Positions 1 to 64,000 of a stretch of 64,000 bases of DNA are shown here, in pieces. How positions within the stretch are numbered: position 1 is the first letter of the stretch; each line of letters starts with the position of its first letter. Location: contig NZ_KE557275.1 in NCBI RefSeq assembly GCF_000442255.1, forward strand, positions 184,047-248,046, read 5' to 3'. The notes under the pieces were generated by a model that did not search any database, was not told the origin of the DNA, and was given only the letters and a program-made list of their open reading frames with translations. Made by a program: the position numbers and the translations under genes. The stretch is from Salipiger mucosus DSM 16094 (GTDB lineage Bacteria > Pseudomonadota > Alphaproteobacteria > Rhodobacterales > Rhodobacteraceae).

Positions 1-355
1 ACCGCAGGCGCAGCGACAGCCGCTTGCGCAGGCTGCGGCGGCGCGTCATCGGCTTGAGGTCGTAGCCCACGACCCGCAGGCCCATGCGCCGGCCCTCGCG
101 CGCGACACGGTCCGACAGGCCGCCCGCGTTGCGCAGCAGGACCAGGTCCGGCTGCGCGGCCTCCAGCGCCGCGCGCACCTCGGCCCGCGCGGGATCGCGG
201 CCCATGACCCGCGGCGCGACGTGGCGATGATCCTCCATCTCGACGGCCTCGGCGGCCAGCACCGTCACCCGGTGCCCGGCCTCGACCAGCGTGCGGGTCG
301 CGAAGAAGAGGTTTGTGTGGAACCGCGGGACGACGAAGAGGACCGAGGCGCCCAT
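1..355 (-). CDS. Glycosyltransferase-like protein, N-terminal part (cut by window edge)
   Basis: Partial gene; its C-terminal part lies left of the window. The visible 118 residues begin MGASVLFVVPRFHTN and continue with an alpha/beta pattern typical of the N-terminal Rossmann half of GT-B glycosyltransferases (hydrophobic strand, a loop with HTN, then a helix ending GHRVTVL). A second strand, PDLVLLRNAG, follows. The acceptor and donor cannot be told from this half. The ATG lies 5 bases after the nadE stop, with a weak GAGG-like ribosome site inside nadE's last codons, so the two are probably co-transcribed. An upstream in-frame start is possible because the frame stays open into nadE. Family assignment is by fold pattern only and moderately sure. 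Confidence 0.5.
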   Translation of the reverse strand, partial: MGASVLFVVPRFHTNLFFATRTLVEAGHRVTVLAAEAVEMEDHRHVAPRVMGRDPARAEVRAALEAAQPDLVLLRNAGGLSDRVAREGRRMGLRVVGYDLKPMTRRRSLRKRLSLRLR

Positions 356-359
356 CGCC

Positions 360-2018
360 TCAGCTTTCGTCGCGCCAGCGGTTCACCACCGGGTAGCGCC
401 GGTCCAGCCAGAAGGCCCGCTTCGACAGCCGCGCCCCCGGCGCCGCCTGGAAGCGCTTGTATTCCGAGATGTAGAGCAGGTGCTCGATCTTCTTGGCATC
501 GGAGCGCGAATGGCCCGCCGCCACGCAGTCGGCGATCGAGCCGTCGTCGTCCACGAGGATCTGCAGGATGCCGTCCAGCACCGGGTAGTCGGGCAGCGAG
601 TCGCTGTCCTTCTGGTCGGCGCGCAGCTCGGCCGAGGGCGGCTTCGAGATGATCCGCTCGGGGATCACCGCGCCATCGCCGCCCTGCATCCAGGGACGGT
701 GATTGTCGTTGCGCCAGCGGCAGATGTCGAAGACCCGCGTCTTGTAGAGGTCCTTGATCGGGTTGTAGCCGCCCGCCATGTCGCCGTAGATCGTGGCATA
801 GCCCACCGCCACCTCGGACTTGTTGCCGGTGGTCAGCAGCATCTCCCCGAACTTGTTCGACATCGCCATCAGCAGCAGCCCGCGCAGGCGCGACTGGATG
901 TTCTCCTCGGTCACGTCGGGCTCGCGCCCCTCGAAGAGCGGCGCCAGCGTCTCGGTGATCGCGTCACGGCCCGGCCCGATGGGCACGAAATCGTAGTGGC
1001 ACCCGAGGTTCTCCGCCGCCGCCTTGGCGTCCTCCAGCGAATGCTCCGAGGTGTATTCCGAGGGCAGCATCACGCAGCGCACGTTCCCGGCGCCCAGCGC
1101 ATCCACCGCGATGGTCGCCACCAGCGCCGAATCCACGCCGCCCGAAAGGCCCAGCAGCACCTTGCCGAAGCCCGTCTTGCGGCAGTAGTCGCGCAGCGCC
1201 AGAACCATCGCGTGATAGTCCTGCTCCATCGCGTCGGGGTGCACGGTGAAGTCGCCCTCCAGCGCGCGCCAGCCTTCGTCGGTGCGCTCGAGGTCGACAT
1301 GCGCCACGGCCTCCTCGAAGACCGGCAGCTGCAGCGCCACCGCCCCGTGCGGGTTCAGCACGAAGGAGCCGCCGTCGAAGACCTGGTCGTCCTGTCCGCC
1401 CACCATGTTGAGGTAGATCAGCGGCAGCCCGGTCTCGACCACGCGGGCGATCATCTTGTTGAGCCGCGTCTCGTACTTGTTGCGGAAGTAGGGCGAGCCG
1501 TTCGGCACCAGCAGGAACTCGGCCCCGGTCTCGGCCAGCGTCTCGGCCACGTCCTCGTACCAGGCATCCTCGCAGATCGGGCTGCCCAGCCGCGTGTTGC
1601 CCACCGCGTAGGGCCCGCCGATCTCGCCGCTGTCGAAGATCCGCAGCTCGTCGAAGACGTTGTAGTTGGGCAGGTGATGCTTGAAGACCGTCGTGACCAC
1701 CTTGCCGCCGGTGCAGATGCAGTAGGCGTTGAAAAGCTCGGTGCCCTCGATCCAGGGGCTGCCCACCGCCAGCGTCGGCCCGTCGGCGCAGTCCGCCGCC
1801 AGGTTCCGCACCGTCTCCATGCAGTCCAGCGTGAAGGTGTGCTTCATCGGCAGGTCCTGCGGGTTGTAGCCCGCCACGAACATCTCGGGCAGCGCCACCA
1901 TGTCGGCGCCCGCCGCCTTGCCCGCCTCCCAGGCCTCGCGGGCCCGGGCGGCATTGCCGGCCAGGTCGCCCACGATGGGATTGTACTGCGCGATGGTCAG
2001 GCGGAACCTGTCGGCCAT
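360..2018 (-). CDS. nadE: Glutamine-dependent NAD+ synthetase
   Basis: Catalyses the last step of NAD synthesis, amidating deamido-NAD with ATP and ammonia drawn from glutamine; cytosolic. The 552 residues show the usual two-domain form. An N-terminal nitrilase-type glutaminase carries Glu45 (in LPEMF), Lys113 (in FKHHLPNY) and Cys149 (in SPICED) as the expected catalytic triad. A C-terminal synthetase carries the ATP pyrophosphatase P-loop SGGVDSA at 292-298. The length is normal for the proteobacterial long form. It is transcribed away from the MORN-protein gene across a 147-base divergent gap and is followed after 5 bases by the glycosyltransferase gene. No oddity is seen. Confidence 0.95.
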   Translation of the reverse strand: MADRFRLTIAQYNPIVGDLAGNAARAREAWEAGKAAGADMVALPEMFVAGYNPQDLPMKHTFTLDCMETVRNLAADCADGPTLAVGSPWIEGTELFNAYCICTGGKVVTTVFKHHLPNYNVFDELRIFDSGEIGGPYAVGNTRLGSPICEDAWYEDVAETLAETGAEFLLVPNGSPYFRNKYETRLNKMIARVVETGLPLIYLNMVGGQDDQVFDGGSFVLNPHGAVALQLPVFEEAVAHVDLERTDEGWRALEGDFTVHPDAMEQDYHAMVLALRDYCRKTGFGKVLLGLSGGVDSALVATIAVDALGAGNVRCVMLPSEYTSEHSLEDAKAAAENLGCHYDFVPIGPGRDAITETLAPLFEGREPDVTEENIQSRLRGLLLMAMSNKFGEMLLTTGNKSEVAVGYATIYGDMAGGYNPIKDLYKTRVFDICRWRNDNHRPWMQGGDGAVIPERIISKPPSAELRADQKDSDSLPDYPVLDGILQILVDDDGSIADCVAAGHSRSDAKKIEHLLYISEYKRFQAAPGARLSKRAFWLDRRYPVVNRWRDES

Positions 2019-2165
2019 GGCCCTTGTCCTTCTCGGTCACATCCGGTGCCGACATAGCAGAACCACGCCCGAGGAAAAGCACCGCCGGGCAAAAGAGATT
2101 GCCCCTGCACAGGCCGTTGTTTACGTTTCGCGCAGCAGGAGATGGCATTGCGGCAAGGATCGGGC

Positions 2166-3659
2166 ATGAAGATCGCAGGCAGAGCCGTCGCGACGGCAGC
2201 GCTGCTGGCGCTGGCGGGCGTCGCGCTGGCGCAGGAGGACGATGAAGACATCGTCACCAAGCAGTACGACGACGGCGGCGTCTACGAGGGCACCTTCCAG
2301 GACGGGCTGCAGCACGGCACCGGCACCTACCGGCTGCCCAACGGCTACGAGTACGAAGGCGACTGGGTCGAGGGCGAGATCCGCGGCGAGGGCGTCGCGC
2401 GCTTCCCCAACGGCTCGGTCTACGAGGGCCAGTTCGCCAAGGGCAAGCCCGAGGGCGCCGGCCGCATCGTCTTTGCCGACGGCGGCACCTACGAGGGGCT
2501 CTGGCGCGACGGCAAGATCACCGGCAAGGGCGTCGCGGTCTACGCCAACGGCGTCCGCTACGAGGGCAACTTCCGCAACGCCCTGCACCACGGGCGCGGC
2601 ACCATGACCTCGCCCAACGGCTACACCTACGAGGGCGACTGGGTGAACGGCGTCAAGGAAGGCAACGCCACCATCACCTACCCCGACGGCTCGGTCTACG
2701 AGGGCCGCGTCGCCAACGGCCTGCGAGACGGCCGCGGCAAGCTCGAGATGGCCGACGGCCTCGTCTACGAGGGCATGTGGCGCGAGGGCCAGATCGACGG
2801 CGTCGGCACGCTCACCCAGCCCAACGGCGACGTCTACGAGGGCGAACTGGTCGAGGGTCGCCGCGACGGCGAAGGCAAGGTCACCTATGCCAACGGCGAC
2901 GTCTACGAGGGCCACTTCGAGAACGACCAGCGCCACGGGCAGGGCACCTTCACCGGGCAGGACGGCTACCGCTATTCCGGCGAATGGGTCTCGGGCCAGA
3001 TCGAGGGACAGGGCACCGTGACCTACCCCGACGGCTCGGTCTACGAGGGCGAATTCGTCGGCGATCTCGCCAACGGCGTGGGCAAGATCACCTACCCCGA
3101 CGGCTCCACCTACGAGGGCGACTGGGTCGACGGCGTGATCGAGGGCTCGGGCCGCGCGGTCTATGCCAACGGCCTCGTCTACGAGGGCGAATTCGAGAAC
3201 GCCCGCAACGAGGGACAGGGCGTCATGACCTATCCCGACGGCTACCGCTACGAAGGCGAATGGCAGGACGGCCAGCGCCACGGCCAGGGCACCGCCACCT
3301 ACCCCGACGGCACCGTCTACGAGGGCGCGTTCCGCGACGGCCAGCGCCACGGGCGCGGCACCATCGTCATGCCCGACGGATTCCGCTATGAAGGGGAATG
3401 GGAGAACGGCGAGATCAGCGGCCAGGGCGTCGCGACCTACGCCAACGGAGATGTCTACGAGGGCATGTTCGCGGACGGCAAGCGCCAGGGCGAAGGCACC
3501 ATGCGCTATGCCAGTGGGGAGGAGACCACGGGCGAATGGGTCAACGGAGTGCTGACCACCGACACGCCGGTGCAGACCGACGACGCGGAGGCCGAAGGCG
3601 ACGGGACCGGATCGGACCAGCAGGCGGACTCCGCGGGCGAGGAGTCTGCGGACAACTGA
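2166..3659 (+). CDS. Exported MORN-repeat protein
   Basis: The 497-residue protein starts with a clear Sec signal peptide (MKIAGRAVATAALLALAG, cleavage near VALAQ). Most of the rest is about 18 MORN units of 23 residues with the core YEGxWxxGxxxGxGxxxxxNG, plus a degenerate last unit (TTGEW). It ends in an acidic tail rich in D, E and G. MORN repeats form elongated beta-hairpin arrays that bind lipids or proteins; the ligand here is unknown. ATG at 2166 is chosen because it opens the signal peptide and has AAGGATC just upstream; an earlier in-frame start at 2142 would spoil the signal. Its stop overlaps the likely start of the downstream sensor gene, which suggests a shared transcript. The 69-bp DNA period keeps several other frames open, and these are not genes. 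Confidence 0.85.
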   Translation: MKIAGRAVATAALLALAGVALAQEDDEDIVTKQYDDGGVYEGTFQDGLQHGTGTYRLPNGYEYEGDWVEGEIRGEGVARFPNGSVYEGQFAKGKPEGAGRIVFADGGTYEGLWRDGKITGKGVAVYANGVRYEGNFRNALHHGRGTMTSPNGYTYEGDWVNGVKEGNATITYPDGSVYEGRVANGLRDGRGKLEMADGLVYEGMWREGQIDGVGTLTQPNGDVYEGELVEGRRDGEGKVTYANGDVYEGHFENDQRHGQGTFTGQDGYRYSGEWVSGQIEGQGTVTYPDGSVYEGEFVGDLANGVGKITYPDGSTYEGDWVDGVIEGSGRAVYANGLVYEGEFENARNEGQGVMTYPDGYRYEGEWQDGQRHGQGTATYPDGTVYEGAFRDGQRHGRGTIVMPDGFRYEGEWENGEISGQGVATYANGDVYEGMFADGKRQGEGTMRYASGEETTGEWVNGVLTTDTPVQTDDAEAEGDGTGSDQQADSAGEESADN

Positions 3660-4915
3660 CCCGGCTGCGCGGCGGCCTGCTGGCGGCCGCGCTCTGCCTG
3701 CTCTGGGCGCTCGCCCCGCAACAGGCCGCAGCCCAGGACGAGGCCGAGGCCGACGAGCTGCGCCTCGGCGTGCTGGCCTATCGCGGCTGGGACAGCGCGC
3801 ATAACGACTGGCAGCCTCTCGCGCGCTACCTCTCGGATCGTCTCGGCGGCCGCACGGTGCGGCTGGTGCCGGTGACGCTCAGCTCGGCCGCCCTGCTGAT
3901 CGAGACCGGCGCGATCCAGTTCCTCGCCACCAACCCCGGCCACTACCTCACCCTTGCCGAGACCTACCCGATGAGCGTGCTGGCCACCCGCGCCCGGCGC
4001 CTCTCGGACGGCAGTCGCGCCACCGCCTTCGGCAGCGTGCTGGTCGCCCGCCGGGGCAGCGGGCTCGATTCCTACTCCGACGTCGCGGGCATCCGGCTCG
4101 CGGCAGTCAGCCCGCGCGCCTTCGGCGGCTTCCAGACCGCCTGGTACGAGGCGCGCGAACAGGGCATCGACCTGCGCGCTGCGCCCTCCGAGATCGTGCA
4201 CCTCGGCTTCCCGATGGACCGCGTGGTCGAGGCGGTGCTGGCGGGTGACGCCGACATCGGCATCGTCCGCAGCGGGCTGATCGAGGGCATGATCCGCGAG
4301 GGCCGGCTCGACCCCGACGCCATCGAGACGCTGGACCCCGGCGCCAGCTACACCCATCCCGACGCGGTCAGCACCCGGCTCTGGCCCGAATGGCCCTTCG
4401 CCGCCGTCTCGGGCACCGACGACGCGCTTGTCGATGCCGTCGCGCTCGCCCTGCTGCAAAGCGCCGAAAGCGAGCTCACCGACATCTGGCGCGCCCCGGT
4501 CAGCTACCTGCCCGTGCGCCGCCTGCTCGACGCCTACACCGCCGCGGTCCAGCCCGCCCCCGGCCCCGCGCGCGCCCTCGCCCCCTGGGCCGCCGCGGCG
4601 CTGGTGACGCTCGGGCTGCTGGCCCTGCTGGCGCTGCGCTTCCGCCACCGCCTGCCGGCCCTGCCCCTGCCCCGTGGCGCGGCCGCCGACGCCCTGCCCG
4701 AGGTCAGCCTCACCCGCCGCGAACGGCAGGTGCTGACCCTGGTGAGCCGCGGCCTCTCCAGCAAGGAAATCGCAACCGATCTGGGCATCAGTCCCAAGAC
4801 CGTCGAGTTCCACCGCTCGAACCTGCTGCACAAGTTCGATGTGCGCAGCGCTGCACAACTCGTCAGCGTCGCGGGCAACATGGTGCGCGGAAGCAGAGAT
4901 CCGGACCCGACCTAG
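3656..4915 (+). CDS. Membrane one-component regulator: PhnD-like sensor, TM helix, LuxR-type HTH
   Basis: Numbering from the proposed start gives 419 residues. A signal sequence (about 1-26, ending QQAAAQ) is followed by a periplasmic solute-binding-like domain (about 35-295) of the PhnD type: LRLGVLAYRGWD, LATNPGHYL, DADIGIVRSG. A single helix spans 309-327 (PWAAAALVTLGLLALLAL). A LuxR/FixJ-type HTH at about 352-405 contains LTRRERQVL and SSKEIATDLGISPKTVEFH. No kinase or receiver domain is present, so it would sense outside and bind DNA inside. No ATG, GTG or TTG fits the signal peptide. The best start is CTG at 3656, overlapping the MORN stop as CTGA with GAGGAG 11 bases upstream; the in-frame ATG at 3536 would add 40 Arg-rich residues before the signal. 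The domain calls are firm, the start uncertain. Confidence 0.8.
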   Translation: MTRLRGGLLAAALCLLWALAPQQAAAQDEAEADELRLGVLAYRGWDSAHNDWQPLARYLSDRLGGRTVRLVPVTLSSAALLIETGAIQFLATNPGHYLTLAETYPMSVLATRARRLSDGSRATAFGSVLVARRGSGLDSYSDVAGIRLAAVSPRAFGGFQTAWYEAREQGIDLRAAPSEIVHLGFPMDRVVEAVLAGDADIGIVRSGLIEGMIREGRLDPDAIETLDPGASYTHPDAVSTRLWPEWPFAAVSGTDDALVDAVALALLQSAESELTDIWRAPVSYLPVRRLLDAYTAAVQPAPGPARALAPWAAAALVTLGLLALLALRFRHRLPALPLPRGAAADALPEVSLTRRERQVLTLVSRGLSSKEIATDLGISPKTVEFHRSNLLHKFDVRSAAQLVSVAGNMVRGSRDPDPT

Positions 4916-5037
4916 GGTTTTCCCGGGGTCGTTTTCGGGCAGAAATCACGGGTTTCGGCCGGTTCGCACCTCGCCCGCCCCGTGCCACCGTGTTCCGACC
5001 GGGCGCTCTGCCCGTGCAAGGAATGGGAGGAACCGAG

Positions 5038-5502
5038 ATGATTTCGAGACGCATTTTCGCGATGGTCGCCCTGGCCGGAACGGCCTTGGCCGCCACGGCA
5101 CCGCAGGTCTCCGCGCAGGGCGCGGGCTACGACAAGCAGAAGGTGGTCTATCACATCAACTACAACGGCGGCGACGACAACAAGTCCTACAAGGGCGCGC
5201 TGCGCAACATCCAGAACCACATCAACGCCGTCGGCGCCGAGAACCTCGAGGTGAAGGTGGTGATGCACGGCAACGGCCTCGGCCTGCTCATGGCCGCCAA
5301 GGAGGACGACCGCCTGCAGACCTCGGTCGGCTCGCTCAAGTCGCAGAACGTCGGCTTCAACGTCTGCGCCAATACCCTCAAGGGCCGGAACATCGACTAT
5401 TCGAACGATCTCTACGACGTCTGGGAAGAGGACATCGTCCCCTCGGGCGTGGCCGAGTTGTCGAAGCTCCAGCAGCAGGGCTACACCTACATCAAGCCCT
5501 GA
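5038..5502 (+). CDS. Periplasmic DsrE/DsrF-like protein
   Basis: A 154-residue protein with a signal peptide (MISRRIFAMVALAGTALAA, cleavage near QVSAQ). The mature part matches the DsrE-like fold: a strand at VVYHINYNGGDD, a strand at LEVKVVMHGNGLGLL, and a single conserved-type cysteine in VGFNVCANTLKG. DsrE proteins carry or exchange sulfur or act in sulfur-relay chemistry; exported members are common in Proteobacteria and mostly uncharacterised. The start is set by a strong GGGAGGA site just ahead of ATG 5038. It follows the PhnD-LuxR regulator by 122 bases and is a candidate target of that regulator (inference). A GC hairpin follows the stop. Confidence 0.75.
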   Translation: MISRRIFAMVALAGTALAATAPQVSAQGAGYDKQKVVYHINYNGGDDNKSYKGALRNIQNHINAVGAENLEVKVVMHGNGLGLLMAAKEDDRLQTSVGSLKSQNVGFNVCANTLKGRNIDYSNDLYDVWEEDIVPSGVAELSKLQQQGYTYIKP

Positions 5503-5511
5503 AACGGGTCG

Positions 5512-5536
5512 CGGGGCGGGTCCGGAATCCGCCCCG
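5512..5536 (+). terminator. GC-rich hairpin after the DsrE-like gene
   Basis: CGGGGCGG (5512-5519) pairs with CCGCCCCG (5529-5536) around a TCCGGAA-containing loop, nine bases after the stop codon. There is no T-run, so it may slow or stabilise the 3' end rather than act as a classic intrinsic terminator. Confidence 0.4.
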
Positions 5537-5563
5537 ACCGGCCGCCCGGCGCCCCTCGTGGCG

Positions 5564-5627
5564 CGAACCGTACGGTTCGGCCTCGGGGGCCTGTCCGAAC
5601 CGTACGAAAACCCCGTACGACCCGTAC
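5564..5627. promoter_or_regulatory. CGTACG palindrome cluster between convergent genes
   Basis: A perfect 16-bp palindrome, CGAACCGTACGGTTCG (5564-5579), is followed by a partial direct copy CGAACCGTACG (5596-5606), another CGTACG (5614-5619) and CGTAC (5623-5627). The segment lies between the ends of the DsrE-like gene and the photolyase gene, an unexpected place for an operator. It could be a protein-binding site or a paired RNA 3' end. The sequence pattern is certain and the function unknown. Confidence 0.5.
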
Positions 5628-5637
5628 ATGAGCCACC

Positions 5638-7164
5638 TCACACGGTCTCGCCCGCGCTCATCCTGTCGAGGAACTCGCCCGCCTCGCGCAGCACCGTCTC
5701 GCGCTTGTCCTCGTTCATGCGGTCCCAGGTGCGATACATCTGCGCCATGCGCGGATTCTCCTCGAACCTGTCCCGGTGCCGGTCGAGGAAATGCCAATAC
5801 AACAGGTTGAAAGGACAGGCATTTTCGCCGGTCTTGGCCTTCACGCTGTAATGGCAGTCGCGGCAGTAATCCGACATCCGGTCGATGTAGTTCCCCGACG
5901 AGACATAGGGCTTCGACGCGACGATTCCCCCGTCCGCGAACTGCGTCATCCCGATGGTGTTGGCCGTCATCACCCACTCGAAGGCATCCACGTAGCTGGC
6001 CATGTACCACTCATGCACCTGCTGCGGGTTAAGCCCTGAAATCAAAGAGAAATTCCCCGTCACCATGAGCCGCTGGATGTGGTGCGCATAGGCATGTTCG
6101 CGGGTCTGATCCACCGCGTGCGACAGGCAATTCATCCGCGTTTCCCCGCCCCAGAACAGCCCCGGCAGGCTCCTCTGGTGGTTCAGCGCATTGCGCCGCG
6201 CATACTCCGGCCCCTGCAGGAAATAGATCCCCCGAATGTACTCCCGCCACCCGATGATCTGCCGAATGAACCCTTCAACCGCGTTCAAGGGCGCCGTTCC
6301 ATCGCGCCAAGCCTCCTCCGTCGCGCGGCAGACCTCCATCGGCGAGAGCAGCCCGATGTTCAGATAAGGCGACAGAACCGCGTGGTAGAGATGCGCGTTC
6401 TCGCGCAGCATCGCGTCCTGGTAGTCGCCGAATTTCGGCAGCGCATTCTTGATGAAATGCGCCAGCGCGCGGCGCGCCTGAGCCGGATCCGTGGCGTAGT
6501 GGAACGGCCGCAAATCACCGAAATTGTTCGGGAATTTCGCCTCCACGAGATCGAGCACCTCCTCGACCGTCTCGTCCGGCGTGAACTGCATCGGCCCGCC
6601 GAAGTCGATGCCCTCCGGCGGCGGCTTGCGGTTCTCGCTGTCGTAATTCCACTGCCCGCCGGCCGGGTCGTCGCCCTCCATCAGCAGCCCGGTTCGCCGC
6701 CGCATGTCGCGGTAGAAATACTCCATCCGCAGGGCCTTGCGCCCCTCGGCCCAGCTCTCGAAATCCCTGTGCGAGGCGAGGAACCGGTCGTCCTCGAGCA
6801 TCCGCACCTCGAGCGGCATCTCGCCCAGCGCCTCGATCAGGCGCCATTCGCCGGGCTCCGTCGCGATCACCTCGCGCGCACCGGTCTCCTCGGCCCGCCG
6901 CAGCAGCTCGCCTGGGATCGACCCGGCATTCTCGGTGTCGTCCAGCTGGGTGTAGCGCAGGTCCCATCCGGCCTCGCGCAGGCGGGCGGCGAACTTGCGC
7001 ATCGCCGCAAAGATCAGCGCGATTTTCTTTGGATGATGAGGTACATAGTCGGTCTCGGCCGCCACTTCGGCCATGACCACGACGTCGTTGTCACGATCCG
7101 CCTCGCGCAGCGCGGCGAGGTCCTCGGACAGCTGGTCGCCCAGCACCAGCACCAGCCGGCTCAC
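5638..7164 (-). CDS. FeS-type cryptochrome/photolyase
   Basis: A 508-residue flavoprotein of the FeS-BCP (CryPro, PhrB) branch, which repairs (6-4) photoproducts or acts as a blue-light sensor. It begins MSRLVLVLGDQLSEDL, the usual N-terminus of this family. The four cysteines expected to bind the [4Fe-4S] cluster are visible: one in MNCLSH, two in YCRDC and one in ENACPF, with the FAD-side motif GLNPQQVHEWYM and the segment NTIGMTQFADGG between. Length fits the family (about 510). The start is GTG 7164, which overlaps the SDR stop as GTGA, so the two are translationally coupled. A longer open frame upstream runs through the SDR gene and is not used. Substrate specificity cannot be decided from sequence. 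Confidence 0.9.
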   Translation of the reverse strand: MSRLVLVLGDQLSEDLAALREADRDNDVVVMAEVAAETDYVPHHPKKIALIFAAMRKFAARLREAGWDLRYTQLDDTENAGSIPGELLRRAEETGAREVIATEPGEWRLIEALGEMPLEVRMLEDDRFLASHRDFESWAEGRKALRMEYFYRDMRRRTGLLMEGDDPAGGQWNYDSENRKPPPEGIDFGGPMQFTPDETVEEVLDLVEAKFPNNFGDLRPFHYATDPAQARRALAHFIKNALPKFGDYQDAMLRENAHLYHAVLSPYLNIGLLSPMEVCRATEEAWRDGTAPLNAVEGFIRQIIGWREYIRGIYFLQGPEYARRNALNHQRSLPGLFWGGETRMNCLSHAVDQTREHAYAHHIQRLMVTGNFSLISGLNPQQVHEWYMASYVDAFEWVMTANTIGMTQFADGGIVASKPYVSSGNYIDRMSDYCRDCHYSVKAKTGENACPFNLLYWHFLDRHRDRFEENPRMAQMYRTWDRMNEDKRETVLREAGEFLDRMSAGETV

Positions 7165-7826
7165 CAGACAACCTCCTTGCCGGCCCAGTCGTAGAAACGC
7201 CCGGTATCCTTGGGCGTCAGCCCGTCGATCACGCCCAGCAGGTTGCGTGCCGCCTCGGACGGCGGGACCGAGCTGTGCCGGCCGAGGTATTTCTCGGTAA
7301 AGGGCGTCGCCACAGTCCCCGGATGCAGCGCCACGCAGGCCAGCTGCTTGTGTGTCCGCGCCAGCTCGATCGCCGCGGTGTGCACGAGCTGGTTCAGCGC
7401 CGCCTTGGCCGTGCGATAGGAATACCACCCGCCGATGCGGTTGTCACCGATGCTGCCGACCCGCGCCGAGAGCGCGGCAAAGACCGCCGGACGGTCGCGC
7501 GGCAGCAGCGGCAGGACGTGTTTCAGCACCAGCGCCGGCCCCATGGCGTTCAGCGCGACCTGGTCCATGAAAGCCTTTGGATCCAGAGACTTGATCGTCT
7601 TCTCCGGCGTGGCGCCATCGATCTCGAGCGCGCCAGTGGTCACGAGCACGAGGTCATAGGGCCCCTCGAGCGCCCCCAGCGCCGCGGCGACGCTATCCTC
7701 GTCCGTCACGTCCAGCCCGTCGCCCGAGCGCGAGAGCCCGGTGACCGCCACGCCCCGCGCGGCGAGCGCGGCGGAGAGCGCCGTGCCGATGCCGCCACTG
7801 GCGCCGATGATGAGTGCCTTTTCCAT
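7161..7826 (-). CDS. Short-chain dehydrogenase/reductase
   Basis: A 221-residue classical-type SDR. The nucleotide-binding glycine motif is GASGGIG at residues 8-14, and the active-site YxxxK is in WYSYRTAKAALNQ. It resembles the CsgA/C-factor-like SDRs found next to FeS photolyases in Rhodobacterales (family knowledge). Its substrate is unknown. It precedes the photolyase gene with a 4-base overlap, implying co-translation and perhaps a link to photoprotection. It is followed upstream, on the same strand, by the end of the nitrate locus after 31 bases. Confidence 0.85.
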   Translation of the reverse strand: MEKALIIGASGGIGTALSAALAARGVAVTGLSRSGDGLDVTDEDSVAAALGALEGPYDLVLVTTGALEIDGATPEKTIKSLDPKAFMDQVALNAMGPALVLKHVLPLLPRDRPAVFAALSARVGSIGDNRIGGWYSYRTAKAALNQLVHTAAIELARTHKQLACVALHPGTVATPFTEKYLGRHSSVPPSEAARNLLGVIDGLTPKDTGRFYDWAGKEVVW

Positions 7827-7857
7827 GGCAGGCGAGCTAGCGGCGCCCGCCCCCGCT

Positions 7858-10500
7858 TCAAGCCTGTTCCGCCGCCTCCCGCGGCTTGGCCTTCGCCAGC
7901 AGCGCCGCGATCTCGGGCCGGCAGGAGCCGCAGTTCGTGCCCGCCTCCAGCGCCGCGCCGATCTCCTCGACGCTCATCAGGCCCCTCGTCTCGATCGCCG
8001 TCAGGATGGTGTTGACCCCCACGTTGAAGCACGAACAGACCATCGGCCCGGGGTCCGGCTGGTCGGCGGGCGACCGGCCGGACAGCGCGTGCCAGGCCTC
8101 TTTCCCCGGCAGTAAGGCAAGGTGGCTGCGCATGACCGCCACCGGCGTCGGCGCCACGAACAGCGCCGCCTCGAGCCGGCCGTCGCGGTGAAAGGCCACG
8201 CGGAAGCCGCCCTTCGCCGGATCGCTCGCGACCTGCGCCTCGGCGGTCTCGTCAAGGCCGAAGAGCCGCCGCGCCTCGGCCAGCCAGTCGGCGGGCGTGT
8301 TCGTCCCCGCCAGTTCGGCGCGGTATCCCGTGGTCGTCGGCGCCAAGGCCCAGTAGGCACAGTCGGGATGCATGTCGCCGGCCGAGACGGCGAAACCGTA
8401 CCAGCGCGCCGCGAAGGGCGCGAGCGCGACGGCGGCCGCCTTGCTCTCGGGCTGGCCGGAGACCGGATCGGTCACCGGCGCGACCAGTGCGTCGACGCGG
8501 GCCGAGGGCGCGGTCTCGCCCGTCCAGTGCATCGGCGCGAAGACGTCGCCGCGCCGCACCGTGTCGGTCACCCAGGCCCGCAGGATGGCGCGGCCCTGCG
8601 GGCTGCTCACCTCGACAAGGCTCGCCGGCGCGATGCCCTGGGCCGCGGCGTCCTCGGGGTGGATCTCGAGGAAGGGCTCGGCCAGGTGCGCCGAGAGGCG
8701 CGGCGACAGGCCCGTTCTGGTCATCGTGTGCCACTGGTCGCGGATGCGGCCCGTGTTGAAACGAAAGGGAAAATCCCGCCCGGTCGCGGCCACCGGCGCG
8801 CGCCAGTGCACCGGCAGCATCCGGCCCCGCCCGCTTTCGGTGAAGAAGCGCCCGTCGCCGAAGAACCGCCCGCCCTGCCGCGCGCCCGTGGCAGGCCAGC
8901 GGAAGGGGGCGAGGTCGGCATAGGCGCTGTCGGCGATGTCGGCGTGGGCAGAGATGTCGAAGTCGCGGCCAAAGCCCCCGGCGACGCCCGACAGGGCCGC
9001 GTATTCGCGGAAGATCTCGGCCGGGCCTGCGTAGTCGAAGGCCTGCTGCCAGCCCATGCGCCGCCCGACCTCGGCCAGGATCGCCCAGTCGGGACGGGAC
9101 TGTCCCCAGGGGGCCAGCGCCGCACGTTGCCGGCTGATCGTACGGTCGGAGTTGGTGACAGTGCCCTCCTTCTCGCCCCAGGCGGCGGCGGGAAGCAGCA
9201 CGTCGGCCAGCCGGGCGGTGTCGGTGGCGTCGGTGATGTCGCTCACCACCACGAAGTCGCAACCGGCGATGGCATCGCGCACCCGGTTGGCGTCAGGCAT
9301 GGAGACGGCGGGATTGGTGTGGATGATCCAGAGCGCCCGGATCTGCCCGGTCTCGACAGCGCGGAACATGTCGACGGCCTTGAGGCCCGGCCGATCGGAA
9401 ATGGCGGGCGCGCCCCAGAAGGCGCGCACGGCGGCGCGGTGGTCGGCATTCTCGATGTCGAGGTGACAGGCCAGCGTGTTGGCCAGCCCCCCGACCTCGC
9501 GCCCGCCCATGGCGTTGGGCTGCCCGGTGACCGAGAAGGGCCCGCAGCCCGGCCGCCCGATCCGCCCCGAGGCGAGGTGGCAGTTGAGGATCGCGTTGAC
9601 CTTGTCCGATCCCGCCGAAGACTGGTTCACGCCCTGGCTGTACACGGTGACGACCTTTTCCGTGCCGGCCCAGAGCGCGTAGAAGGCTTCGAGCTGCGCC
9701 TCGCTCAGCCCCGTTTCGGCAGGATCGTCGCCGCTCGCGGCGGCAAGCGCGTCGTCGAAGCCCTCGACATGCGCAAGGAAGGCGGCATCCAGCGCGCCGC
9801 GTTCGTAGAGCGCGCAGAGCAGCCCGTTGAAGAGCGCCACGTCCGAGCCGGGCCGCACCGGAAGGTGCATGTCGGCGATGTCGCAGGAGGCGGTGCGGCG
9901 CGGGTCGATGACCACCACGCGCATGCGCGGACGCGCCTGTTTCGCCGCGAGGACGCGCTGGTAGAGCACCGGGTGGCACCAGGCGAGGTTGGACCCGGTC
10001 AGCACCACGAGGTCGGCTTCCTCGAGGTCCTCGTAGGTGCCGGGCACGGTGTCGGTGCCGAAGGCGCGCTTATGGCCGGCCACGCTCGAGGCCATGCAGA
10101 GCCGCGAGTTGGTGTCGATGTTCGCCGTGCCGATGAAGCCCTTCATCAGCTTGTTCGCGACGTAGTAGTCCTCGGTCAGAAGCTGGCCCGAGACATAGAA
10201 GCCGACGCTCTCGGGCCCGTACTGGTCGATGGTCTCGCGGAAGCGCTCGGCGACATGCGACAGCGCGCTGTCCCAGTCCGTGTCGCGCCCGTCGAGGCGC
10301 GGGGCGGAAAGCCGGTGCGCGGTGCCCACCGTCTCGCCCAGGGCCGAGCCCTTGGAGCAGAGCCGCCCGAGGTTCGCAGGATGGTCCGGGTCGCCCCGCA
10401 CCTCGAGCCCGCCGCGCCCATCGGGACGCAGCAGCACGCCGCAGCCGACCCCGCAATAGGCGCAGGTCGAGCGCGTCTCGGGAAGCCCGGAGCCGTCCAT
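7858..10500 (-). CDS. nasA: Assimilatory nitrate reductase catalytic subunit
   Basis: Reduces nitrate to nitrite in the cytoplasm using a Mo-bis-MGD centre. The 880 residues open with a [4Fe-4S] motif (CAYCGVGCG and GRLCSKGSA), followed by the molybdopterin oxidoreductase domain (TNSRLCMASSV, GSNLAWCHPVL, VYSQGVNQSSAGSDK) and the dinucleotide-binding domain (FRFNTGRIRDQWHTMTRTG). The C-terminus is a BFD-like [2Fe-2S] domain with MVCSCFNVG and GTNCGSCRPE, typical of NADH-linked or ferredoxin-linked assimilatory enzymes. ATG 10500 shares one base with the nirD stop (TGATG); GTG 10503 is a less likely alternative. It is the last gene of the nitrate operon. Confidence 0.95.
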   Translation of the reverse strand: MDGSGLPETRSTCAYCGVGCGVLLRPDGRGGLEVRGDPDHPANLGRLCSKGSALGETVGTAHRLSAPRLDGRDTDWDSALSHVAERFRETIDQYGPESVGFYVSGQLLTEDYYVANKLMKGFIGTANIDTNSRLCMASSVAGHKRAFGTDTVPGTYEDLEEADLVVLTGSNLAWCHPVLYQRVLAAKQARPRMRVVVIDPRRTASCDIADMHLPVRPGSDVALFNGLLCALYERGALDAAFLAHVEGFDDALAAASGDDPAETGLSEAQLEAFYALWAGTEKVVTVYSQGVNQSSAGSDKVNAILNCHLASGRIGRPGCGPFSVTGQPNAMGGREVGGLANTLACHLDIENADHRAAVRAFWGAPAISDRPGLKAVDMFRAVETGQIRALWIIHTNPAVSMPDANRVRDAIAGCDFVVVSDITDATDTARLADVLLPAAAWGEKEGTVTNSDRTISRQRAALAPWGQSRPDWAILAEVGRRMGWQQAFDYAGPAEIFREYAALSGVAGGFGRDFDISAHADIADSAYADLAPFRWPATGARQGGRFFGDGRFFTESGRGRMLPVHWRAPVAATGRDFPFRFNTGRIRDQWHTMTRTGLSPRLSAHLAEPFLEIHPEDAAAQGIAPASLVEVSSPQGRAILRAWVTDTVRRGDVFAPMHWTGETAPSARVDALVAPVTDPVSGQPESKAAAVALAPFAARWYGFAVSAGDMHPDCAYWALAPTTTGYRAELAGTNTPADWLAEARRLFGLDETAEAQVASDPAKGGFRVAFHRDGRLEAALFVAPTPVAVMRSHLALLPGKEAWHALSGRSPADQPDPGPMVCSCFNVGVNTILTAIETRGLMSVEEIGAALEAGTNCGSCRPEIAALLAKAKPREAAEQA

Positions 10501-10832
10501 CACGCCGCACTCCGGTTCGCCAGCGCGTCGCCGTCCAGCAGGATGCGGCCGCCGTCGAGGCGGACGGGATAGGTCGGGATCTGCCCCTCGTCCGCGCCCT
10601 GCGCCGCGCCGGTGTTCAGGTCGAAGACCATGTTATGCAGCGGGCAGGTGACCTTCTGCCCGTGCACGATCCCCTCGCTGAGCGGGCCGCCCTTGTGCGG
10701 GCAGGTGTCCGAGGCGGCAAAGACCTCGTCCTTGCCGGTCCGGAAAACCGCGATGCAGCCCGCGCTGGTTTTCACGAGGCGCGCGCCGCGCAGGGGCACG
10801 TCGTCGATGTGACCGATGTCGATCCAGTTCAT
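10500..10832 (-). CDS. nirD: Nitrite reductase small subunit
   Basis: The small partner of NirB in NADH-dependent assimilatory nitrite reductase, 110 residues. It has a Rieske-like fold, and unlike the classic enterobacterial NirD it keeps a full set of Rieske-type ligands: CPH in SDTCPHKGG and CPLH in TCPLHNMVF. It may therefore hold a [2Fe-2S] cluster (inference). Start ATG 10832 opens MNWIDIGHIDDVP and has GGAGACTGC upstream. It lies 64 bases after nirB and overlaps nasA by one base. Confidence 0.9.
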   Translation of the reverse strand: MNWIDIGHIDDVPLRGARLVKTSAGCIAVFRTGKDEVFAASDTCPHKGGPLSEGIVHGQKVTCPLHNMVFDLNTGAAQGADEGQIPTYPVRLDGGRILLDGDALANRSAA

Positions 10833-10896
10833 GACGCAGTCTCCTTGGTGATCGGTTGCAGGCCGGGCCGGACACGCGGGCCGCTGACACCCGGGA

Positions 10897-13329
10897 TCAT
10901 TCCGCCGCCTCCAGCGTGAGATCGGCCAGCGGCTGGAAGCGCCGGGCAGCCTCGGGCTCGGCCCGTTCGGCCCAGGGGTCGGTCTGGTAGACGCTCTGCG
11001 ACAGGTCGAAACGCTCGACCAGCGCCGCGCGCTCGGCATCGTCGGCCAGCACCTCCTGCACCCACTCGAGCCCGACCTTGCCCAGCCACTTGTAGGCCCG
11101 GTCGAGGTACTTGGCGTGCTCGCGGTAGAGCTGGACGAAGGCCACGACCCATTCGATCGCCTCTTCCTCGGTCTTGACGTCGACGAGACGCTCGACCTCC
11201 TTCACGTCCATCCCGGCCGCGCCGCCGACCCCGATCTGGTAGCCGGAATCCACGCAGACGATACCGATGTCCTTGCAGGTCGCCTCGGCGCAGTTGCGCG
11301 GGCAGCCGGAGACGCCCAGCTTGACCTTGTGCGGCGTCCAGGAGCCCCAGAGCCGCTTTTCCAGCGCGATCCCGAGGCCCGTGGAATCCTGCGTTCCGAA
11401 GCGGCACCAGTCCTTGCCCACGCAGGTCTTCACCGTGCGCAGACCCTTGGTATAGGCATGCCCCGAGACCATGCCGGCCCCGTTGAGGTCGGCCCAGATC
11501 GCCGGCAGGTCCTCTTTCTTCACGCCCAGCAGGTCGATGCGCTGGCCGCCGGTGACCTTGACCGTGGCGCCGTACTTGTCGGCGGCGTCGGCGATGGCGC
11601 GCAGCTCGTTCGCGTCGGTCATGCCGCCCCACATGCGGGGCATCACCGAGTAGGTGCCGTCCTTCTGGATATTGGCGTGGTTGCGCTCGTTCACGAAGCG
11701 CGACTGCGGGTCGTCCCTGTACTCGAGCGGCCAATCGGCCAGCAGGTAGAAGTTCACCGCCGGGCGGCAGACGTGGCAGCCGTTGGGCGTGGTCCAGCCC
11801 AGCTCCTGCCAGACCGCGGGCTGCGATTTCAGCTCGCGCGCCTTGATGAGCCGCCGGACGTCCTCGTGCGTGAGGTCGGTGCAGCCGCAGACCGGCTGCG
11901 CGGTCGGCATGACGAAATCGTCGCCCAGCGCGACCGAGAGCACCTGCTCCACGAGTCCGGTGCAGGTCCCGCAGGAGGCACTGGCCTTGGTCTGCGCGCG
12001 AATGGCGCCGAGGTCGGTGGCGCCGCCCTCGATCGCGGCAGTGATGTCGCCCTTGCACACGCCGTTGCAGCCGCAGATCTCCGCATCAGGCGGCAATGCT
12101 GCAACGGCTGAGAGAGGGTCCGCGGCGGCACCTCCCTGGTAGGCCGGCCCGAAGATCAGCGTCTCGCGCATCTCCGAGATGTCGGTGCCGTCCTTGATGA
12201 GGCCGAAGAACCAGTTGCCGTCGGCGGTGTCGCCATACATCACGGCGCCGATCAGCTGGTCGTCCTCGATCACCAGCCGCTTGTAGATGCCGCGCGCAGG
12301 GTCCCGGTAGACGATGTCCTCGCGGCCCTCGCCCCCGGCGAAATCGCCCGCGCTGAAGAGGTCGCAGCCGGTGACCTTCAGCTTGGTCGAGAGCTGCTTC
12401 ATCACGAAGGCATCGGCTTCGCCCGCAAGCGTCTTGGCCAGCACTTTCGCCTGGTCGTAGAGCGGCGCGACAAGGCCGAAGACATTGCCGTCGAACTCGA
12501 CACATTCACCGAGGGCGTAGATGTCGGGGTCCGAGGTCTGCATCTGGGCGTCGACCTTCAGCGCGCGGCCGCAGTCGAGCCCCGCGTCCTTGGCGAGCCC
12601 GATGGCCGGGCGGATGCCCACGGACATGACGACGATGTCGGCGTCCAGCACCGTGCCGTCCTCGAGCAGGACGCGTTCCACCTTGCCGTCGCCTGAGATC
12701 TCGTTGGTCGCGGCCTCAAGCCGGACCTCGATGCCGCGGCTCTCGAGGTCCTTCTTCAGAAGGTAGCCCGCCGCCTCGTCGAGCTGGCGCTCCATGAGGT
12801 GACCCATGAGGTGCAGGACCGTGACCTCCATGCCCCGCAGGCGCAGGCCAGCGGCGGCCTCCAGCCCCAGCAGGCCGCCGCCGATGACCACGGCGCGCGC
12901 GCCGGGCTTGCCCGCGGCCTCGATCATCGCGTTGGTGTCCTCGAGGTCGCGGTAGGCGACGACACCGGGCAGATCGTGGCCGGGTACGGGAATGATGAAG
13001 GGGGACGAGCCGGTGCCGAAGATCAGCTTGTCGTAGGCCACCTCGCCCTGTTCGCCGACCACGACCTTGCGCTCGCGGTCGATGCTGACGACCTTTTCGC
13101 CGAAGCGGCAGGTGATGCCGTTCTCTTCGTACCAGTCCGCGTCGTGGGTGACGATTTCCTCGTAGCTCTTTTCGCCCGAGAGCACCGGCGAGAGCATGAT
13201 GCGGTTGTAGTTCCCGCGCGGCTCGGCGTTGAAGAGCGTGATGTCATACGCGCCGGGCGCGGTGTCCAGAAGGTGCTCGAGCGCGCGGCCCGTGGCCATG
13301 CCGGCACCGATGACGACCAGTTTCTGCAT
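10897..13329 (-). CDS. nirB: Nitrite reductase large subunit
   Basis: NADH-dependent sirohaem nitrite reductase producing ammonium, 810 residues. The order is an FAD/NAD-binding pyridine-nucleotide reductase module (VVIGAGMATGR; second Rossmann motif VIGGGLLGLEAA), a BFD-like [2Fe-2S] region (ICGCNGVCKGD, SCGTCTG, VCGCTDLTHEDV), then ferredoxin-like and sirohaem/[4Fe-4S] domains with CVGKDWCRFGTQ and GVSGCPRNCAEATCKDIG. Start ATG 13329 follows AAGGACAGGAC. It comes just after the GAF-protein gene (11 bases) and before nirD in the nitrate operon. Length and all cofactor motifs are normal. Confidence 0.96.
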   Translation of the reverse strand: MQKLVVIGAGMATGRALEHLLDTAPGAYDITLFNAEPRGNYNRIMLSPVLSGEKSYEEIVTHDADWYEENGITCRFGEKVVSIDRERKVVVGEQGEVAYDKLIFGTGSSPFIIPVPGHDLPGVVAYRDLEDTNAMIEAAGKPGARAVVIGGGLLGLEAAAGLRLRGMEVTVLHLMGHLMERQLDEAAGYLLKKDLESRGIEVRLEAATNEISGDGKVERVLLEDGTVLDADIVVMSVGIRPAIGLAKDAGLDCGRALKVDAQMQTSDPDIYALGECVEFDGNVFGLVAPLYDQAKVLAKTLAGEADAFVMKQLSTKLKVTGCDLFSAGDFAGGEGREDIVYRDPARGIYKRLVIEDDQLIGAVMYGDTADGNWFFGLIKDGTDISEMRETLIFGPAYQGGAAADPLSAVAALPPDAEICGCNGVCKGDITAAIEGGATDLGAIRAQTKASASCGTCTGLVEQVLSVALGDDFVMPTAQPVCGCTDLTHEDVRRLIKARELKSQPAVWQELGWTTPNGCHVCRPAVNFYLLADWPLEYRDDPQSRFVNERNHANIQKDGTYSVMPRMWGGMTDANELRAIADAADKYGATVKVTGGQRIDLLGVKKEDLPAIWADLNGAGMVSGHAYTKGLRTVKTCVGKDWCRFGTQDSTGLGIALEKRLWGSWTPHKVKLGVSGCPRNCAEATCKDIGIVCVDSGYQIGVGGAAGMDVKEVERLVDVKTEEEAIEWVVAFVQLYREHAKYLDRAYKWLGKVGLEWVQEVLADDAERAALVERFDLSQSVYQTDPWAERAEPEAARRFQPLADLTLEAAE

Positions 13330-13340
13330 GTCCTGTCCTT

Positions 13341-14291
13341 TCAGCAATACCAGGCGACGATGTGTGCGATCTCGCCGTCGTCGTGGATGGGAAGGGCGAC
13401 CATTGTCTCGTAGCCGGCGCTGAGGCCGGGATTGCCGCTGGTGACGACCGGCACGCCGGTGGCCAGCACCTTGCCGATCTGCCCCTGCCAGGGGGCGACG
13501 CGCCGGGGCGGCTCCTGCGTGTCGTCGGTCCAGAGCGGGCCCTCGCGCTGGCAGACGCCATCGGCGAGGACGGCGGCGCGATCGCGCCCCACCTTGACCG
13601 AGCGCGCGTCCCAGAGTTCGAAGCGCCGCGCGATGGGCGTGCCCCGCGCCGAGAGCAGCGTGAGGACATAGCCCGCGCCGCCCGGCACCGGGACCGGCAG
13701 GCCGAGGCCCGTCGTCAGCCCCGCCTTGCCCGCGCTGTCGGCGCGGATGAAGCGGTAGCCCGAGCCGAGGTCGCGCATCAGCATCGGCGTGTGCGAGGCC
13801 CGCACCCCGCCGGGCAGCCCCTGCCCGCGCGGGAAATGCGTGTGCTGGCTGACCCACTCGAAGTGCTTGGCCGCGCCGTAGTAGCCGTCGTCGAGCATCA
13901 GCAACCCGTCGGTGTCGGCCCAGACCTCGATGGCGCCGGTGCGGGTGTCGTCGTCGCCGCAGAGCACCACGAGCACCGCGTTCAGCGTGTCGCCGTCGAA
14001 GACGGGAACGGCCACCGCGGCGGTGAGGCCGGCCTCCCGCGCGGCCTCGGTGCGCTTGAAGTAGGAGCCGTCGAAGCCCTTGAGCACGACGGGCCGCGCC
14101 TCGGCCCAGGCCTTGCCGGGCAGGCCCTCGCCCTTTGCAAAGCTCTCGCGGCGCGAGGCCGCCTCGAAGCCCGCCAGCTCGCCGTAGGAGCCCTCGGCCA
14201 GAACCAGCGTCTCGCCGGTCTCGGTGTCGGGCACCCAGACCTCGGAGACCTGGATGAAGGTGTCGGTCACGCTGTCGATCGCCGTGTCCAT
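13341..14291 (-). CDS. GAF-domain protein of the nitrate operon
   Basis: A 316-residue soluble protein with two tandem GAF-like modules. One is around 20-130 (FAKGEGLPGKAWAEARP, then a VLVVLCGDDD strand). The other is around 150-310 (FPRGQGLPGGVRASHTPM, then ALPIHDDGEIAHIVAWYC). The repeated GxGLPG motif is characteristic. No output domain is attached, so it may sense or scaffold rather than act as an enzyme. Its function is unknown. It sits between the transporter ATPase and nirB and is coupled to the former by TGATG overlap, which argues for a role in nitrate or nitrite handling or redox sensing (inference). GTG 14294 is an alternative start. Confidence 0.75.
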   Translation of the reverse strand: MDTAIDSVTDTFIQVSEVWVPDTETGETLVLAEGSYGELAGFEAASRRESFAKGEGLPGKAWAEARPVVLKGFDGSYFKRTEAAREAGLTAAVAVPVFDGDTLNAVLVVLCGDDDTRTGAIEVWADTDGLLMLDDGYYGAAKHFEWVSQHTHFPRGQGLPGGVRASHTPMLMRDLGSGYRFIRADSAGKAGLTTGLGLPVPVPGGAGYVLTLLSARGTPIARRFELWDARSVKVGRDRAAVLADGVCQREGPLWTDDTQEPPRRVAPWQGQIGKVLATGVPVVTSGNPGLSAGYETMVALPIHDDGEIAHIVAWYC

Positions 14292-15994
14292 CACGCGGCC
14301 TCCTTCCGTGCGGGTTTGGCGGCGGATGACTCGGACTTGCCGTGCTTGCCGTGTTCGTATTCCTCGAGGAAGTTCAGCACCTGCTCGCGGTAGAGATAGT
14401 AGTCGGGGTGCTCGAGCAGCGCCTTGCGGGTGCGCGGGCGGGGCAGGTCGACGTCGGCGATCTTGCCGATGGTGGCCTGCGGACCGTTGGTCATCATCAC
14501 CACGCGGTCGGCCAGCAGGATCGCCTCGTCGACGTCATGCGTGACGCAGATCGCGGTGACCTTGGTGCGCGACCAGACCTCCATCAGCACCTCCTGCAGC
14601 TCCCAGCGGGTGAGGCTGTCGAGCATGCCGAAGGGCTCGTCGAGCAGCAGCAGCTTGGGCGAGAGGGCAAAGGCCCGGGCGATGCCCACGCGCTGCTTCA
14701 TCCCGTTCGACAGCTCGGAAGCGGGCTTGTCCATCGCATCGGCGAGGCCCACGCGCTCGAGGTAGTAGTCGACCACGTCCTGCCGTTCGCCCTGCGAGGC
14801 CTTGGGATAGACCTTGTCGACGCCCACCGCGACGTTCTCGCGCGCGCTGAGCCAGGGGAAGAGCGAGGGCGACTGGAAGACCACCGCACGCTCGGGATCG
14901 GCCCCCTGCACCGCGCGGCCGTCGAGCTTGATCGCGCCCTTGGAAATGTCGTTGAGCCCTGCCGCCATGGTCAGCACCGTGGACTTGCCGCAGCCCGAGT
15001 GGCCGATGAGCGAAATGAACTCGCCCCGGTCCATTTTGAGGTTGAAGTCCTCGACCACCGTGAGTGGGCCCTTGGGCGTGGGATAGACCTTGTGAAGCTG
15101 CGAGAAGTCGAGGAAGCGCTCCTCGATCAGGCCCTCGTTCGCGCGGGCGACGGCCTGCGGCACATCGGGCGCCATGCCGTGCACCGGCGTCACGGACGGG
15201 AGGCTGCGGGTGCCCTCGGCCTTGGACTCGATGCCCACGTCCATCAGGTGATTGGTCACCTTGGCACGCAGCGTCTTGAAGCCCTCGTCGTGGTTCATCT
15301 CGCCCCGGTCGCGGGGGCGCGGGATGTTCACCGGGAACTCCTCGCCCAGCGTGCCGTCGGGGTTCAGCGCGATGATGCGGTCGGCCAGCAGGATGGCCTC
15401 GTCCACGTCGTTGGTGATGAGCACACAGGTCTTCTTGTCCTGCTCCCAGATGTGCTCGATCTCATCGGCGAGGTTGGCCCGCGTCAGCGCGTCGAGCGCC
15501 GAGAGCGGCTCGTCCAGCAGCAGCATCTCGGGCGACATGGCCAGCGCACGGGCGACGTTGACCCGCTGGCGCATGCCACCCGACAGCTCGGCCGGGCGGC
15601 GCGTCGTGGCGTGGCCGAGGCCTACCATCTCGACGTAGTGGGCGACCTTGGCCTCCTTCTCGGACTTGGGCATGCCGGGGAAGACCGTGTCGACCGCCAG
15701 CCGCACGTTGCCGTTCACCGTGAGCCAGGGCATCAGCGAGTAGTTCTGGAAGATCACCCCGCGCTCGCGGCCGGGGCCGGTGACGGGCTGGCCCTTGAAG
15801 GTCACCTCGCCCGAGGTCGGCTTTTCGAGACCCGCCATCAGGTTGATGAGCGTCGTCTTGCCGGTGCCCGAGAAGCCCAGGAGCACGAGAAACTCGCCCT
15901 CGCGGACCTCCAGGTCGATGTTCTTCAGCACGTGGGAGGCACGGGTGCCCTGGCCGAAGCTCTTGGAGACATTGTCGAACTTGAGGATGCTCAT
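14291..15994 (-). CDS. Nitrate ABC transporter ATPase, tandem (NrtC/NrtD fusion type)
   Basis: 567 residues containing two complete ABC ATPase domains in one chain. Walker A motifs are at 40-48 (GFSGTGKTT) and 331-338 (GHSGCGKS). Signature loops are LSGGMRQR near 137 and a variant LSNGMKQR in the second copy. Walker B motifs are LLLDEPLSALD and LLLDEPFGMLD. The linker (about 240-300) has no NrtA-like binding domain, unlike cyanobacterial NrtC. The chain would power NrtB for nitrate or nitrite import. It follows nrtB by 42 bases and overlaps the GAF gene by one base. Confidence 0.9.
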   Translation of the reverse strand: MSILKFDNVSKSFGQGTRASHVLKNIDLEVREGEFLVLLGFSGTGKTTLINLMAGLEKPTSGEVTFKGQPVTGPGRERGVIFQNYSLMPWLTVNGNVRLAVDTVFPGMPKSEKEAKVAHYVEMVGLGHATTRRPAELSGGMRQRVNVARALAMSPEMLLLDEPLSALDALTRANLADEIEHIWEQDKKTCVLITNDVDEAILLADRIIALNPDGTLGEEFPVNIPRPRDRGEMNHDEGFKTLRAKVTNHLMDVGIESKAEGTRSLPSVTPVHGMAPDVPQAVARANEGLIEERFLDFSQLHKVYPTPKGPLTVVEDFNLKMDRGEFISLIGHSGCGKSTVLTMAAGLNDISKGAIKLDGRAVQGADPERAVVFQSPSLFPWLSARENVAVGVDKVYPKASQGERQDVVDYYLERVGLADAMDKPASELSNGMKQRVGIARAFALSPKLLLLDEPFGMLDSLTRWELQEVLMEVWSRTKVTAICVTHDVDEAILLADRVVMMTNGPQATIGKIADVDLPRPRTRKALLEHPDYYLYREQVLNFLEEYEHGKHGKSESSAAKPARKEAA

Positions 15995-16036
15995 GGCATG
16001 TCCTTTCGCGCTATCGGGTCGCTACGTGAGCGCCGC

Positions 16037-17119
16037 TCACCGGTTGTTCGAGAAGGTGAAGAGGGACTGCAGCGCGTACATCACGCGGTCCAGCAGGAAG
16101 CCGATGATGCCGATGGTGAAGACCGCGACCATGATCTTGGCGAGCGAGCTGGAAGAGCCGTTCTGGAACTCGTCCCAGACGAACTTCCCGAGGCCCGGGT
16201 TCTGGGCCAGCATCTCGGCCGCAATCAGGACCATCCAGCCGACGCCCAGCGACAGCCGCAGGCCGGTGAAGATCAGCGGCAGGGCCGAGGGCAGCACCAG
16301 CTTGGCGATCTTGGTGCGGGTGTCCATCTTGAGCACCTTCGAGACGTTCACGAGGTCCTTGTCGATGGAGGCCACGCCAAGCGCGGTGTTGATCAGCGTC
16401 GGCCAGAGCGAGCAGAGCGTCACGGTGATCGCGGAGACGAGGAACGACTTGGCGAAGAGCCCGTCGTCGGTGGTGTAGACCGCCGAGACGACCATGGTGA
16501 CGATGGGCAGCCAGGCCAGCGGCGAGACCGGCTTGAAGATCTGGATGATCGGGTTGAGCCCCGCATTGGCATAGGGCGACAGGCCCGCGGCGATGCCCAG
16601 CGGCACGGCGACGACGGTGGCCAGCAGGAAGCCGAAGAACACGGTCTGGATCGAGGTCCAGATCTGGTCGTAGTAGCTCGGCGCCCCGGTATAGGCGATG
16701 GTCTTGACCTCGTCCTCGCGGCCGGCGGCGATGAGCTTTTCGTTGCGCTGCGCGACCATGGTCTCGAAGCGCTCCTTCTTGACGGCCTTGGCCTCGGCGT
16801 CCTCGTGCAGGTTCACGGCCTCTTCCCAGACGGCGGCGGGTCCGGGCACGGCGCCCAGCGAGGTCTGCACCTGCGGCGCCAGGGCGGACCACAGCGCCAG
16901 GAAGGCGGCGATGGCCAGCAGCGGCACGCCCAGCAGGCGCCAGATCTCCTTGCCCTGGGCACGGGGGTTGTCGCCGGCGGCGGCCTTGAGGATCGGGGTG
17001 ATCCAGCTCAGACCGAGAACCTGGAACCAGGAGTCGGCCTTGTTGATGCGGGTGAAGAGGCGCGCCCGGCGGGCTTCGCGCTCGGCTTCACGGGCGTATT
17101 CGGGATCGACGGTCGTCAT
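16037..17119 (-). CDS. nrtB: Nitrate ABC transporter permease
   Basis: 360-residue inner-membrane permease of the NrtB/SsuC type. Several hydrophobic segments are visible (LLGVPLLAIAAFLALWSAL, VFFGFLLATVVAVPLGIAAG, VFTIGIIGFLLDRVMYAL). The EAA-like coupling loop lies in the stretch VNVSKVLKMDTRTKIAKLV. It has the longer N-terminal region and periplasmic loop seen in alphaproteobacterial NrtB. ATG 17119 (MTTVDPEYAREAERE) is chosen over an upstream in-frame ATG because of the nearby AAGGA site and the family N-terminus. It lies between nrtA and the tandem ATPase. Confidence 0.92.
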   Translation of the reverse strand: MTTVDPEYAREAEREARRARLFTRINKADSWFQVLGLSWITPILKAAAGDNPRAQGKEIWRLLGVPLLAIAAFLALWSALAPQVQTSLGAVPGPAAVWEEAVNLHEDAEAKAVKKERFETMVAQRNEKLIAAGREDEVKTIAYTGAPSYYDQIWTSIQTVFFGFLLATVVAVPLGIAAGLSPYANAGLNPIIQIFKPVSPLAWLPIVTMVVSAVYTTDDGLFAKSFLVSAITVTLCSLWPTLINTALGVASIDKDLVNVSKVLKMDTRTKIAKLVLPSALPLIFTGLRLSLGVGWMVLIAAEMLAQNPGLGKFVWDEFQNGSSSSLAKIMVAVFTIGIIGFLLDRVMYALQSLFTFSNNR

Positions 17120-17204
17120 GGGTTCGCGGTCCTTCGGAGAGAGGATGGCTGTTCGGAAGGTGGTCGGAGCGGGGCGCGCGTCGCGGCGCACCCCGCGCGG
17201 GGCG

Positions 17205-18572
17205 TCAGCCCTCGACCTCGTTGCCCACCACGGTCTGCTCGCCCTTCAGGCCGATGGGCAGGCTTTCGAGGTAGGCGTTGGGGGTGCGGCCGTCGTAGGC
17301 GATGCCGTCGATGATGTCCTCGGCGGGCGTCGGCGCCTTGTAGCCGTCGCTGTCCCAGGGGAAGTCGGCCTCGTCGGCAAGGCCTTCGTCGACCAGCGCG
17401 CGGGCCGCCTCGAGGTAGATCTCGGGCTTGTAGACCGACTTGGCGACCTCGTCGTACCAGCTGTCCGGCTTCGCCTCGGCGATCTGGCCCCAGCGGCGCA
17501 TCTGGGTCAGGTACCAGATGGCGTCGGAGTAGAAGGGATAGGTCGCGTTGTAGCGGAAGAAGACATTGAAGTCGGGGACCGAGCGGGTGTCGCCCTTTTC
17601 ATACTCGAAGGTGCCGGTCATCGAGTTCGCGATGACCTCCTCGTCGGCGCCGACGTATTCCGGGCGCGACAGGATCTCGACGGCTTCCTCGCGGTTGGCG
17701 TTGTCGTTCTCGTCCAGCCACATGGCCGCGCGGATCAGCGCCTTGACCACGGCCTGGGTGGTGTTCGGGTTTTCCTCGGCGAACTCGGCGGTGATGCCGA
17801 AAACCTTCTCGGGGTTGTTCTTCCACAGCTCGTAGTCGGTAATCACCGGCACGCCGATGCCCTTGAACACCGCCTGCTGGTTCCAGGGCTCGCCCACGCA
17901 GTAGCCGTGGATCGTGCCGGCCTCGAGCGTGGCGGGCATCTGCGGCGGCGGCGTCACCGACAGGAAGACGTCGGCGTTGATCTGGCCCGAGATGTTCTCG
18001 GTCGAGTAGAAGCCCGGGTGCAGGCCACCGGCGGCGAGCCAGTAGCGCAGCTCGTAGTTGTGGGTCGAGACCGGAAAGACCATGCCCATGTTGAAGGGCT
18101 TGCCCTCGGACTTGTACTGCTCGACCACCGGCGCCAGCGCCTCGGCCGAGATGGGGTGCTGCGGCAGGCCCTCGTCGTTGGTCGGGATGTTGGGCTTCAT
18201 CGCTTCCCAGACCTCGTTCGACACGGTGATGCCGTTGCCGTTCAGGTCCATCGAGAAGGGCGTGATGATGTGCGCTTCGGTGCCGAAGCCGATGGTGGCG
18301 GCCAGCGGCTGGCCCGCGAGCATGTGCGCGCCGTCGAGCTGCCCGTCGATCACGCCGTCGAGCAGCACCTTCCAGTTGGCCTGTGCCTCGAGCGTGACGA
18401 AGAGCCCTTCGTCGAGGAAATAGCCCTGCTCGTAGGCCACCGCGAGCGGCGCCATGTCGGTGAGCTTGATGAAGCCGAAGGTGAGTTCGTCCTTTTCCAG
18501 CTCCAGCATCTGGGCCAGCGCGGGCGAGGTGAGCGCCGTGGAGGCAGCGAATGCGATGAGGGTCTTCTTCAT
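17205..18572 (-). CDS. nrtA: Nitrate-binding periplasmic protein
   Basis: 455-residue solute-binding protein of the NrtA/CmpA family that captures nitrate or nitrite for the NrtB permease. The signal peptide is [21 protein letters not shown]. Family motifs include [30 protein letters not shown] and [15 protein letters not shown] 18572 is set by the signal peptide; an earlier frame extension would place residues before it. It is the first gene of the structural operon, preceded by the attenuator leader at 18611-18691. Confidence 0.95.
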
Positions 18573-18610
18573 GTCGTGTCCGTCCCTGAAGTGCGCCCGG
18601 AGGAACCGGG

Positions 18611-18667
18611 CAAAACAAAAAAGCCGCTGACGCACCGCGACGGATGTCGCAGAGGTCGAGCGGCTTT
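18611..18667 (-). terminator. Leader attenuator terminator ahead of nrtA
   Basis: In the transcript sense, AAAGCCGCT (18667-18659) pairs with AGCGGCTTT (18628-18620), followed by a T-rich run TTTTTTGTTTTG (18622-18611). This is an intrinsic terminator before the nrtA coding region. Its left arm overlaps the second ANTAR hairpin, so the two structures exclude each other. Confidence 0.8.
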
Positions 18668-18691
18668 GCTCAGCAATCCCAGGCTTTGGGA
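18658..18691 (-). promoter_or_regulatory. Two-hairpin ANTAR (NasT) antiterminator element
   Basis: Two copies of the hexamer AAAGCC lie 20 bases apart in the transcript sense, at 18687-18682 and 18667-18662. The second sits as a hexaloop on the stem GAGC/GCTC (18671-18658). The first sits between UCCC and GGGA (18691-18677). Both fit the known ANTAR loop rule of A at position 1 and G at position 4. NasT binding here should block the terminator when nitrate releases NasS. Confidence 0.78.
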
Positions 18692-18839
18692 GAATGTTTC
18701 GCCGATTCAGCTCCGTTGCTGGATCGTGAGCCCGTTATTCATGTTCGCACCCGGCCCGAGCAATGAAAAAGTTCCGATCCCCCGCATCTTTCCCGGTCTT
18801 CGGCGCCGTCGATGCTGCAGCTGCACAAAAACGCGCCGC

Positions 18840-20015
18840 TCAGTCGTGCCCGGGATCAAAAACTTTGCCATCGAAGAACCGGTCCGGGCCCAGAATCAGG
18901 TGCCCGGCCCCGGAGGCGACGGCGGTCTGCTGGCCCATCGCGCCCTCGATCTTCGAGGATGCGCCCGGCAGGTCGGCGCGCGTCGGGGCCAGCGCGGCGC
19001 GGTGCAGGTCCGAACGGAACACCCGCGCGGCGGCCCGGGCAGCCGCGTCGCGGTCGAGCCCGGTGCGGGCGGCAAGCTGACGGCCGATCCACTGCGCCTG
19101 GCTGCGCCAGGGGAAGGTGGCGGCGCCGCCGTGGAACTCGATGAAGCGCGGCACGCGGCGTTCGTCGCCCTGCGGCGTGATGACCATGCGCCCGGTCAGC
19201 GCGCGCTCGATGATCTCGGCGGGCAGGTCGAGGTAGGGGCTGCGGCTGAGCATCTCGGCCGCGAGGATGTGCGAGCCGGGCTCCGCCAGCCAGCGCCCCG
19301 CGCGCCAGACGGCGCGGATCAGCCGGCCGAGCATGGCCTCTTCCGCTTCGGCCCAGTCGTTGCGCACCGCGAGCACCTTTTCCGGCGAGAACTCCCAGAT
19401 CGCACGGCCCGGCAGCAGCAGCGTGCCGACGCCGGTCTCGATGGCCTGGCTGCCCCAGGGCTCGCCCACGCAGAAGGCGTCGATCTCGCCTGCCTCCATC
19501 GCATCGGCCATGAGCGGCGGGGGCACGGTGCGGATCTCGACCCCCTGCGGCGCGGGCAGACCCAGCGCGGAGAGCCAGTAATAGAGGAGCTCGGCATGCA
19601 TCGAGAAGGGAAAGGGCACGCCGATGCGCAGCGGTTCGGGGCTGACGCGGATCAGCGCCTCGCCCGCGAGGCGTGCGTCGTCGAAGGCAAAGTCGTGGCC
19701 CGCGTCGCGCAGCCGCGCGGCCAGCGCATTGCTGACGCCCACCACCTGCCCGTTCATCGAGAGGACAGACACGACCGACATGGTCGGTCCCGCGCCGCCC
19801 AGTCCCAGCGCGCCCGCGATCGGCATGGGCGAGAGCATCTGCGCCGCATCGACCCGGCCGAAGTTGAGCATGTCGCGCAGGCTCGACCACGAGGCGGCGC
19901 GGCGCAGGTCGAGCGAAATCCCCTCCTCGGCGGCATAGCCCATGTCCTGCGCCACGATCAGCGGCGCGGCATCGACCAGCGGGATGAACCCGACCGAGAG
20001 GGTCGCGGCCCTCAT
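18840..20015 (-). CDS. nasS: Nitrate/nitrite sensor NasS
   Basis: 391-residue NrtA-like protein without a signal peptide, so cytosolic. It starts MRAATLSVGFIPLVDAAPL and carries the family motifs VDAAQMLSPMPIAGAL and DAFCVGEPWGSQA. Known NasS proteins hold NasT inactive and release it when they bind nitrate or nitrite. The gene overlaps nasT by 4 bases (ATGA), matching co-expression of the pair, and lies 267 bases upstream of nrtA. That gap holds the leader and the presumed promoter. Confidence 0.93.
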   Translation of the reverse strand: MRAATLSVGFIPLVDAAPLIVAQDMGYAAEEGISLDLRRAASWSSLRDMLNFGRVDAAQMLSPMPIAGALGLGGAGPTMSVVSVLSMNGQVVGVSNALAARLRDAGHDFAFDDARLAGEALIRVSPEPLRIGVPFPFSMHAELLYYWLSALGLPAPQGVEIRTVPPPLMADAMEAGEIDAFCVGEPWGSQAIETGVGTLLLPGRAIWEFSPEKVLAVRNDWAEAEEAMLGRLIRAVWRAGRWLAEPGSHILAAEMLSRSPYLDLPAEIIERALTGRMVITPQGDERRVPRFIEFHGGAATFPWRSQAQWIGRQLAARTGLDRDAAARAAARVFRSDLHRAALAPTRADLPGASSKIEGAMGQQTAVASGAGHLILGPDRFFDGKVFDPGHD

Positions 20016-20596
20016 GACAGCAGCCCCGCGGCCGTGACAAGCGCCTGCGCCACCTCGGCCACCCGGCGGCCCTGGTCCATGGCGGTCTTGCGCAGCAGGG
20101 CATAGGCTTCGTCCTCGTCCACGCCGCGGGCTTTCATCAGCATGCCCTTGGCGCGGTCGATGACCTTGCGCTCTTCCAGCGCGCGCTTGGTCTCGGCCAG
20201 TTCGGTGCGCATCCGCTGGAACATGCGGAAGCGGGCGATGGCGGCGTCGAGGATGGGCTTCACGCGCTGCCGCTGTAGCCCGTCGACGACATAGGCCGAG
20301 ACGCCCGCCTCGATCGCGGCATCGGTCAGTCCCTCGTTGTCGCGGTCGACGAACATGGCCACCGGACGGTCGAGTGGCCCCGAGGCCAGCGCCAGTTCCT
20401 CAAGCGTGTCGCGCGAGGGGCTCTCGAGGTCGATCAGCACCACGTCCGGCTGCCGCGCGAGGATCTTGCGGGCCAGGCCCGTGGGCTCCGAGATGACGTG
20501 AACGTCGAACGCCCCGGCGTCACGCAGGCTGTCGACGATCAGCAGCGCGCGATCCCGGTCGGTTTCGACCACGACGATGGAAAGGGCATCGCTCAT
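20012..20596 (-). CDS. nasT: ANTAR-domain antiterminator NasT
   Basis: 194 residues. The N-terminal receiver-like domain (SIVVVETDRDRALLIVDSL, VVLIDLESPSRDTLEEL) is followed by a coiled linker (RFRMFQRMRTELAETKRAL). The C-terminal ANTAR domain at about 138-190 includes ERKVIDRAKGMLMKARGVDE and AYALLRKTAMDQG. It binds the paired hexaloop hairpins in the nrtA leader and lets transcription pass. It is first in the nasT-nasS pair and divergent from the aldolase gene across 160 bases. Confidence 0.95.
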   Translation of the reverse strand: MSDALSIVVVETDRDRALLIVDSLRDAGAFDVHVISEPTGLARKILARQPDVVLIDLESPSRDTLEELALASGPLDRPVAMFVDRDNEGLTDAAIEAGVSAYVVDGLQRQRVKPILDAAIARFRMFQRMRTELAETKRALEERKVIDRAKGMLMKARGVDEDEAYALLRKTAMDQGRRVAEVAQALVTAAGLLS

Positions 20597-20756
20597 ACCT
20601 CCTTAGCGCCACGTTCCCGCCCACTTGTAAAGGGGCCATCGCGGTCGGCCTGCCGCAGCGCGGCATCGGCGCACGGTTTTGCGGCGCCGGGATATCTGCT
20701 GGCGGTCGCCCTGAAACCCGGCTTATGGTCGCGCCGGATCAACCGGAGGAGACCTC

Positions 20757-21509
20757 ATGCCCGCACCCGCCAACACCTTCAAGAAGCGGCTCGAAGCCCG
20801 CGAGACCCAGGTCGGCCTCTGGGTGTCCTCGGGCGACGCCAGCATCGCCGAACTGGCCGCAGGCTGCGGCTACGACTGGCTGGTGATCGACGGCGAGCAC
20901 GGGCCCAACGGTCTGCGCGACATCCTCGGCCAGCTGCGCGCCGTGGGCGACAAGAGCCACCCCGTGGTGCGCGTCCCCGACGACAACCGCGCGACGATCA
21001 AGCAGATGCTGGACATCGGCGCGCAGACGATCCTCGTTCCGATGATCGACTCCGCCGAGCAGGCGCGCGAAGCGGTGCGCTCCATGCTCTACCCGCCCAA
21101 GGGCGTGCGCGGCGTCGGCGCGGCGGTGGCCCGGGCCTCGGGCTACAGCGCCATCGGTGACTACACACAGACCGCGAATGAGACCGTCTGCCTGCTGGTG
21201 CAGGTCGAGAGCCTGAAGGGCCTCGAGGCGCTGGACGATATCCTCGCGGTCGAGGGCGTGGACGGCGTGTTCATCGGACCCAGCGACCTTGGCACCGACA
21301 TGGGTTACGGACCCGACGCTCCCGAGGTGCGCGAGGCCGTGACCGGGGCGCTCAAGCGCATCCAGGAAGGCGGCAAGGCGGCCGGCGTGCTGGCCACGGT
21401 GCCGGACGTGGCCAAGGACTACGTCGACATGGGCGTCGAGTTCGTGGCGGTGGGCGGCGACGTCCTGGTCCTGCGCGCCGCGCTCTGCGATCTGCGCGCG
21501 AAGTTCTGA
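20757..21509 (+). CDS. HpcH/HpaI-family class II aldolase
   Basis: 250-residue metal-dependent pyruvate aldolase of the HpaI/GarL/YfaU group, which cleaves 2-keto-3-deoxy acids to pyruvate and an aldehyde. Motifs: GLWVSSGDASIAELAAGCGYDW, VIDGEHGPN, LVPMIDSAEQA, a metal-site Glu in VQVESLKGLEAL and Asp in FIGPSDLGTDMG. The substrate cannot be fixed from sequence. Its place beside sugar-acid genes makes a 2-keto-3-deoxy sugar acid plausible (inference). The start has a strong GGAGGAG site. It is divergent from nasT and convergent with the Ldh-family gene. Confidence 0.88.
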   Translation: MPAPANTFKKRLEARETQVGLWVSSGDASIAELAAGCGYDWLVIDGEHGPNGLRDILGQLRAVGDKSHPVVRVPDDNRATIKQMLDIGAQTILVPMIDSAEQAREAVRSMLYPPKGVRGVGAAVARASGYSAIGDYTQTANETVCLLVQVESLKGLEALDDILAVEGVDGVFIGPSDLGTDMGYGPDAPEVREAVTGALKRIQEGGKAAGVLATVPDVAKDYVDMGVEFVAVGGDVLVLRAALCDLRAKF

Positions 21510-21517
21510 GGCTCGAA

Positions 21518-21541
21518 GCCGGCCCTTTCGGGAGGGCCGGC
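21518..21541 (+). terminator. Hairpin after the aldolase gene
   Basis: GCCGGCCCT (21518-21526) and AGGGCCGGC (21533-21541) form a perfect 9-bp stem with a six-base loop, eight bases after the stop. A T-run is lacking. Confidence 0.55.
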
Positions 21542-21633
21542 GCCCGTCCGCCGGGTGGGCGCTTCTTCCGCGAGAGGCTCCGGCACTTTATCCCTCGGCC
21601 ATATGCCAGCAATCGAGGCGGCAGGCCGGATGT

Positions 21634-21668
21634 CGAAAAGCGCCCGCCCGAGGGGGCGGACGGGCGCT
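21634..21668 (-). terminator. Terminator of the gntR-dctPQM-idnD-ldh operon
   Basis: AGCGCCCG (21639-21646) pairs with CGGGCGCT (21661-21668). On the minus strand the stem runs into TTTTC, as expected for an intrinsic terminator of the operon ending at 21773. The rest of 21542-21772 holds other GC hairpins and no gene. Confidence 0.5.
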
Positions 21669-21772
21669 GGCCCGGCGCGCTTTGCGCTTGATTCCGGGCC
21701 GGGGAACCACCACTTGCACCGCGACCGCCCGCGGTCGGGCGCCGGCCCTTGTTCCCCGGCTTGAAACTGCCT

Positions 21773-22825
21773 TCAGAGCGGCTCCGGCAGCGCCACACCC
21801 AGCTCTTCTGCGCTGGCGCGCACGCGGGTCCAGACCTCGTCGGGCAGCGCGATGCCCTCGGTCCGGCTGCGCTCGACCATGGCCGCGGCGCGATCGCCCG
21901 GGATGCGCACCTGATCGAACCCCGGCGCGGGCCGGTTCGCCCGGCAGGCCGCGTTCAGCGCGTCAACCTGCGCCTTGAAGGGATCGAGCCCGGCAAAGGC
22001 TTCGGGGTCCATGACCTGCACGAAGACATTGCCGCCCCAGCGCGTGACCTCCTCGGCCCGGCCGTGGCCCGAAAGCGCCTGGCTCAGCATCTCGACCGTC
22101 AGCCCCATGGCATAGCCCTTGTGGCCGTGGTCCATGCCGCCCACCGGCAGGATCGTGCCGCGCGGATCGGCGTTCACGACGGTCGGGTCGGTGGTCGCGT
22201 TGCCCTCGCCGTCCAGCATCCAGGGGTGGTCGAACTGCCGCCCGCTGTTGATGTACTCGCGCACCTTCGAGACCGTCGTGATTGAGGCGCAGGTGTCGAT
22301 CAGCACCGGGTGGTCGCCCGCCGGATACCCCACGGCCCAGGGGTTGGGCGTGAGCGTCGGCTCCGTCCCGCCATAGGGTGCGACCCAGCGGCCCGAGGGG
22401 TCCGAGGTCGAGATCATGCAGACGAACCCGCGCTCGGCCGCGATGCGGGTGAGTGTCGAGAGACAGCCGATGTGGTGGCTGCGCCGGATCGCCAGCGCGG
22501 CGATACCGTGGCTGCCTGCACGCTCCATGCAGGTCTCGAGCGCCTGCGTCATGATCCAGTGACCCGGCAGGTAGTTGCCGTCCCAGACCATCGTGGCGCC
22601 CTTGTCGGTCACCACCTCGAGTTCTCCCTCCGAGGACATGCCGCCCGATGCGATCTCGGGCAGGTAGTAGGGCACCATCGACAGCCCATGCGTGGTGACG
22701 CCAAGCTCGTCGGTGCGGGTCAGAAGCTCGGCCACGACCTCGGCCTTCTCGGCGGCGAGCCCGCCCTTGGTGAGCATGTCCAGCGCAAGCGCCTTGAGAT
22801 CGTCGCGCGAATAGCGGTCCGTCAT
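21773..22825 (-). CDS. Ldh-family (malate/L-lactate/sugar-acid) dehydrogenase
   Basis: 350-residue NAD(P)-dependent oxidoreductase of the LDH2/MDH2 family, which includes 2,3-diketogulonate reductase (YiaK) and ureidoglycolate dehydrogenase. Motifs: TDELGVTTHGLSMVPYYLPEI, with the family His in the TTHG segment, then GSHGIAALAIRRSHHIG, GGTEPTLTPNPWAVGYPAG and GGMDHGHKGYAMGLTVE. Start ATG 22825 follows GGAGGACATC. It is the last gene of the minus-strand TRAP operon, so the substrate is likely a sugar-derived acid (inference). Confidence 0.85.
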   Translation of the reverse strand: MTDRYSRDDLKALALDMLTKGGLAAEKAEVVAELLTRTDELGVTTHGLSMVPYYLPEIASGGMSSEGELEVVTDKGATMVWDGNYLPGHWIMTQALETCMERAGSHGIAALAIRRSHHIGCLSTLTRIAAERGFVCMISTSDPSGRWVAPYGGTEPTLTPNPWAVGYPAGDHPVLIDTCASITTVSKVREYINSGRQFDHPWMLDGEGNATTDPTVVNADPRGTILPVGGMDHGHKGYAMGLTVEMLSQALSGHGRAEEVTRWGGNVFVQVMDPEAFAGLDPFKAQVDALNAACRANRPAPGFDQVRIPGDRAAAMVERSRTEGIALPDEVWTRVRASAEELGVALPEPL

Positions 22826-22929
22826 GATGTCCTCCCATGTGACGCCGCCGGCAACGGGTGCCGGCGGCCTTTTCGCTGTCGCGGGCGGATGCCCGCGCGC
22901 CTGTCGTGATGATGTGCCGGCCCGGCGCC

Positions 22930-23976
22930 CTAGCCCGCGAAGCTGAGGTGCACCTTCACGGCCTGCGTCCGGTCCCCGGCCAGCTTGAAGGCGGCGTCGG
23001 CGTCCTCGAGCGGAAAGGAGCCGGTGATCATCGGCCGCACGTCGATGCGGCGCGACGAGATGTTCGAGGCCGCCGTCTCGAAGTCCTCGCGCAGGAAGCG
23101 CTGCGTGCCCTGGAAGGTGAGTTCCTTGCCGACGATGGCATTAAGCGGCACTTTCGTCTCGCCGCCGACGCCGACCTGCACCAGCTTGCCCTGCGGGCGC
23201 AGCGCCGAGATGGCAGAGGCGATGGCGGGCGCCGCCGCCGAGCACTCGAAGACCACGTCGAAATGGCCCTTGTTCTCGGTGAAGCGCGCGAAACGGTCGG
23301 CCTGCGTGGCCATGTTGACCGTCTCGGTCGCGCCCATCTCGGCGGCCTTCGACAGCGTGAAGTCCTGCAGGTCGGTCACCACCACCTCGGAGGCACCCCC
23401 GGCCTTTGCCACGGCCGCGCAGAGCGCGCCGATGGGCCCCGCGCCGGTGACCAGCACGCGCTTTCCCTCGGTGCCGCCCGACATGGCGTGGGCGTGGGTG
23501 CAGACCGCGAGCGGCTCGGAACAGGCCGCCTCGGCCAGCGAGACATCGCCCGAGACCGGCACGCATTGCGCCGCGTCCACGACGATGCGGTCGCGGAAAA
23601 GGCCCTGTTCATGCGGAAAGCGCATGGCGGAGCCGGAGAAGCGCATGTTCAGGCAGTGCGTCGGCAGGCCCGCGTTGCAGTATTCGCAGTCGCCGCAGGG
23701 GCGCGAGGGGTTGATCGCGACATGCGCGCCCTTTTCCAGCCCGGTCACGCCCTCGCCCACCGCGAGCACGGTGCCCGAGGCCTCGTGGCCCAGGATGATC
23801 GGCTCCTTCACCACGATGGGGCCGAAGCCGCCGTGCTGGTAGTAGTGCAGGTCCGAACCGCAGATCCCGCCGGCGGACAGCGCCAGCAGCGCCTCGCCCG
23901 GGCCGGGCGCGGCGACGTCGAGGGTTTCGATGCGGATGTCTCCCTTCTGGTGGAGACGGCAGACGCGGGTGTCCAT
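22930..23976 (-). CDS. Zinc-dependent alcohol dehydrogenase, L-idonate 5-dehydrogenase-like
   Basis: 348-residue medium-chain dehydrogenase. The catalytic zinc site is GGICGSDLHYYQHGG with GHEASG. The structural zinc lobe has CGDCEYC and a fourth Cys in PTHCLNM. The NAD motif is GAGPIGALC. It resembles IdnD, which oxidises L-idonate to 5-ketogluconate, but other polyol or sugar-acid substrates are possible. ATG 23976 with GGAGGG upstream is preferred to an earlier in-frame ATG overlapping dctM. It lies 11 bases after dctM. Between it and the Ldh gene is a GC hairpin (about 22842-22867). Confidence 0.85.
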   Translation of the reverse strand: MDTRVCRLHQKGDIRIETLDVAAPGPGEALLALSAGGICGSDLHYYQHGGFGPIVVKEPIILGHEASGTVLAVGEGVTGLEKGAHVAINPSRPCGDCEYCNAGLPTHCLNMRFSGSAMRFPHEQGLFRDRIVVDAAQCVPVSGDVSLAEAACSEPLAVCTHAHAMSGGTEGKRVLVTGAGPIGALCAAVAKAGGASEVVVTDLQDFTLSKAAEMGATETVNMATQADRFARFTENKGHFDVVFECSAAAPAIASAISALRPQGKLVQVGVGGETKVPLNAIVGKELTFQGTQRFLREDFETAASNISSRRIDVRPMITGSFPLEDADAAFKLAGDRTQAVKVHLSFAG

Positions 23977-23987
23977 GGGACCCTCCT

Positions 23988-25265
23988 TCAGGGCATGAGC
24001 GTGTTGGGCAGCCATGTCGCGATGGCCGGCACGTAGGAGACAAGCAGCAGCACGGCGATGTTCGTCAACAGGAACGGCAGCACCGCGACGATCACCGGCG
24101 CCAGCGGCAGCCGCGCGATCCCTGCGCAGACGAAGAGACAGACCCCCACCGGCGGCGTTGTCAGGCCGATCATCAGGTTCAGCACCGCGAAGGTGGCGAA
24201 GTGAAGCGGATCGATCCCCACCGCCTGCGCCAGCGAGAGCAGCGGCACGAAGAGGATGATGAGCGCGGCGATCGTCTCCATGAACATGCCGACGAAGAGC
24301 AGCAGCAGGTTGATGATCAGGATCACCAGGAAGGGGTTGTCGGTGAAACCGAGCACCGCGTCGGCGATGGCCTGCGGGATACGCTCGGAGACGAGGATCC
24401 AGCCGAAGACGTTGGCGAAGCCCACCAGCGCGAGGATGCCGGCCGCCGAGATCGCGCTGTCGACGAGGATGGCGGGCACCTTGCGCAGCTTGAGCTCGCG
24501 GTAGATGAAGGCGCCGACGATCAGCGCGTAGACCGAGGCGACGACGGCGGTCTCGGTCGGCGTGGCGAGGCCGGAGAGCAGCCCGTAGATGATGAGGAAG
24601 GTCATCGCCAGCGCCCAGAAGGCACCGCCGAAGCTGCGCGCGACCTCGCCCCAGCCCTGCCAGGGCTGGCGGGGGAAGTTCTTGCGCGCCGAGATCACGT
24701 AGGCCGTCACCATCATGGCCACGCCCATCAGGATGCCGGGAATGGCGCCGGCGAGGAACATCTTGCCGACCGAGATGCCCGAGAGCGCACCGACGATGAT
24801 CATGGGCACGGAGGGCGGGATGATCGGTCCGACGGTCGAGGAGGCCGCCGTCACCGCGGCCGAGAAATCGCCGGGGTAGCCGGCCTTCTTCATGCCGGGG
24901 ATCATCACGCCGCCGATCGAGGCCGCGTCGGCCACGGCGGTGCCCGTGATGCCGCCAAAGAGCATCGAGGCGCCGATGTTGGTCAGCCCGAGCCCGCCGC
25001 GCACCCAGCCGATGAGCGCCTGCGCGAAGCGGATGATGCGGTTCGTGATGCCGCCCTGGTTCATCAGGTTCCCGGCGAGGATGAAGCCGGGGATCGAGAG
25101 CAGAACGAAGACATCCATGCCGGCATACATCTTCTGCGGCATGACCACCGCCGGAATGCCCGACAGCAGGATGTATACGAGAGAGGACAGCCCCAGCGTG
25201 ATCGCCACGGGGATGCCGATGATGAGCCCGCCCACGAAGACGGCGAAGAGAACCCAGACTTCCAT
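23988..25265 (-). CDS. dctM: TRAP transporter large permease
   Basis: 425-residue membrane protein of the DctM/SiaM type, the sodium-coupled translocating subunit, with about 12 hydrophobic segments (for example ITLGLSSLVYILLSG and LIINLLLLFVGMFME). Conserved family segments such as PGFILAGNLMNQGGI, TGTAVADAASIGGVMIPGM, STVGPIIPPSVPMII and LTTPPVGVCLFV are all present. It works with DctQ and DctP encoded upstream. Substrate is inferred from the neighbourhood (uxuAB, GntR) to be a hexuronate or related acid. Confidence 0.95.
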   Translation of the reverse strand: MEVWVLFAVFVGGLIIGIPVAITLGLSSLVYILLSGIPAVVMPQKMYAGMDVFVLLSIPGFILAGNLMNQGGITNRIIRFAQALIGWVRGGLGLTNIGASMLFGGITGTAVADAASIGGVMIPGMKKAGYPGDFSAAVTAASSTVGPIIPPSVPMIIVGALSGISVGKMFLAGAIPGILMGVAMMVTAYVISARKNFPRQPWQGWGEVARSFGGAFWALAMTFLIIYGLLSGLATPTETAVVASVYALIVGAFIYRELKLRKVPAILVDSAISAAGILALVGFANVFGWILVSERIPQAIADAVLGFTDNPFLVILIINLLLLFVGMFMETIAALIILFVPLLSLAQAVGIDPLHFATFAVLNLMIGLTTPPVGVCLFVCAGIARLPLAPVIVAVLPFLLTNIAVLLLVSYVPAIATWLPNTLMP

Positions 25266-25269
25266 GTTG

Positions 25270-25794
25270 TCAGCTTTCCGGCGCGTCGACGGCCTTTTCG
25301 GGCTTGCCGTCCTCGGCGCCCGAGAGCATCCCCACCACCCGCAGCAACGCGAAGAGCGCCAGCAGCGCCAGCAGCAGCGTGATGGTGAAATGCACGAAAT
25401 TCATTTGCAGACCAAGCGCGGGCGAACTCTGCATCGCGCCGATCGAGGTGTATTTCCAGGCGGCCGGGATCAGGTAGAGCGCCAGCCCGGCGGTCGCCAC
25501 GGCCGAGACCAGGCGCAGCACCCAGGGGGCGCGGCCCGGCAGGTGTTCGCAGATGACGTCGACATTGACCATGTCGCCCGTGCGCAGCGCCAGCCCCGCG
25601 CCGAAGGCCACGAGGTAGAGCAGCGCGAAGCGTGTTAGTTCCTCGGTCCAGACGGGCGAGTTGCCCAGCGTCCGCGTCACGACCTGGATCAGGACGGCGG
25701 CGATCAGGACGGCAAAGGCCACTCCCGCGCCGATGCGGGCGAGGAGCGAGAGGATCCGGATGATGCGTTCGGCAGTCTTCATAGCGTCCACCAT
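25270..25794 (-). CDS. dctQ: TRAP transporter small permease
   Basis: 174 residues with four predicted membrane helices (about 14-37, 51-69, 92-110, 133-156) and the family pattern SPVWTEELTRFALLYLVAFGAG around the second helix. A second in-frame ATG at 25782 with GGTGGA close upstream may be the true start and would remove four residues. It lies 4 bases before dctM and 49 bases after dctP. Confidence 0.92.
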   Translation of the reverse strand: MVDAMKTAERIIRILSLLARIGAGVAFAVLIAAVLIQVVTRTLGNSPVWTEELTRFALLYLVAFGAGLALRTGDMVNVDVICEHLPGRAPWVLRLVSAVATAGLALYLIPAAWKYTSIGAMQSSPALGLQMNFVHFTITLLLALLALFALLRVVGMLSGAEDGKPEKAVDAPES

Positions 25795-25843
25795 GCGCGG
25801 TGCGGCGGCCCCTGAACCGGGACCGCCGCGCTTCCGCGAGTGA

Positions 25844-26827
25844 TCAGTTGCTTTCCGACGCCGAGAACAGGTCCTCGACGATCGGCGTGATCTCTTCGTT
25901 GACGTTGGCCAGGACGGCGTCCTTGGCCTGTGCCTGGAAGGCCGGGCCGTCGACCTCGACGAAGGTCATGCCGTTCTCTTCGAGCCAGGCGCGGTCATCC
26001 TCGAGGCTCTGGAGGAAGAGCTCGCGCTCGTACTCCTGGGCGCGCGACGCGGCCTCCATCACGGCGTCCTGATCCTCGGCAGACAGCTCGTTCCAGGTCA
26101 TTTCCGAGATGGTGAGGTAGATCCACGACCGGACGTGCTCGGTCATGTTCACGTGGCTCTGCACCTCGTTGAAGTTGGCCGAACGGATCAGCGCGAGCGG
26201 GTTCTCCTGCGCGCCGATGGTGCCGTTCTGCAGCGAGGTGAAGACCTCGGAGAAGGCCATCGGGGTCGGCTGGGCGCCGAGCGACTTCCAGACGTCGACG
26301 AAGAGCGGCACGTTGGGCACGCGCATCTTCAGGCCGTCCAGCTCGTCGGGCGTGGTGATCGGACGGTTCGAGGTCAGGTTGCGCGGGCCGCGGGCGAAGT
26401 AGGCGATCGGACGGATCTGCGCCTGCTCGACGATCTGCGCCTCGATCTGGTCGCCGATCTCGCCGCTGGCGACCTCGTCCATGTGCTCGAGCGAGCTGTA
26501 AGCGTAGGGCACGGCCAGAAGGGCCGCCATCGGCGCCCAGTTCTGCAGGCTCTCGCCGGTGATCGTCATGTCGACGGTGCCCAGCTGCATGCCGTTGATG
26601 AGGTCGATCTCCTTGCCGAGCGACTCGTTGGGGTAGACCTCGACGGCGATGCGGCCGTCGGTCAGCGCCGAGAGCTCCTCGCCGAACTTCACGGCGGCCT
26701 TGTGCCACGAGTTGTCCTCGTTCGCGAGGTGGCCCAGCTGCAGGGTCGTCTCCTGCGCCGAAAGCGGGCCGGCCAGCATGACGGCCGTCGCCGCAGCGAT
26801 GGCTTTGGGTTTCCAGTTGAATGCCAT
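25844..26827 (-). CDS. dctP: TRAP transporter substrate-binding protein
   Basis: 327-residue periplasmic binding protein of the DctP family. Signal peptide MAFNWKPKAIAAATAVMLAGPLSAQ. Motifs: LGHLANEDNSWHKAA, EVYPNESLGKEIDLINGMQ, a conserved carboxylate-binding Arg in LDGLKMRVPNVP, and QNGTIGAQENPLALI. It delivers substrate to DctQM. Its start codon shares a base with the gntR stop (TAATG), so regulator and transporter are translationally coupled. Confidence 0.94.
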   Translation of the reverse strand: MAFNWKPKAIAAATAVMLAGPLSAQETTLQLGHLANEDNSWHKAAVKFGEELSALTDGRIAVEVYPNESLGKEIDLINGMQLGTVDMTITGESLQNWAPMAALLAVPYAYSSLEHMDEVASGEIGDQIEAQIVEQAQIRPIAYFARGPRNLTSNRPITTPDELDGLKMRVPNVPLFVDVWKSLGAQPTPMAFSEVFTSLQNGTIGAQENPLALIRSANFNEVQSHVNMTEHVRSWIYLTISEMTWNELSAEDQDAVMEAASRAQEYERELFLQSLEDDRAWLEENGMTFVEVDGPAFQAQAKDAVLANVNEEITPIVEDLFSASESN

Positions 26828-27570
26828 TACAGGTCTCCTCCTTGGATTGGCACGTTCACCGGCTCGGGGAGCGCCCCGTCCGGCAACTCGAAAAAATCGG
26901 GATGCGCGGCGACCACCGTCGGCAGGTCGCGCAGGATTTCGCGCAGGTGCAGGCGCACTGCCCGCTCGGCGGCGGGCACGTCGCCCTTGGCGATGGCATC
27001 GACGATGGCGCCGTGCTGGGCGATCAGCTTGGTCACCGGGAACTGGCCCAGCGACAGGAACCGCACGCGGTCCATCTGCGCCTTGAGCCCCTCGACCTGA
27101 CGCCAGGCCGTGGCCTTGCCGGCCGCCTCGGCCAGCGTGCGGTGAAAGGTCTCGTCGAGTTGGATGAAATCGTGCGGCGCGCTGCCGGCAACCGCCTTCT
27201 GCTTTTCGACCTGCGCGCGCAGGTCGGCGACAAGCGTCGGGTCCGCCCGCTGGGCGAGGATCTTGACGATGTCGGCTTCTATCGCCTCGCGCAGGAAGCG
27301 CGCGTCGAGCACGGCGGAATAGGCGATGCGGCTGACGATGGTGCCGCGCTGAGGCAGGATCAGCAGCAGGCCCTGCGCCGCGAGCTTGATGAAGGCCTCG
27401 CGCACCGGCTGCCGGCTCACGTTGCAGCCACGCGCGATCTCGGACTCCGAGATCCGGTTTCCGGGCGTGAGACGGTTTCGGATGATGGCATCGCGCAGCC
27501 CGCGCGAAATCTGGGGAGAAATCGGTCGAGCCGGATCAAGAGACTCCAGAATGTGGGTGCCCGGCTTCAT
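26827..27570 (-). CDS. GntR/FadR-family regulator (FCD domain)
   Basis: 247 residues. The winged HTH (about 20-75) contains RISESEIARGCNVSRQPVREAF. The FCD effector domain includes RFLREAIEADIV, DETFHRTLAEA and QHGAIVDAI, with histidines suited to a metal site. FCD regulators of hexuronate genes (UxuR/ExuR type) respond to sugar acids. ATG 27570 with GGAGGGAGGA upstream opens the family N-terminus. It is the first gene of the TRAP operon and divergent from uxuA, so it probably controls both directions. Confidence 0.9.
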   Translation of the reverse strand: MKPGTHILESLDPARPISPQISRGLRDAIIRNRLTPGNRISESEIARGCNVSRQPVREAFIKLAAQGLLLILPQRGTIVSRIAYSAVLDARFLREAIEADIVKILAQRADPTLVADLRAQVEKQKAVAGSAPHDFIQLDETFHRTLAEAAGKATAWRQVEGLKAQMDRVRFLSLGQFPVTKLIAQHGAIVDAIAKGDVPAAERAVRLHLREILRDLPTVVAAHPDFFELPDGALPEPVNVPIQGGDL

Positions 27571-27672
27571 GATTCGTCCTCCCTCCGCATGCCGATACCA
27601 TACTTCCATACTAGTCAGCAACCAACAGGAATGTTATGGACTCCCGACGCAGACGACTCGGGAGGAGCCGCA
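27571..27672. promoter_or_regulatory. Divergent promoter/operator region, gntR-uxuA
   Basis: The 102-base gap between the two starts must carry both promoters. A direct repeat CCATACT occurs at 27598-27604 and 27606-27612, just before the palindrome ACTAGT. This is a candidate site for the GntR regulator; it does not match the classic TGGT-N3-ACCA FadR operator closely. Confidence 0.4.
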
Positions 27673-28890
27673 ATGAGACAGACGTGGCGCTGGTTCGGTC
27701 CGCAGGACCAGGTATCGATTCAGGACGTGAGGCAGGCAGGCGCAGAGGGCATCGTCACCGCGCTGCACCACGTGCCCACGGGCGCGGTCTGGACGCCGGG
27801 GGAAATCGCCGCACGGCGGGAGGCGATCTCGACGGCAGCCGACGGCACCGACACCGGCATGCGCTGGGACGTGGTCGAGAGCCTGCCCGTCTCCGAGGAC
27901 ATCAAGAAGCAGTCCGGCGACTGGCGCGCGCATATCGACGCCTACCGCGAGAGCCTGCGCAATCTCGCCGAGGCCGGGCTCGAGACGATCTGCTACAACT
28001 TCATGCCGGTGCTGGACTGGACCCGCACCGACCTCGCGTGGACGCTGCCCGGCGGCGCCACCTGCATGCGCTTCGACCTCGCGGATTTCGCGATGTTCGA
28101 CATCCACGTGCTCGAACGCCCCGGCGCGGCCGAGGACTATGACGCCGCCCTGCAGGACGAGGCCGCCCGCCGCCACGCGCAGGCCAGCGACGCGCAGCGC
28201 ATGGCGCTGGCCAAGAACGTGGTCTTCGGCCTGCCTGGCGCCGCCGAGAGCTTTACCCTCGAGGACGTGCGCGACCATCTGGCGGAATACGCCGCCATGA
28301 GCGAGGCGCAGCTGCGCGCGAACCTCGTCGACTTCCTGTCCGAGGTGGTGCCCACCTGCGAGGAGCTGGGCCTGCGCATGTGCTGCCACCCCGACGATCC
28401 GCCGGTGCCGCTGCTGGGCCTGCCCCGGATCATGTCGACCGAGGCGCATTACTCCGAGGTCATGCGCGCCGTGGACAGCCCCGCGAACGGCATCACGCTC
28501 TGCTCGGGCTCGCTGGGCGCGCGGCCGGACAACGACCTGCCGGGCATGATGCAGCGACTGGGCGACCGGGTGCACTTCCTGCACCTGCGCAACGTCAAGC
28601 GCGAGACGAGCGAGATCCGCGGCTCCTTCTACGAGGCCGAACACCTGGGCGGCGACACCGACATGGTGGCGCTGGTCGAAGCCGCGCTGCGCGAAGAGGC
28701 CCGCCGCAAGGCGGAGGGCCGCGCCGACTGGTCGATCCCGTTCCGACCCGACCACGGGCAGGACATCCTGGACGACCTCGGCCGCCGGGCGCAGCCGGGC
28801 TATCCCGCGATCGGCCGGCTCAAGGGCCTGGCCGAGCTGCGCGGCATCATCGCCGCGCTTGAGCCCCGCGTCACGGCGGAGCTGGCATGA
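27673..28890 (+). CDS. uxuA: Mannonate dehydratase
   Basis: Dehydrates D-mannonate to 2-keto-3-deoxy-D-gluconate in hexuronate breakdown. The 405 residues show the family patterns WRWFGPQDQVSIQDVRQAGA, VVESLPVSEDIK, CYNFMPVLDWTRTDL, GLRMCCHPDDPPVPLLGLPR and VHFLHLRNVKRE, with His, Cys and Asp suited to the metal site. ATG 27673 follows GGAGGAGCCGCA; open frame upstream is not used. It overlaps uxuB by 4 bases. Confidence 0.96.
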   Translation: MRQTWRWFGPQDQVSIQDVRQAGAEGIVTALHHVPTGAVWTPGEIAARREAISTAADGTDTGMRWDVVESLPVSEDIKKQSGDWRAHIDAYRESLRNLAEAGLETICYNFMPVLDWTRTDLAWTLPGGATCMRFDLADFAMFDIHVLERPGAAEDYDAALQDEAARRHAQASDAQRMALAKNVVFGLPGAAESFTLEDVRDHLAEYAAMSEAQLRANLVDFLSEVVPTCEELGLRMCCHPDDPPVPLLGLPRIMSTEAHYSEVMRAVDSPANGITLCSGSLGARPDNDLPGMMQRLGDRVHFLHLRNVKRETSEIRGSFYEAEHLGGDTDMVALVEAALREEARRKAEGRADWSIPFRPDHGQDILDDLGRRAQPGYPAIGRLKGLAELRGIIAALEPRVTAELA

Positions 28891-30356
28891 CGCGGCGCCT
28901 GACCTCGCTCGACGGGCTACCCGACACGGTGGCCCGGCCCGGCTACGACCCCGAGGCGCATGGCGCAGGGATCGTGCACATCGGCCTTGGCGCCTTTCAC
29001 AAGGCGCACCAGGCGGTCTACACCGACGACGCGCTGGCCGAGGGCGGCGGCGACTGGCGCATCATCGGCGTCAGCCTGCGCAGCACCGCCCCGGCCGAGG
29101 AACTGTCGCCGCAGAACGGGCTCTACACGGTGATCGAACATTCCGCCGAGGGCACCTCGGCGCGGGTGATCGGCGCCATTGCGCAGGCCCTCTCGCTGAC
29201 GAATGACCGGCAGGCGGTGCTGGACGCGCTCTGCGATCCGGCGACGCGCATCGTCTCGCTGACCGTCACGGAAAAGGGCTATGGCATCGACCGCGCCACC
29301 GGGGGCGTCGATCCGGCGCACCCGGCCATCTCGGCCGACCTCGTGGACCCGGAGAACCCGGTGGGCATCGCGGGCCTGCTGGTCTGGGCGCTGGGGCGCC
29401 GCCGCGAGCTGGGGATCGAGCCCTTCACCGTGCTGTGCTGCGACAACCTGCCGGAAAACGGCACACTTCTGCGCGCGCTGCTAGTCGACTTCGCAGACCG
29501 CACGGCGCCGGGGCTTGTCGGCCATATCTCGGCCGAGGTGGCCTTCCCTTCGACCATGGTGGACCGCATCACGCCGGCGCGCGGCGCGGGCACGCTGGCG
29601 CTTGCCCGCGAGATGACCGGCCACGAGGACGCCGCCGCCATCGAGACCGAGGCCTTTCGGCAATGGGTCATCGAGGACGACTTCCCGCAGGGCCGACCGC
29701 GCTGGGGCGCGGGTGGCGCGATCTTTGCCGCGGACGTGCGCCCCTACGAGGAAATGAAGCTGCGGATGCTGAACGGCGCGCATTCCATGCTGGCCTACTC
29801 CGGCTTCCTCGCCGGGCACAGGTACGTGCGCGACGTGATGGGCGATGCGGAGCTCTCGGCGCTGGTCGGGCGGCACCTGGATGCCGCCGCAGCGACCTTG
29901 GCGCCGCTCGCGGGAGTCGATTTCGCGGACTACGCGCAGGCGCTGCGCGACCGCTTCGCGAACCCGCACCTCGCGCACGAGACCTACCAGATCGCCATGG
30001 ACGGCACCGAGAAGCTGCCGCAGCGCATCTTCGCTCCCGCCTGCGCGGCGCTCGAGGCGGGGCAATCGCTCGATGCCTTCGCCTTCGCCGCTGCGGCCTG
30101 GATGCGCTACGCCGTGGGCCGGACCGACGCCGGCGAGGCCTATGCCCTGCGCGACCCGCGCGAGGCGGCCATCGCCGAGACGCTGGAGGGCGCCGAGGGT
30201 GCGGGCGACATCCTGTCGCGGCTCATGGCGCTGCCCGGGCTCTTCCCCGAGGCATTGCAGGCCAGCGACGCCTGGCGCGCGGCCGTCGAGGCGCGGCTTC
30301 GGGTCATGCTGGAACAGGGCATCCGCGCGGCGATCTCGGCAGAAACGCAGGGCTGA
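28887..30356 (+). CDS. uxuB: Mannitol dehydrogenase family, D-mannonate oxidoreductase-like
   Basis: 489-residue polyol dehydrogenase-family enzyme expected to interconvert D-fructuronate and D-mannonate. Motifs: GIVHIGLGAFHKAHQAVYTDD for NAD binding, SLTVTEKGY, CCDNLPENG, VAFPSTMVDRITP and the catalytic segment MKLRMLNGAHSMLAY with Lys, Asn and His. Pairing with uxuA makes fructuronate reductase the best call, but mannitol or arabinitol dehydrogenases share these motifs. It is followed by a terminator. Confidence 0.9.
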   Translation: MTRRLTSLDGLPDTVARPGYDPEAHGAGIVHIGLGAFHKAHQAVYTDDALAEGGGDWRIIGVSLRSTAPAEELSPQNGLYTVIEHSAEGTSARVIGAIAQALSLTNDRQAVLDALCDPATRIVSLTVTEKGYGIDRATGGVDPAHPAISADLVDPENPVGIAGLLVWALGRRRELGIEPFTVLCCDNLPENGTLLRALLVDFADRTAPGLVGHISAEVAFPSTMVDRITPARGAGTLALAREMTGHEDAAAIETEAFRQWVIEDDFPQGRPRWGAGGAIFAADVRPYEEMKLRMLNGAHSMLAYSGFLAGHRYVRDVMGDAELSALVGRHLDAAAATLAPLAGVDFADYAQALRDRFANPHLAHETYQIAMDGTEKLPQRIFAPACAALEAGQSLDAFAFAAAAWMRYAVGRTDAGEAYALRDPREAAIAETLEGAEGAGDILSRLMALPGLFPEALQASDAWRAAVEARLRVMLEQGIRAAISAETQG

Positions 30357-30380
30357 CGCCTGCAACAAGGGGTTTTCCGC

Positions 30381-30412
30381 CGGCCCGGTGCCCCAGCGCA
30401 CCGGGCCGTTTT
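30381..30412 (+). terminator. Terminator of uxuAB
   Basis: CGGCCCGGTG (30381-30390) pairs with CACCGGGCCG (30399-30408) and is followed by TTTT. It begins 24 bases after the uxuB stop. Confidence 0.8.
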
Positions 30413-30554
30413 CGTGCGTTCGCGAGCCTGGCAAACGCCGGGTCGATCCCGGTGCCGTGATGGAACATGGAACCTGACCACACGTTGAGGGCCGTCACAG
30501 TCCCGATACAACGAATCGTCATAAGGCTGGCGAAATCGGAAAGGATCCAACGCC

Positions 30555-31385
30555 ATGCCGTCTTCCGGCGCCGACGCCCGCCAGTTCTACCGGACCCTGT
30601 TCCTGTCGGACCTGCACCTCGGCGCCCGGGCCAGCCGGGCGGACGTGGTCCGCACCTTCCTGCGCACGGTCGAGGCCGAGACCATCTACCTCGTCGGGGA
30701 CATCTTCGACCTCTGGCACGGCGGCCGCGTCCACTGGTCGGCGGCACATGACGATGTTCTCGAGGACCTGCGCGACCGCGCCCGCGCCGGGGCGCGCATC
30801 GTCTACCTGCCCGGCAACCACGACACGGTGATGCGCGCGCCCGATGCCCGGATCGAGGGATGGGAGCTGCGCGAGGCCGTGATCCACAAGGCGGCGGACG
30901 GACGGCGCTACCTCGTGCTGCACGGCGACCAGTGCGATCCGCGCATCCTGCGCTGGCACGCGATGACGCGCCTGGGCAGCCGGCTGGACGGCAGCCTGCG
31001 CCAGCTCGATCACTGGATCCAGGCGGCGGCCGGGCCGTTCGACCCGGCCCGGACCCCGGGGCAGCGTGTCATCGGCTGGGCGAACCAGCTTCTGGCCATG
31101 GGCGACCGGTTCGAGAACCGCCTGACGACGCTCGCCCGGGCCGCCGGGGCACGCGGCGTGATCTGCGGCCATTCGCACAAGCCCGGCCTGCGCAGCACGC
31201 GCGACGGCATGGTCTTCGCCAACTGCGGCGACTGGGTCGACAGCCTCACCGCGCTGGCCGAGGATCGCGACGGCCGGCTGCAATTGCTGCGCCACGGCAC
31301 CGAGGCGCTCAAGGCGCCCGCGCGCCCGGCCGAGGGTCTTCCGCGCCCAGCCGAGGGCGGCGCGCTGGCCGGGGGCATCGCATGA
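30555..31385 (+). CDS. Calcineurin-type metallophosphoesterase, PlcP/LpxH-like
   Basis: 276-residue metallophosphoesterase with all signature motifs: SDLHLG (18-23), GDIFDLW, GNHD, a late HGDQCD and GHSHKP. It resembles UDP-2,3-diacylglucosamine hydrolases, but members beside a GT21 glycosyltransferase in Rhizobiales and roseobacters are the phospholipase C PlcP, which removes phospholipid head groups under phosphate starvation. The context favours PlcP over LpxH (inference). Its stop overlaps the glycosyltransferase start by 4 bases. No convincing Pho box is seen upstream. Confidence 0.82.
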   Translation: MPSSGADARQFYRTLFLSDLHLGARASRADVVRTFLRTVEAETIYLVGDIFDLWHGGRVHWSAAHDDVLEDLRDRARAGARIVYLPGNHDTVMRAPDARIEGWELREAVIHKAADGRRYLVLHGDQCDPRILRWHAMTRLGSRLDGSLRQLDHWIQAAAGPFDPARTPGQRVIGWANQLLAMGDRFENRLTTLARAAGARGVICGHSHKPGLRSTRDGMVFANCGDWVDSLTALAEDRDGRLQLLRHGTEALKAPARPAEGLPRPAEGGALAGGIA

Positions 31386-32515
31386 CGTTTCTGACGGCCA
31401 CGCTTCTGCTCCTCGTCGCGGCGACCTTCGGCGTGCACCTGCTGTCGGCCGCGCTGGCGGCTTGGCGCTATCTGCGCCCCGGCGCGCCTGCGCCACGGGA
31501 CGACGCCCTGCCCTTCGTCTCGCTGGTGCGCCCGGTCTGCGGCGTCGATGCCTTCGACGAAGAGACGCTGCGGTCCTCCTTCGCGCAGGACTACCCGCGC
31601 TACGAGATCATCTTCTGCGCGCAGGATGCGGACGACCCCGCCGTGCCGCTCGTCCGCCGGCTGATCGCCGAGCATCCGGCAGTCGAGGCGCGGCTGCTGA
31701 TCGGAGATCCGGCCATCACCGGCAACCCGAAGCTCAACAACCTGCACAAGGGCTACATGGCCGCGCGGGGCGACTGGGTCGCGATGACCGACAGCAACCT
31801 GCTGCTGCCGCCGGACTACCTGCACCGCCTCGTGGCCACGCGCGACCTGCAAACCGGTCTCGTGACCGCACCCCCTGTGGGTATCCGGCCTGGCAACCTC
31901 TGGGGCGCCGTGGAATGCGCCTTTCTCAACAGCTCGCAGGCGCGCTGGCAGCTGGCGGCGGACTCGCTGGGCATGGGCTTTGCGCAGGGCAAGACGCTGT
32001 TCTGGCCGCGCGCCGTCCTCGAGGCCGGCGGCGGGCTGCGCGCACTCGGCGGCAACCTCGCCGAGGACGTGGCCTCGACCAAGCTGGTGCGGCGGCAGGG
32101 CCTGAAAGTGCGCCTGACGCGGCGGCTCTTCGCGCAGCCCATCGGCACGCGCGCCGCTGCCGAGGTCTGGGCCCGGCAGCTGCGCTGGAGCCAGGTGCGC
32201 CGCGACGGCTTTCCCCTGCTCTTCACGGCCGAGATCGCCCAGGGCCCGTTGCTGCCGCTGGCCGCGCTCGCGGCGCTGGTCGCCACGGGCAGTGCGTCAG
32301 CCTGGACGCTGCCCCCGCTGCTCATCGCCTGGTACGGCGCCGAGATCGCGCTGGCGCGGGTTGCAGGCTGGCCGCACGGACCCCGCGATCTGGCCGCCAT
32401 GCTGATCCGCGACGCCCTGCTGCCCGCGATCTGGGCCGTGACATGGACCGCCAAAGGCTTTAGCTGGCGAGGCACGGAGATGGGCAGGCAGCCCGCTCCC
32501 GGCCCTGCGGAGTGA
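31382..32515 (+). CDS. GT21 (ceramide glucosyltransferase-like) glycolipid synthase
   Basis: 377-residue membrane glycosyltransferase. An N-terminal helix (3-28) precedes a GT-A domain with the GT21 signature: D1 in CAQDADDPA, D2 in MTDSNLLLPPDYL, D3 in GNLAEDVASTK and the RQLRW form of (Q/R)XXRW. Two or three C-terminal helices follow (about 280-345). Relatives (Agt) transfer glucose or glucuronate from UDP-sugars to diacylglycerol, the product of PlcP. Gene order and overlap with the metallophosphoesterase support that role. Confidence 0.85.
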   Translation: MTFLTATLLLLVAATFGVHLLSAALAAWRYLRPGAPAPRDDALPFVSLVRPVCGVDAFDEETLRSSFAQDYPRYEIIFCAQDADDPAVPLVRRLIAEHPAVEARLLIGDPAITGNPKLNNLHKGYMAARGDWVAMTDSNLLLPPDYLHRLVATRDLQTGLVTAPPVGIRPGNLWGAVECAFLNSSQARWQLAADSLGMGFAQGKTLFWPRAVLEAGGGLRALGGNLAEDVASTKLVRRQGLKVRLTRRLFAQPIGTRAAAEVWARQLRWSQVRRDGFPLLFTAEIAQGPLLPLAALAALVATGSASAWTLPPLLIAWYGAEIALARVAGWPHGPRDLAAMLIRDALLPAIWAVTWTAKGFSWRGTEMGRQPAPGPAE

Positions 32516-32518
32516 CGC

Positions 32519-33097
32519 TTGTTCGGACTTGAAACCGTCGCAGCCCTGATCGCCAAGAACGGCCTGGCCATCCTCGCGCCGATCGCGTTGATCGAGGGGC
32601 CGATCGTCACGGTGATCGCCGCCTGGCTGGCCAGCCGTGGCCTCATGGACCTGTGGAGCGTGACCCTTGTGGTGATCCTCGCGGACCTGCTGGGCGACGT
32701 GGTGCTCTACGCGCTGGGTCGCTGGGGCATCAACCGCCTGCCCCCGCGCTGGCGGTTGCGGCTGGGACTGAACCGCGCGCGGCTGACGGCCCTGGGGTCA
32801 CATTTCGGCACCAAGGGCGGGCGCACGCTGGTGATCGGCAAGCTCACCCATTCGGCCGGCGCCGCCGTTCTGGTCGCCGCGGGCCTCGCGCGGATGCCCC
32901 TGCTGCGCTTCATCGGCATCAACCTTGTCGCGACGGTCCCCAAGAGCCTGCTCTTCGTCGGCCTCGGCTATGCCTTCGGCTCGGCCTACAGCCAGATCGA
33001 CAGCTGGATCGCACGCGTCTCGCTGGTGCTGCTGGCAGTGCTGGTGCTTGGCGGCCTCGTCTACATCATGAAAACCCGCTCGAAGAAACAGGCATGA
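32519..33097 (+). CDS. DedA/SNARE-associated family membrane protein
   Basis: 192 residues, five or six hydrophobic segments, with DedA-family features: an early ALIEGPIVTVIAAWLASRGLM, then GDVVLYALGRWG, and a re-entrant-type region FGTKGGRTLVIGKLTHSAGAA followed by GLARMPLLRFIGINLVATVPK. DedA proteins are thought to flip lipid carriers or phospholipids. The start is TTG 32519 with GGAG upstream, a few bases after the glycosyltransferase stop. It is somewhat shorter than typical DedA (about 200-220). A role in lipid movement within this cluster is inference. Confidence 0.82.
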   Translation: MFGLETVAALIAKNGLAILAPIALIEGPIVTVIAAWLASRGLMDLWSVTLVVILADLLGDVVLYALGRWGINRLPPRWRLRLGLNRARLTALGSHFGTKGGRTLVIGKLTHSAGAAVLVAAGLARMPLLRFIGINLVATVPKSLLFVGLGYAFGSAYSQIDSWIARVSLVLLAVLVLGGLVYIMKTRSKKQA

Positions 33098-33783
33098 CGG
33101 CCCTCACCTGCATCATCCCGGCCTTCAACGAGGCGCCCCGCATCGAGACGGTGCTGGACGCGCTGCGCGGTCACCCCCTGATCGACGAGGTGATCGTGGT
33201 CGATGACGGCTCGGACGACGGCACCGCCGACATCGCCGAGGCCGCGGCCGGCGATCACGCCGGGCGGCGCATCCTTCGCCAGCCCGAGAACGGCGGCAAG
33301 AGCCGCGCCGTCGCCGCCGGGATCGAGGCCGCGCAGGGCCGGCTTATCATGCTTCTTGATGCCGACCTCTTGGGGCTCGGCGCCGATCACCTCAGCGATC
33401 TCGCGGCGCCGGTGCTGGCCGGGCGGGCCGACGTGGCGATCAGCCTGCGCCGCAACGCGCCGCGGCTATGGCACCTGCTGGGCATCGACTACATCTCGGG
33501 CGAGCGTGTCATGCCGCGCGACCTGCTGCTTCCGCACACCGACACGATCCGCCGCCTGCCGCGCTTCGGGCTGGAGGTCTTCATCAACGGGCTCTGGCTC
33601 GAGAACAGGATGCGGGTCTCGGTGGTCCATTGGCCCGCCGTCGATAGCCCGCTGAAATACGCCAAGCACGGCCGCCTCGCCGGGCTTCGCGCCGATGCCG
33701 CCATGCTGGGCGACATCTTCCGCACGGTGCCGCCGCACCGGGCAATTCGACAGGTTCTGACGCTTCGGGCACGCCGGATCTAG
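33094..33783 (+). CDS. Family 2 glycosyltransferase
   Basis: 229 residues. GT-A nucleotide-sugar fold with CIIPAFNEAPRIETVL, the VVDDGSDDGT motif, ENGGKSRAVAAGIEAA and LLDADLLGL (DxD-like). No membrane helices are evident. It lacks the C-terminal extensions of dolichol-phosphate mannosyltransferase-type enzymes. The donor and acceptor are unknown. Overlap with the DedA gene (ATGA) places it in the same operon, where it might extend a glycolipid head group (inference). Confidence 0.85.
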   Translation: MTALTCIIPAFNEAPRIETVLDALRGHPLIDEVIVVDDGSDDGTADIAEAAAGDHAGRRILRQPENGGKSRAVAAGIEAAQGRLIMLLDADLLGLGADHLSDLAAPVLAGRADVAISLRRNAPRLWHLLGIDYISGERVMPRDLLLPHTDTIRRLPRFGLEVFINGLWLENRMRVSVVHWPAVDSPLKYAKHGRLAGLRADAAMLGDIFRTVPPHRAIRQVLTLRARRI

Positions 33784-33828
33784 GCCGCGTCATTCCGGGC
33801 TGTGGACCTTGGCGGCGCGCTCGTTTAA

Positions 33829-36076
<2,248 letters not shown>

Positions 36077-36100
36077 GGCCTTTTCTCAAGGCATGACACT

Positions 36101-36140
36101 GCGCCCCGCGCCGCCCAAGGGCAGCGCGGGGCGCTTTCGT
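36101..36140 (+). terminator. Terminator of the isocitrate dehydrogenase gene
   Basis: GCGCCCCGCGC (36101-36111) pairs perfectly with GCGCGGGGCGC (36124-36134), followed by TTTCGTTT. Confidence 0.8.
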
Positions 36141-36582
36141 TTCATGCGTCAGGGATCGGACAGATCGTAACGGAAAGCCCAAGAAGACCGGCCGCCCGGC
36201 TGTGCCGAAGGCCGGCGCGCTGTCGTTCGCTGCGGCTTGGACAAATGACAGCGGTGCGCAGGAAGCGAACCTGCATTCCGGTGACGCCAGATCCGCGAGG
36301 CCGCATCGCTTGATGCAGGAGGGATAACTGCCACGATACACCGACGGGAAACGCTGCTTCGAAGACCGCGGCAGCATCGCCCAAGGTCAAGTTGCCGCCA
36401 GTTCCAGCTTGTCCGACGCTCTCTCCGAGTTGGAAATCAAGCCGCCTGGCCCGTGGGAAGACGTGCAATTCAAACCGGCTGTTCTGGCGCAGACCTGTGC
36501 GCTTTGCTGGATCGGAAGACCGCGGCCAGCACGGTGAGGGCTGCAAGGTCAAAGCCCGTCACGCCGATGCGCAGCGCCTGGC
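36141..36582. other. Gene-poor stretch
   Basis: No convincing gene. A 136-codon open frame on the minus strand (36142-36552) shows no domain-like pattern and no good ribosome site. GC content and codon use look non-coding. It begins the decayed segment that runs to 37.4 kb. Confidence 0.4.
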
Positions 36583-36774
36583 TTATGGTCGTGCGCCCTC
36601 GACCAGCGTGGCCGCAACTTCGCGCGCTGCGGAGACGGCCTCTGCTCCACGATGGACCGCCGCATGGGTTGCGCTTTCGAAGAGGACAAGGGCCTGGTCC
36701 GCCAGCGATGGATCTTCCCGTCCCAGATCGAACGCGACGACCTCGGCGATCCGCCGACCTAGCGCAGGTGACAC
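36583..36774 (-). pseudogene. Possible C-terminal remnant of a TetR-type regulator
   Basis: A 63-codon frame with helical, Ala-rich sequence (LGRRIAEVVAFDLGRED, LADQALVLFESATHAAV, SAAREVAATL), like the ligand-binding end of TetR regulators. No HTH part is present. It abuts a dehydrogenase fragment on the opposite strand, so a broken divergent regulator/enzyme pair is possible. The assignment is weak. Confidence 0.25.
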
Positions 36775-36844
36775 TGCAGCGCAGTTATCGAAGCGCGGAG
36801 CGGGCGGGGTGGTTGATCGAGGTCGGCCACGACGCTCCGAACCC

Positions 36845-37228
36845 GTTCCAGCCGGTGGCGCACGTCCCCGTTCCGCTGAAGGGCAAGCGCGTGCTGGTCA
36901 ACGGCGCTGCGGGCGGCGTCGGGCACCTGGCGCTTCAGGTGGCAAAATGGCAGGGCGCGCATGTGATCGCCGTCGCCTCGGGGCGTCACGGGGACCTGCT
37001 GCGTGATCTCGGCGCGGACGAGGTGATCGACTACACGCAGGAGACCCCCGAAGAGGTCAGCACGGGCCTGGACCTGGTGCTCGACTGTGTCGGCGGGGCA
37101 GCTGCGGCACGCCTCCTGACCAGCCTGAAACCCGGCGGGGCGTTGTTCATCGTCAACCCGCTGGGCTTTGACGGGCACGCCGAGGCGGATCGGCTGGGCA
37201 TCACCGTCTCCTCGACGCAGGTGCGCTC
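36845..37228 (+). pseudogene. Medium-chain dehydrogenase (quinone reductase-like) fragment
   Basis: The frame encodes the NAD(P)-binding half of an MDR oxidoreductase: KGKRVLVNGAAGGVGHLALQ, VAKWQGAHVIAVASG, LRDLGADEVIDYT, LDLVLDCVGG and LKPGGALFIVNP. Both ends are missing. The N-terminal catalytic domain is absent upstream, and the protein breaks off after ITVSSTQVR, where sequence from an insertion-sequence end begins. It has no start codon of its own and is a dead fragment. Confidence 0.75.
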
Positions 37229-37365
37229 CTCGAGATCCACGTAGCTGAACAGCGATACCGTCACCTGGTCCGGTCCGCGCATCGCCACCTCCATCCATGC
37301 CGTGGTGGCGATGAGTCATGTTCCGCTACGGGCGTCGAGGCCGGAGTTTTTCAGCGGCCTGTTAA
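37226..37365 (-). mobile_element. Left-end remnant of an insertion sequence (DDE transposase N-terminus)
   Basis: In the minus sense the segment begins TTAACAGGCCGCTGAAAAAC (37365 downward), a terminal repeat of the CAGGCnGCTGAAAAACTC kind seen in several transposase families. It then enters a reading frame at 37294 (MEVAMRGPDQVTVSLFSYV, then DLEER) that matches the start of those transposases. It stops after about 23 codons at the junction with the dehydrogenase fragment near 37226-37228. The rest of the element is deleted. Confidence 0.65.
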
Positions 37366-37856
37366 ACATAGGCAAGATACCGGCCAGCCACCAGAACGCC
37401 AACCCAACCAATCATCGAGAGCGCCCCGGCGATCCTGGCGGGCCAGGGAGGAACCGCTGCCTGATCCCAGGCATGGACGGATCGGTAGATGCCGACATGG
37501 AAGATCAAGATGTTCACGCCGGAGATCAGGATAAGCCCCAGCTTCCAAGGCGCCGCCGCGCTGAGACCGACCGCACGGGCGACGCCCGTGAACATCAGGC
37601 CGCCGCTGATCGCCGCGGCCGCGAAACCGACAAGACACAGCGGCAGCACGTTGCGGGTCACCGTGGTCACGGGCACATGCCGTCCGCCCAGCCCCATCAG
37701 ACGCAGGTCGACGACGATCGCCCCTCCGACCAACAGGGCGATCCCAAGGATGTGGAGGCTTTCGAGCAGAGGGTAGGCTTGCGGCGCCATGCGGACCCAG
37801 ATCGCCACTGGCGTGCGTTCCAGGTCCGCGAGCGCAGAGACAAACCAGGCTGGCAA
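37362..37856 (-). CDS. Small membrane protein, DUF6644-like
   Basis: 164 residues with four predicted helices (about 30-50, 66-90, 100-125, 140-162). Motifs such as WVRMAPQAYPLLESLHILGIALLVGG and WKLGLILISGVNILIFHVG are typical of small haem-type or DUF6644 membrane proteins with paired histidines in helices. Function unknown. It follows the DUF6152-like gene by 3 bases. Its stop codon lies inside the insertion-sequence terminal repeat, so the true C-terminus may have been cut slightly. Confidence 0.65.
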   Translation of the reverse strand: MPAWFVSALADLERTPVAIWVRMAPQAYPLLESLHILGIALLVGGAIVVDLRLMGLGGRHVPVTTVTRNVLPLCLVGFAAAAISGGLMFTGVARAVGLSAAAPWKLGLILISGVNILIFHVGIYRSVHAWDQAAVPPWPARIAGALSMIGWVGVLVAGRYLAYV

Positions 37857-37859
37857 GGA

Positions 37860-38372
37860 TCAGTTCGCCGGTTCGGGTTGGCTGGGAAAGGCCGTCAGTT
37901 GTTGCCAGACGCCCTGCCCGTCTTCCAGCCAGAACATCACGGGGCGCAGGTCATACGCGTCTTCGGCACCAAGATATCCCAGCACCTCGAGGGTTTCCCC
38001 CGTTTCGAGCGGCCGGTCGAGGCCCCAGCGGGACATCCAGCCGGGCCCTGCCAGGGTCAGGTGGATCTCCTGGTGTTCGCCCTCATAGGGCCGGGCCGAC
38101 GCCATGGTTGCATCGCCCTCCGACGGGTTGGCGCCCTGTGGCCATGGACGTTCCCGGAACCCATCCGGCAATTCTGTCTGGTCCACGGTGATCGTGACCT
38201 CGCTGTGCGGATTGCCCCAGCGGACATCCGTCACGGTGCCCTGGATGTAATAGGCGCGTGTGGTCTCGAAGCTGCTCCAGCCATGATGGGCAGCCGCCGG
38301 CATCGGGGCCAGGACCAAGGACTGCACCGCGACAGTCGCGGCAAGCGCACGGGGTTTGAGGGATTTCATCAT
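37860..38372 (-). CDS. Exported DUF6152-like protein
   Basis: 170 residues. A signal peptide (MMKSLKPRALAATVAVQSLV, cleavage near APMPAAAHH) is followed directly by the family hallmark HHGWSSFETTRAYYIQGTV and VRWGNPHSEVTITVD. A beta-rich OB-like domain is likely. Two histidines at the mature N-terminus suggest metal binding (inference). It is paired with the DUF6644-like membrane protein. Start ATG 38372 follows CAGGAGAG; an earlier in-frame ATG at 38435 would precede the signal peptide. Confidence 0.7.
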   Translation of the reverse strand: MMKSLKPRALAATVAVQSLVLAPMPAAAHHGWSSFETTRAYYIQGTVTDVRWGNPHSEVTITVDQTELPDGFRERPWPQGANPSEGDATMASARPYEGEHQEIHLTLAGPGWMSRWGLDRPLETGETLEVLGYLGAEDAYDLRPVMFWLEDGQGVWQQLTAFPSQPEPAN

Positions 38373-38632
38373 CAAGCTCTCCTGTTGTTTCGTCGACCTG
38401 CGGGCGACACCGCGAAGCTCTGGCATCAGCAGCACGAACCGTCTCTTATGATGAACAAACTAACCTGAACTCTGCGACGCACTATGCTGCGCAGGACGCG
38501 GACGCTCATGATGGGCGCTCATCAATCTTGCCGGGAAAGCGTACGCCCATGTCAGTTGCCGAGGCCGTCCTGCTCGCGGCCTCGTTATGGGCGTCTTCCT
38601 CAGGTCCTGTCTGGCCCGCGCCGCTTCGAGCG

Positions 38633-38653
38633 CCGGCCCGATTGTCGGGCCGG
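38633..38653. terminator. Hairpin beyond the Gfo/Idh/MocA gene
   Basis: CCGGCCCGA (38633-38641) and TCGGGCCGG (38645-38653) form a 9-bp stem with a TTG loop. It could end transcription of the minus-strand oxidoreductase gene; there is no T-run. The remainder of 38373-38666 shows no gene. Confidence 0.45.
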
Positions 38654-38666
38654 CCAAGAGCCAAAA

Positions 38667-39746
38667 TCAGGCATTCGACGCAGAGCGTTCTATCCGGTCC
38701 AGAACTTCGTGCAATTCTACGGCATCAGCAAAGCTTGGCGCCGTGCGCGATCCGGATCGGATGTCGTTGGCCATGCGGGCATAGACCCCGGCCACGTTGC
38801 GCGCGCCCGGAAACTCGGGCTTGCCCTCGTAGAGCGACGCGTCCGGCATCTGCTCGGTCAGCTCGGTCTCGTCCCCATGCGCGCCCTTGATGGTCAGTTG
38901 CACCATCTGCGCGTGACCAAGCCCTGCGGTGACCTGAATATCGCCCTCCGTCCCGTTGATTTCCCACAGGAAATTGGTCCCACGATTGGTGCCGCCACGG
39001 TAATGGAGCGACAGCGCCGCGCCGCTGGCCATCTGGCCCTGCACCATGACCTGATCAGGCGCGGTCTTCGGCCGTTCCTCACCCGTATCGGTCACCGTCA
39101 CCGTGTCGAAATTGAAGGTCTTGGTGGCGCTGAGAGGGCCGAAATCGCCCAGCACGTCGCGCACGGCGGCAAGCGTATGGCCCATCGGAATGTCCTCCAT
39201 GGTGCCGCCATTGGCCTTGTCGAACAGGTAGTAAAGCGCGGCAGAGGTCGTGTTCGCCCAGTTCCCGCCCGACCCGATGAGAGAGGTCGAGAGCACGCGC
39301 CCGACATAGCCGTCGGCGATCAGGGTCTTCAGATGCTCGACTTCCAGCGCCGCACGCGCCTGGGTGCCGGCGACGGCGACAACGCCCTTTTCCTCGGCCA
39401 GCGCGGCAAGCTTGCGCGCCTCCTCCAGCCCGTTCCCCAGCGGCCATTCACAATAGACATGCTTGCCCGCGTTCAACGCGAGCCTGACCAGTTCGAAGTG
39501 GTGAGGCACCTTGACCGTGACGACGACCAGGTCGATCTGGTCCGAGGTGACGAGGTCGGCGGGCGTGTCGAAGGCTGTCAGCCCATGCGCCTCGGCCGTC
39601 CGCTGACCGCTTTCGGGGGTGCTGTTGGCAACGCCTGTGATCTCGAAGTCGTCGGTCAGGGTCTTCAGCGCCGGAAGGTGCGCGTTGAAGGCCCAGTTGC
39701 TGTCGGGGTTGAGGCCGATGAAGCCGACCTTGATGCGGTCTGCCAC
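38667..39746 (-). CDS. Gfo/Idh/MocA-family oxidoreductase
   Basis: 359-residue NAD(P)-dependent dehydrogenase. The N-terminal Rossmann domain starts KVGFIGLNPDSNWAFNAHLPAL. The family motif appears as GKHVYCEWPLG (EKP-type with W for K), followed by a C-terminal alpha/beta domain (GGTMEDIPMGHTLAAVRDVL). It is close to Gal80-like members. The catalytic Lys of the EKP motif is replaced by Trp, seen in Gal80-type proteins, so it may be a sensor or have altered activity (inference). It is divergent from an AraC regulator. Confidence 0.8.
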   Translation of the reverse strand: MADRIKVGFIGLNPDSNWAFNAHLPALKTLTDDFEITGVANSTPESGQRTAEAHGLTAFDTPADLVTSDQIDLVVVTVKVPHHFELVRLALNAGKHVYCEWPLGNGLEEARKLAALAEEKGVVAVAGTQARAALEVEHLKTLIADGYVGRVLSTSLIGSGGNWANTTSAALYYLFDKANGGTMEDIPMGHTLAAVRDVLGDFGPLSATKTFNFDTVTVTDTGEERPKTAPDQVMVQGQMASGAALSLHYRGGTNRGTNFLWEINGTEGDIQVTAGLGHAQMVQLTIKGAHGDETELTEQMPDASLYEGKPEFPGARNVAGVYARMANDIRSGSRTAPSFADAVELHEVLDRIERSASNA

Positions 39747-40008
39747 GGTATGATCTCCGTGTCTTGCCTGCGGGGCGCACGCGCCCGCGCAGGGGTCTTG
39801 GTGTCTGTTGTGACAGGGGGTGCCTGCCCGATCCGTGCAGCCCGGGCGGGCCCGCGCGCCGAAAGGCAGTGCGCGCCCCCTAGCGGCAGAAGGCGCAACA
39901 CCCTGTCTTGCAAAGTGAAGGTATGCATAGGATCATCGGGCGCCATCATGCATTCTCTCGGAGACTTGCCTGATCCGATCAAACCGGCTGCCCATGCAGG
40001 AGGCCCGA

Positions 40009-40893
40009 ATGCCCGAAGACATCGCAAAGCTGGCGGCGCGCGCGGCCGGGATCGTCGCGCAGCAGGATGCGGTCGACCTTCTGGAGGGCGTGACCCTTCT
40101 GTCCGCCAGATCGACCGACAGCCGCATGGCCATGTTCTTTGAACCGATGGCCGTGATCGTCTTGCAGGGCGCGATGGAGGTCACCATCGGGCAGGCCATT
40201 CTGGACTATGCGCCGGGCACCTGTTTCGTGGGCTCCATCGACCTGCCGGTGACGGGCCGGGTCACCCGGGCCAGCCGTGATGCGCCCTATCTCGCCATCC
40301 GTGTCGCCCTGCGGCGCGATGCCCTGGCAGACCTGTTGGCCGATGCGCCCCAGGTCGCTGCGGAGAAGGGCAAATGCTATGCCTTCGGGCCAGTCGCCGA
40401 GGGCCCGCCGGAGGTTTGTGCGCGCCTTCTCGCTCTGCAAGATGCCCCCGAGGACGCCGCGATCCTCGGCCCGCTGATTCAGCGCGAGCTGCTCTATCGG
40501 CTGCTGCGCGGGCCGCAAGCCGCCGCCCTGCACCAGATCGTCGCCTCGGACCCCAAGCTGACACAGGTGCGCCGGGCGCTGACCTGGATCCGCACCCACC
40601 TGGACGAAAGCGTTCCGGTGCAGGACATGGCCAATTGCGCCGGGATGAGCATCGCCTCCTTCCACCGCCATTTCCGAAACGCCACAGGCATGAGCCCCCT
40701 GCAATACCAGAAGGCCCTGCGCCTTCAGGCCCCCCGGCGCGCGATCCTGTCAGGCACCGAGATCGCCCGTGCGGGTTTCGCGGTCGGCTACGAAAGCCCC
40801 TCTCAGTTCAGCCGCGAATATGCACGGATGTTCGGCCTGGCCCCATCCAAGGACCTGAAGCGCCTCATCGATCAGGACAGCGCGGCCGTCTGA
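40009..40893 (+). CDS. AraC-family transcriptional regulator
   Basis: 294 residues. The N-terminal AraC_N-type cupin domain includes MFFEPMAVIVLQGAMEVTIG and YAPGTCFVGSIDLPVTG. The C-terminal double HTH (about 195-290) includes QDMANCAGMSIASFHRHF and a second motif IARAGFAVGYESPSQFSREY. Start ATG 40009 has AGGAGG six bases upstream; an in-frame ATG at 39994 is less likely. It is divergent from the oxidoreductase gene and probably regulates it, as is common for this subfamily. Confidence 0.88.
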   Translation: MPEDIAKLAARAAGIVAQQDAVDLLEGVTLLSARSTDSRMAMFFEPMAVIVLQGAMEVTIGQAILDYAPGTCFVGSIDLPVTGRVTRASRDAPYLAIRVALRRDALADLLADAPQVAAEKGKCYAFGPVAEGPPEVCARLLALQDAPEDAAILGPLIQRELLYRLLRGPQAAALHQIVASDPKLTQVRRALTWIRTHLDESVPVQDMANCAGMSIASFHRHFRNATGMSPLQYQKALRLQAPRRAILSGTEIARAGFAVGYESPSQFSREYARMFGLAPSKDLKRLIDQDSAAV

Positions 40894-40905
40894 GCCCCTC
40901 AGGCT

Positions 40906-41553
40906 TCAGGACGGGCCATCCGACGTGACCCCGGACAGGATCAGCCGAGCGGCCGCGGGGAAGGATTTGGAGAAGGACTGGCCTTCGAACATGGGGCGCA
41001 TGTCGTCCGGCACCGACGACAGATCCCGCCGCGCCGAAATATCGAACTGCGCCGCCCCCTGCATCGTCAGCATCAGCGCCGTGCTGGCCTCACGCGCCTT
41101 GTGCTCCGGCGCCCCGGTCACCTGCGCGATGAAGGCGGCAACGCGCTGCCCCATGTCCCGCATCTTCCGCTTCTCCGCAAAGAGCGACGTGTCCGGCACG
41201 TTGGCTTCGATCACCGCCACCAGCCGCGCCAAAAGCGGCACGAACAGCGGGGCTTCGGTCGGCGCACGGCCCATGACCTCGATCAGCGTGTCAGCGTTCG
41301 CCTCTGCTTCGATGATCGCGACCACCTGCGCCATCGCATCGACGAAGAGCGCGAGCAGCACCTCTTCCTTGCTGCTGAAGTAGATGTAGAGCGTGCCCTT
41401 GGACACCCCGGCCTCGGTCGCAAGGGCGTTCATGGTCATGCCGTCGATCCCGACCCTGCCAATCAGGCGCTGCGCCGCCGCAAGGATCGCATCGCGCCGC
41501 GCCTCTTTCTCGCTGTCCGAGCGCGCACGCTGCCTGTTTTTCGGCAAGACCAT
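40906..41553 (-). CDS. TetR-family repressor
   Basis: 215 residues. HTH at about 25-70: AAQRLIGRVGIDGMTMNAL, then ATEAGVSKGTLYIYFSSKEE. The effector domain is unassigned. ATG 41553 has AAGGAAGG upstream; the frame stays open further but lacks a better site. It faces the tannase-family gene across a 141-base gap with two palindromic operators, so it most likely represses that gene and itself. Confidence 0.9.
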   Translation of the reverse strand: MVLPKNRQRARSDSEKEARRDAILAAAQRLIGRVGIDGMTMNALATEAGVSKGTLYIYFSSKEEVLLALFVDAMAQVVAIIEAEANADTLIEVMGRAPTEAPLFVPLLARLVAVIEANVPDTSLFAEKRKMRDMGQRVAAFIAQVTGAPEHKAREASTALMLTMQGAAQFDISARRDLSSVPDDMRPMFEGQSFSKSFPAAARLILSGVTSDGPS

Positions 41554-41593
41554 GTCGATTTCCTTCCTTGCACCGGGGCCAGACCTTGCTAAA

Positions 41594-41628
41594 TGACCGG
41601 CGGTCACTATTTATCTGACCATAAGTCA
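41594..41628. promoter_or_regulatory. Paired TetR operators TGAC-N5-GTCA
   Basis: TGACCGGCGGTCA (41594-41606) and TGACCATAAGTCA (41616-41628) are two 13-bp inverted repeats with the same TGAC/GTCA arms, 22 bp centre to centre, about two helical turns. They lie between the divergent tetR and tannase genes. Confidence 0.75.
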
Positions 41629-41694
41629 ATTATATGGACATCCTGGCTGAAATGCCAAGGCAGACACCCCACGAAGACCAAGACGGACACCCCC

Positions 41695-43257
41695 ATGAAG
41701 ACCCAACTGCTCACCCTTGCCCTGCTGGGGTCGACCACGCTGGCCGGTCCCGCGCTGGCCCAATCCGGAGATGCCTGCGCGGCGCTGACCGGCATCGACC
41801 TGCCGTCGACCCAGATCCGCACCGCCAGCGCTCAGGGTGCAGGAACTCTGCCACCTGACCCGATGAGCGCGATGACCGGCGGCTCGCCCCGCCCGGTCGA
41901 GGTTGGCGCGCATTGCCTGGTCGAGGGCAAGATCGAGGACCGCACCGGTGCTGACGGCAACCAATACGGCATCCGCTTCCAACTCCGGATGCCCGAGGAT
42001 TGGAACGGACGGTCCCTGTTCCAGGGCGGCGGCGGCACCGACGGCTTCATCGCGCCGGCCATCGGGGCCATCCCCTCGACCGGATCGACGGCGACCCCGG
42101 CGCTGGCGCGGGGCTATGCCGTGGTCAGCATGGACGGCGGACACAACGGTCTCAACCTCGACTTCACCGCCGATCAACAGGCACGGCTGGACCTCGCCTA
42201 TGCCTCCATCGGCAAGGTGACCGACACGGCCAAGTCGTTGATCCGCGCCTAATATGACGGCGCGCCCGGCCAGTCGTATTTCATGGGCTGTTCCAACGGC
42301 GGACGCGAAGCGATGATGGCCGCGCAACGCTTCCCGCTGGAGTTCGACGGCGTGGTCGTGGGCAACCCCGGCTTTCACTTGTCGCGGGCCGCAGTCGGCT
42401 CGGTCTGGGATGTTGAACAGCTAATGCCGATCGCTCCCGAGGGGCAGCTTCATGCGGCCCTGACGCCCGAGGATCTGAACCTCGTTTCGGAGGAGGTCCT
42501 CGCCCAATGCGATGCGCTGGACGAGCTGGAGGACGGTGTGGTCGCCGCCTACGGCCAGTGCGACTTCGACCCGCAGGCGCTGCGCGGGCAGCTGGACGAC
42601 GACAAGCTGGACGCCCTGCTGGCCATCATGGATGGCGCCAAGGACAGCGCGGGCAACCCGGTCTACACCGGCTATCCCTGGGATCCGGGTATCAGCGCCG
42701 ACGGCTGGCGCGCCTGGAAGCTGGGCACCGCCGAGCGGCCCGCGATGCACCAGAGCCTCAGCGTGCCGTCGGCCGGCGCCGTCTTCATGACGCCTCCGCA
42801 AGAGGTGCCCGCCGATCTCGACTTCGGCGAACTCGCGCGCGCCGTGGCTGATGTCGGCGGATATTTCGACGCGGACGAGACCTTCCTGACGACCTATGCC
42901 GCGCGCGGTGGCAAGATGGTGATCTTCCAAGGGGCGGCGGACCCGATCTTCTCCGCCCATGACATCGCCCGCTGGCATGACGCGGCGACCGAGGACACCG
43001 GGGATGACTTCGCCCGGCTCTTCGTGGTGCCCGGCATGACCCACTGCGGCGGCGGCCCCGCTTTCGAGGATTTCGATCCGCTGACGCTGCTGGAAGACTG
43101 GCAGGACAGCGGCGAAGCGCCGGAACGGATGCCCGCCTCTGCCCCGTCCATGCCGGACCGCCAGATGCCGGTCTGCGCCTACCCGGCCACAGCCGAATAC
43201 ACCGGCGGCGATGAAGCGTCGATCGACAGCTTCGCCTGCGTGACGCCCGCCCGATGA
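41695..43257 (+). pseudogene. Tannase/feruloyl esterase family protein with an in-frame stop
   Basis: 521 codons including the final stop. Signal peptide MKTQLLTLALLGSTTLAGPALAQ. The mature protein carries LFQGGGGTDGFIAPAIG and the nucleophile motif GCSNGGREAM, plus the late FVVPGMTHCGGGP segment with the catalytic His. The frame is broken once, by TAA at 42250-42252 where relatives have Tyr (one base, TAC to TAA). The rest is intact and in frame. The family hydrolyses gallate or ferulate esters or mono-ester plastic monomers. A downstream ATG at 42283 would give only the second part. A recent loss, or a sequencing error, is likely. Confidence 0.82.
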
Positions 43258-43263
43258 CAGATG

Positions 43264-43289
43264 CCGCCGCCCTCCGGGGCGGCGGTTTT
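43264..43289 (+). terminator. Terminator of the tannase-family gene
   Basis: CCGCCGCCC (43264-43272) and GGGCGGCGG (43277-43285) form a 9-bp stem with a TCCG loop, followed by TTTT. Confidence 0.8.
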
Positions 43290-43292
43290 CAC

Positions 43293-43728
43293 ATGAGTAG
43301 ACCGGCGCGCCCAGCCGCAACGAAGGAGACGATCATCACAATCGTGCTTTCCGACTTCAGCCTCGGCCGACGCGCGGTCCTGGCCGGGGCCGGCGCCGCC
43401 CTCTTCCTCGGCATTCCCTACGCGCGATCCATCGCGGGCGAAAACCGCTTCCTTCCACCGCAACCAGTCGTCTCTTGGACCGAATCCTTTGTCGCCGACC
43501 GCCACGCCGACACCGCCCCGCGAGGGCCCTGAACCGGTCGACGGCACCCCTGTCACCCCCGCCTTCGCCCCGCCAGACTACGCCGAGGCCGGGGACGACT
43601 GCCTGGCGCTGAACATCTGGGCGCCCCAGGGCGCCGAGGGCCTGCCGGTCATGGTCTGGCTGCACGGTGGCGGCTGGCAAAGCGGCTCTGGCTCCTGCGC
43701 GATCTACGATGGCACCAACCTGCGTCAC
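43293..43728 (+). pseudogene. Type-B carboxylesterase N-terminal fragment
   Basis: Two frames together encode the start of a carboxylesterase. The first gives RRAVLAGAGAALFLGIPYA and NRFLPPQPVVSW. After a shift near 43505-43535 comes DDCLALNIWAPQGAEGLPVM, VWLHGGGWQSGSGS and YDGTNL. The protein then ends abruptly at about 43728, before the catalytic GESAG part, where IS3-type sequence begins. Both frameshift and truncation show it is dead. Confidence 0.75.
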
Positions 43729-43887
43729 GCCCGGGAGCTGATCGCTGAATGGCGCAACGACTACAATCACCACCGCCCCCACACGAGCCTCGACGGGCTC
43801 ACCGTGGGAGTATCACCAACGGTCAGTCGAGGACCAAACGCTGAACAGAGCGAACTAAAGAACGCGGACTCTATGGGGAGCAGGTCA
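43729..43887 (+). mobile_element. IS3-family right-end remnant
   Basis: The frame reads RELIAEWRNDYNHHRPHTSL and DGL, the typical C-terminus of IS3-family OrfB integrases. It ends in ATGGGGAGCAGGTCA (43873-43887), whose complement TGACCTGCTCCCC is the terminal repeat type of the IS407 group. The left part and OrfA are gone, so this is an inert scar inside the esterase gene. Confidence 0.7.
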
Positions 43888-44310
43888 GCCAGTATCTGGT
43901 CAGCCGCGAAATGCTGGCTTGGCGAGCTCGGATGACCGGGGTCGACGACCAGTTGTCTCGAAGGTAGCGGAGCTTCCGTCTTCCCTCCATGGTAACCGCT
44001 GCCGAGTATGCACCGTGAGCCCAAGCCCTCTGGCATCCCGCTCGTCATCCCAAGGTCCGCCTGCCGCCGGTCATCTCGCTCTAAGCCGCAACCTCCGACC
44101 CTTGGCAACTTCATTCTATGGAGAATTGCTCAGCGCAGCCTTCATGGGCAATGGCCAATTCTGGGCCAGAGCAGAAAGAGGCTGCTGGCCACTTCGCTCC
44201 GTAAAGGCTCTACGCTTGATCAGTTTGCGAAGTAGGTTGCCGCTTTTGAAAGTTTCGACAACCTACTGACAAGTATAAATTTTTCACTTTTAACCCGTCA
44301 TCCCTACGCG
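43888..44310. other. Gene-free stretch beside gyrB
   Basis: No supported gene on either strand; several short frames lack domain patterns. The last 60 bases turn AT-rich. It probably contains deletion scars of the accessory region. Confidence 0.4.
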
Positions 44311-44343
44311 AAAAAATATTCGCGCGGCGAAAAACTACGCGCG
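44311..44343 (-). terminator. Terminator of gyrB
   Basis: On the minus strand CGCGCG (44343-44338) can pair with CGCGCG (44326-44321) and is followed by AATATTTTTT. A second stem CGCGAA/TTCGCG overlaps. Confidence 0.55.
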
Positions 44344-44353
44344 CCTACATCCC

Positions 44354-47957
<3,604 letters not shown>

Positions 47958-48000
47958 GCGCCGGACCCTCGGGCGCGGTGCCGCGACGACAGGGGATCAT

Positions 48001-48062
48001 GCGTATTTTCGGAAAGATGAAAGGGATGCGGATTCCGGTCTTTCATCTTTCTCCAAATACGC
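48001..48062. repeat. Long inverted repeat between recF and dnaN
   Basis: Arms of 23 bases at 48001-48023 and 48040-48062 match as inverted copies except for a few central bases; each contains GCGTATTT and AAAGATGAAAG. The loop is 16 bases. There is no T-run after the stem. The motif resembles a dispersed intergenic element that I believe is common in roseobacter genomes (not checked). Confidence 0.65.
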
Positions 48063-48095
48063 AAAGGCGGCTCTGGCGGACGGGTCGCGGCCAGC

Positions 48096-49214
48096 TCACA
48101 CCCGCATCGGCATCACGACATAGACCGCGCTGGTATCGGACCCCTCGCGCATCAGCGTCGGGTCGCCCGAGGAGTTGAACAGGAATACCGCGTTCTCGCG
48201 GTCGACCTGGTCGGCGATCTCTTGCAGGTACTTCGCGTTGAAGCCGATCTCGAGCGGCTCGTCGCCGTAGGCCACGGCCAGCTCTTCCTCGGCGGCACCG
48301 CTGTCCGGAGCGTTCACCGACAGCACGAGGCGGTCCTCGTCGAGCTGCAGCTTGACCGCCCGCGACCGCTCGGACGACACGGTGGCCACACGGTCCACGG
48401 CCTTGGCGAATTCCTTGGCATCGACCTCGAGCCGGCGCGTGTTGCCCATTGGGATCACGCGGGAGTAATCGGGGAAGGTGCCGTCGATCACCTTGGAGGT
48501 CAGCGTGATATCGGGCGTGGCGAAGCGCACCTTGGTCTCGGAGACCGAGACCGCGATGTCCATCTCGTCGTCGTCGAGCAGCTTGCGCAGCTCATTCACC
48601 GTCTTGCGCGGCACGATCACCCCCGGCATCTCCTCGGCCCCGGCGGGCAGCGCCGCGTCGATGCGGGCGAGCCGGTGGCCGTCGGTTGCCACGCAGCGCA
48701 GCACCCGGCCCTCCTCGCTCTCCGCGACGTGCATGTAGACGCCGTTCAGGTAGTAGCGCGTCTCCTCGGTCGAGATGGCGAACTTCGACTTGTCGTAGAG
48801 CCGGCGCAGCACCTCGGCCTTGGCGGAGAAGTTCGAGGAGTACTCCGAGGAGGCCATGACCGGGAAATCCTCGCGCGGGAGCGTCGCGAGATTGAAGTTC
48901 GACCGGCCCGCGGTGACCGTCAGCCGCCCGGAGGCGGCATCGTCGGCCAGTTGCACCAGCGCGCCGTCCGGCAGCTTCCGGACGATCTCGTGCAGGGTCA
49001 CGGCCGAGACGGTGGTGGCGCCCGCGCGCTCGACCTGCGCCGGGGCGCGGTCCAGCACCTCGATGTCGAGGTCCGTCGCGCGGAAGCTGACGGTATCGCC
49101 CTCGGCCTCGATCAGCACGTTGGCCAGGATCGGAATCGTGTTGCGGCGTTCGACCACCGATTGCGCCTGGCTTACCGCCTTGAGCAGGACCGCCCGTTCA
49201 ATGCTGACTTTCAT
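48096..49214 (-). CDS. dnaN: DNA polymerase III sliding clamp (beta subunit)
   Basis: 372 residues forming three clamp domains. It begins MKVSIERAVLLKAVSQAQSV and contains LEVLDR-type strands, EETRYYLNGVYMH, ATDGHRLA and the C-terminal VYVVMPMRV. ATG 49214 opens the family N-terminus; the in-frame start six codons earlier is ignored. It is downstream of dnaA on the same strand after 153 bases. Confidence 0.97.
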   Translation of the reverse strand: MKVSIERAVLLKAVSQAQSVVERRNTIPILANVLIEAEGDTVSFRATDLDIEVLDRAPAQVERAGATTVSAVTLHEIVRKLPDGALVQLADDAASGRLTVTAGRSNFNLATLPREDFPVMASSEYSSNFSAKAEVLRRLYDKSKFAISTEETRYYLNGVYMHVAESEEGRVLRCVATDGHRLARIDAALPAGAEEMPGVIVPRKTVNELRKLLDDDEMDIAVSVSETKVRFATPDITLTSKVIDGTFPDYSRVIPMGNTRRLEVDAKEFAKAVDRVATVSSERSRAVKLQLDEDRLVLSVNAPDSGAAEEELAVAYGDEPLEIGFNAKYLQEIADQVDRENAVFLFNSSGDPTLMREGSDTSAVYVVMPMRV

Positions 49215-49367
49215 CACCCTCGCCCTCCGCATGGCCGGAGGCGCAGCCTAGCGCCCTGCGCGGCATGCTCCAACCCTGTTTTGCCGATTGATCGAAGAGT
49301 TTTCCGGCAGCGTCAAGGGCATGGCGCCCGTTCCCGCGGGCCCATGCGCTTGTGTTGTGATGGGGTC

Positions 49368-50741
49368 TCACGCTTCGAGCGCGCGGCGCAGCAATTCGAC
49401 GTCGTCGGCGATCTGGCTGTCCTGCGAGCGCAGCTCCTCGATGCGCTTCACGCCGTGCATGACGGTGGTGTGGTCGCGCCCGCCGAAGCGGCGGCCGATC
49501 TCGGGCAGTGACCGTGCGGTGAGCTGCTTGCACAGGTACATCGCCACTTGCCGTGGCCGGGCGAAATTGCGCACCCGCTTGGGCCCGATCAGGTCGCTGA
49601 GGCGGATGTTGTAGTGCTCGGCCACCTTGCGCTGAATCTCCTCGATCGAGATCTTGCGGTCCGAGGCGCGCAGCACGTCGGCGAGACAGTCCTGCGTGAG
49701 TTCCATCGTGATCGGCTGGCCCACCAGCGAGGCGAAGGCGAAGAGGCGGGTCAGCGCGCCCTCGAGCACGCGGACGTTGGTAGAGATGCGGTGCGCGAGG
49801 AACTCGAGGATGCCGGCGTCCACCTCCAGCGCGGGATACTGGCTGCGGTAGCTGTCTACCTTGGATTGCAGGATGCCGAGGCGCAGCTCGTAGTCGGTGG
49901 GGTGCAGGTCGACGACCAGGCCCGACTGCAGGCGGCTGCGGATGCGGTTCTCGAGGTCCTTGATCTCGTCGGGGGCGCGGTCGGCCGAGATCACGATCTG
50001 CTTGTTCTGGTCCACCAGCGCGTTGAACGTGTGGAAGAACTCTTCCTGGGTGCTGTCCTTGCCGGCGATGAACTGCACGTCGTCGACCATCAGCACGTCG
50101 ACCGAGCGGAAGAGCTCCTTGAAGTCCATCATCCGGCGCTCGCGCAGGGCCTGCACGAAGCGGTACATGAACTGTTCGGCCGACAGGTAGAGGACGTTCA
50201 GCTCGGGGTGGCGGGTGCGCAGCTCCCAGCTGATGGCGTGCATGAGGTGCGTCTTGCCGAGGCCGACGCCGCCGTAGAGGAACAGCGGGTTGAAGGTGAC
50301 CTGTCCGCCCTCGGCGACGCGCTTTGCGGCCGCGTGGGCGAGCTCGTTCGGCTTGCCGACGACGAAGCTTTCGAAGGTGAAGCGGGCATCCAGCGGGGCG
50401 CTGGGAAGCAGGTCGGTCGCGGCGCCGTTGGTCGCCTGGGGCTGGGCGGCGGGTGTCGGAGCGGCCGCCCGCGGCGTGCCGGCGTCCGGGCGCGGCGCGT
50501 TGGCGACGCGGAACTGCAGCCGGCGCACCTGGTCGTTCAGCGACGCGACATGCGACAGCAGAAGATCACCGTAGTTCTGCGACACGTAGGTGCCGATGAA
50601 GTTCGTCGGCACGTGGAACACCGCGACCTCGCCGTCCTCGATTCCGTGGAATTCGAGCGGCTTGATCCAGGTCTTGTAGTTGTTCTCGCCGATGGTGCTG
50701 CTCAGACGGTCCTGCAACGCGCCCCATTGTTCCTTTATCAT
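49368..50741 (-). CDS. dnaA: Chromosomal replication initiator DnaA
   Basis: 457 residues. Domain I starts MIKEQWGALQDRLSSTIG. A Pro/Ala-rich linker (about 95-125) leads to AAA+ domain III with Walker A GGVGLGKTH, Walker B LMVDDVQF and ISADRAPDEI. Domain IV has LSDLIGPKRVRNFARPRQ and the DNA-contact motif GGRDHTTVMHG. ATG 50741 follows GGGGACGAG; the longer open frame upstream is not part of the protein. Confidence 0.97.
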   Translation of the reverse strand: MIKEQWGALQDRLSSTIGENNYKTWIKPLEFHGIEDGEVAVFHVPTNFIGTYVSQNYGDLLLSHVASLNDQVRRLQFRVANAPRPDAGTPRAAAPTPAAQPQATNGAATDLLPSAPLDARFTFESFVVGKPNELAHAAAKRVAEGGQVTFNPLFLYGGVGLGKTHLMHAISWELRTRHPELNVLYLSAEQFMYRFVQALRERRMMDFKELFRSVDVLMVDDVQFIAGKDSTQEEFFHTFNALVDQNKQIVISADRAPDEIKDLENRIRSRLQSGLVVDLHPTDYELRLGILQSKVDSYRSQYPALEVDAGILEFLAHRISTNVRVLEGALTRLFAFASLVGQPITMELTQDCLADVLRASDRKISIEEIQRKVAEHYNIRLSDLIGPKRVRNFARPRQVAMYLCKQLTARSLPEIGRRFGGRDHTTVMHGVKRIEELRSQDSQIADDVELLRRALEA

Positions 50742-51176
50742 CTCGTCCCCGCTTTTGTGATGCGGACCCCAAATCCGCAATTGCCCGTCGCGAGCCAGCA
50801 ACGCCCGGGGAAAGGATGCACGCCCCGTTGCCTGACGGCACGGGCTGGAATGGCCTGCCATTCCTGTCGAAAAGCGTCCCGAGTTGCGTGGCCGGTGCCT
50901 GTCCGGATCCCGCATGCAGGCGCTGTTCGCGCATCGATATATTGGACTGGCCGGGCGTGATGCCCGTGGAATTGCCGGCCTGCAGCAGACCGTCAAACCC
51001 GCAGAGAGCTCGCCACGCAATATGGGCCGCGTCTCTGCCTGCCTGTCCCCCCAAGCGATATGACTCGCTCGGGGAAATTACCAACCTTCGACAAAGAGCG
51101 GCAACTGAACATCTGCCTTGACTCACGGTATTCCAGAAAAGAATCTCGCGAAACGATATTCAGTGGCTCAAACGAC
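50742..51176. other. dnaA-rpsT intergenic region
   Basis: The dnaA promoter must lie here. The stretch becomes AT-richer near 51070-51180. I find no TTATCCACA-type DnaA box or clustered near-matches, and no supported small gene. Confidence 0.4.
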
Positions 51177-51205
51177 AAAAGGCGCCACATGTGGTGGCGC
51201 CTTTT
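51177..51205. terminator. Bidirectional terminator after rpsT
   Basis: AAAAGGCGCCAC (51177-51188) and GTGGCGCCTTTT (51194-51205) form a perfect 12-bp stem with a 5-base loop, flanked by A/T runs on both sides, so it can act on the minus-strand rpsT transcript. Confidence 0.85.
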
Positions 51206-51232
51206 CGATCAGCTCGAGTCGACTGTGGCTTT

Positions 51233-51496
51233 TCAGCCCAGCGCCTTCACCCGTGACGAGAGGCGCGACATCTTCCGCGCGGCGGTGTTCTTGTGGAAGA
51301 CGCCCTTGGTCACACCGCGCATCAGCTCGGGCTGAGCGGCGCGGAGCGCGGCCTGTGCGGCGGCCTTGTCGCCCGAGGCAATCGCCTCTTCGACCTTGCG
51401 GAGGAAAGTGCGGATACGCGAGCGGCGCGCGCGGTTGACGTCGAACCGCTTGGTGTTCTGGCGGGCGCGTTTCTTGGACTGCGGCGTGTTGGCCAT
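51233..51496 (-). CDS. rpsT: Ribosomal protein S20
   Basis: 87 residues, [20 protein letters not shown] to [10 protein letters not shown], highly basic and helical, with the family segment [11 protein letters not shown]-like [13 protein letters not shown]. Binds 16S rRNA in the 30S subunit. It lies upstream of dnaA, as in many Alphaproteobacteria, and is followed by a strong terminator. Confidence 0.97.
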
Positions 51497-51626
51497 GATG
51501 ATCGTTCCTGGTCTTGTATCGGGTCAGTGACTGTTCGGCATGCAACACCTGTCAGACCCGGGTCACGAGACCGGACCGATTCTAGCCTGAGCGGGCATCA
51601 CACGCATGTATCGGGCGCCTATAGAC

Positions 51627-51663
51627 GGTTTTGCGCGAAATGCAAAGGCATTCGCGCAAAACC
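51627..51663. terminator. Strong hairpin after the enoyl-CoA hydratase gene
   Basis: A 16-bp stem with one bulge, loop AAAG at 51644-51647; arms start GGTTTTGCGCGA and end TCGCGCAAAACC. It sits 27 bases beyond the stop of the minus-strand hydratase gene. Confidence 0.65.
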
Positions 51664-51689
51664 TCCCGTCCGGGCAGCCGGACAAGGCC

Positions 51690-52466
51690 TCAGCGGTCTC
51701 GGAACTGCGGGCTGCGCTTCTCCAGGAATGCAGACATGCCTTCCTTCTGGTCTTCGGTGGCGAAGAGCGAATGGAACAGGCGGCGCTCGAAGAGCAGGCC
51801 TTCTTCCTGGGTCGTCTCGTAGGACCGGTTCACCGCCTGCTTGGCGGCGATGGAGGCAAGCAGCGACTTCTCCGAGATCTTCTCGGCGGCCTGCCGCGCC
51901 TCTTCCAGAACCTTCTTCGGCGGCACGACGCGGCTCACCAGCCCCGAGCGCTCGGCCTCTTCGGCATCCATGAAGCGACCGGTGAGGTGCATGTCCATCG
52001 CCTTGGCCTTGCCGACGTAGCGCGTCAGGCGCTGGGTGCCGCCCATGCCGGCGATCACGCCGAGGTTGATCTCGGGCTGGCCGAACTTGGCGTTCTCGCC
52101 CGCGATGATGAAGTCGCACATCATCGCCAGTTCGCAGCCGCCGCCCAGCGCGTAGCCCGCGACCGCGGCGATCACCGGCTTGCGCACGTTCGAGATCGTC
52201 CGCATGGCCGGCTCGAAGTAGTCCGACATGTACATGTCGACAAAGCTCTTGTCCGACATCTCCTTGATGTCGGCACCGGCGGCAAAGGCCTTAGCCGAGC
52301 CGGTGATGATGATGCAGCGCACCTTGTCGTTCGCGTCGGCCTCACCCAGCGCCTTCGAAAGCTCCTGCAGAAGCTGGCTGTTCAGCGCGTTCAGGGCATC
52401 CGGGCGATTCAGGGTGATGATGGCGACGTGGTCCTCGATCTCGACGATGATCGACTCGTAGGCCAT
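51690..52466 (-). CDS. Enoyl-CoA hydratase/isomerase
   Basis: 258-residue crotonase-fold enzyme adding water to 2-enoyl-CoA in fatty-acid or related beta-oxidation. The oxyanion-hole motifs are [10 protein letters not shown] and [15 protein letters not shown]. The catalytic glutamates are in the GCELAM and QPEINLG segments. ATG 52466 ([19 protein letters not shown]) follows GGGAGCC. It stands alone, not with other beta-oxidation genes. The FadB1/PaaF-like subgroup is likely. Confidence 0.92.
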
Positions 52467-52531
52467 GGCTTCGGGCTCCCAAGCGTTAGCGTCCAAACGC
52501 GAGCCTTAACACCTTGGAGCCCGCGATCAAG

Positions 52532-53383
52532 TTATCTTTGACAGGCCGGGCAGTAGAACGTCGAGCGCCCGGATTGCACGATTCGATGCACGGTCTTCGT
52601 GCAGTCCGGCGTGCGGCACGGTTGCCCCTCGCGGCCGTAGACGTCGAAGGAATGCTGGAAATATCCAAGCTCACCATCGGCTTGGCGGTAGTCACGCAAT
52701 GACGATCCGCCTGCGGCGATGGCCTCGTCCAGCACCGCACGGATGACGGGCACCAGGGTGGCGATGCGGCGTTCGGAAATGCGCCTGACCCTGCGGGCGG
52801 GATGGATGCCGCAACGGAACAGCGCCTCGCAGACGTAGATGTTGCCCAGCCCGGCGACGATCTTCTGGTCGAGCAGCGCGGCCTTGATGGGGGTGTTCCG
52901 CCCCGCCAGCGCCGCAACGAGATGGGATTCGCTGAAGGTGTTTCCAAGCGGTTCCGGCCCGATCGCGGCCAGCAGGGGATGCGCCTCGGTGGCGTCGGTC
53001 GGCATCAGGTCCATCGCCCCGAAGCGGCGCGGGTCGTTGAAGGTCACCCGTGCGCCGCTCTCCATGTGAAAGACGACGTGATCGTGCTTCGCGGGCGCCG
53101 GATGGTCGTGCACGAAGCGCCCCAGCGGGTCGCCCGAGATCAGCATGCGCCCCGACATCCCGAGGTGCACCAGCAACGTCTCGCCACTGTCGAGATCGGC
53201 AAGGATGTACTTCGACCGCCGCCGCAGCCGCTCCACCCTCGCGCCGGTCAGCCGCTCGGCCATGCGCGGCGGAAAGGGCCAGCGCAGGTCGGGGCGGTTC
53301 ACCTCGGCCCGGGCGATGCGCAGCCCCTCCATCACCGGGGCAAGGCCACGGCGCACGGTTTCGACCTCGGGCAGTTCGGGCAT
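52532..53383 (-). CDS. mutM: Formamidopyrimidine-DNA glycosylase
   Basis: 283 residues. Removes 8-oxoguanine and formamidopyrimidines. N-terminal [14 protein letters not shown] gives the catalytic Pro2 and Glu3. KxxR-type and DRRF-like segments follow ([15 protein letters not shown]). The H2TH region is [17 protein letters not shown]. The C-terminal zinc finger contains CRTPDC and YCPAC, ending in QR. ATG 53383 gives the mandatory N-terminus. It is divergent from ubiE. Confidence 0.96.
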
Positions 53384-53465
53384 GGACGTCCTCTTTCGCA
53401 TGGGTCGCATTGCAGCGCGCCCCCGCCGCCCTATAAGGAGTCCCGAGCAGCAGACGGCAAGGGCC

Positions 53466-54218
53466 ATGACCGACGAGACTGGAAAAACCACGCATTTCGG
53501 CTTTGCCGAGATCCCCGAGACGGAAAAGGCCGGCCGCGTGCGCGGCATCTTCGGCTCGGTGGCGTCGAAATACGACGTGATGAACGACGCCATGTCGATG
53601 GGCATCCACCGGGTGTGGAAGGACGCGATGATGGACTGGCTTGCGCCCCGTCCCGGCCAGCGGCTGCTGGACGTGGCCGGCGGCACAGGCGACATCGCCT
53701 TCCGCTTCCTCAAGCGGGCCGGATACGGCCACGCCACGGTGCTGGACCTGACCGAGCCCATGCTGGTCGAAGGCCGCAAGCGGGCCGAGGCGGCGGAAAT
53801 GGCCGATCAGCTGGACTGGGTGGTGGGGGACGCGATGGCGCTGCCCTTTCCGGCCAACAGCTTCGACGTCTACACGATCTCCTTCGGCATCCGGAACGTC
53901 ACCCGGCCGCAGGATGCGCTGGCCGAGGCCTACCGCGTGCTGAAACCCGGCGGCCGCCTCATGGTGCTGGAGTTCAGCCAGATCCCCAACGAGCTGATGC
54001 AGTGGGCCTATGACCTCTACTCCTTCAACATCATCCCGCGCATGGGCCAGCTGATCGCGGGTGATCGCGACAGTTACCAATACCTCGTCGAGTCGATCCG
54101 CCGCTTCCCCGACCAGGAAACCTTCCTTGGCATGGTGCGCGACGCGGGTTTCGGGCAGGCGAAATACCGCAACCTCTCGATGGGCATTGCCTGCCTGCAT
54201 TCCGGCTGGAAGCTGTAG
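53466..54218 (+). CDS. ubiE: Ubiquinone/menaquinone methyltransferase UbiE
   Basis: 250 residues. SAM-dependent C-methylation in ubiquinone synthesis. Motifs: [23 protein letters not shown] site [17 protein letters not shown]-type VLDLTEPML, and the family signature [23 protein letters not shown] precedes the ATG. It is followed after 3 bases by ubiB. Confidence 0.96.
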
Positions 54219-54221
54219 CGC

Positions 54222-55754
54222 GTGAAGGGCCCGCACAATATCTGGCGCCTGGTTCGCACCGGCGCCACGCTGGAACGCACCGGCGCCATGGGCGTCGTGC
54301 TGGATGCCTTCGACGCGCCGCGGCCGCTGCGCATCGCCGCGCGCCTGCTGGGCTGGCCCTTCAAGTGGCTGGGCTACGAGGGCGACCCCTCGATGCCGCC
54401 GGCCACGCGCGCGCTCTCTGCGCTGGGGCCGGCCTACATCAAGTTCGGGCAGATCCTTTCGACCCGCCCCGACGTGGTGGGCAACGAGCTGGCTCAGCAG
54501 TTGCGCGTTCTGCAGGACAAGCTGCCGCCCTTCTCCATCGAGACCGCAAGGCAACAGGTCCGGGCCGAGCTTGGTCTGACCGTGGAGGAGGCCTTTTCCG
54601 AGTTCGGCGAACCGGTCGCCGCGGCCTCGATCGCGCAGGTGCACAAGGCACGTCTGGCCGAAACCGGCCAGCCCGTCGCCGTCAAGGTGCTGCGCCCGGG
54701 GATCGAGCGTGCCTTCCGCACGGATATCGACGCCTTCTACTTCTCGGCCTTCGTGATCGAGACGCTCGCGCCCTCGGCGCGCCGGCTCCGGCCTCGCGAC
54801 GTGGTCGCGCATTTCGAGAGCGTTGTGCTGGGCGAGCTGGACCTGCGGCTGGAATCGGCCGCCGCGAGCGAATTCGCCGCCAATACCGAGGGTGACGCAG
54901 GCTTCCAGCTGCCCGAAGTGGTCTGGGGCCTGTCCGGCCGCAGGGTCATGACCATGAGCTGGGCCGAGGGCGTGCCGCTGGGCGACAACGACGCCATCGA
55001 CCGGGCCGGCCACGACCGCGTCGCACTGAGCGAGCGGGTGCTTCAGCTCTTCCTGAACCACGCCCTGCGCGATGGCTATTTCCACGCCGACATGCACCAG
55101 GGCAATCTCAAGGTCGCGCCCAACGGCGATATCGTCGCCTATGATTTCGGCATCATGGGGCATATCGACGAATACACCCGAAGGGTCTACGCCGAGATTC
55201 TCTACGGGTTCATTCGCCGCGACTACAAGCGCGTCGCCGAGGTGCACTTCGAGGCGGGCTACGTCCCCGCGGACCGCGACGTCGACGAATTCGCCCGCGC
55301 CCTGCGCGCGGTGGGCGAGCCCATCTTCGGCATGGACGCCACGCGGATCTCCATGGCGCGGCTGCTCTCCTATCTCTTCGAGGTGACGGAGCGTTTCGGC
55401 ATGGAGACACGGACCGAGCTGATCCTGCTGCAGCGCACCATGGTGGTGGTCGAGGGCGTGGCACGCTCGCTCAATCCGCACATGAACATCTGGCGCGTCG
55501 CGCACCCCGTGGTCGAGGACTACATCAAGAACGCCATCGGCCCCCGCGCCTCGGTCCGCGACCTGACCCGCGCGGCGCAGGTGCTCGCGCGCTTCGGCCC
55601 GCGCCTGCCGGGCCTTGTCGAGGCCGCGCTCATCCGTCAGGCTGATCCGCGAGAGCCGCCCAGGCGCAACCCATGGCCCGGGCGCCTGTTCTGGGGCGGC
55701 GGCGGCACCGCCCTTGGCGCGGCGCTTGTCCTGCTCTGGCATGTCTCGGCCTGA
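54222..55754 (+). CDS. ubiB: Ubiquinone biosynthesis protein UbiB
   Basis: 510-residue atypical kinase-like ATPase (ADCK/COQ8 family) needed for ubiquinone synthesis. Motifs: the KxGQ signature in YIKFGQILSTRPD, the Ala-rich loop AAASIAQVH, nucleotide-site Lys in VAVKVLRPG, and HADMHQGNL (usually HADPHPGN) with metal Asp in VAYDFGIMG. A C-terminal membrane helix (GGTALGAALVLLWHV) is present. Start is GTG 54222, 3 bases after ubiE, so the pair is an operon. Confidence 0.95.
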   Translation: MKGPHNIWRLVRTGATLERTGAMGVVLDAFDAPRPLRIAARLLGWPFKWLGYEGDPSMPPATRALSALGPAYIKFGQILSTRPDVVGNELAQQLRVLQDKLPPFSIETARQQVRAELGLTVEEAFSEFGEPVAAASIAQVHKARLAETGQPVAVKVLRPGIERAFRTDIDAFYFSAFVIETLAPSARRLRPRDVVAHFESVVLGELDLRLESAAASEFAANTEGDAGFQLPEVVWGLSGRRVMTMSWAEGVPLGDNDAIDRAGHDRVALSERVLQLFLNHALRDGYFHADMHQGNLKVAPNGDIVAYDFGIMGHIDEYTRRVYAEILYGFIRRDYKRVAEVHFEAGYVPADRDVDEFARALRAVGEPIFGMDATRISMARLLSYLFEVTERFGMETRTELILLQRTMVVVEGVARSLNPHMNIWRVAHPVVEDYIKNAIGPRASVRDLTRAAQVLARFGPRLPGLVEAALIRQADPREPPRRNPWPGRLFWGGGGTALGAALVLLWHVSA

Positions 55755-55813
55755 CAGCCTGGCAACCCGGCTTTTTCGGCCCGACGGGCCCCGATCCTGA
55801 AAGGAACGATCGC

Positions 55814-56833
55814 ATGGCAGAGACCGATCGCACGGCGCTTGTCACCGGGTCCGCCGGGTTCATCGGGTTCCACCTGTGCCAGCGCCTGCTGGACGAGGGC
55901 TACCGCGTCGTTGGCGTGGACGCGCTGACGGACTACTACGACGTGGGGCTCAAGAAACGGCGGCACGCGATCCTCGGCAGCAACGCGCGCTTTCAGCCGG
56001 TGATCCAGAGGATCGAAGACGTGGGGGCTTTGGCTGCGCTCTTTGACCGGGTGAAGCCGGACCTTGTCGTGCATCTCGCGGCACAGGCGGGCGTTCGCTA
56101 CTCGATCGAGGCGCCGCGGTCCTACGCGCAGTCCAACCTGCTCGGCACGATGGAGGTGCTTGAGGCGGCGCGGGCCGTGCCACCGGCGCACCTGCTCATG
56201 GCCTCGACCTCTTCGGTCTATGGCGCCAACACCGAGATGCCCTACCGCGAGACGATGAAGGCCGATCACCAGATGTCCTTCTACGCGGCGACGAAGAAGG
56301 CGAACGAGGCCATGGCGCATTCCTATGCGCATCTTTACGACCTGCCGATCACCATGTTCCGGTTCTTCACGGTCTACGGGCCCTGGGGACGGCCCGACAT
56401 GGCGCTCTTCAAGTTCGTGGAAGCGATCCTCGGCGGCCGGCCCATCGACATCTACAACCACGGCAACATGCGCCGCGATTTCACCTATGTCGGCGACCTG
56501 ATCGAAGGGCTGCGACGCCTGGCCGGGGTGCCCCCGGTCATCGGCCAGTCGGTCGAGGGCGACAGCCTGTCGCCCGTGGCCCCGTTTCGCGTCCTCAACA
56601 TCGGGCACGGCGCGCCGCAACCGCTCGAGGATTTCGTCTCGGCCATCGAGCGGGCCCTCGGCCAGCCGGCGCAACGCAACTACATGGACATGCAGCCCGG
56701 TGACGTGCCCGCGACATGGGCCGATACCGCGCTGCTCACCCAGCTCACCGGCCCCCTGCCCCGCACCCCGCTCGACGAGGGCGTCGCGGCCTTCGTCGAC
56801 TGGTATCGCAGCTACCGCGAGACCCAGGGCTAG
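55814..56833 (+). CDS. NAD-dependent epimerase, UDP-glucuronate 4-epimerase-like
   Basis: 339-residue extended SDR. NAD motif GSAGFIGFHL. Catalytic YxxxK in SFYAATKKANE, and the family patterns GVDALTDYYDVGLKKRR and FRFFTVYGPWGRPDMALF. It would interconvert UDP-glucuronate and UDP-galacturonate or a related sugar for surface polysaccharide. ATG 55814 with AAGGAAC upstream is chosen over an earlier frame extension into ubiB. Its end overlaps the convergent flgD by 4 bases. Confidence 0.9.
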   Translation: MAETDRTALVTGSAGFIGFHLCQRLLDEGYRVVGVDALTDYYDVGLKKRRHAILGSNARFQPVIQRIEDVGALAALFDRVKPDLVVHLAAQAGVRYSIEAPRSYAQSNLLGTMEVLEAARAVPPAHLLMASTSSVYGANTEMPYRETMKADHQMSFYAATKKANEAMAHSYAHLYDLPITMFRFFTVYGPWGRPDMALFKFVEAILGGRPIDIYNHGNMRRDFTYVGDLIEGLRRLAGVPPVIGQSVEGDSLSPVAPFRVLNIGHGAPQPLEDFVSAIERALGQPAQRNYMDMQPGDVPATWADTALLTQLTGPLPRTPLDEGVAAFVDWYRSYRETQG

Positions 56834-57522
56834 CTCGCCCCGTCCGGCGAGCGCAGGCCGATCACCGTGTCGGCCTGAACCAGAGACCCATCCGAGAGAG
56901 TCAGGTACACATATCCCGCCTCCTCACGCACTTCGCCGATCTCACTGTAGGCCAGCGCGGTATGCGTGTTGATGAGTTCCCCCTCGGCGTAGCTTTCGAT
57001 CTCGAAACTGTAGACCCCGTTCGGCACATCACCGCCACCGCCATCCTTGCCGTCCCAGGTGAAGAATGGGTCGGAAAGGTCGAGCTGGTGCGTGGCAACC
57101 ACGTCGCCGGATGAATCGTAGATCACTAGGCGCGCGCTCTCGGCGCCATTCGCGCCCTCGGGACGCAGCTCGATCGGTTGACCCTCGTAGCGGACCGGCG
57201 CGCGGGCCAGCGCCTCCATGCCTACCCAGGCGGCCATCTGCTGGAATGCACTCCCTGCCAACTGCGCGCCCAGGTTGGTGAGAAGGTCGTTGGTAAGCAC
57301 CTGCTGTTCGACCTGCGAAAAGGTTGCCAGCTGGGTGGCATAGTCCGATGCGTCGAGCGGATTGAGCGGATCCTGGTTCTGCATCTGCGCGGTCAGCATG
57401 GTCAGAAAGGTTTCGAAATCCGAACTCAGCACCGCGGCGTTACTCCTTGCAGCGGCGGTGTTGGTCGTCGCATTGGCTCCGACGGTCGCCATGGAAGCCG
57501 GTTTTGTTGTCATTTCGGTCAT
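56830..57522 (-). CDS. flgD: Flagellar hook assembly protein FlgD
   Basis: 230 residues. The N-terminal capping signature is FETFLTMLTAQMQNQDPLNP and LDASDYATQLATFSQVEQQ. The C-terminal Ig/tudor-like part has FTWDGKDGGGGDVPNGVYSF. It scaffolds hook subunit assembly. It lies 12 bases after fliK on the same strand, the usual neighbour order. Confidence 0.95.
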   Translation of the reverse strand: MTEMTTKPASMATVGANATTNTAAARSNAAVLSSDFETFLTMLTAQMQNQDPLNPLDASDYATQLATFSQVEQQVLTNDLLTNLGAQLAGSAFQQMAAWVGMEALARAPVRYEGQPIELRPEGANGAESARLVIYDSSGDVVATHQLDLSDPFFTWDGKDGGGGDVPNGVYSFEIESYAEGELINTHTALAYSEIGEVREEAGYVYLTLSDGSLVQADTVIGLRSPDGAS

Positions 57523-57534
57523 TCGCCTCGATCC

Positions 57535-59504
57535 TTACAACTTGAGGTCCAGCCCATCGCTGGGCACCCCGGGCATGCCGGACAGCTCCGCAATTCCGGC
57601 GCCATGCTCATCCTCGCAGTCTTCGCGCCGCGCGACGCTGGCTGCCTCCAAGTCCCGATCGCCATGATCGCCCATTTGCTGCTGGTCACTTCCGAAGGAG
57701 AAACTCGCCGTGTCATACCCCATTTCCGAAAGGTACGCGGACAACTGCTCGGCGTGACGGCGAAGGAGATCAAGCGTCTCGGGCCTGTCCGCGGCAATGT
57801 GGAGCACAAGACCCGAATCACCGTGCGACATGCGGAATCGCACGCGGCCCAGTTCCTCGGGGTCCAACCGCAGTTCGACCTGGCCGTCACGCAGGCGGTC
57901 AAGCGCATCGTTCACCTGACGCAAGACGGCGGTATGTCCATCGACCCGCATGCCGGAAGCCTGCTGTGGTCCGATCGTCGCTGTCCGAACGCCATCGGAC
58001 AAGCCCGCGGCTGGAGCATCGTGCGGCATCGTATCCGACTCCGTGTCGGCCCAAAAATGGCTCGCGGCGGAAGCGACGACCACCAGCGGCTCAGAGAATC
58101 CCGCGTGCGAACCCGTTGCGACCATGACCCCGCCAGGCTCCGGCGGCGCGCTGATCGAGCGGCTTGCCCCGGCCATAGGTTCTATCCTCGGACCAGGGTC
58201 GCGCGAGGACTCCCGGGCTTCCTTGAGGGTCTCTCTGTCGCGCAACTCCAAGGGTGTCTTACGTCGACCGCTTCGAAACACCTCGCTCGCCACATTCCCT
58301 GTCGAAGCAAATTGTCCATCGGCCGCCGCTCGCGTCATCTTTCGCGCAGGCACTCCATCCATTTCGGCGAGACCTGCCCTGCGTGCCCTCGGGTCCTTTC
58401 CGACGTCTCCCAGCACGAGGGAAGGTTCCCGCGAATCGCCTGGTGGTCGCTGTTGTGGCAGTGAAGGATCCGACTCCGCGCGGGATGGCCCCCGCCGGAA
58501 GGCGACGAAGTTTTTGGTTCGCCCGCATTCATCGCGAGTGCGCAGAGGCTTTCCCTCGGCTCCCCCGCGCGCTGGCAATTTAGCCAAATCCACGACCTCG
58601 CTTTGCCGGAAGGCATCCGGCCCAGCCAAGGCTCTGTCCGCTTCGACGGCCCGAACCGCTTCGGTGCGCTTTGGGGCGAATTGTGTAGCCTTTTGCTCCG
58701 TTAAGCGCGAGTGTTGCTGCGAGGTCGTCCGCGAACCACCCGCTCCCTGCCGCATGGCGCCCGCCAATTTTCCGTGGAACTGCCCTTTGAAACGCATCGC
58801 CGCAAAAGACGCGGCCGGCGCCCGACCCGGATTGTGAATGGCGACGGAGGACGAGCCCTCTTTCACCGCCTGGGCCCATTTATCGTCTTCGGTTGCCCAT
58901 TTCGGCTGCTCCGGTGCGCCGCGAAATGCCGCACGATCGCGGCGCTTCATGAGTAGGTCTCCGGGTTTGGGCGATACGGTCTCGGTTCCTTGGCTCGAGA
59001 CCGGTGACCCTAGAGGCCTGCTGCCGTCCACGTTTCCAATCCTCTTGGAAGACACGTTGACGACGCCCCCCTCGGACCACTTCATCCACTTGTCCTGCGC
59101 GACCGGGACATCTGACGGACCGGAGGAAACCGCCCGCTGCCGTGTTTGCCACGCCAGTCGTTCGCCCCGCCCGGAGCCCCCCTGAGAGGCGACGTCCGAC
59201 GTGTCGCTCCGGCCTGATCCCAAGGGATCTGGATCTCCCATCCCGGCCCTAGTGAAGTTCGCTCGAACTTTGCTCCGATCCGATCCCAGGAAATCAACTT
59301 CATTGCCAAGCGCCTGGCCATGAGGCTGTGAATCTAGTCTCCGCATACGCGAACGCGAATCTCCTGCGTTTCCGACATGCCCGCCATTCACACGAAAGCC
59401 ATTCCGGGCCCGGGCGATTTCAGCCGCCGACCGTACCACGATGTCTTCATATCCTTGAGGAAGGTCTGAACTACGGCTTCGGCTTCGCCGACATCCGGCC
59501 ATCC
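57535..59504 (-). pseudogene. fliK: Flagellar hook-length control protein FliK, C-terminal portion
   Basis: About 656 codons of the 3' part of fliK, cut from its start by the IS at 59505-60030. The conserved FliK C-terminal domain is near the end: GQVELRLDPEELGRVRFRM, LHIAADRPETLDLLRRH and LSAYLSEMGYDTASFSF. The middle is low-complexity, polar and charged, normal for FliK. An ATG at 59502 exists but has no good ribosome site, so translation from it is doubtful. Confidence 0.8.
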
Positions 59505-60030
59505 GGGCTGTGAAATCGGTGCGTGAGCCCGAGGCGCATTTGATTTCGCCGGATTTGGCATTGTTGAGGCCCCGAAACGGGGTCCTCGGACAGAGTCCGG
59601 CTCATGGCATCAGCTTTCTTCGTACGAGGAACAGGTTGCCGAGGGCGAACAGCGTGAAGAGTTGCGCGCGGTTCTTCGCGAGGCCACGGTAGCGGGTCTT
59701 CAGATACCCGAATTGGCGCTTGAGCACGCGGAATGGATGCTCCACCCGCGCCCGCACCATCGCGATAATCCGATTGATGTGCTCGTCGATGGGGTCCAGC
59801 GCAGCGCCCTTCGGCCCGACCTTCGGATAATGAGGCTCGATCAGCGCCAGCAGACGCATCCAAGGCACCACCGCGTCCATCTCCGCGAGAAACTTCTCAC
59901 GCCGGGTCTGCTTCTTCTTCATCGCGTGGCGGAGACCGGGAAACGCAGGTTGCTTGGGCATCGGTGGGCATCCTTCTTCGTCTCGCCCAGTCTACCTCAA
60001 CCCGGCCAAGGCGCGAGGTTTTTCAGACTC
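59505..60030 (-). mobile_element. Internally deleted IS5-type element inserted in fliK
   Basis: About 526 bp. The outer ends are GAGTCTGAAAAACC (60030 downward) and GGGCTGTGAAATCGG (59505 upward), imperfect inverted repeats sharing TGAAA. The flanks both show GGA on the minus strand (60033-60031 and 59504-59502), a possible 3-bp target duplication. Inside is a single 119-codon frame joining both ends of an IS5-type transposase. Confidence 0.7.
59602..59961 (-). pseudogene. IS5-family transposase with large internal deletion
   Basis: 119 residues. The first half matches an IS5 N-terminus ([31 protein letters not shown]). After [10 protein letters not shown] it jumps to the C-terminus ([39 protein letters not shown]). 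Full proteins are about 310-340 residues, so about 200 residues including most of the DDE core are missing. The join is in frame. It cannot transpose by itself. Confidence 0.8.
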
Positions 60031-62049
60031 TCCTTGAGAATCTTGAGCATCGATCACACCAGCCTGCTTTTGAACCGGATTGATGCTTTCCCCAACAGCG
60101 AACTGAAAGAACCTGCGCGGGACGCTTGCGTGCGCTCCGCCAACGCCAGGCTCTTGCCTTACGTTCTCCTTCATACCGGACTCAACCGTGGCCAGCATGC
60201 GTTGCGGCAGGTGATCGCCGCGCGATTTCCCTCCGGTATGCTGCGAGCCGGATTGCGTACCTTCAATGCGCGCCGAACCCAGCTCCAGGTTCGGAATACT
60301 TCGATCTCGGGGAACAGGTTCCTTCATCCTTTGATCCAGCGCCACCTCGGGACGGACGAATCCGGAATGATCTGGATACCGAGACGAGCGAAGGGAAACG
60401 TCTGGCGCGACACGGGGATCCATGGTGCGTTTCGGATAACGGTCTGACGGCAGCACTGATTTCCTTCTAGCCGAGATTCTGACTGAAATATCTCTGGACG
60501 TCTTCTCGTCAACATCACTACTCCAGTAGGATGGAAAGGACCTTGAGTGATGCGGCTGTCTGCCATCAAGCCATTTACCGGAGGCCTCGATATCTTCAGA
60601 ATTTTCCATCGAGCCGGCCGTTCGCGCGGTCAAATCCGCTGGCACTTTTATTTCCGTTTTTTTCATTCCAATTCGGAAATCTTGGTCAAGTTCCGGCAGC
60701 GCGGTTACTGTTTTGACTGGAGCACGAACTTTCCTATTCATGTCACCTGGCACCTCCCTAGAGTCCCCCATAGGCTGGAATTTCCAGGCAGGATTGATTC
60801 TTCTGTCGTCCGCGTCTTGTTTCCAGCGCGCGGAAAAGGCGGTCGCAGTTTCAGCGTTCGGAATTGACTTTACGGGCGCCATATCGGCGTCAGGCCCATC
60901 GATTCGCGACCTCACACGACCTCCGTCCTCCGCAAGGGAAAGATCACGCCCCGTAATGGGGTCCTGCGCTTCTTGCAGTGACGGGCGAGACCGAAACTGT
61001 GCTGACTCAGGCTTTCGCTCTACCAACGAAGCAGAGTCCGTTTTTCCACCTTGGGCCGCGGAATTTCTGTCTTCACTACTAATTTTGTCCGCCCACGCGC
61101 CATCCTCAGAAATCGCAAGAGCGGTCTCTGGCGCTTGAAACGATCTGGAATGGCGCGACTCGGAAGGCATCGAAGTGCCACCTTCGAACAAGGAGCGGTC
61201 TGGCGGCGATATGGCAAGAAAACCATTTCCCGCTACCTTCCCCAATGCGGCGCTCCGCCCTTCATTTCGGATGCCATGAACCTCCTTTGCCTCTTCAGGC
61301 AGCTCACTTTCCCGCAGTCCGTATGCATGGACCTCAACCGAGCGGATAATATCAACGGGAGGTTTCGACAGATCCCCTGGATGGGTGCCCAATTGGAAAG
61401 CGCGGCCAGTTCTCTCCGGCGCAAGCTGGTTCGCAGCGGCGACGTTTCCAAAATCCGAAGGCGGGTTCAAATCTCGTTTTGGCTGCGCATCCGGCGGGAA
61501 TTGAACAGAAATACCCGCCGCCTCATCGGATCGGGTCGCCCTTTCTGTCGCGTTCGGCAATGCAATTGAACCCGCTTCCAGGTCCGAAAACGATCCTTTC
61601 GCATACCCCTCGGAACCTTCCGGTCCAACAGGCATGCCGTGAGCGCCAGCACGCCTCAACGTGCGCCCCGCAACAGCATCTGGTCGTGCAGCAGGCTCTT
61701 TGGCCAAGGCTTCCGCCTCGTCTTCCCCTGCCAGGCTTTTCACATCGCTCGCGCCGAACTCGGAAGTCTCTGACGAGTTGCGCGAATCTCGACCAACCGG
61801 CGGCTGCTTGTCCGCGACGGCCGCCTCCGGCAGGTCGCGCTCCGCAAGCTCGGCCTCAGCATCATCCGCCTTAGGATCTTCTTCGGTCGGTTCTCCCTCG
61901 GACAAGGAAAAGACCGCATCTTCACCTTGCCTGCGACCTTCATTGTAGGCGCTGGCAAAATCTCGCGTCGTGACGTTCTTTTCCTGCCCGTCGCGCAACG
62001 CCGAATTCGACGTCAGAAACCCGGCCGGACCGCCCAATTTGCTCAGCAT
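60031..62049 (-). pseudogene. fliK: FliK N-terminal portion, disrupted by the IS
   Basis: 673 native codons from ATG 62049 (MLSKLGGPAGFLTSNSALRD), with AGGAGAGATC upstream. The frame then reads 13 codons into the IS and stops at 59992. The sequence is low-complexity, rich in E, D, S and R, with no fold motif, as expected for a FliK secretion and ruler region. Together with the distal part, the ancestral protein would have had about 1,330 codons, far longer than typical FliK. Assignment rests on position and continuity with the FliK domain beyond the IS. Confidence 0.7.
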
Positions 62050-62159
62050 GATCTCTCCTGGAATTCTTCCACGGAAACGACCCTATCGCGCAGATCCTTA
62101 CCGCTTCTTTACTCCGCACGCCTTAACTGAGGCCAGTTGAATTGAATTGGAGCGACAGC

Positions 62160-62420
62160 ATGGAGATTTCTAGTGTGTCACGGGGTGTCGGGCCGGATCC
62201 CCTGCGCCAGGCGGCCACACGGCTCGAGACCGGATTTCTATCCGAGATGCTCAAGGCCGCCGGCCTCGGAGAGACTCCCGGCGCATTCGGCGGCGGCGCC
62301 GGGGAGGAGCAGTTCGCATCTCTTCTGCGACACGAACATGCCAAGGCGCTTGCCGCACAGGGGGGGATCGGCCTCGCCGAATCGATCTACAACACCTTGA
62401 AGGAACAGAATGATGTCTGA
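62160..62420 (+). CDS. FlgJ-like rod-binding protein
   Basis: 86 residues with the rod-binding domain only (no peptidoglycan hydrolase part): PLRQAATRLETGFLSEMLKA, then EEQFASLLRHEHAKALAAQG and GIGLAESIYNTL. Such short forms are usual in Alphaproteobacteria (also called CheL-like). ATG 62160 with GGAG upstream is preferred to TTG 62142. Divergent from fliK, overlapping the next gene by 11 bases. Confidence 0.8.
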   Translation: MEISSVSRGVGPDPLRQAATRLETGFLSEMLKAAGLGETPGAFGGGAGEEQFASLLRHEHAKALAAQGGIGLAESIYNTLKEQNDV

Positions 62421-62766
62421 TGAACGCGAACCCGTCGATGACCTGCTTCAATTGCTCGAACGTGAGCGATGCATCCTGCTCGAAGGGGCGCTTCAGGAGA
62501 TCGAGCCCCTAGTCGAGGAAAAGACTCTCCTGATGGAAGAGCTGGCCCAGAGGGAGACGGTTGACGCGGAAGAACTCGGATCCCTCCAAGCGAAACTACA
62601 GCGCAACCAGGAACTCTATGACAGTGCCCTCGCGGGGGTCCGCGCTGTCGCCAAGCGACTGGACATGATGCGAACGGCAGGCAAATCGATGAACATTTAT
62701 ACCGCCAATGGAGAACGCGAAATCATCGAGGGTCATGCGCAGGCCAGTATGGAGAAGCGGGCCTGA
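62410..62766 (+). CDS. FlgN-like flagellar export chaperone
   Basis: 118 residues, mostly helical with a long coiled-coil pattern (VDDLLQLLERERCILLEGAL, IEPLVEEKTLLMEELAQRE). Size, position after flgJ and ahead of flagellin, and helix pattern fit FlgN, the chaperone for hook-filament junction proteins. Sequence identity in this family is low, so the name is tentative. ATG 62410 or 62413 may start it. Confidence 0.65.
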   Translation: MMSDEREPVDDLLQLLERERCILLEGALQEIEPLVEEKTLLMEELAQRETVDAEELGSLQAKLQRNQELYDSALAGVRAVAKRLDMMRTAGKSMNIYTANGEREIIEGHAQASMEKRA

Positions 62767-62968
62767 CAGCATCGACTCAAATGCAATCGATCCCGCTCTC
62801 TGCGCTTAGCGTTCCATTAGGACTCTGACGCGATGTTGAGCCCGCATCCAGTCGGATGGCGCAGCGGGCGGGGCGTCCGGACTGCATTCGTCAGAAAGAC
62901 GTTCTCACAGGCCGGTCAAGGCCGCCAACTTCCGGCGCGAAGCGCCCAGCTGTAAGGACGAATATACG

Positions 62969-64000
62969 ATGTCAAGCATCCTGACGAACAATGGCGCCAT
63001 GGTGGCGCTGCAAACTCTCAAGTCGATCAACTCCGGTCTCGCCACCACTCAGAAGGAGATTTCCACCGGTAAGTCCGTGGCAAGCGCCAAGGACAATGCC
63101 GCGGTCTGGGCAATCTCGAAGGTGATGGAAGCCGACGTGAAGGGCTTCAAGGGCATCTCCGACAGCCTGAACCTCGGACAATCGACCGTCGCGGTGGCGC
63201 GCCAGGCGTCGGAAACCGTCACGGACCTGCTCACCGAAGTGAAGGGTAAGGTCGTCGCCGCGCAGGAAGAAAACGTCGACCGCGCGAAGATCCAGACGGA
63301 CATCGACGCTCTGCGCAACCAGATTTCGGCCGTCGTCGGTGCGGCCCAGTTCAATGGCCTCAACCTTCTCTCGAACGACGACACAACCGCGGGATCGGGC
63401 AGCATCGACATCCTGTCGTCCCTTGATCGCTCGGCCAGTGGAGTCGGAGCCTCTGACATTACCGTCGGCAAGCAGGACCTTGGCGCAGGCGCCGCAACCG
63501 CAGGTGCGATGACGACTAACATCGGAGACGGCGGCGCCGTGGCCGATGGCGCAACCGCTGCGGCCCTCACCGTGACCGGCACGCCCGAGGCCGGCATGTC
63601 GTATCAACTTGCGTCTGGCGGTGGCATGGGGCTGTCGGCAGACGTGACCTACGTCGCGCGCGAAGGAGATACACTGCAAGACGTGACCGACCAGCTCGTG
63701 GCGCGCCTCAACTTCCAGGCGGATTCGGATGGAATCGACGTCGATTTCGCCGAGAATGCGACCACCGCCGGCCAAATCGACTTCACGAACAACACAGGCG
63801 CCTCCATCACCGTGGCCGCTGGTGACGCGACCCAGTCCGCCGATAACACGGAGAACAATGGCACCATCGGCGGTGGCCTCGAACTTCTGGCCAGCTTCGA
63901 CGTAACCACGGATGCAGGAACTGAGGCGGCGTTGGGCGCGGTCGAAGGGCTGATTCAGACCGCGATCGACTCCGCCTCCGCCTTCGGTTCGGCCCAGGGG
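62969..64000 (+). CDS. fliC: Flagellin (5' part, runs off the window)
   Basis: 344 codons are visible with no stop. The N-terminal D0/D1 region is intact: MSSILTNNGAMVALQTLKSI, KEISTGKSVASAKDNAAVWA and ISAVVGAAQFNGLNLLSND. From about residue 150 a Gly/Ala/Thr-rich variable region begins (ITVGKQDLGAGAATAG), longer than in small alphaproteobacterial flagellins; the D1/D0 C-terminal half has only begun at the edge (EGLIQTAIDSASAFGSAQG). Start ATG 62969 has AAGGACG upstream. The 202-base gap before it should carry its promoter; no clear sigma-28 or sigma-54 site was recognised. Confidence 0.92.
   Translation, partial: MSSILTNNGAMVALQTLKSINSGLATTQKEISTGKSVASAKDNAAVWAISKVMEADVKGFKGISDSLNLGQSTVAVARQASETVTDLLTEVKGKVVAAQEENVDRAKIQTDIDALRNQISAVVGAAQFNGLNLLSNDDTTAGSGSIDILSSLDRSASGVGASDITVGKQDLGAGAATAGAMTTNIGDGGAVADGATAAALTVTGTPEAGMSYQLASGGGMGLSADVTYVAREGDTLQDVTDQLVARLNFQADSDGIDVDFAENATTAGQIDFTNNTGASITVAAGDATQSADNTENNGTIGGGLELLASFDVTTDAGTEAALGAVEGLIQTAIDSASAFGSAQG

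Follow-up and report, generated by a model that had tools for sequence, protein, structure and literature searches.

We found that a gene in the 64,000-nt stretch of Salipiger mucosus DSM 16094 analyzed here (the window) appears to encode a single-pass transmembrane one-component transcription regulator. We put a probability of about 0.6 on the joint reading that it is such a regulator, that its ligand is a sulfur oxyanion, that it binds a palindrome, and that it activates a DsrE gene.

In the mechanism that we propose, a Sec-type signal peptide would send a TtrS-like PhnD domain to the periplasm, where it would close on a small divalent anion, likeliest a sulfur oxyanion. A single helix would relay the resulting change to cytoplasmic LuxR-type HTHs, which would act as a dimer while still tethered to the membrane. 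This dimer would bind a site of the form CCTAGGG-W4-CCCTAGG, present just past the regulator's own gene, and would activate the adjacent gene for an exported DsrE-like protein. The DsrE product, in turn, would probably handle sulfane sulfur on a conserved cysteine and work alongside the Sox thiosulfate-oxidising system.

Domain make-up and start of the regulator

The preliminary description read this protein as a signal peptide, a PhnD-type domain, one TM helix, and a LuxR HTH, with neither kinase nor receiver. Pfam, NCBIfam, and hydropathy bear out that architecture (Table 1), and Pfam at E ≤ 0.001 found neither kinase domains (HisKA, HATPase_c) nor a Response_reg receiver. Transmembrane transcription regulators (TTRs) are defined as proteins that have a DNA-binding domain and one or more TM regions, and the regulator combines GerE with one helix. 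Its top NCBIfam match is the sensor part of TtrS (NF040750, residues 30-295, E 5.9e-44); the score is 150 bits, where the cut-off for a full-length match is 750. AlphaFold2 did poorly on the whole protein (pLDDT 62.0, pTM 0.42; helix H309-329 in this low-confidence model), and the sensor domain was modelled alone in its place. For residues 32-300, that model reached a pLDDT of 96.0 and a pTM of 0.91, with PtxB as the nearest PDB fold (5o37, TMq 0.82); the nearest solved folds are PtxB (phosphite), ArrX (arsenate), HtxB, and PhnD.

Table 1. Features of the regulator locus, in positions of the window
Feature	Position	Strand	Details
Upstream MORN-repeat gene	2166..3659	+	16 repeats; stop codon overlaps regulator start
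Regulator gene	3656..4915	+	419 aa; signal peptide, PhnD/TtrS-like sensor, one TM helix, LuxR/GerE HTH
Regulator signal peptide	3656..3736	+	about residues 1-27, judged by eye; N-terminus LTRLRGGLLAAALCLLWALAPQQAAAQ
Regulator periplasmic PhnD-type ligand-binding domain	3767..4468	+	PF12974 Phosphonate-bd, residues 38-271, Pfam E 4.9e-34
Regulator single TM helix	4580..4642	+	about residues 309-329; hydrophobic stretch at about 307-330 by hydropathy; then basic RFRHR
Regulator cytoplasmic LuxR/GerE HTH	4706..4873	+	PF00196 GerE, residues 351-406, Pfam E 1.1e-20
Candidate operator CCTAGGGTTTTCCCGGGG	4911..4928		12 of 14 consensus positions; holds regulator TAG stop; centre 118 nt before DsrE ATG
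Exported DsrE-like gene, likely target	5038..5502	+	PF02635 DsrE, Pfam E 1e-10

The gene probably starts at CTG 3656, in a 4-nt CTGA overlap with the MORN TGA. This start is plausible because the regulator frame holds no ATG, GTG, or TTG from the MORN stop to the PhnD domain, and because the in-frame ATGs farther upstream (e.g., 3398 and ~3536) fall within the MORN gene, where they would add at least 40 residues ahead of the signal peptide. Of the 20 regulator genes found in our genome survey, 6 (S. mucosus included) have the CTGA overlap and two more have TTGA, and the five other CTGA genes have similar N-termini when read from CTG. A designed fusion of MORN and regulator, suggested by one open frame of 916 aa in genome G303, was ruled out: the MORN tail is read out of frame there, which therefore points to an indel in the MORN gene or an assembly error.

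The HTH might be freed from the membrane by regulated proteolysis instead of acting while tethered, or might be a repressor. Cleavage would be conceivable for a single-helix anchor with some 20 linker residues behind it, but no conserved protease neighbour was recognised by eye in the loci read, and the work cited here describes TtrR and ThsR as activators (PMC11293645, PMC5408782); we regard these variants as unlikely and retain tethered activation.

The DsrE neighbour and the candidate operator

The likely target gene encodes a DsrE domain with a conserved cysteine, the combination that marks this family. Its N-terminus looks export-type by eye, and its only cysteine, Cys110, lies in a VC(A/N)NT motif whose C-x-N-T core was found in all 29 DsrE loci examined (L107 and L175 were left out of this check). 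The preliminary description had proposed searching for the same architecture elsewhere and tabulating its neighbours, and this survey recovered the regulator in 20 genomes, 16 of which carry a close ortholog of the exported DsrE directly 3' of it. The other four have one distant DsrE-like gene, an SBP_bac_11 gene in the place of DsrE (G100 and G1013), or neither (G1003, where neither DsrE nor the palindrome was found). Five genomes (G140, G680, G1015, G1155, and G1028) have DsrE directly 3' of the regulator without the nadE-MORN neighbourhood, and in G680, which lies beyond the family of S. mucosus, regulator and DsrE persist although MORN and nadE are missing.

In a sample of the host order, the regulator is rare (6 of 292 genomes), and 5 of those 6 carry the close DsrE ortholog, whereas the figure for the whole sample is 17 of 292 (p 2e-6, without correction for shared descent). 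The regulator is absent from 12 of the 17 genomes with close DsrE; with so few regulators in the order, the DsrE gene therefore mostly manages without it. A scan of genome contigs gave one HTH-only match, and none of 94 plasmid records matched over 80% of the query.

Between regulator and DsrE lies a palindrome with the consensus CCTAGGG-W4-CCCTAGG. Among DsrE loci that have the regulator, 15 of 17 show it ahead of DsrE; among those that lack the regulator, 1 of 12 does (Fisher p 2.4e-5; L107, whose DsrE is broken by two stops, was left out). Its centre is 114-124 nt ahead of the DsrE start codon in 14 of the 15 regulator loci with a site, and in G213 it sits ~350 nt past the regulator stop, yet its distance to DsrE is unchanged. 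There are exceptions on either side: G140 and G680 retain DsrE but have no good site, the sole site of G1028 is 55 nt from DsrE, and L099, a DsrE locus without the regulator, fits the site rule weakly (8 of 14). The adjacency of DsrE and this regulator-linked palindrome at a nearly fixed distance from it independently support the proposal, made in the preliminary description, that the regulator controls DsrE.

Among the first 10 regulator genomes known, the exact palindrome occurs at the regulator-target junction in 8 and is the only genome-wide copy in 4, compared to an exact match in 1 of 10 regulator-free genomes. Since the exact site occurs once per genome in those four, the regulator resembles a switch dedicated to little more than one target, as far as sequence can tell. 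Extra copies are present in S. mucosus (2), G303 (1), G302 (2), and G292 (1), and none was seen by eye to precede a recognisable sulfur gene, so that we dropped the idea of a sulfur regulon. The extra S. mucosus copies are GC palindromes without CCTAGG, one of them between rpsA-like and ihfB-like genes by eye. Control of the sox cluster was likewise discarded, with no good site in the sox stretches of S. mucosus, G124, and G122. L038 was left out of the locus-wide site scans.

As a candidate site, the palindrome has the inverted repeats, 4-nt centre, and position upstream of the target that characterize FixJ/TtrR-type operators. As a positive control, a TAGGGG-N4-CCCCTA palindrome was found just past ttrR in 8 of 9 same-family TtrSR loci, the TtrSR genes being named by NCBIfam in one locus. 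The spacing is also that of the operators reported for TtrR, GTGG-N4-CCAC (PMC11293645), and ThsR, TATGTGGTTTACCACAAT (PMC5408782), in the portions of those papers relied on here. This agreement with tested operators argues against taking the palindrome as an intrinsic terminator of a MORN-regulator transcript, with DsrE as a passenger. Such a role would suit its place at the 3' end of the regulator gene and its GC-rich arms with a 4-nt loop, which could form a hairpin, but a run of at least four T within 10 nt follows only 3 of 16 sites (that of S. mucosus among them), the spacing is fixed to DsrE and not to the regulator stop, as G213 illustrates, and the sequence is conserved beyond mere pairing. 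We therefore consider a terminator very improbable and an operator the better reading.

Scarcely probable, too, is a regulator that serves the overlapping MORN gene and the envelope, with DsrE secondary. MORN (with nadE) precedes the regulator at 11 of the 20 loci, with a stop that overlaps the regulator start in 8 (the MORN frame of G303 being itself shifted), but no MORN was found near the regulator in the other 9, G680 included, while DsrE stays in 16 of 20. Moreover, the palindrome faces DsrE, and G298 keeps MORN-DsrE with neither regulator nor site.

Ligand and origin

A sulfur ligand is supported by genome context. SoxB exceeds the cut-off in all 17 genomes with a close DsrE ortholog, compared to 174 of 292 overall, and four close-DsrE loci adjoin sox clusters; in 8 of the 12 order genomes that have DsrE but lack the regulator, DsrE lies away from the sox genes. 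The ligand would be small, anionic, and divalent; a sulfur oxyanion is the likeliest candidate, and thiosulfate is our first guess. The same switch could instead respond to phosphite, phosphonate, arsenic oxyanions, or another small anion, with DsrE as a stress or repair gene. The nearest solved folds would suit such ligands, and two regulators (G100 and G1013) stand ahead of an SBP_bac_11 gene, a family that includes molybdate binders. Against this, the genome context consists of DsrE, sox, and ttr, no arsenic or phosphonate genes were recognised by eye among the gene calls, and 36 of the 43 alignment columns conserved in both regulator and TtrS rows (10 and 9 rows) share their residue. For phosphite in particular, the STS-H binding positions described for PtxB (PMC5700983) are A155, F156, G157, and M187 in the regulator. 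A non-sulfur ligand is, in our view, rather unlikely, and a sulfur oxyanion is preferred.

The pocket may add little to this choice. D188, G207, and E245 are present in all 10 regulator rows versus Q, C, and G in 9 TtrS rows, a contrast noted in this analysis and not a criterion from the literature (alignment A2 and the pocket table cover the first 10 of the 20 regulators and leave out the partial copy L075 and the divergent kinases L020-L023). However, the full trio is also seen in 9 of 22 rows from other sensor kinases, and the three residues may therefore be ancestral and carry little information on the ligand, which slightly reduces our confidence in the main reading.

In trees, the regulator sensor groups with PhnD-kinase sensors and away from the PhnD of S. 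mucosus, which, together with the NCBIfam match, upholds the kinship with TtrS noted earlier. A single origin near TtrS, seen in a first tree of 10 regulators, was dropped after a tree of 20, in which monophyly of the regulators (AU p 0.41) and a regulator-free kinase clade (p 0.37) both escaped rejection, and we therefore do not claim a single origin. L075 was left out of both trees and OUT_SBP2 of the second. Relatives with HisKA and HATPase_c are found in G805, where a kinase and response-regulator pair adjoins a DsrE ortholog with the same palindrome, and in G357, where another such pair lies within a sox cluster. The term "collapsed" used in the preliminary description implies an ancestral kinase, a point on which the tree does not decide. 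Tentatively, and at somewhat less than even odds, a thiosulfate-type two-component system was reduced, perhaps repeatedly, to one transmembrane protein that kept the sensor and the operator geometry and lost the kinase and receiver.

Comparison with known systems

Signal passage by tethered transcription factors has been studied mostly in ToxR-like proteins. The mechanism of transmembrane regulators is called poorly understood in the survey text cited here (PMC10269533). With an input domain, a LuxR output, a candidate operator, a likely target, and, in G805, a two-component version beside the same target and site, the two designs can be compared directly, part for part. The regulator could also yield a one-gene sulfur-anion reporter where two genes now serve, and it would be a first regulatory handle on exported DsrE proteins, some of which lie beside sox genes; a DsrE is listed as orf2 of unknown function in the cited part of PMC11034169.

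Transmembrane one-component regulators are a known class: the portion of PMC10269533 used here counts 50,302, and that of PMC9734109 describes Eggerthella LuxR types with 10-12 helices as proven activators. The earlier remark, which called it unusual for a LuxR output to be anchored in the membrane and to work without phosphorelay, was therefore too strong. Eggerthella DadR, HcdR, and CadR resemble the regulator as membrane-embedded LuxR-type activators without phosphorelay, each with a neighbouring metabolic target (PMC9734109, as far as cited), but have a multi-pass membrane domain in contrast to its periplasmic PhnD domain and one helix. For the combination of a PhnD-type sensor, one TM helix, and a LuxR HTH, our literature search found no published description. 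ToxR and CadC have the reverse domain order and winged-helix outputs, whereas the regulator has an N-terminal solute-binding-fold sensor behind a signal peptide and a C-terminal LuxR HTH. Like members of their class (PMC10269533, in the part cited), it unites a sensor and a DNA-binding domain in a membrane protein with a single pass. PtxB, PhnD, ArrX, and AioX have the same fold as its sensor domain, but they are soluble binding proteins, and the phosphite STS-H motif is not kept in the regulator. Close parallels are also TtrS/TtrR and ThsS/ThsR, which likewise pair a PhnD-like periplasmic sensor with a LuxR/FixJ-type HTH and whose operator, placed between the regulator gene and its target, consists of inverted repeats with a 4-nt centre. 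In contrast to these, the regulator is one protein without HisKA, HATPase, or receiver, and the gene beside it is DsrE instead of ttrBCA or phsAB.

Architecture, start and distribution of the regulator

A Pfam domain search of the 419-residue regulator places PF12974 at residues 38-271 and GerE at 351-406, and finds neither a kinase nor a receiver domain. Among NCBIfam models it is matched best by the tetrathionate kinase TtrS, over the sensor portion (E 5.9e-44). Hydropathy shows a single membrane helix, at about 307-330 with RFRHR after it, so the PhnD domain is expected to be periplasmic and the HTH cytoplasmic. These Pfam, NCBIfam and hydropathy results bear out the preliminary description of a PhnD-sensor/TM/LuxR HTH protein lacking kinase and receiver. 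Modelled alone (pLDDT 96.0, pTM 0.91), the sensor domain is closest in fold to the PtxB-methylphosphonate structure 5o37 (TMq 0.82), with HtxB, ArrX and PhnD among the next. In the host genome (5.69 Mb, 30 contigs), which by gene content looks like that of a Rhodobacteraceae-like alphaproteobacterium, a regulator query at E <= 1e-10 matched the regulator alone, and thus no TtrS-like kinase was seen there.

Between the stop of the upstream MORN gene and the PhnD domain there is no in-frame ATG, GTG or TTG, and the ATGs further upstream lie within the MORN gene. CTG 3656 overlaps the MORN TGA by 4 nt as CTGA, and read from this codon the N-terminus resembles a signal peptide. Six of the 20 regulator genes share this overlap (the host's own, G000, and those of G303, G302, G292, G124 and G213), with TTGA instead in G1125 and G1169; later in-frame ATGs are also present in G302 and G1169. 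The best reading of these sequences is a non-ATG start that would be translationally coupled to the MORN gene. The MORN protein looks exported and is bacterial, with 16 MORN repeats. In G303 it shares one open frame with the regulator, its tail being frame-shifted by an indel or assembly error.

Mapping the full-length regulator, we found it in 6/292 order-sample genomes, 4/20 of the genus sample, 1/289 of the class sample (the host itself), 2/349 of the phylum sample (the host and G680) and 13/394 of the family sample (393 genera), or 20 distinct genomes when these overlapping samples are pooled; since the searches scored the best few candidates per genome, members can be missed and these counts are lower bounds. 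A 14th family-sample match, the 619-aa PhnD-domain protein of G1089, was not counted because its alignment stops short of the HTH; it is probably a kinase.

Gene neighbourhood and candidate operator

Tabulating neighbours across genomes with this architecture, we found a close DsrE ortholog directly downstream of the regulator in 16 of 20 (G000, G303, G302, G292, G124, G213, G122, G140, G680, G1031, G944, G1125, G1169, G1015, G1155, G1028), the DsrE frame being short in G1169 and cut by the contig end in G1155. G1046 has a distant DsrE (PF02635 E 1.5e-5), in G100 and G1013 the place of DsrE is taken by an SBP_bac_11 gene, and G1003 has neither at that position. A close DsrE ortholog is present in 17 of the 292 genomes of the order sample, among them 5 of the 6 with the regulator (hypergeometric p 2e-6, shared descent ignored); the other 12 of the 17 have no regulator. 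Upstream, MORN with nadE beyond is present in 11 of 20 genomes and was not found near the regulator in the other nine; in G122 MORN and the regulator are not adjacent, an aminotransferase gene standing between them. The MORN-nadE pairing is also seen in G298, of the host's genus, where nadE, MORN and DsrE keep the same order and the regulator is missing. The DsrE family includes sulfane-sulfur carriers, and the cysteine of C-x-N-T, kept in all 29 loci examined, would be in keeping with such a role.

Comparison of upstream regions revealed an 18-bp palindrome, CCTAGGG-W4-CCCTAGG, just 3' of the regulator. A site was called where the 300 nt preceding DsrE contained GGG-W4-CCC or matched 12 or more of the 14 fixed positions. 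By this rule 15 of the 17 regulator-bearing loci have one (G140 and G680 do not), against a single one (L099, scoring 8/14) of the 12 that lack the regulator (Fisher p 2.4e-5). The site is centred 114-124 nt ahead of the DsrE start codon in 14 of the 15, and 55 nt ahead in G1028; in G213 it is displaced to about 350 nt beyond the regulator stop, with the distance to DsrE unchanged. In G100 and G1013 it precedes the SBP_bac_11 gene.

The exact pattern CCNNGGGWWWWCCCNNGG turned up in none of 16,000 upstream regions of 200 nt after base shuffling, and a 12/14 match occurred 31 times. Across 42 loci (679,243 bp), 14 places have a 12/14 match or the exact pattern: nine after a regulator or two-component counterpart, four within MORN genes and one elsewhere. 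Genome-wide, the exact pattern is at the regulator junction in 8 of the first 10 regulator genomes, as the sole copy in G124, G213, G122 and G100; it was matched in 1 of 10 regulator-less genomes and was absent from two with the two-component form.

In 9 of 20 genomes the regulator's TAG stop falls inside the half-site CCTAGGG, and therefore one sequence would serve both coding and regulation. Separately, a second regulator subtype, with a candidate operator of similar kind, lies upstream of the SBP_bac_11 binding-protein gene in place of DsrE, and the ligand of that binding protein may hint at the signal. A further candidate site follows the G1089 protein, before the next gene. Beyond DsrE, a perfect 12-bp inverted repeat between DsrE and the convergent PF04244 (DPRP) gene is probably a terminator region.

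Coordinates of features in the window and in extracted loci (L-numbers)
Feature	Locus	Position	Strand	Sequence or remark
MORN gene	window	2166-3659	+	
Region of the 4-nt MORN/regulator overlap	window	3653-3660		CTGA
Regulator	window	3656-4915	+	
Candidate operator	window	4911-4928		CCTAGGGTTTTCCCGGGG; includes TAG stop
DsrE gene	window	5038-5502	+	
Inverted repeat	window	5569-5606		CGTACGGTTCGG / CCGAACCGTACG
Stop within operator	L058, L059, L060, L041, L173, L174, L175, L176			as in the window
MORN-regulator open frame, G303	L058	8251-11001		
Second subtype	L043	6980-7945		
Second subtype	L177	82-1047		
Candidate site, G1089	L182	about 9763-9780	regulator match on +	CAGGGGTTTTCCCCAGG
Interrupted DsrE ortholog	L107	7975-8427		two in-frame TAA
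Site in G357	L133	5528-5545		CCAAGGGTTAACCCTTGC, 11/14

Association with sulfur oxidation genes and the ligand

SoxB scores above its cut-off in all 17 close-DsrE genomes of the order sample versus 174 of 292 overall (p 1e-4, uncorrected), in all 6 regulator genomes (p 0.04), and in 17 of 20 genomes of the genus sample, including all four with the regulator. Among the 12 regulator-less DsrE genomes of the order sample, DsrE lies at the sox cluster in four (G042, G195, G173, G268), adjoining a DUF302-looking gene (the one tested was just under the Pfam cut-off), and away from it in the other eight. Published Sulfitobacter sox clusters contain orfs annotated DsrE and DUF302, given as of unknown function in PMC11034169. 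One sox-cluster DsrE ortholog is interrupted (L107).

The phosphite-binding STS-H residues reported for PtxB (PMC5700983) correspond to A155, F156, G157 and M187 in the regulator. Conservation within the regulator rows (10) and also within the TtrS rows (9) is seen at 43 columns, 36 of which have the same residue in the two groups, whereas at positions 188, 207 and 245 the regulators have D, G and E and TtrS has Q, C and G. Among 22 other rows, the D/G/E set also occurs in the DsrE-linked kinase of G805 and in eight other kinases, and because of these eight it may be ancestral. This gives a weak hint that the ligand would be related to, yet different from, that of TtrS, with thiosulfate the first candidate.

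Two-component relatives and known systems

The DsrE ortholog of G805, preceded by CCTAGGGAATACCCTAAT, has as its neighbours genes for a PhnD kinase and a receiver-GerE regulator. In G357, such a pair lies within a cluster of SoxB (a TIGR04486 match over a partial gene) and SoxA-type cytochrome genes, with a candidate site between the response regulator and a soxC-looking gene; this PhnD-kinase/FixJ-type pair may be a two-component system that controls sox in response to thiosulfate. A collapsed two-component origin of the regulator is an attractive hypothesis, since the same DsrE and site are also found next to a two-component form. Ten regulators form one clade (100/100) near TtrS (93/82); the tree of 20 is open, G1155 and G1028 standing apart, and AU tests on the 20 reject neither a single regulator clade nor a regulator-free kinase clade. 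Most of the earlier interpretation stands: the 16/20 neighbourhood and the candidate operator support control of DsrE by this TtrS/R-like protein, which would sense a sulfur oxyanion or another anion and may have arisen by collapse of a two-component system.

As a positive control for the site, we examined nine loci in the host's family where ttrBCA-looking genes are accompanied by TtrS-like and TtrR-like ones. Best NCBIfam matches in L044 are TtrA, TtrB, TtrC and TtrS, with FixJ first and TtrR second for its response regulator, all below strict cut-offs; names in the other eight are by likeness, and G024 and G115 are near copies. A palindrome TAGGGG-N4-CCCCTA lies between ttrR and the ttr genes in 8 of the nine (one base off in L047) and is absent after ttrR in L064. 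The Vibrio TtrR site GTGG-N4-CCAC, reported as required for binding and activation (PMC11293645), and the ThsR site TATGTGGTTTACCACAAT, compared by its authors to the FixJ site (PMC5408782), have the four-base centre and half-site spacing in common with our candidate site.

Among the literature matches listed, judged by titles and abstract openings and with subscription journals largely outside coverage, we found no published description of the PhnD-sensor/LuxR one-protein architecture. Transmembrane regulators are described as a well-known class (PMC10269533), and membrane LuxR activators are reported as proven in Eggerthella (PMC9734109); new here are the candidate operator at constrained distance, the two-component counterparts and the larger neighbour census.
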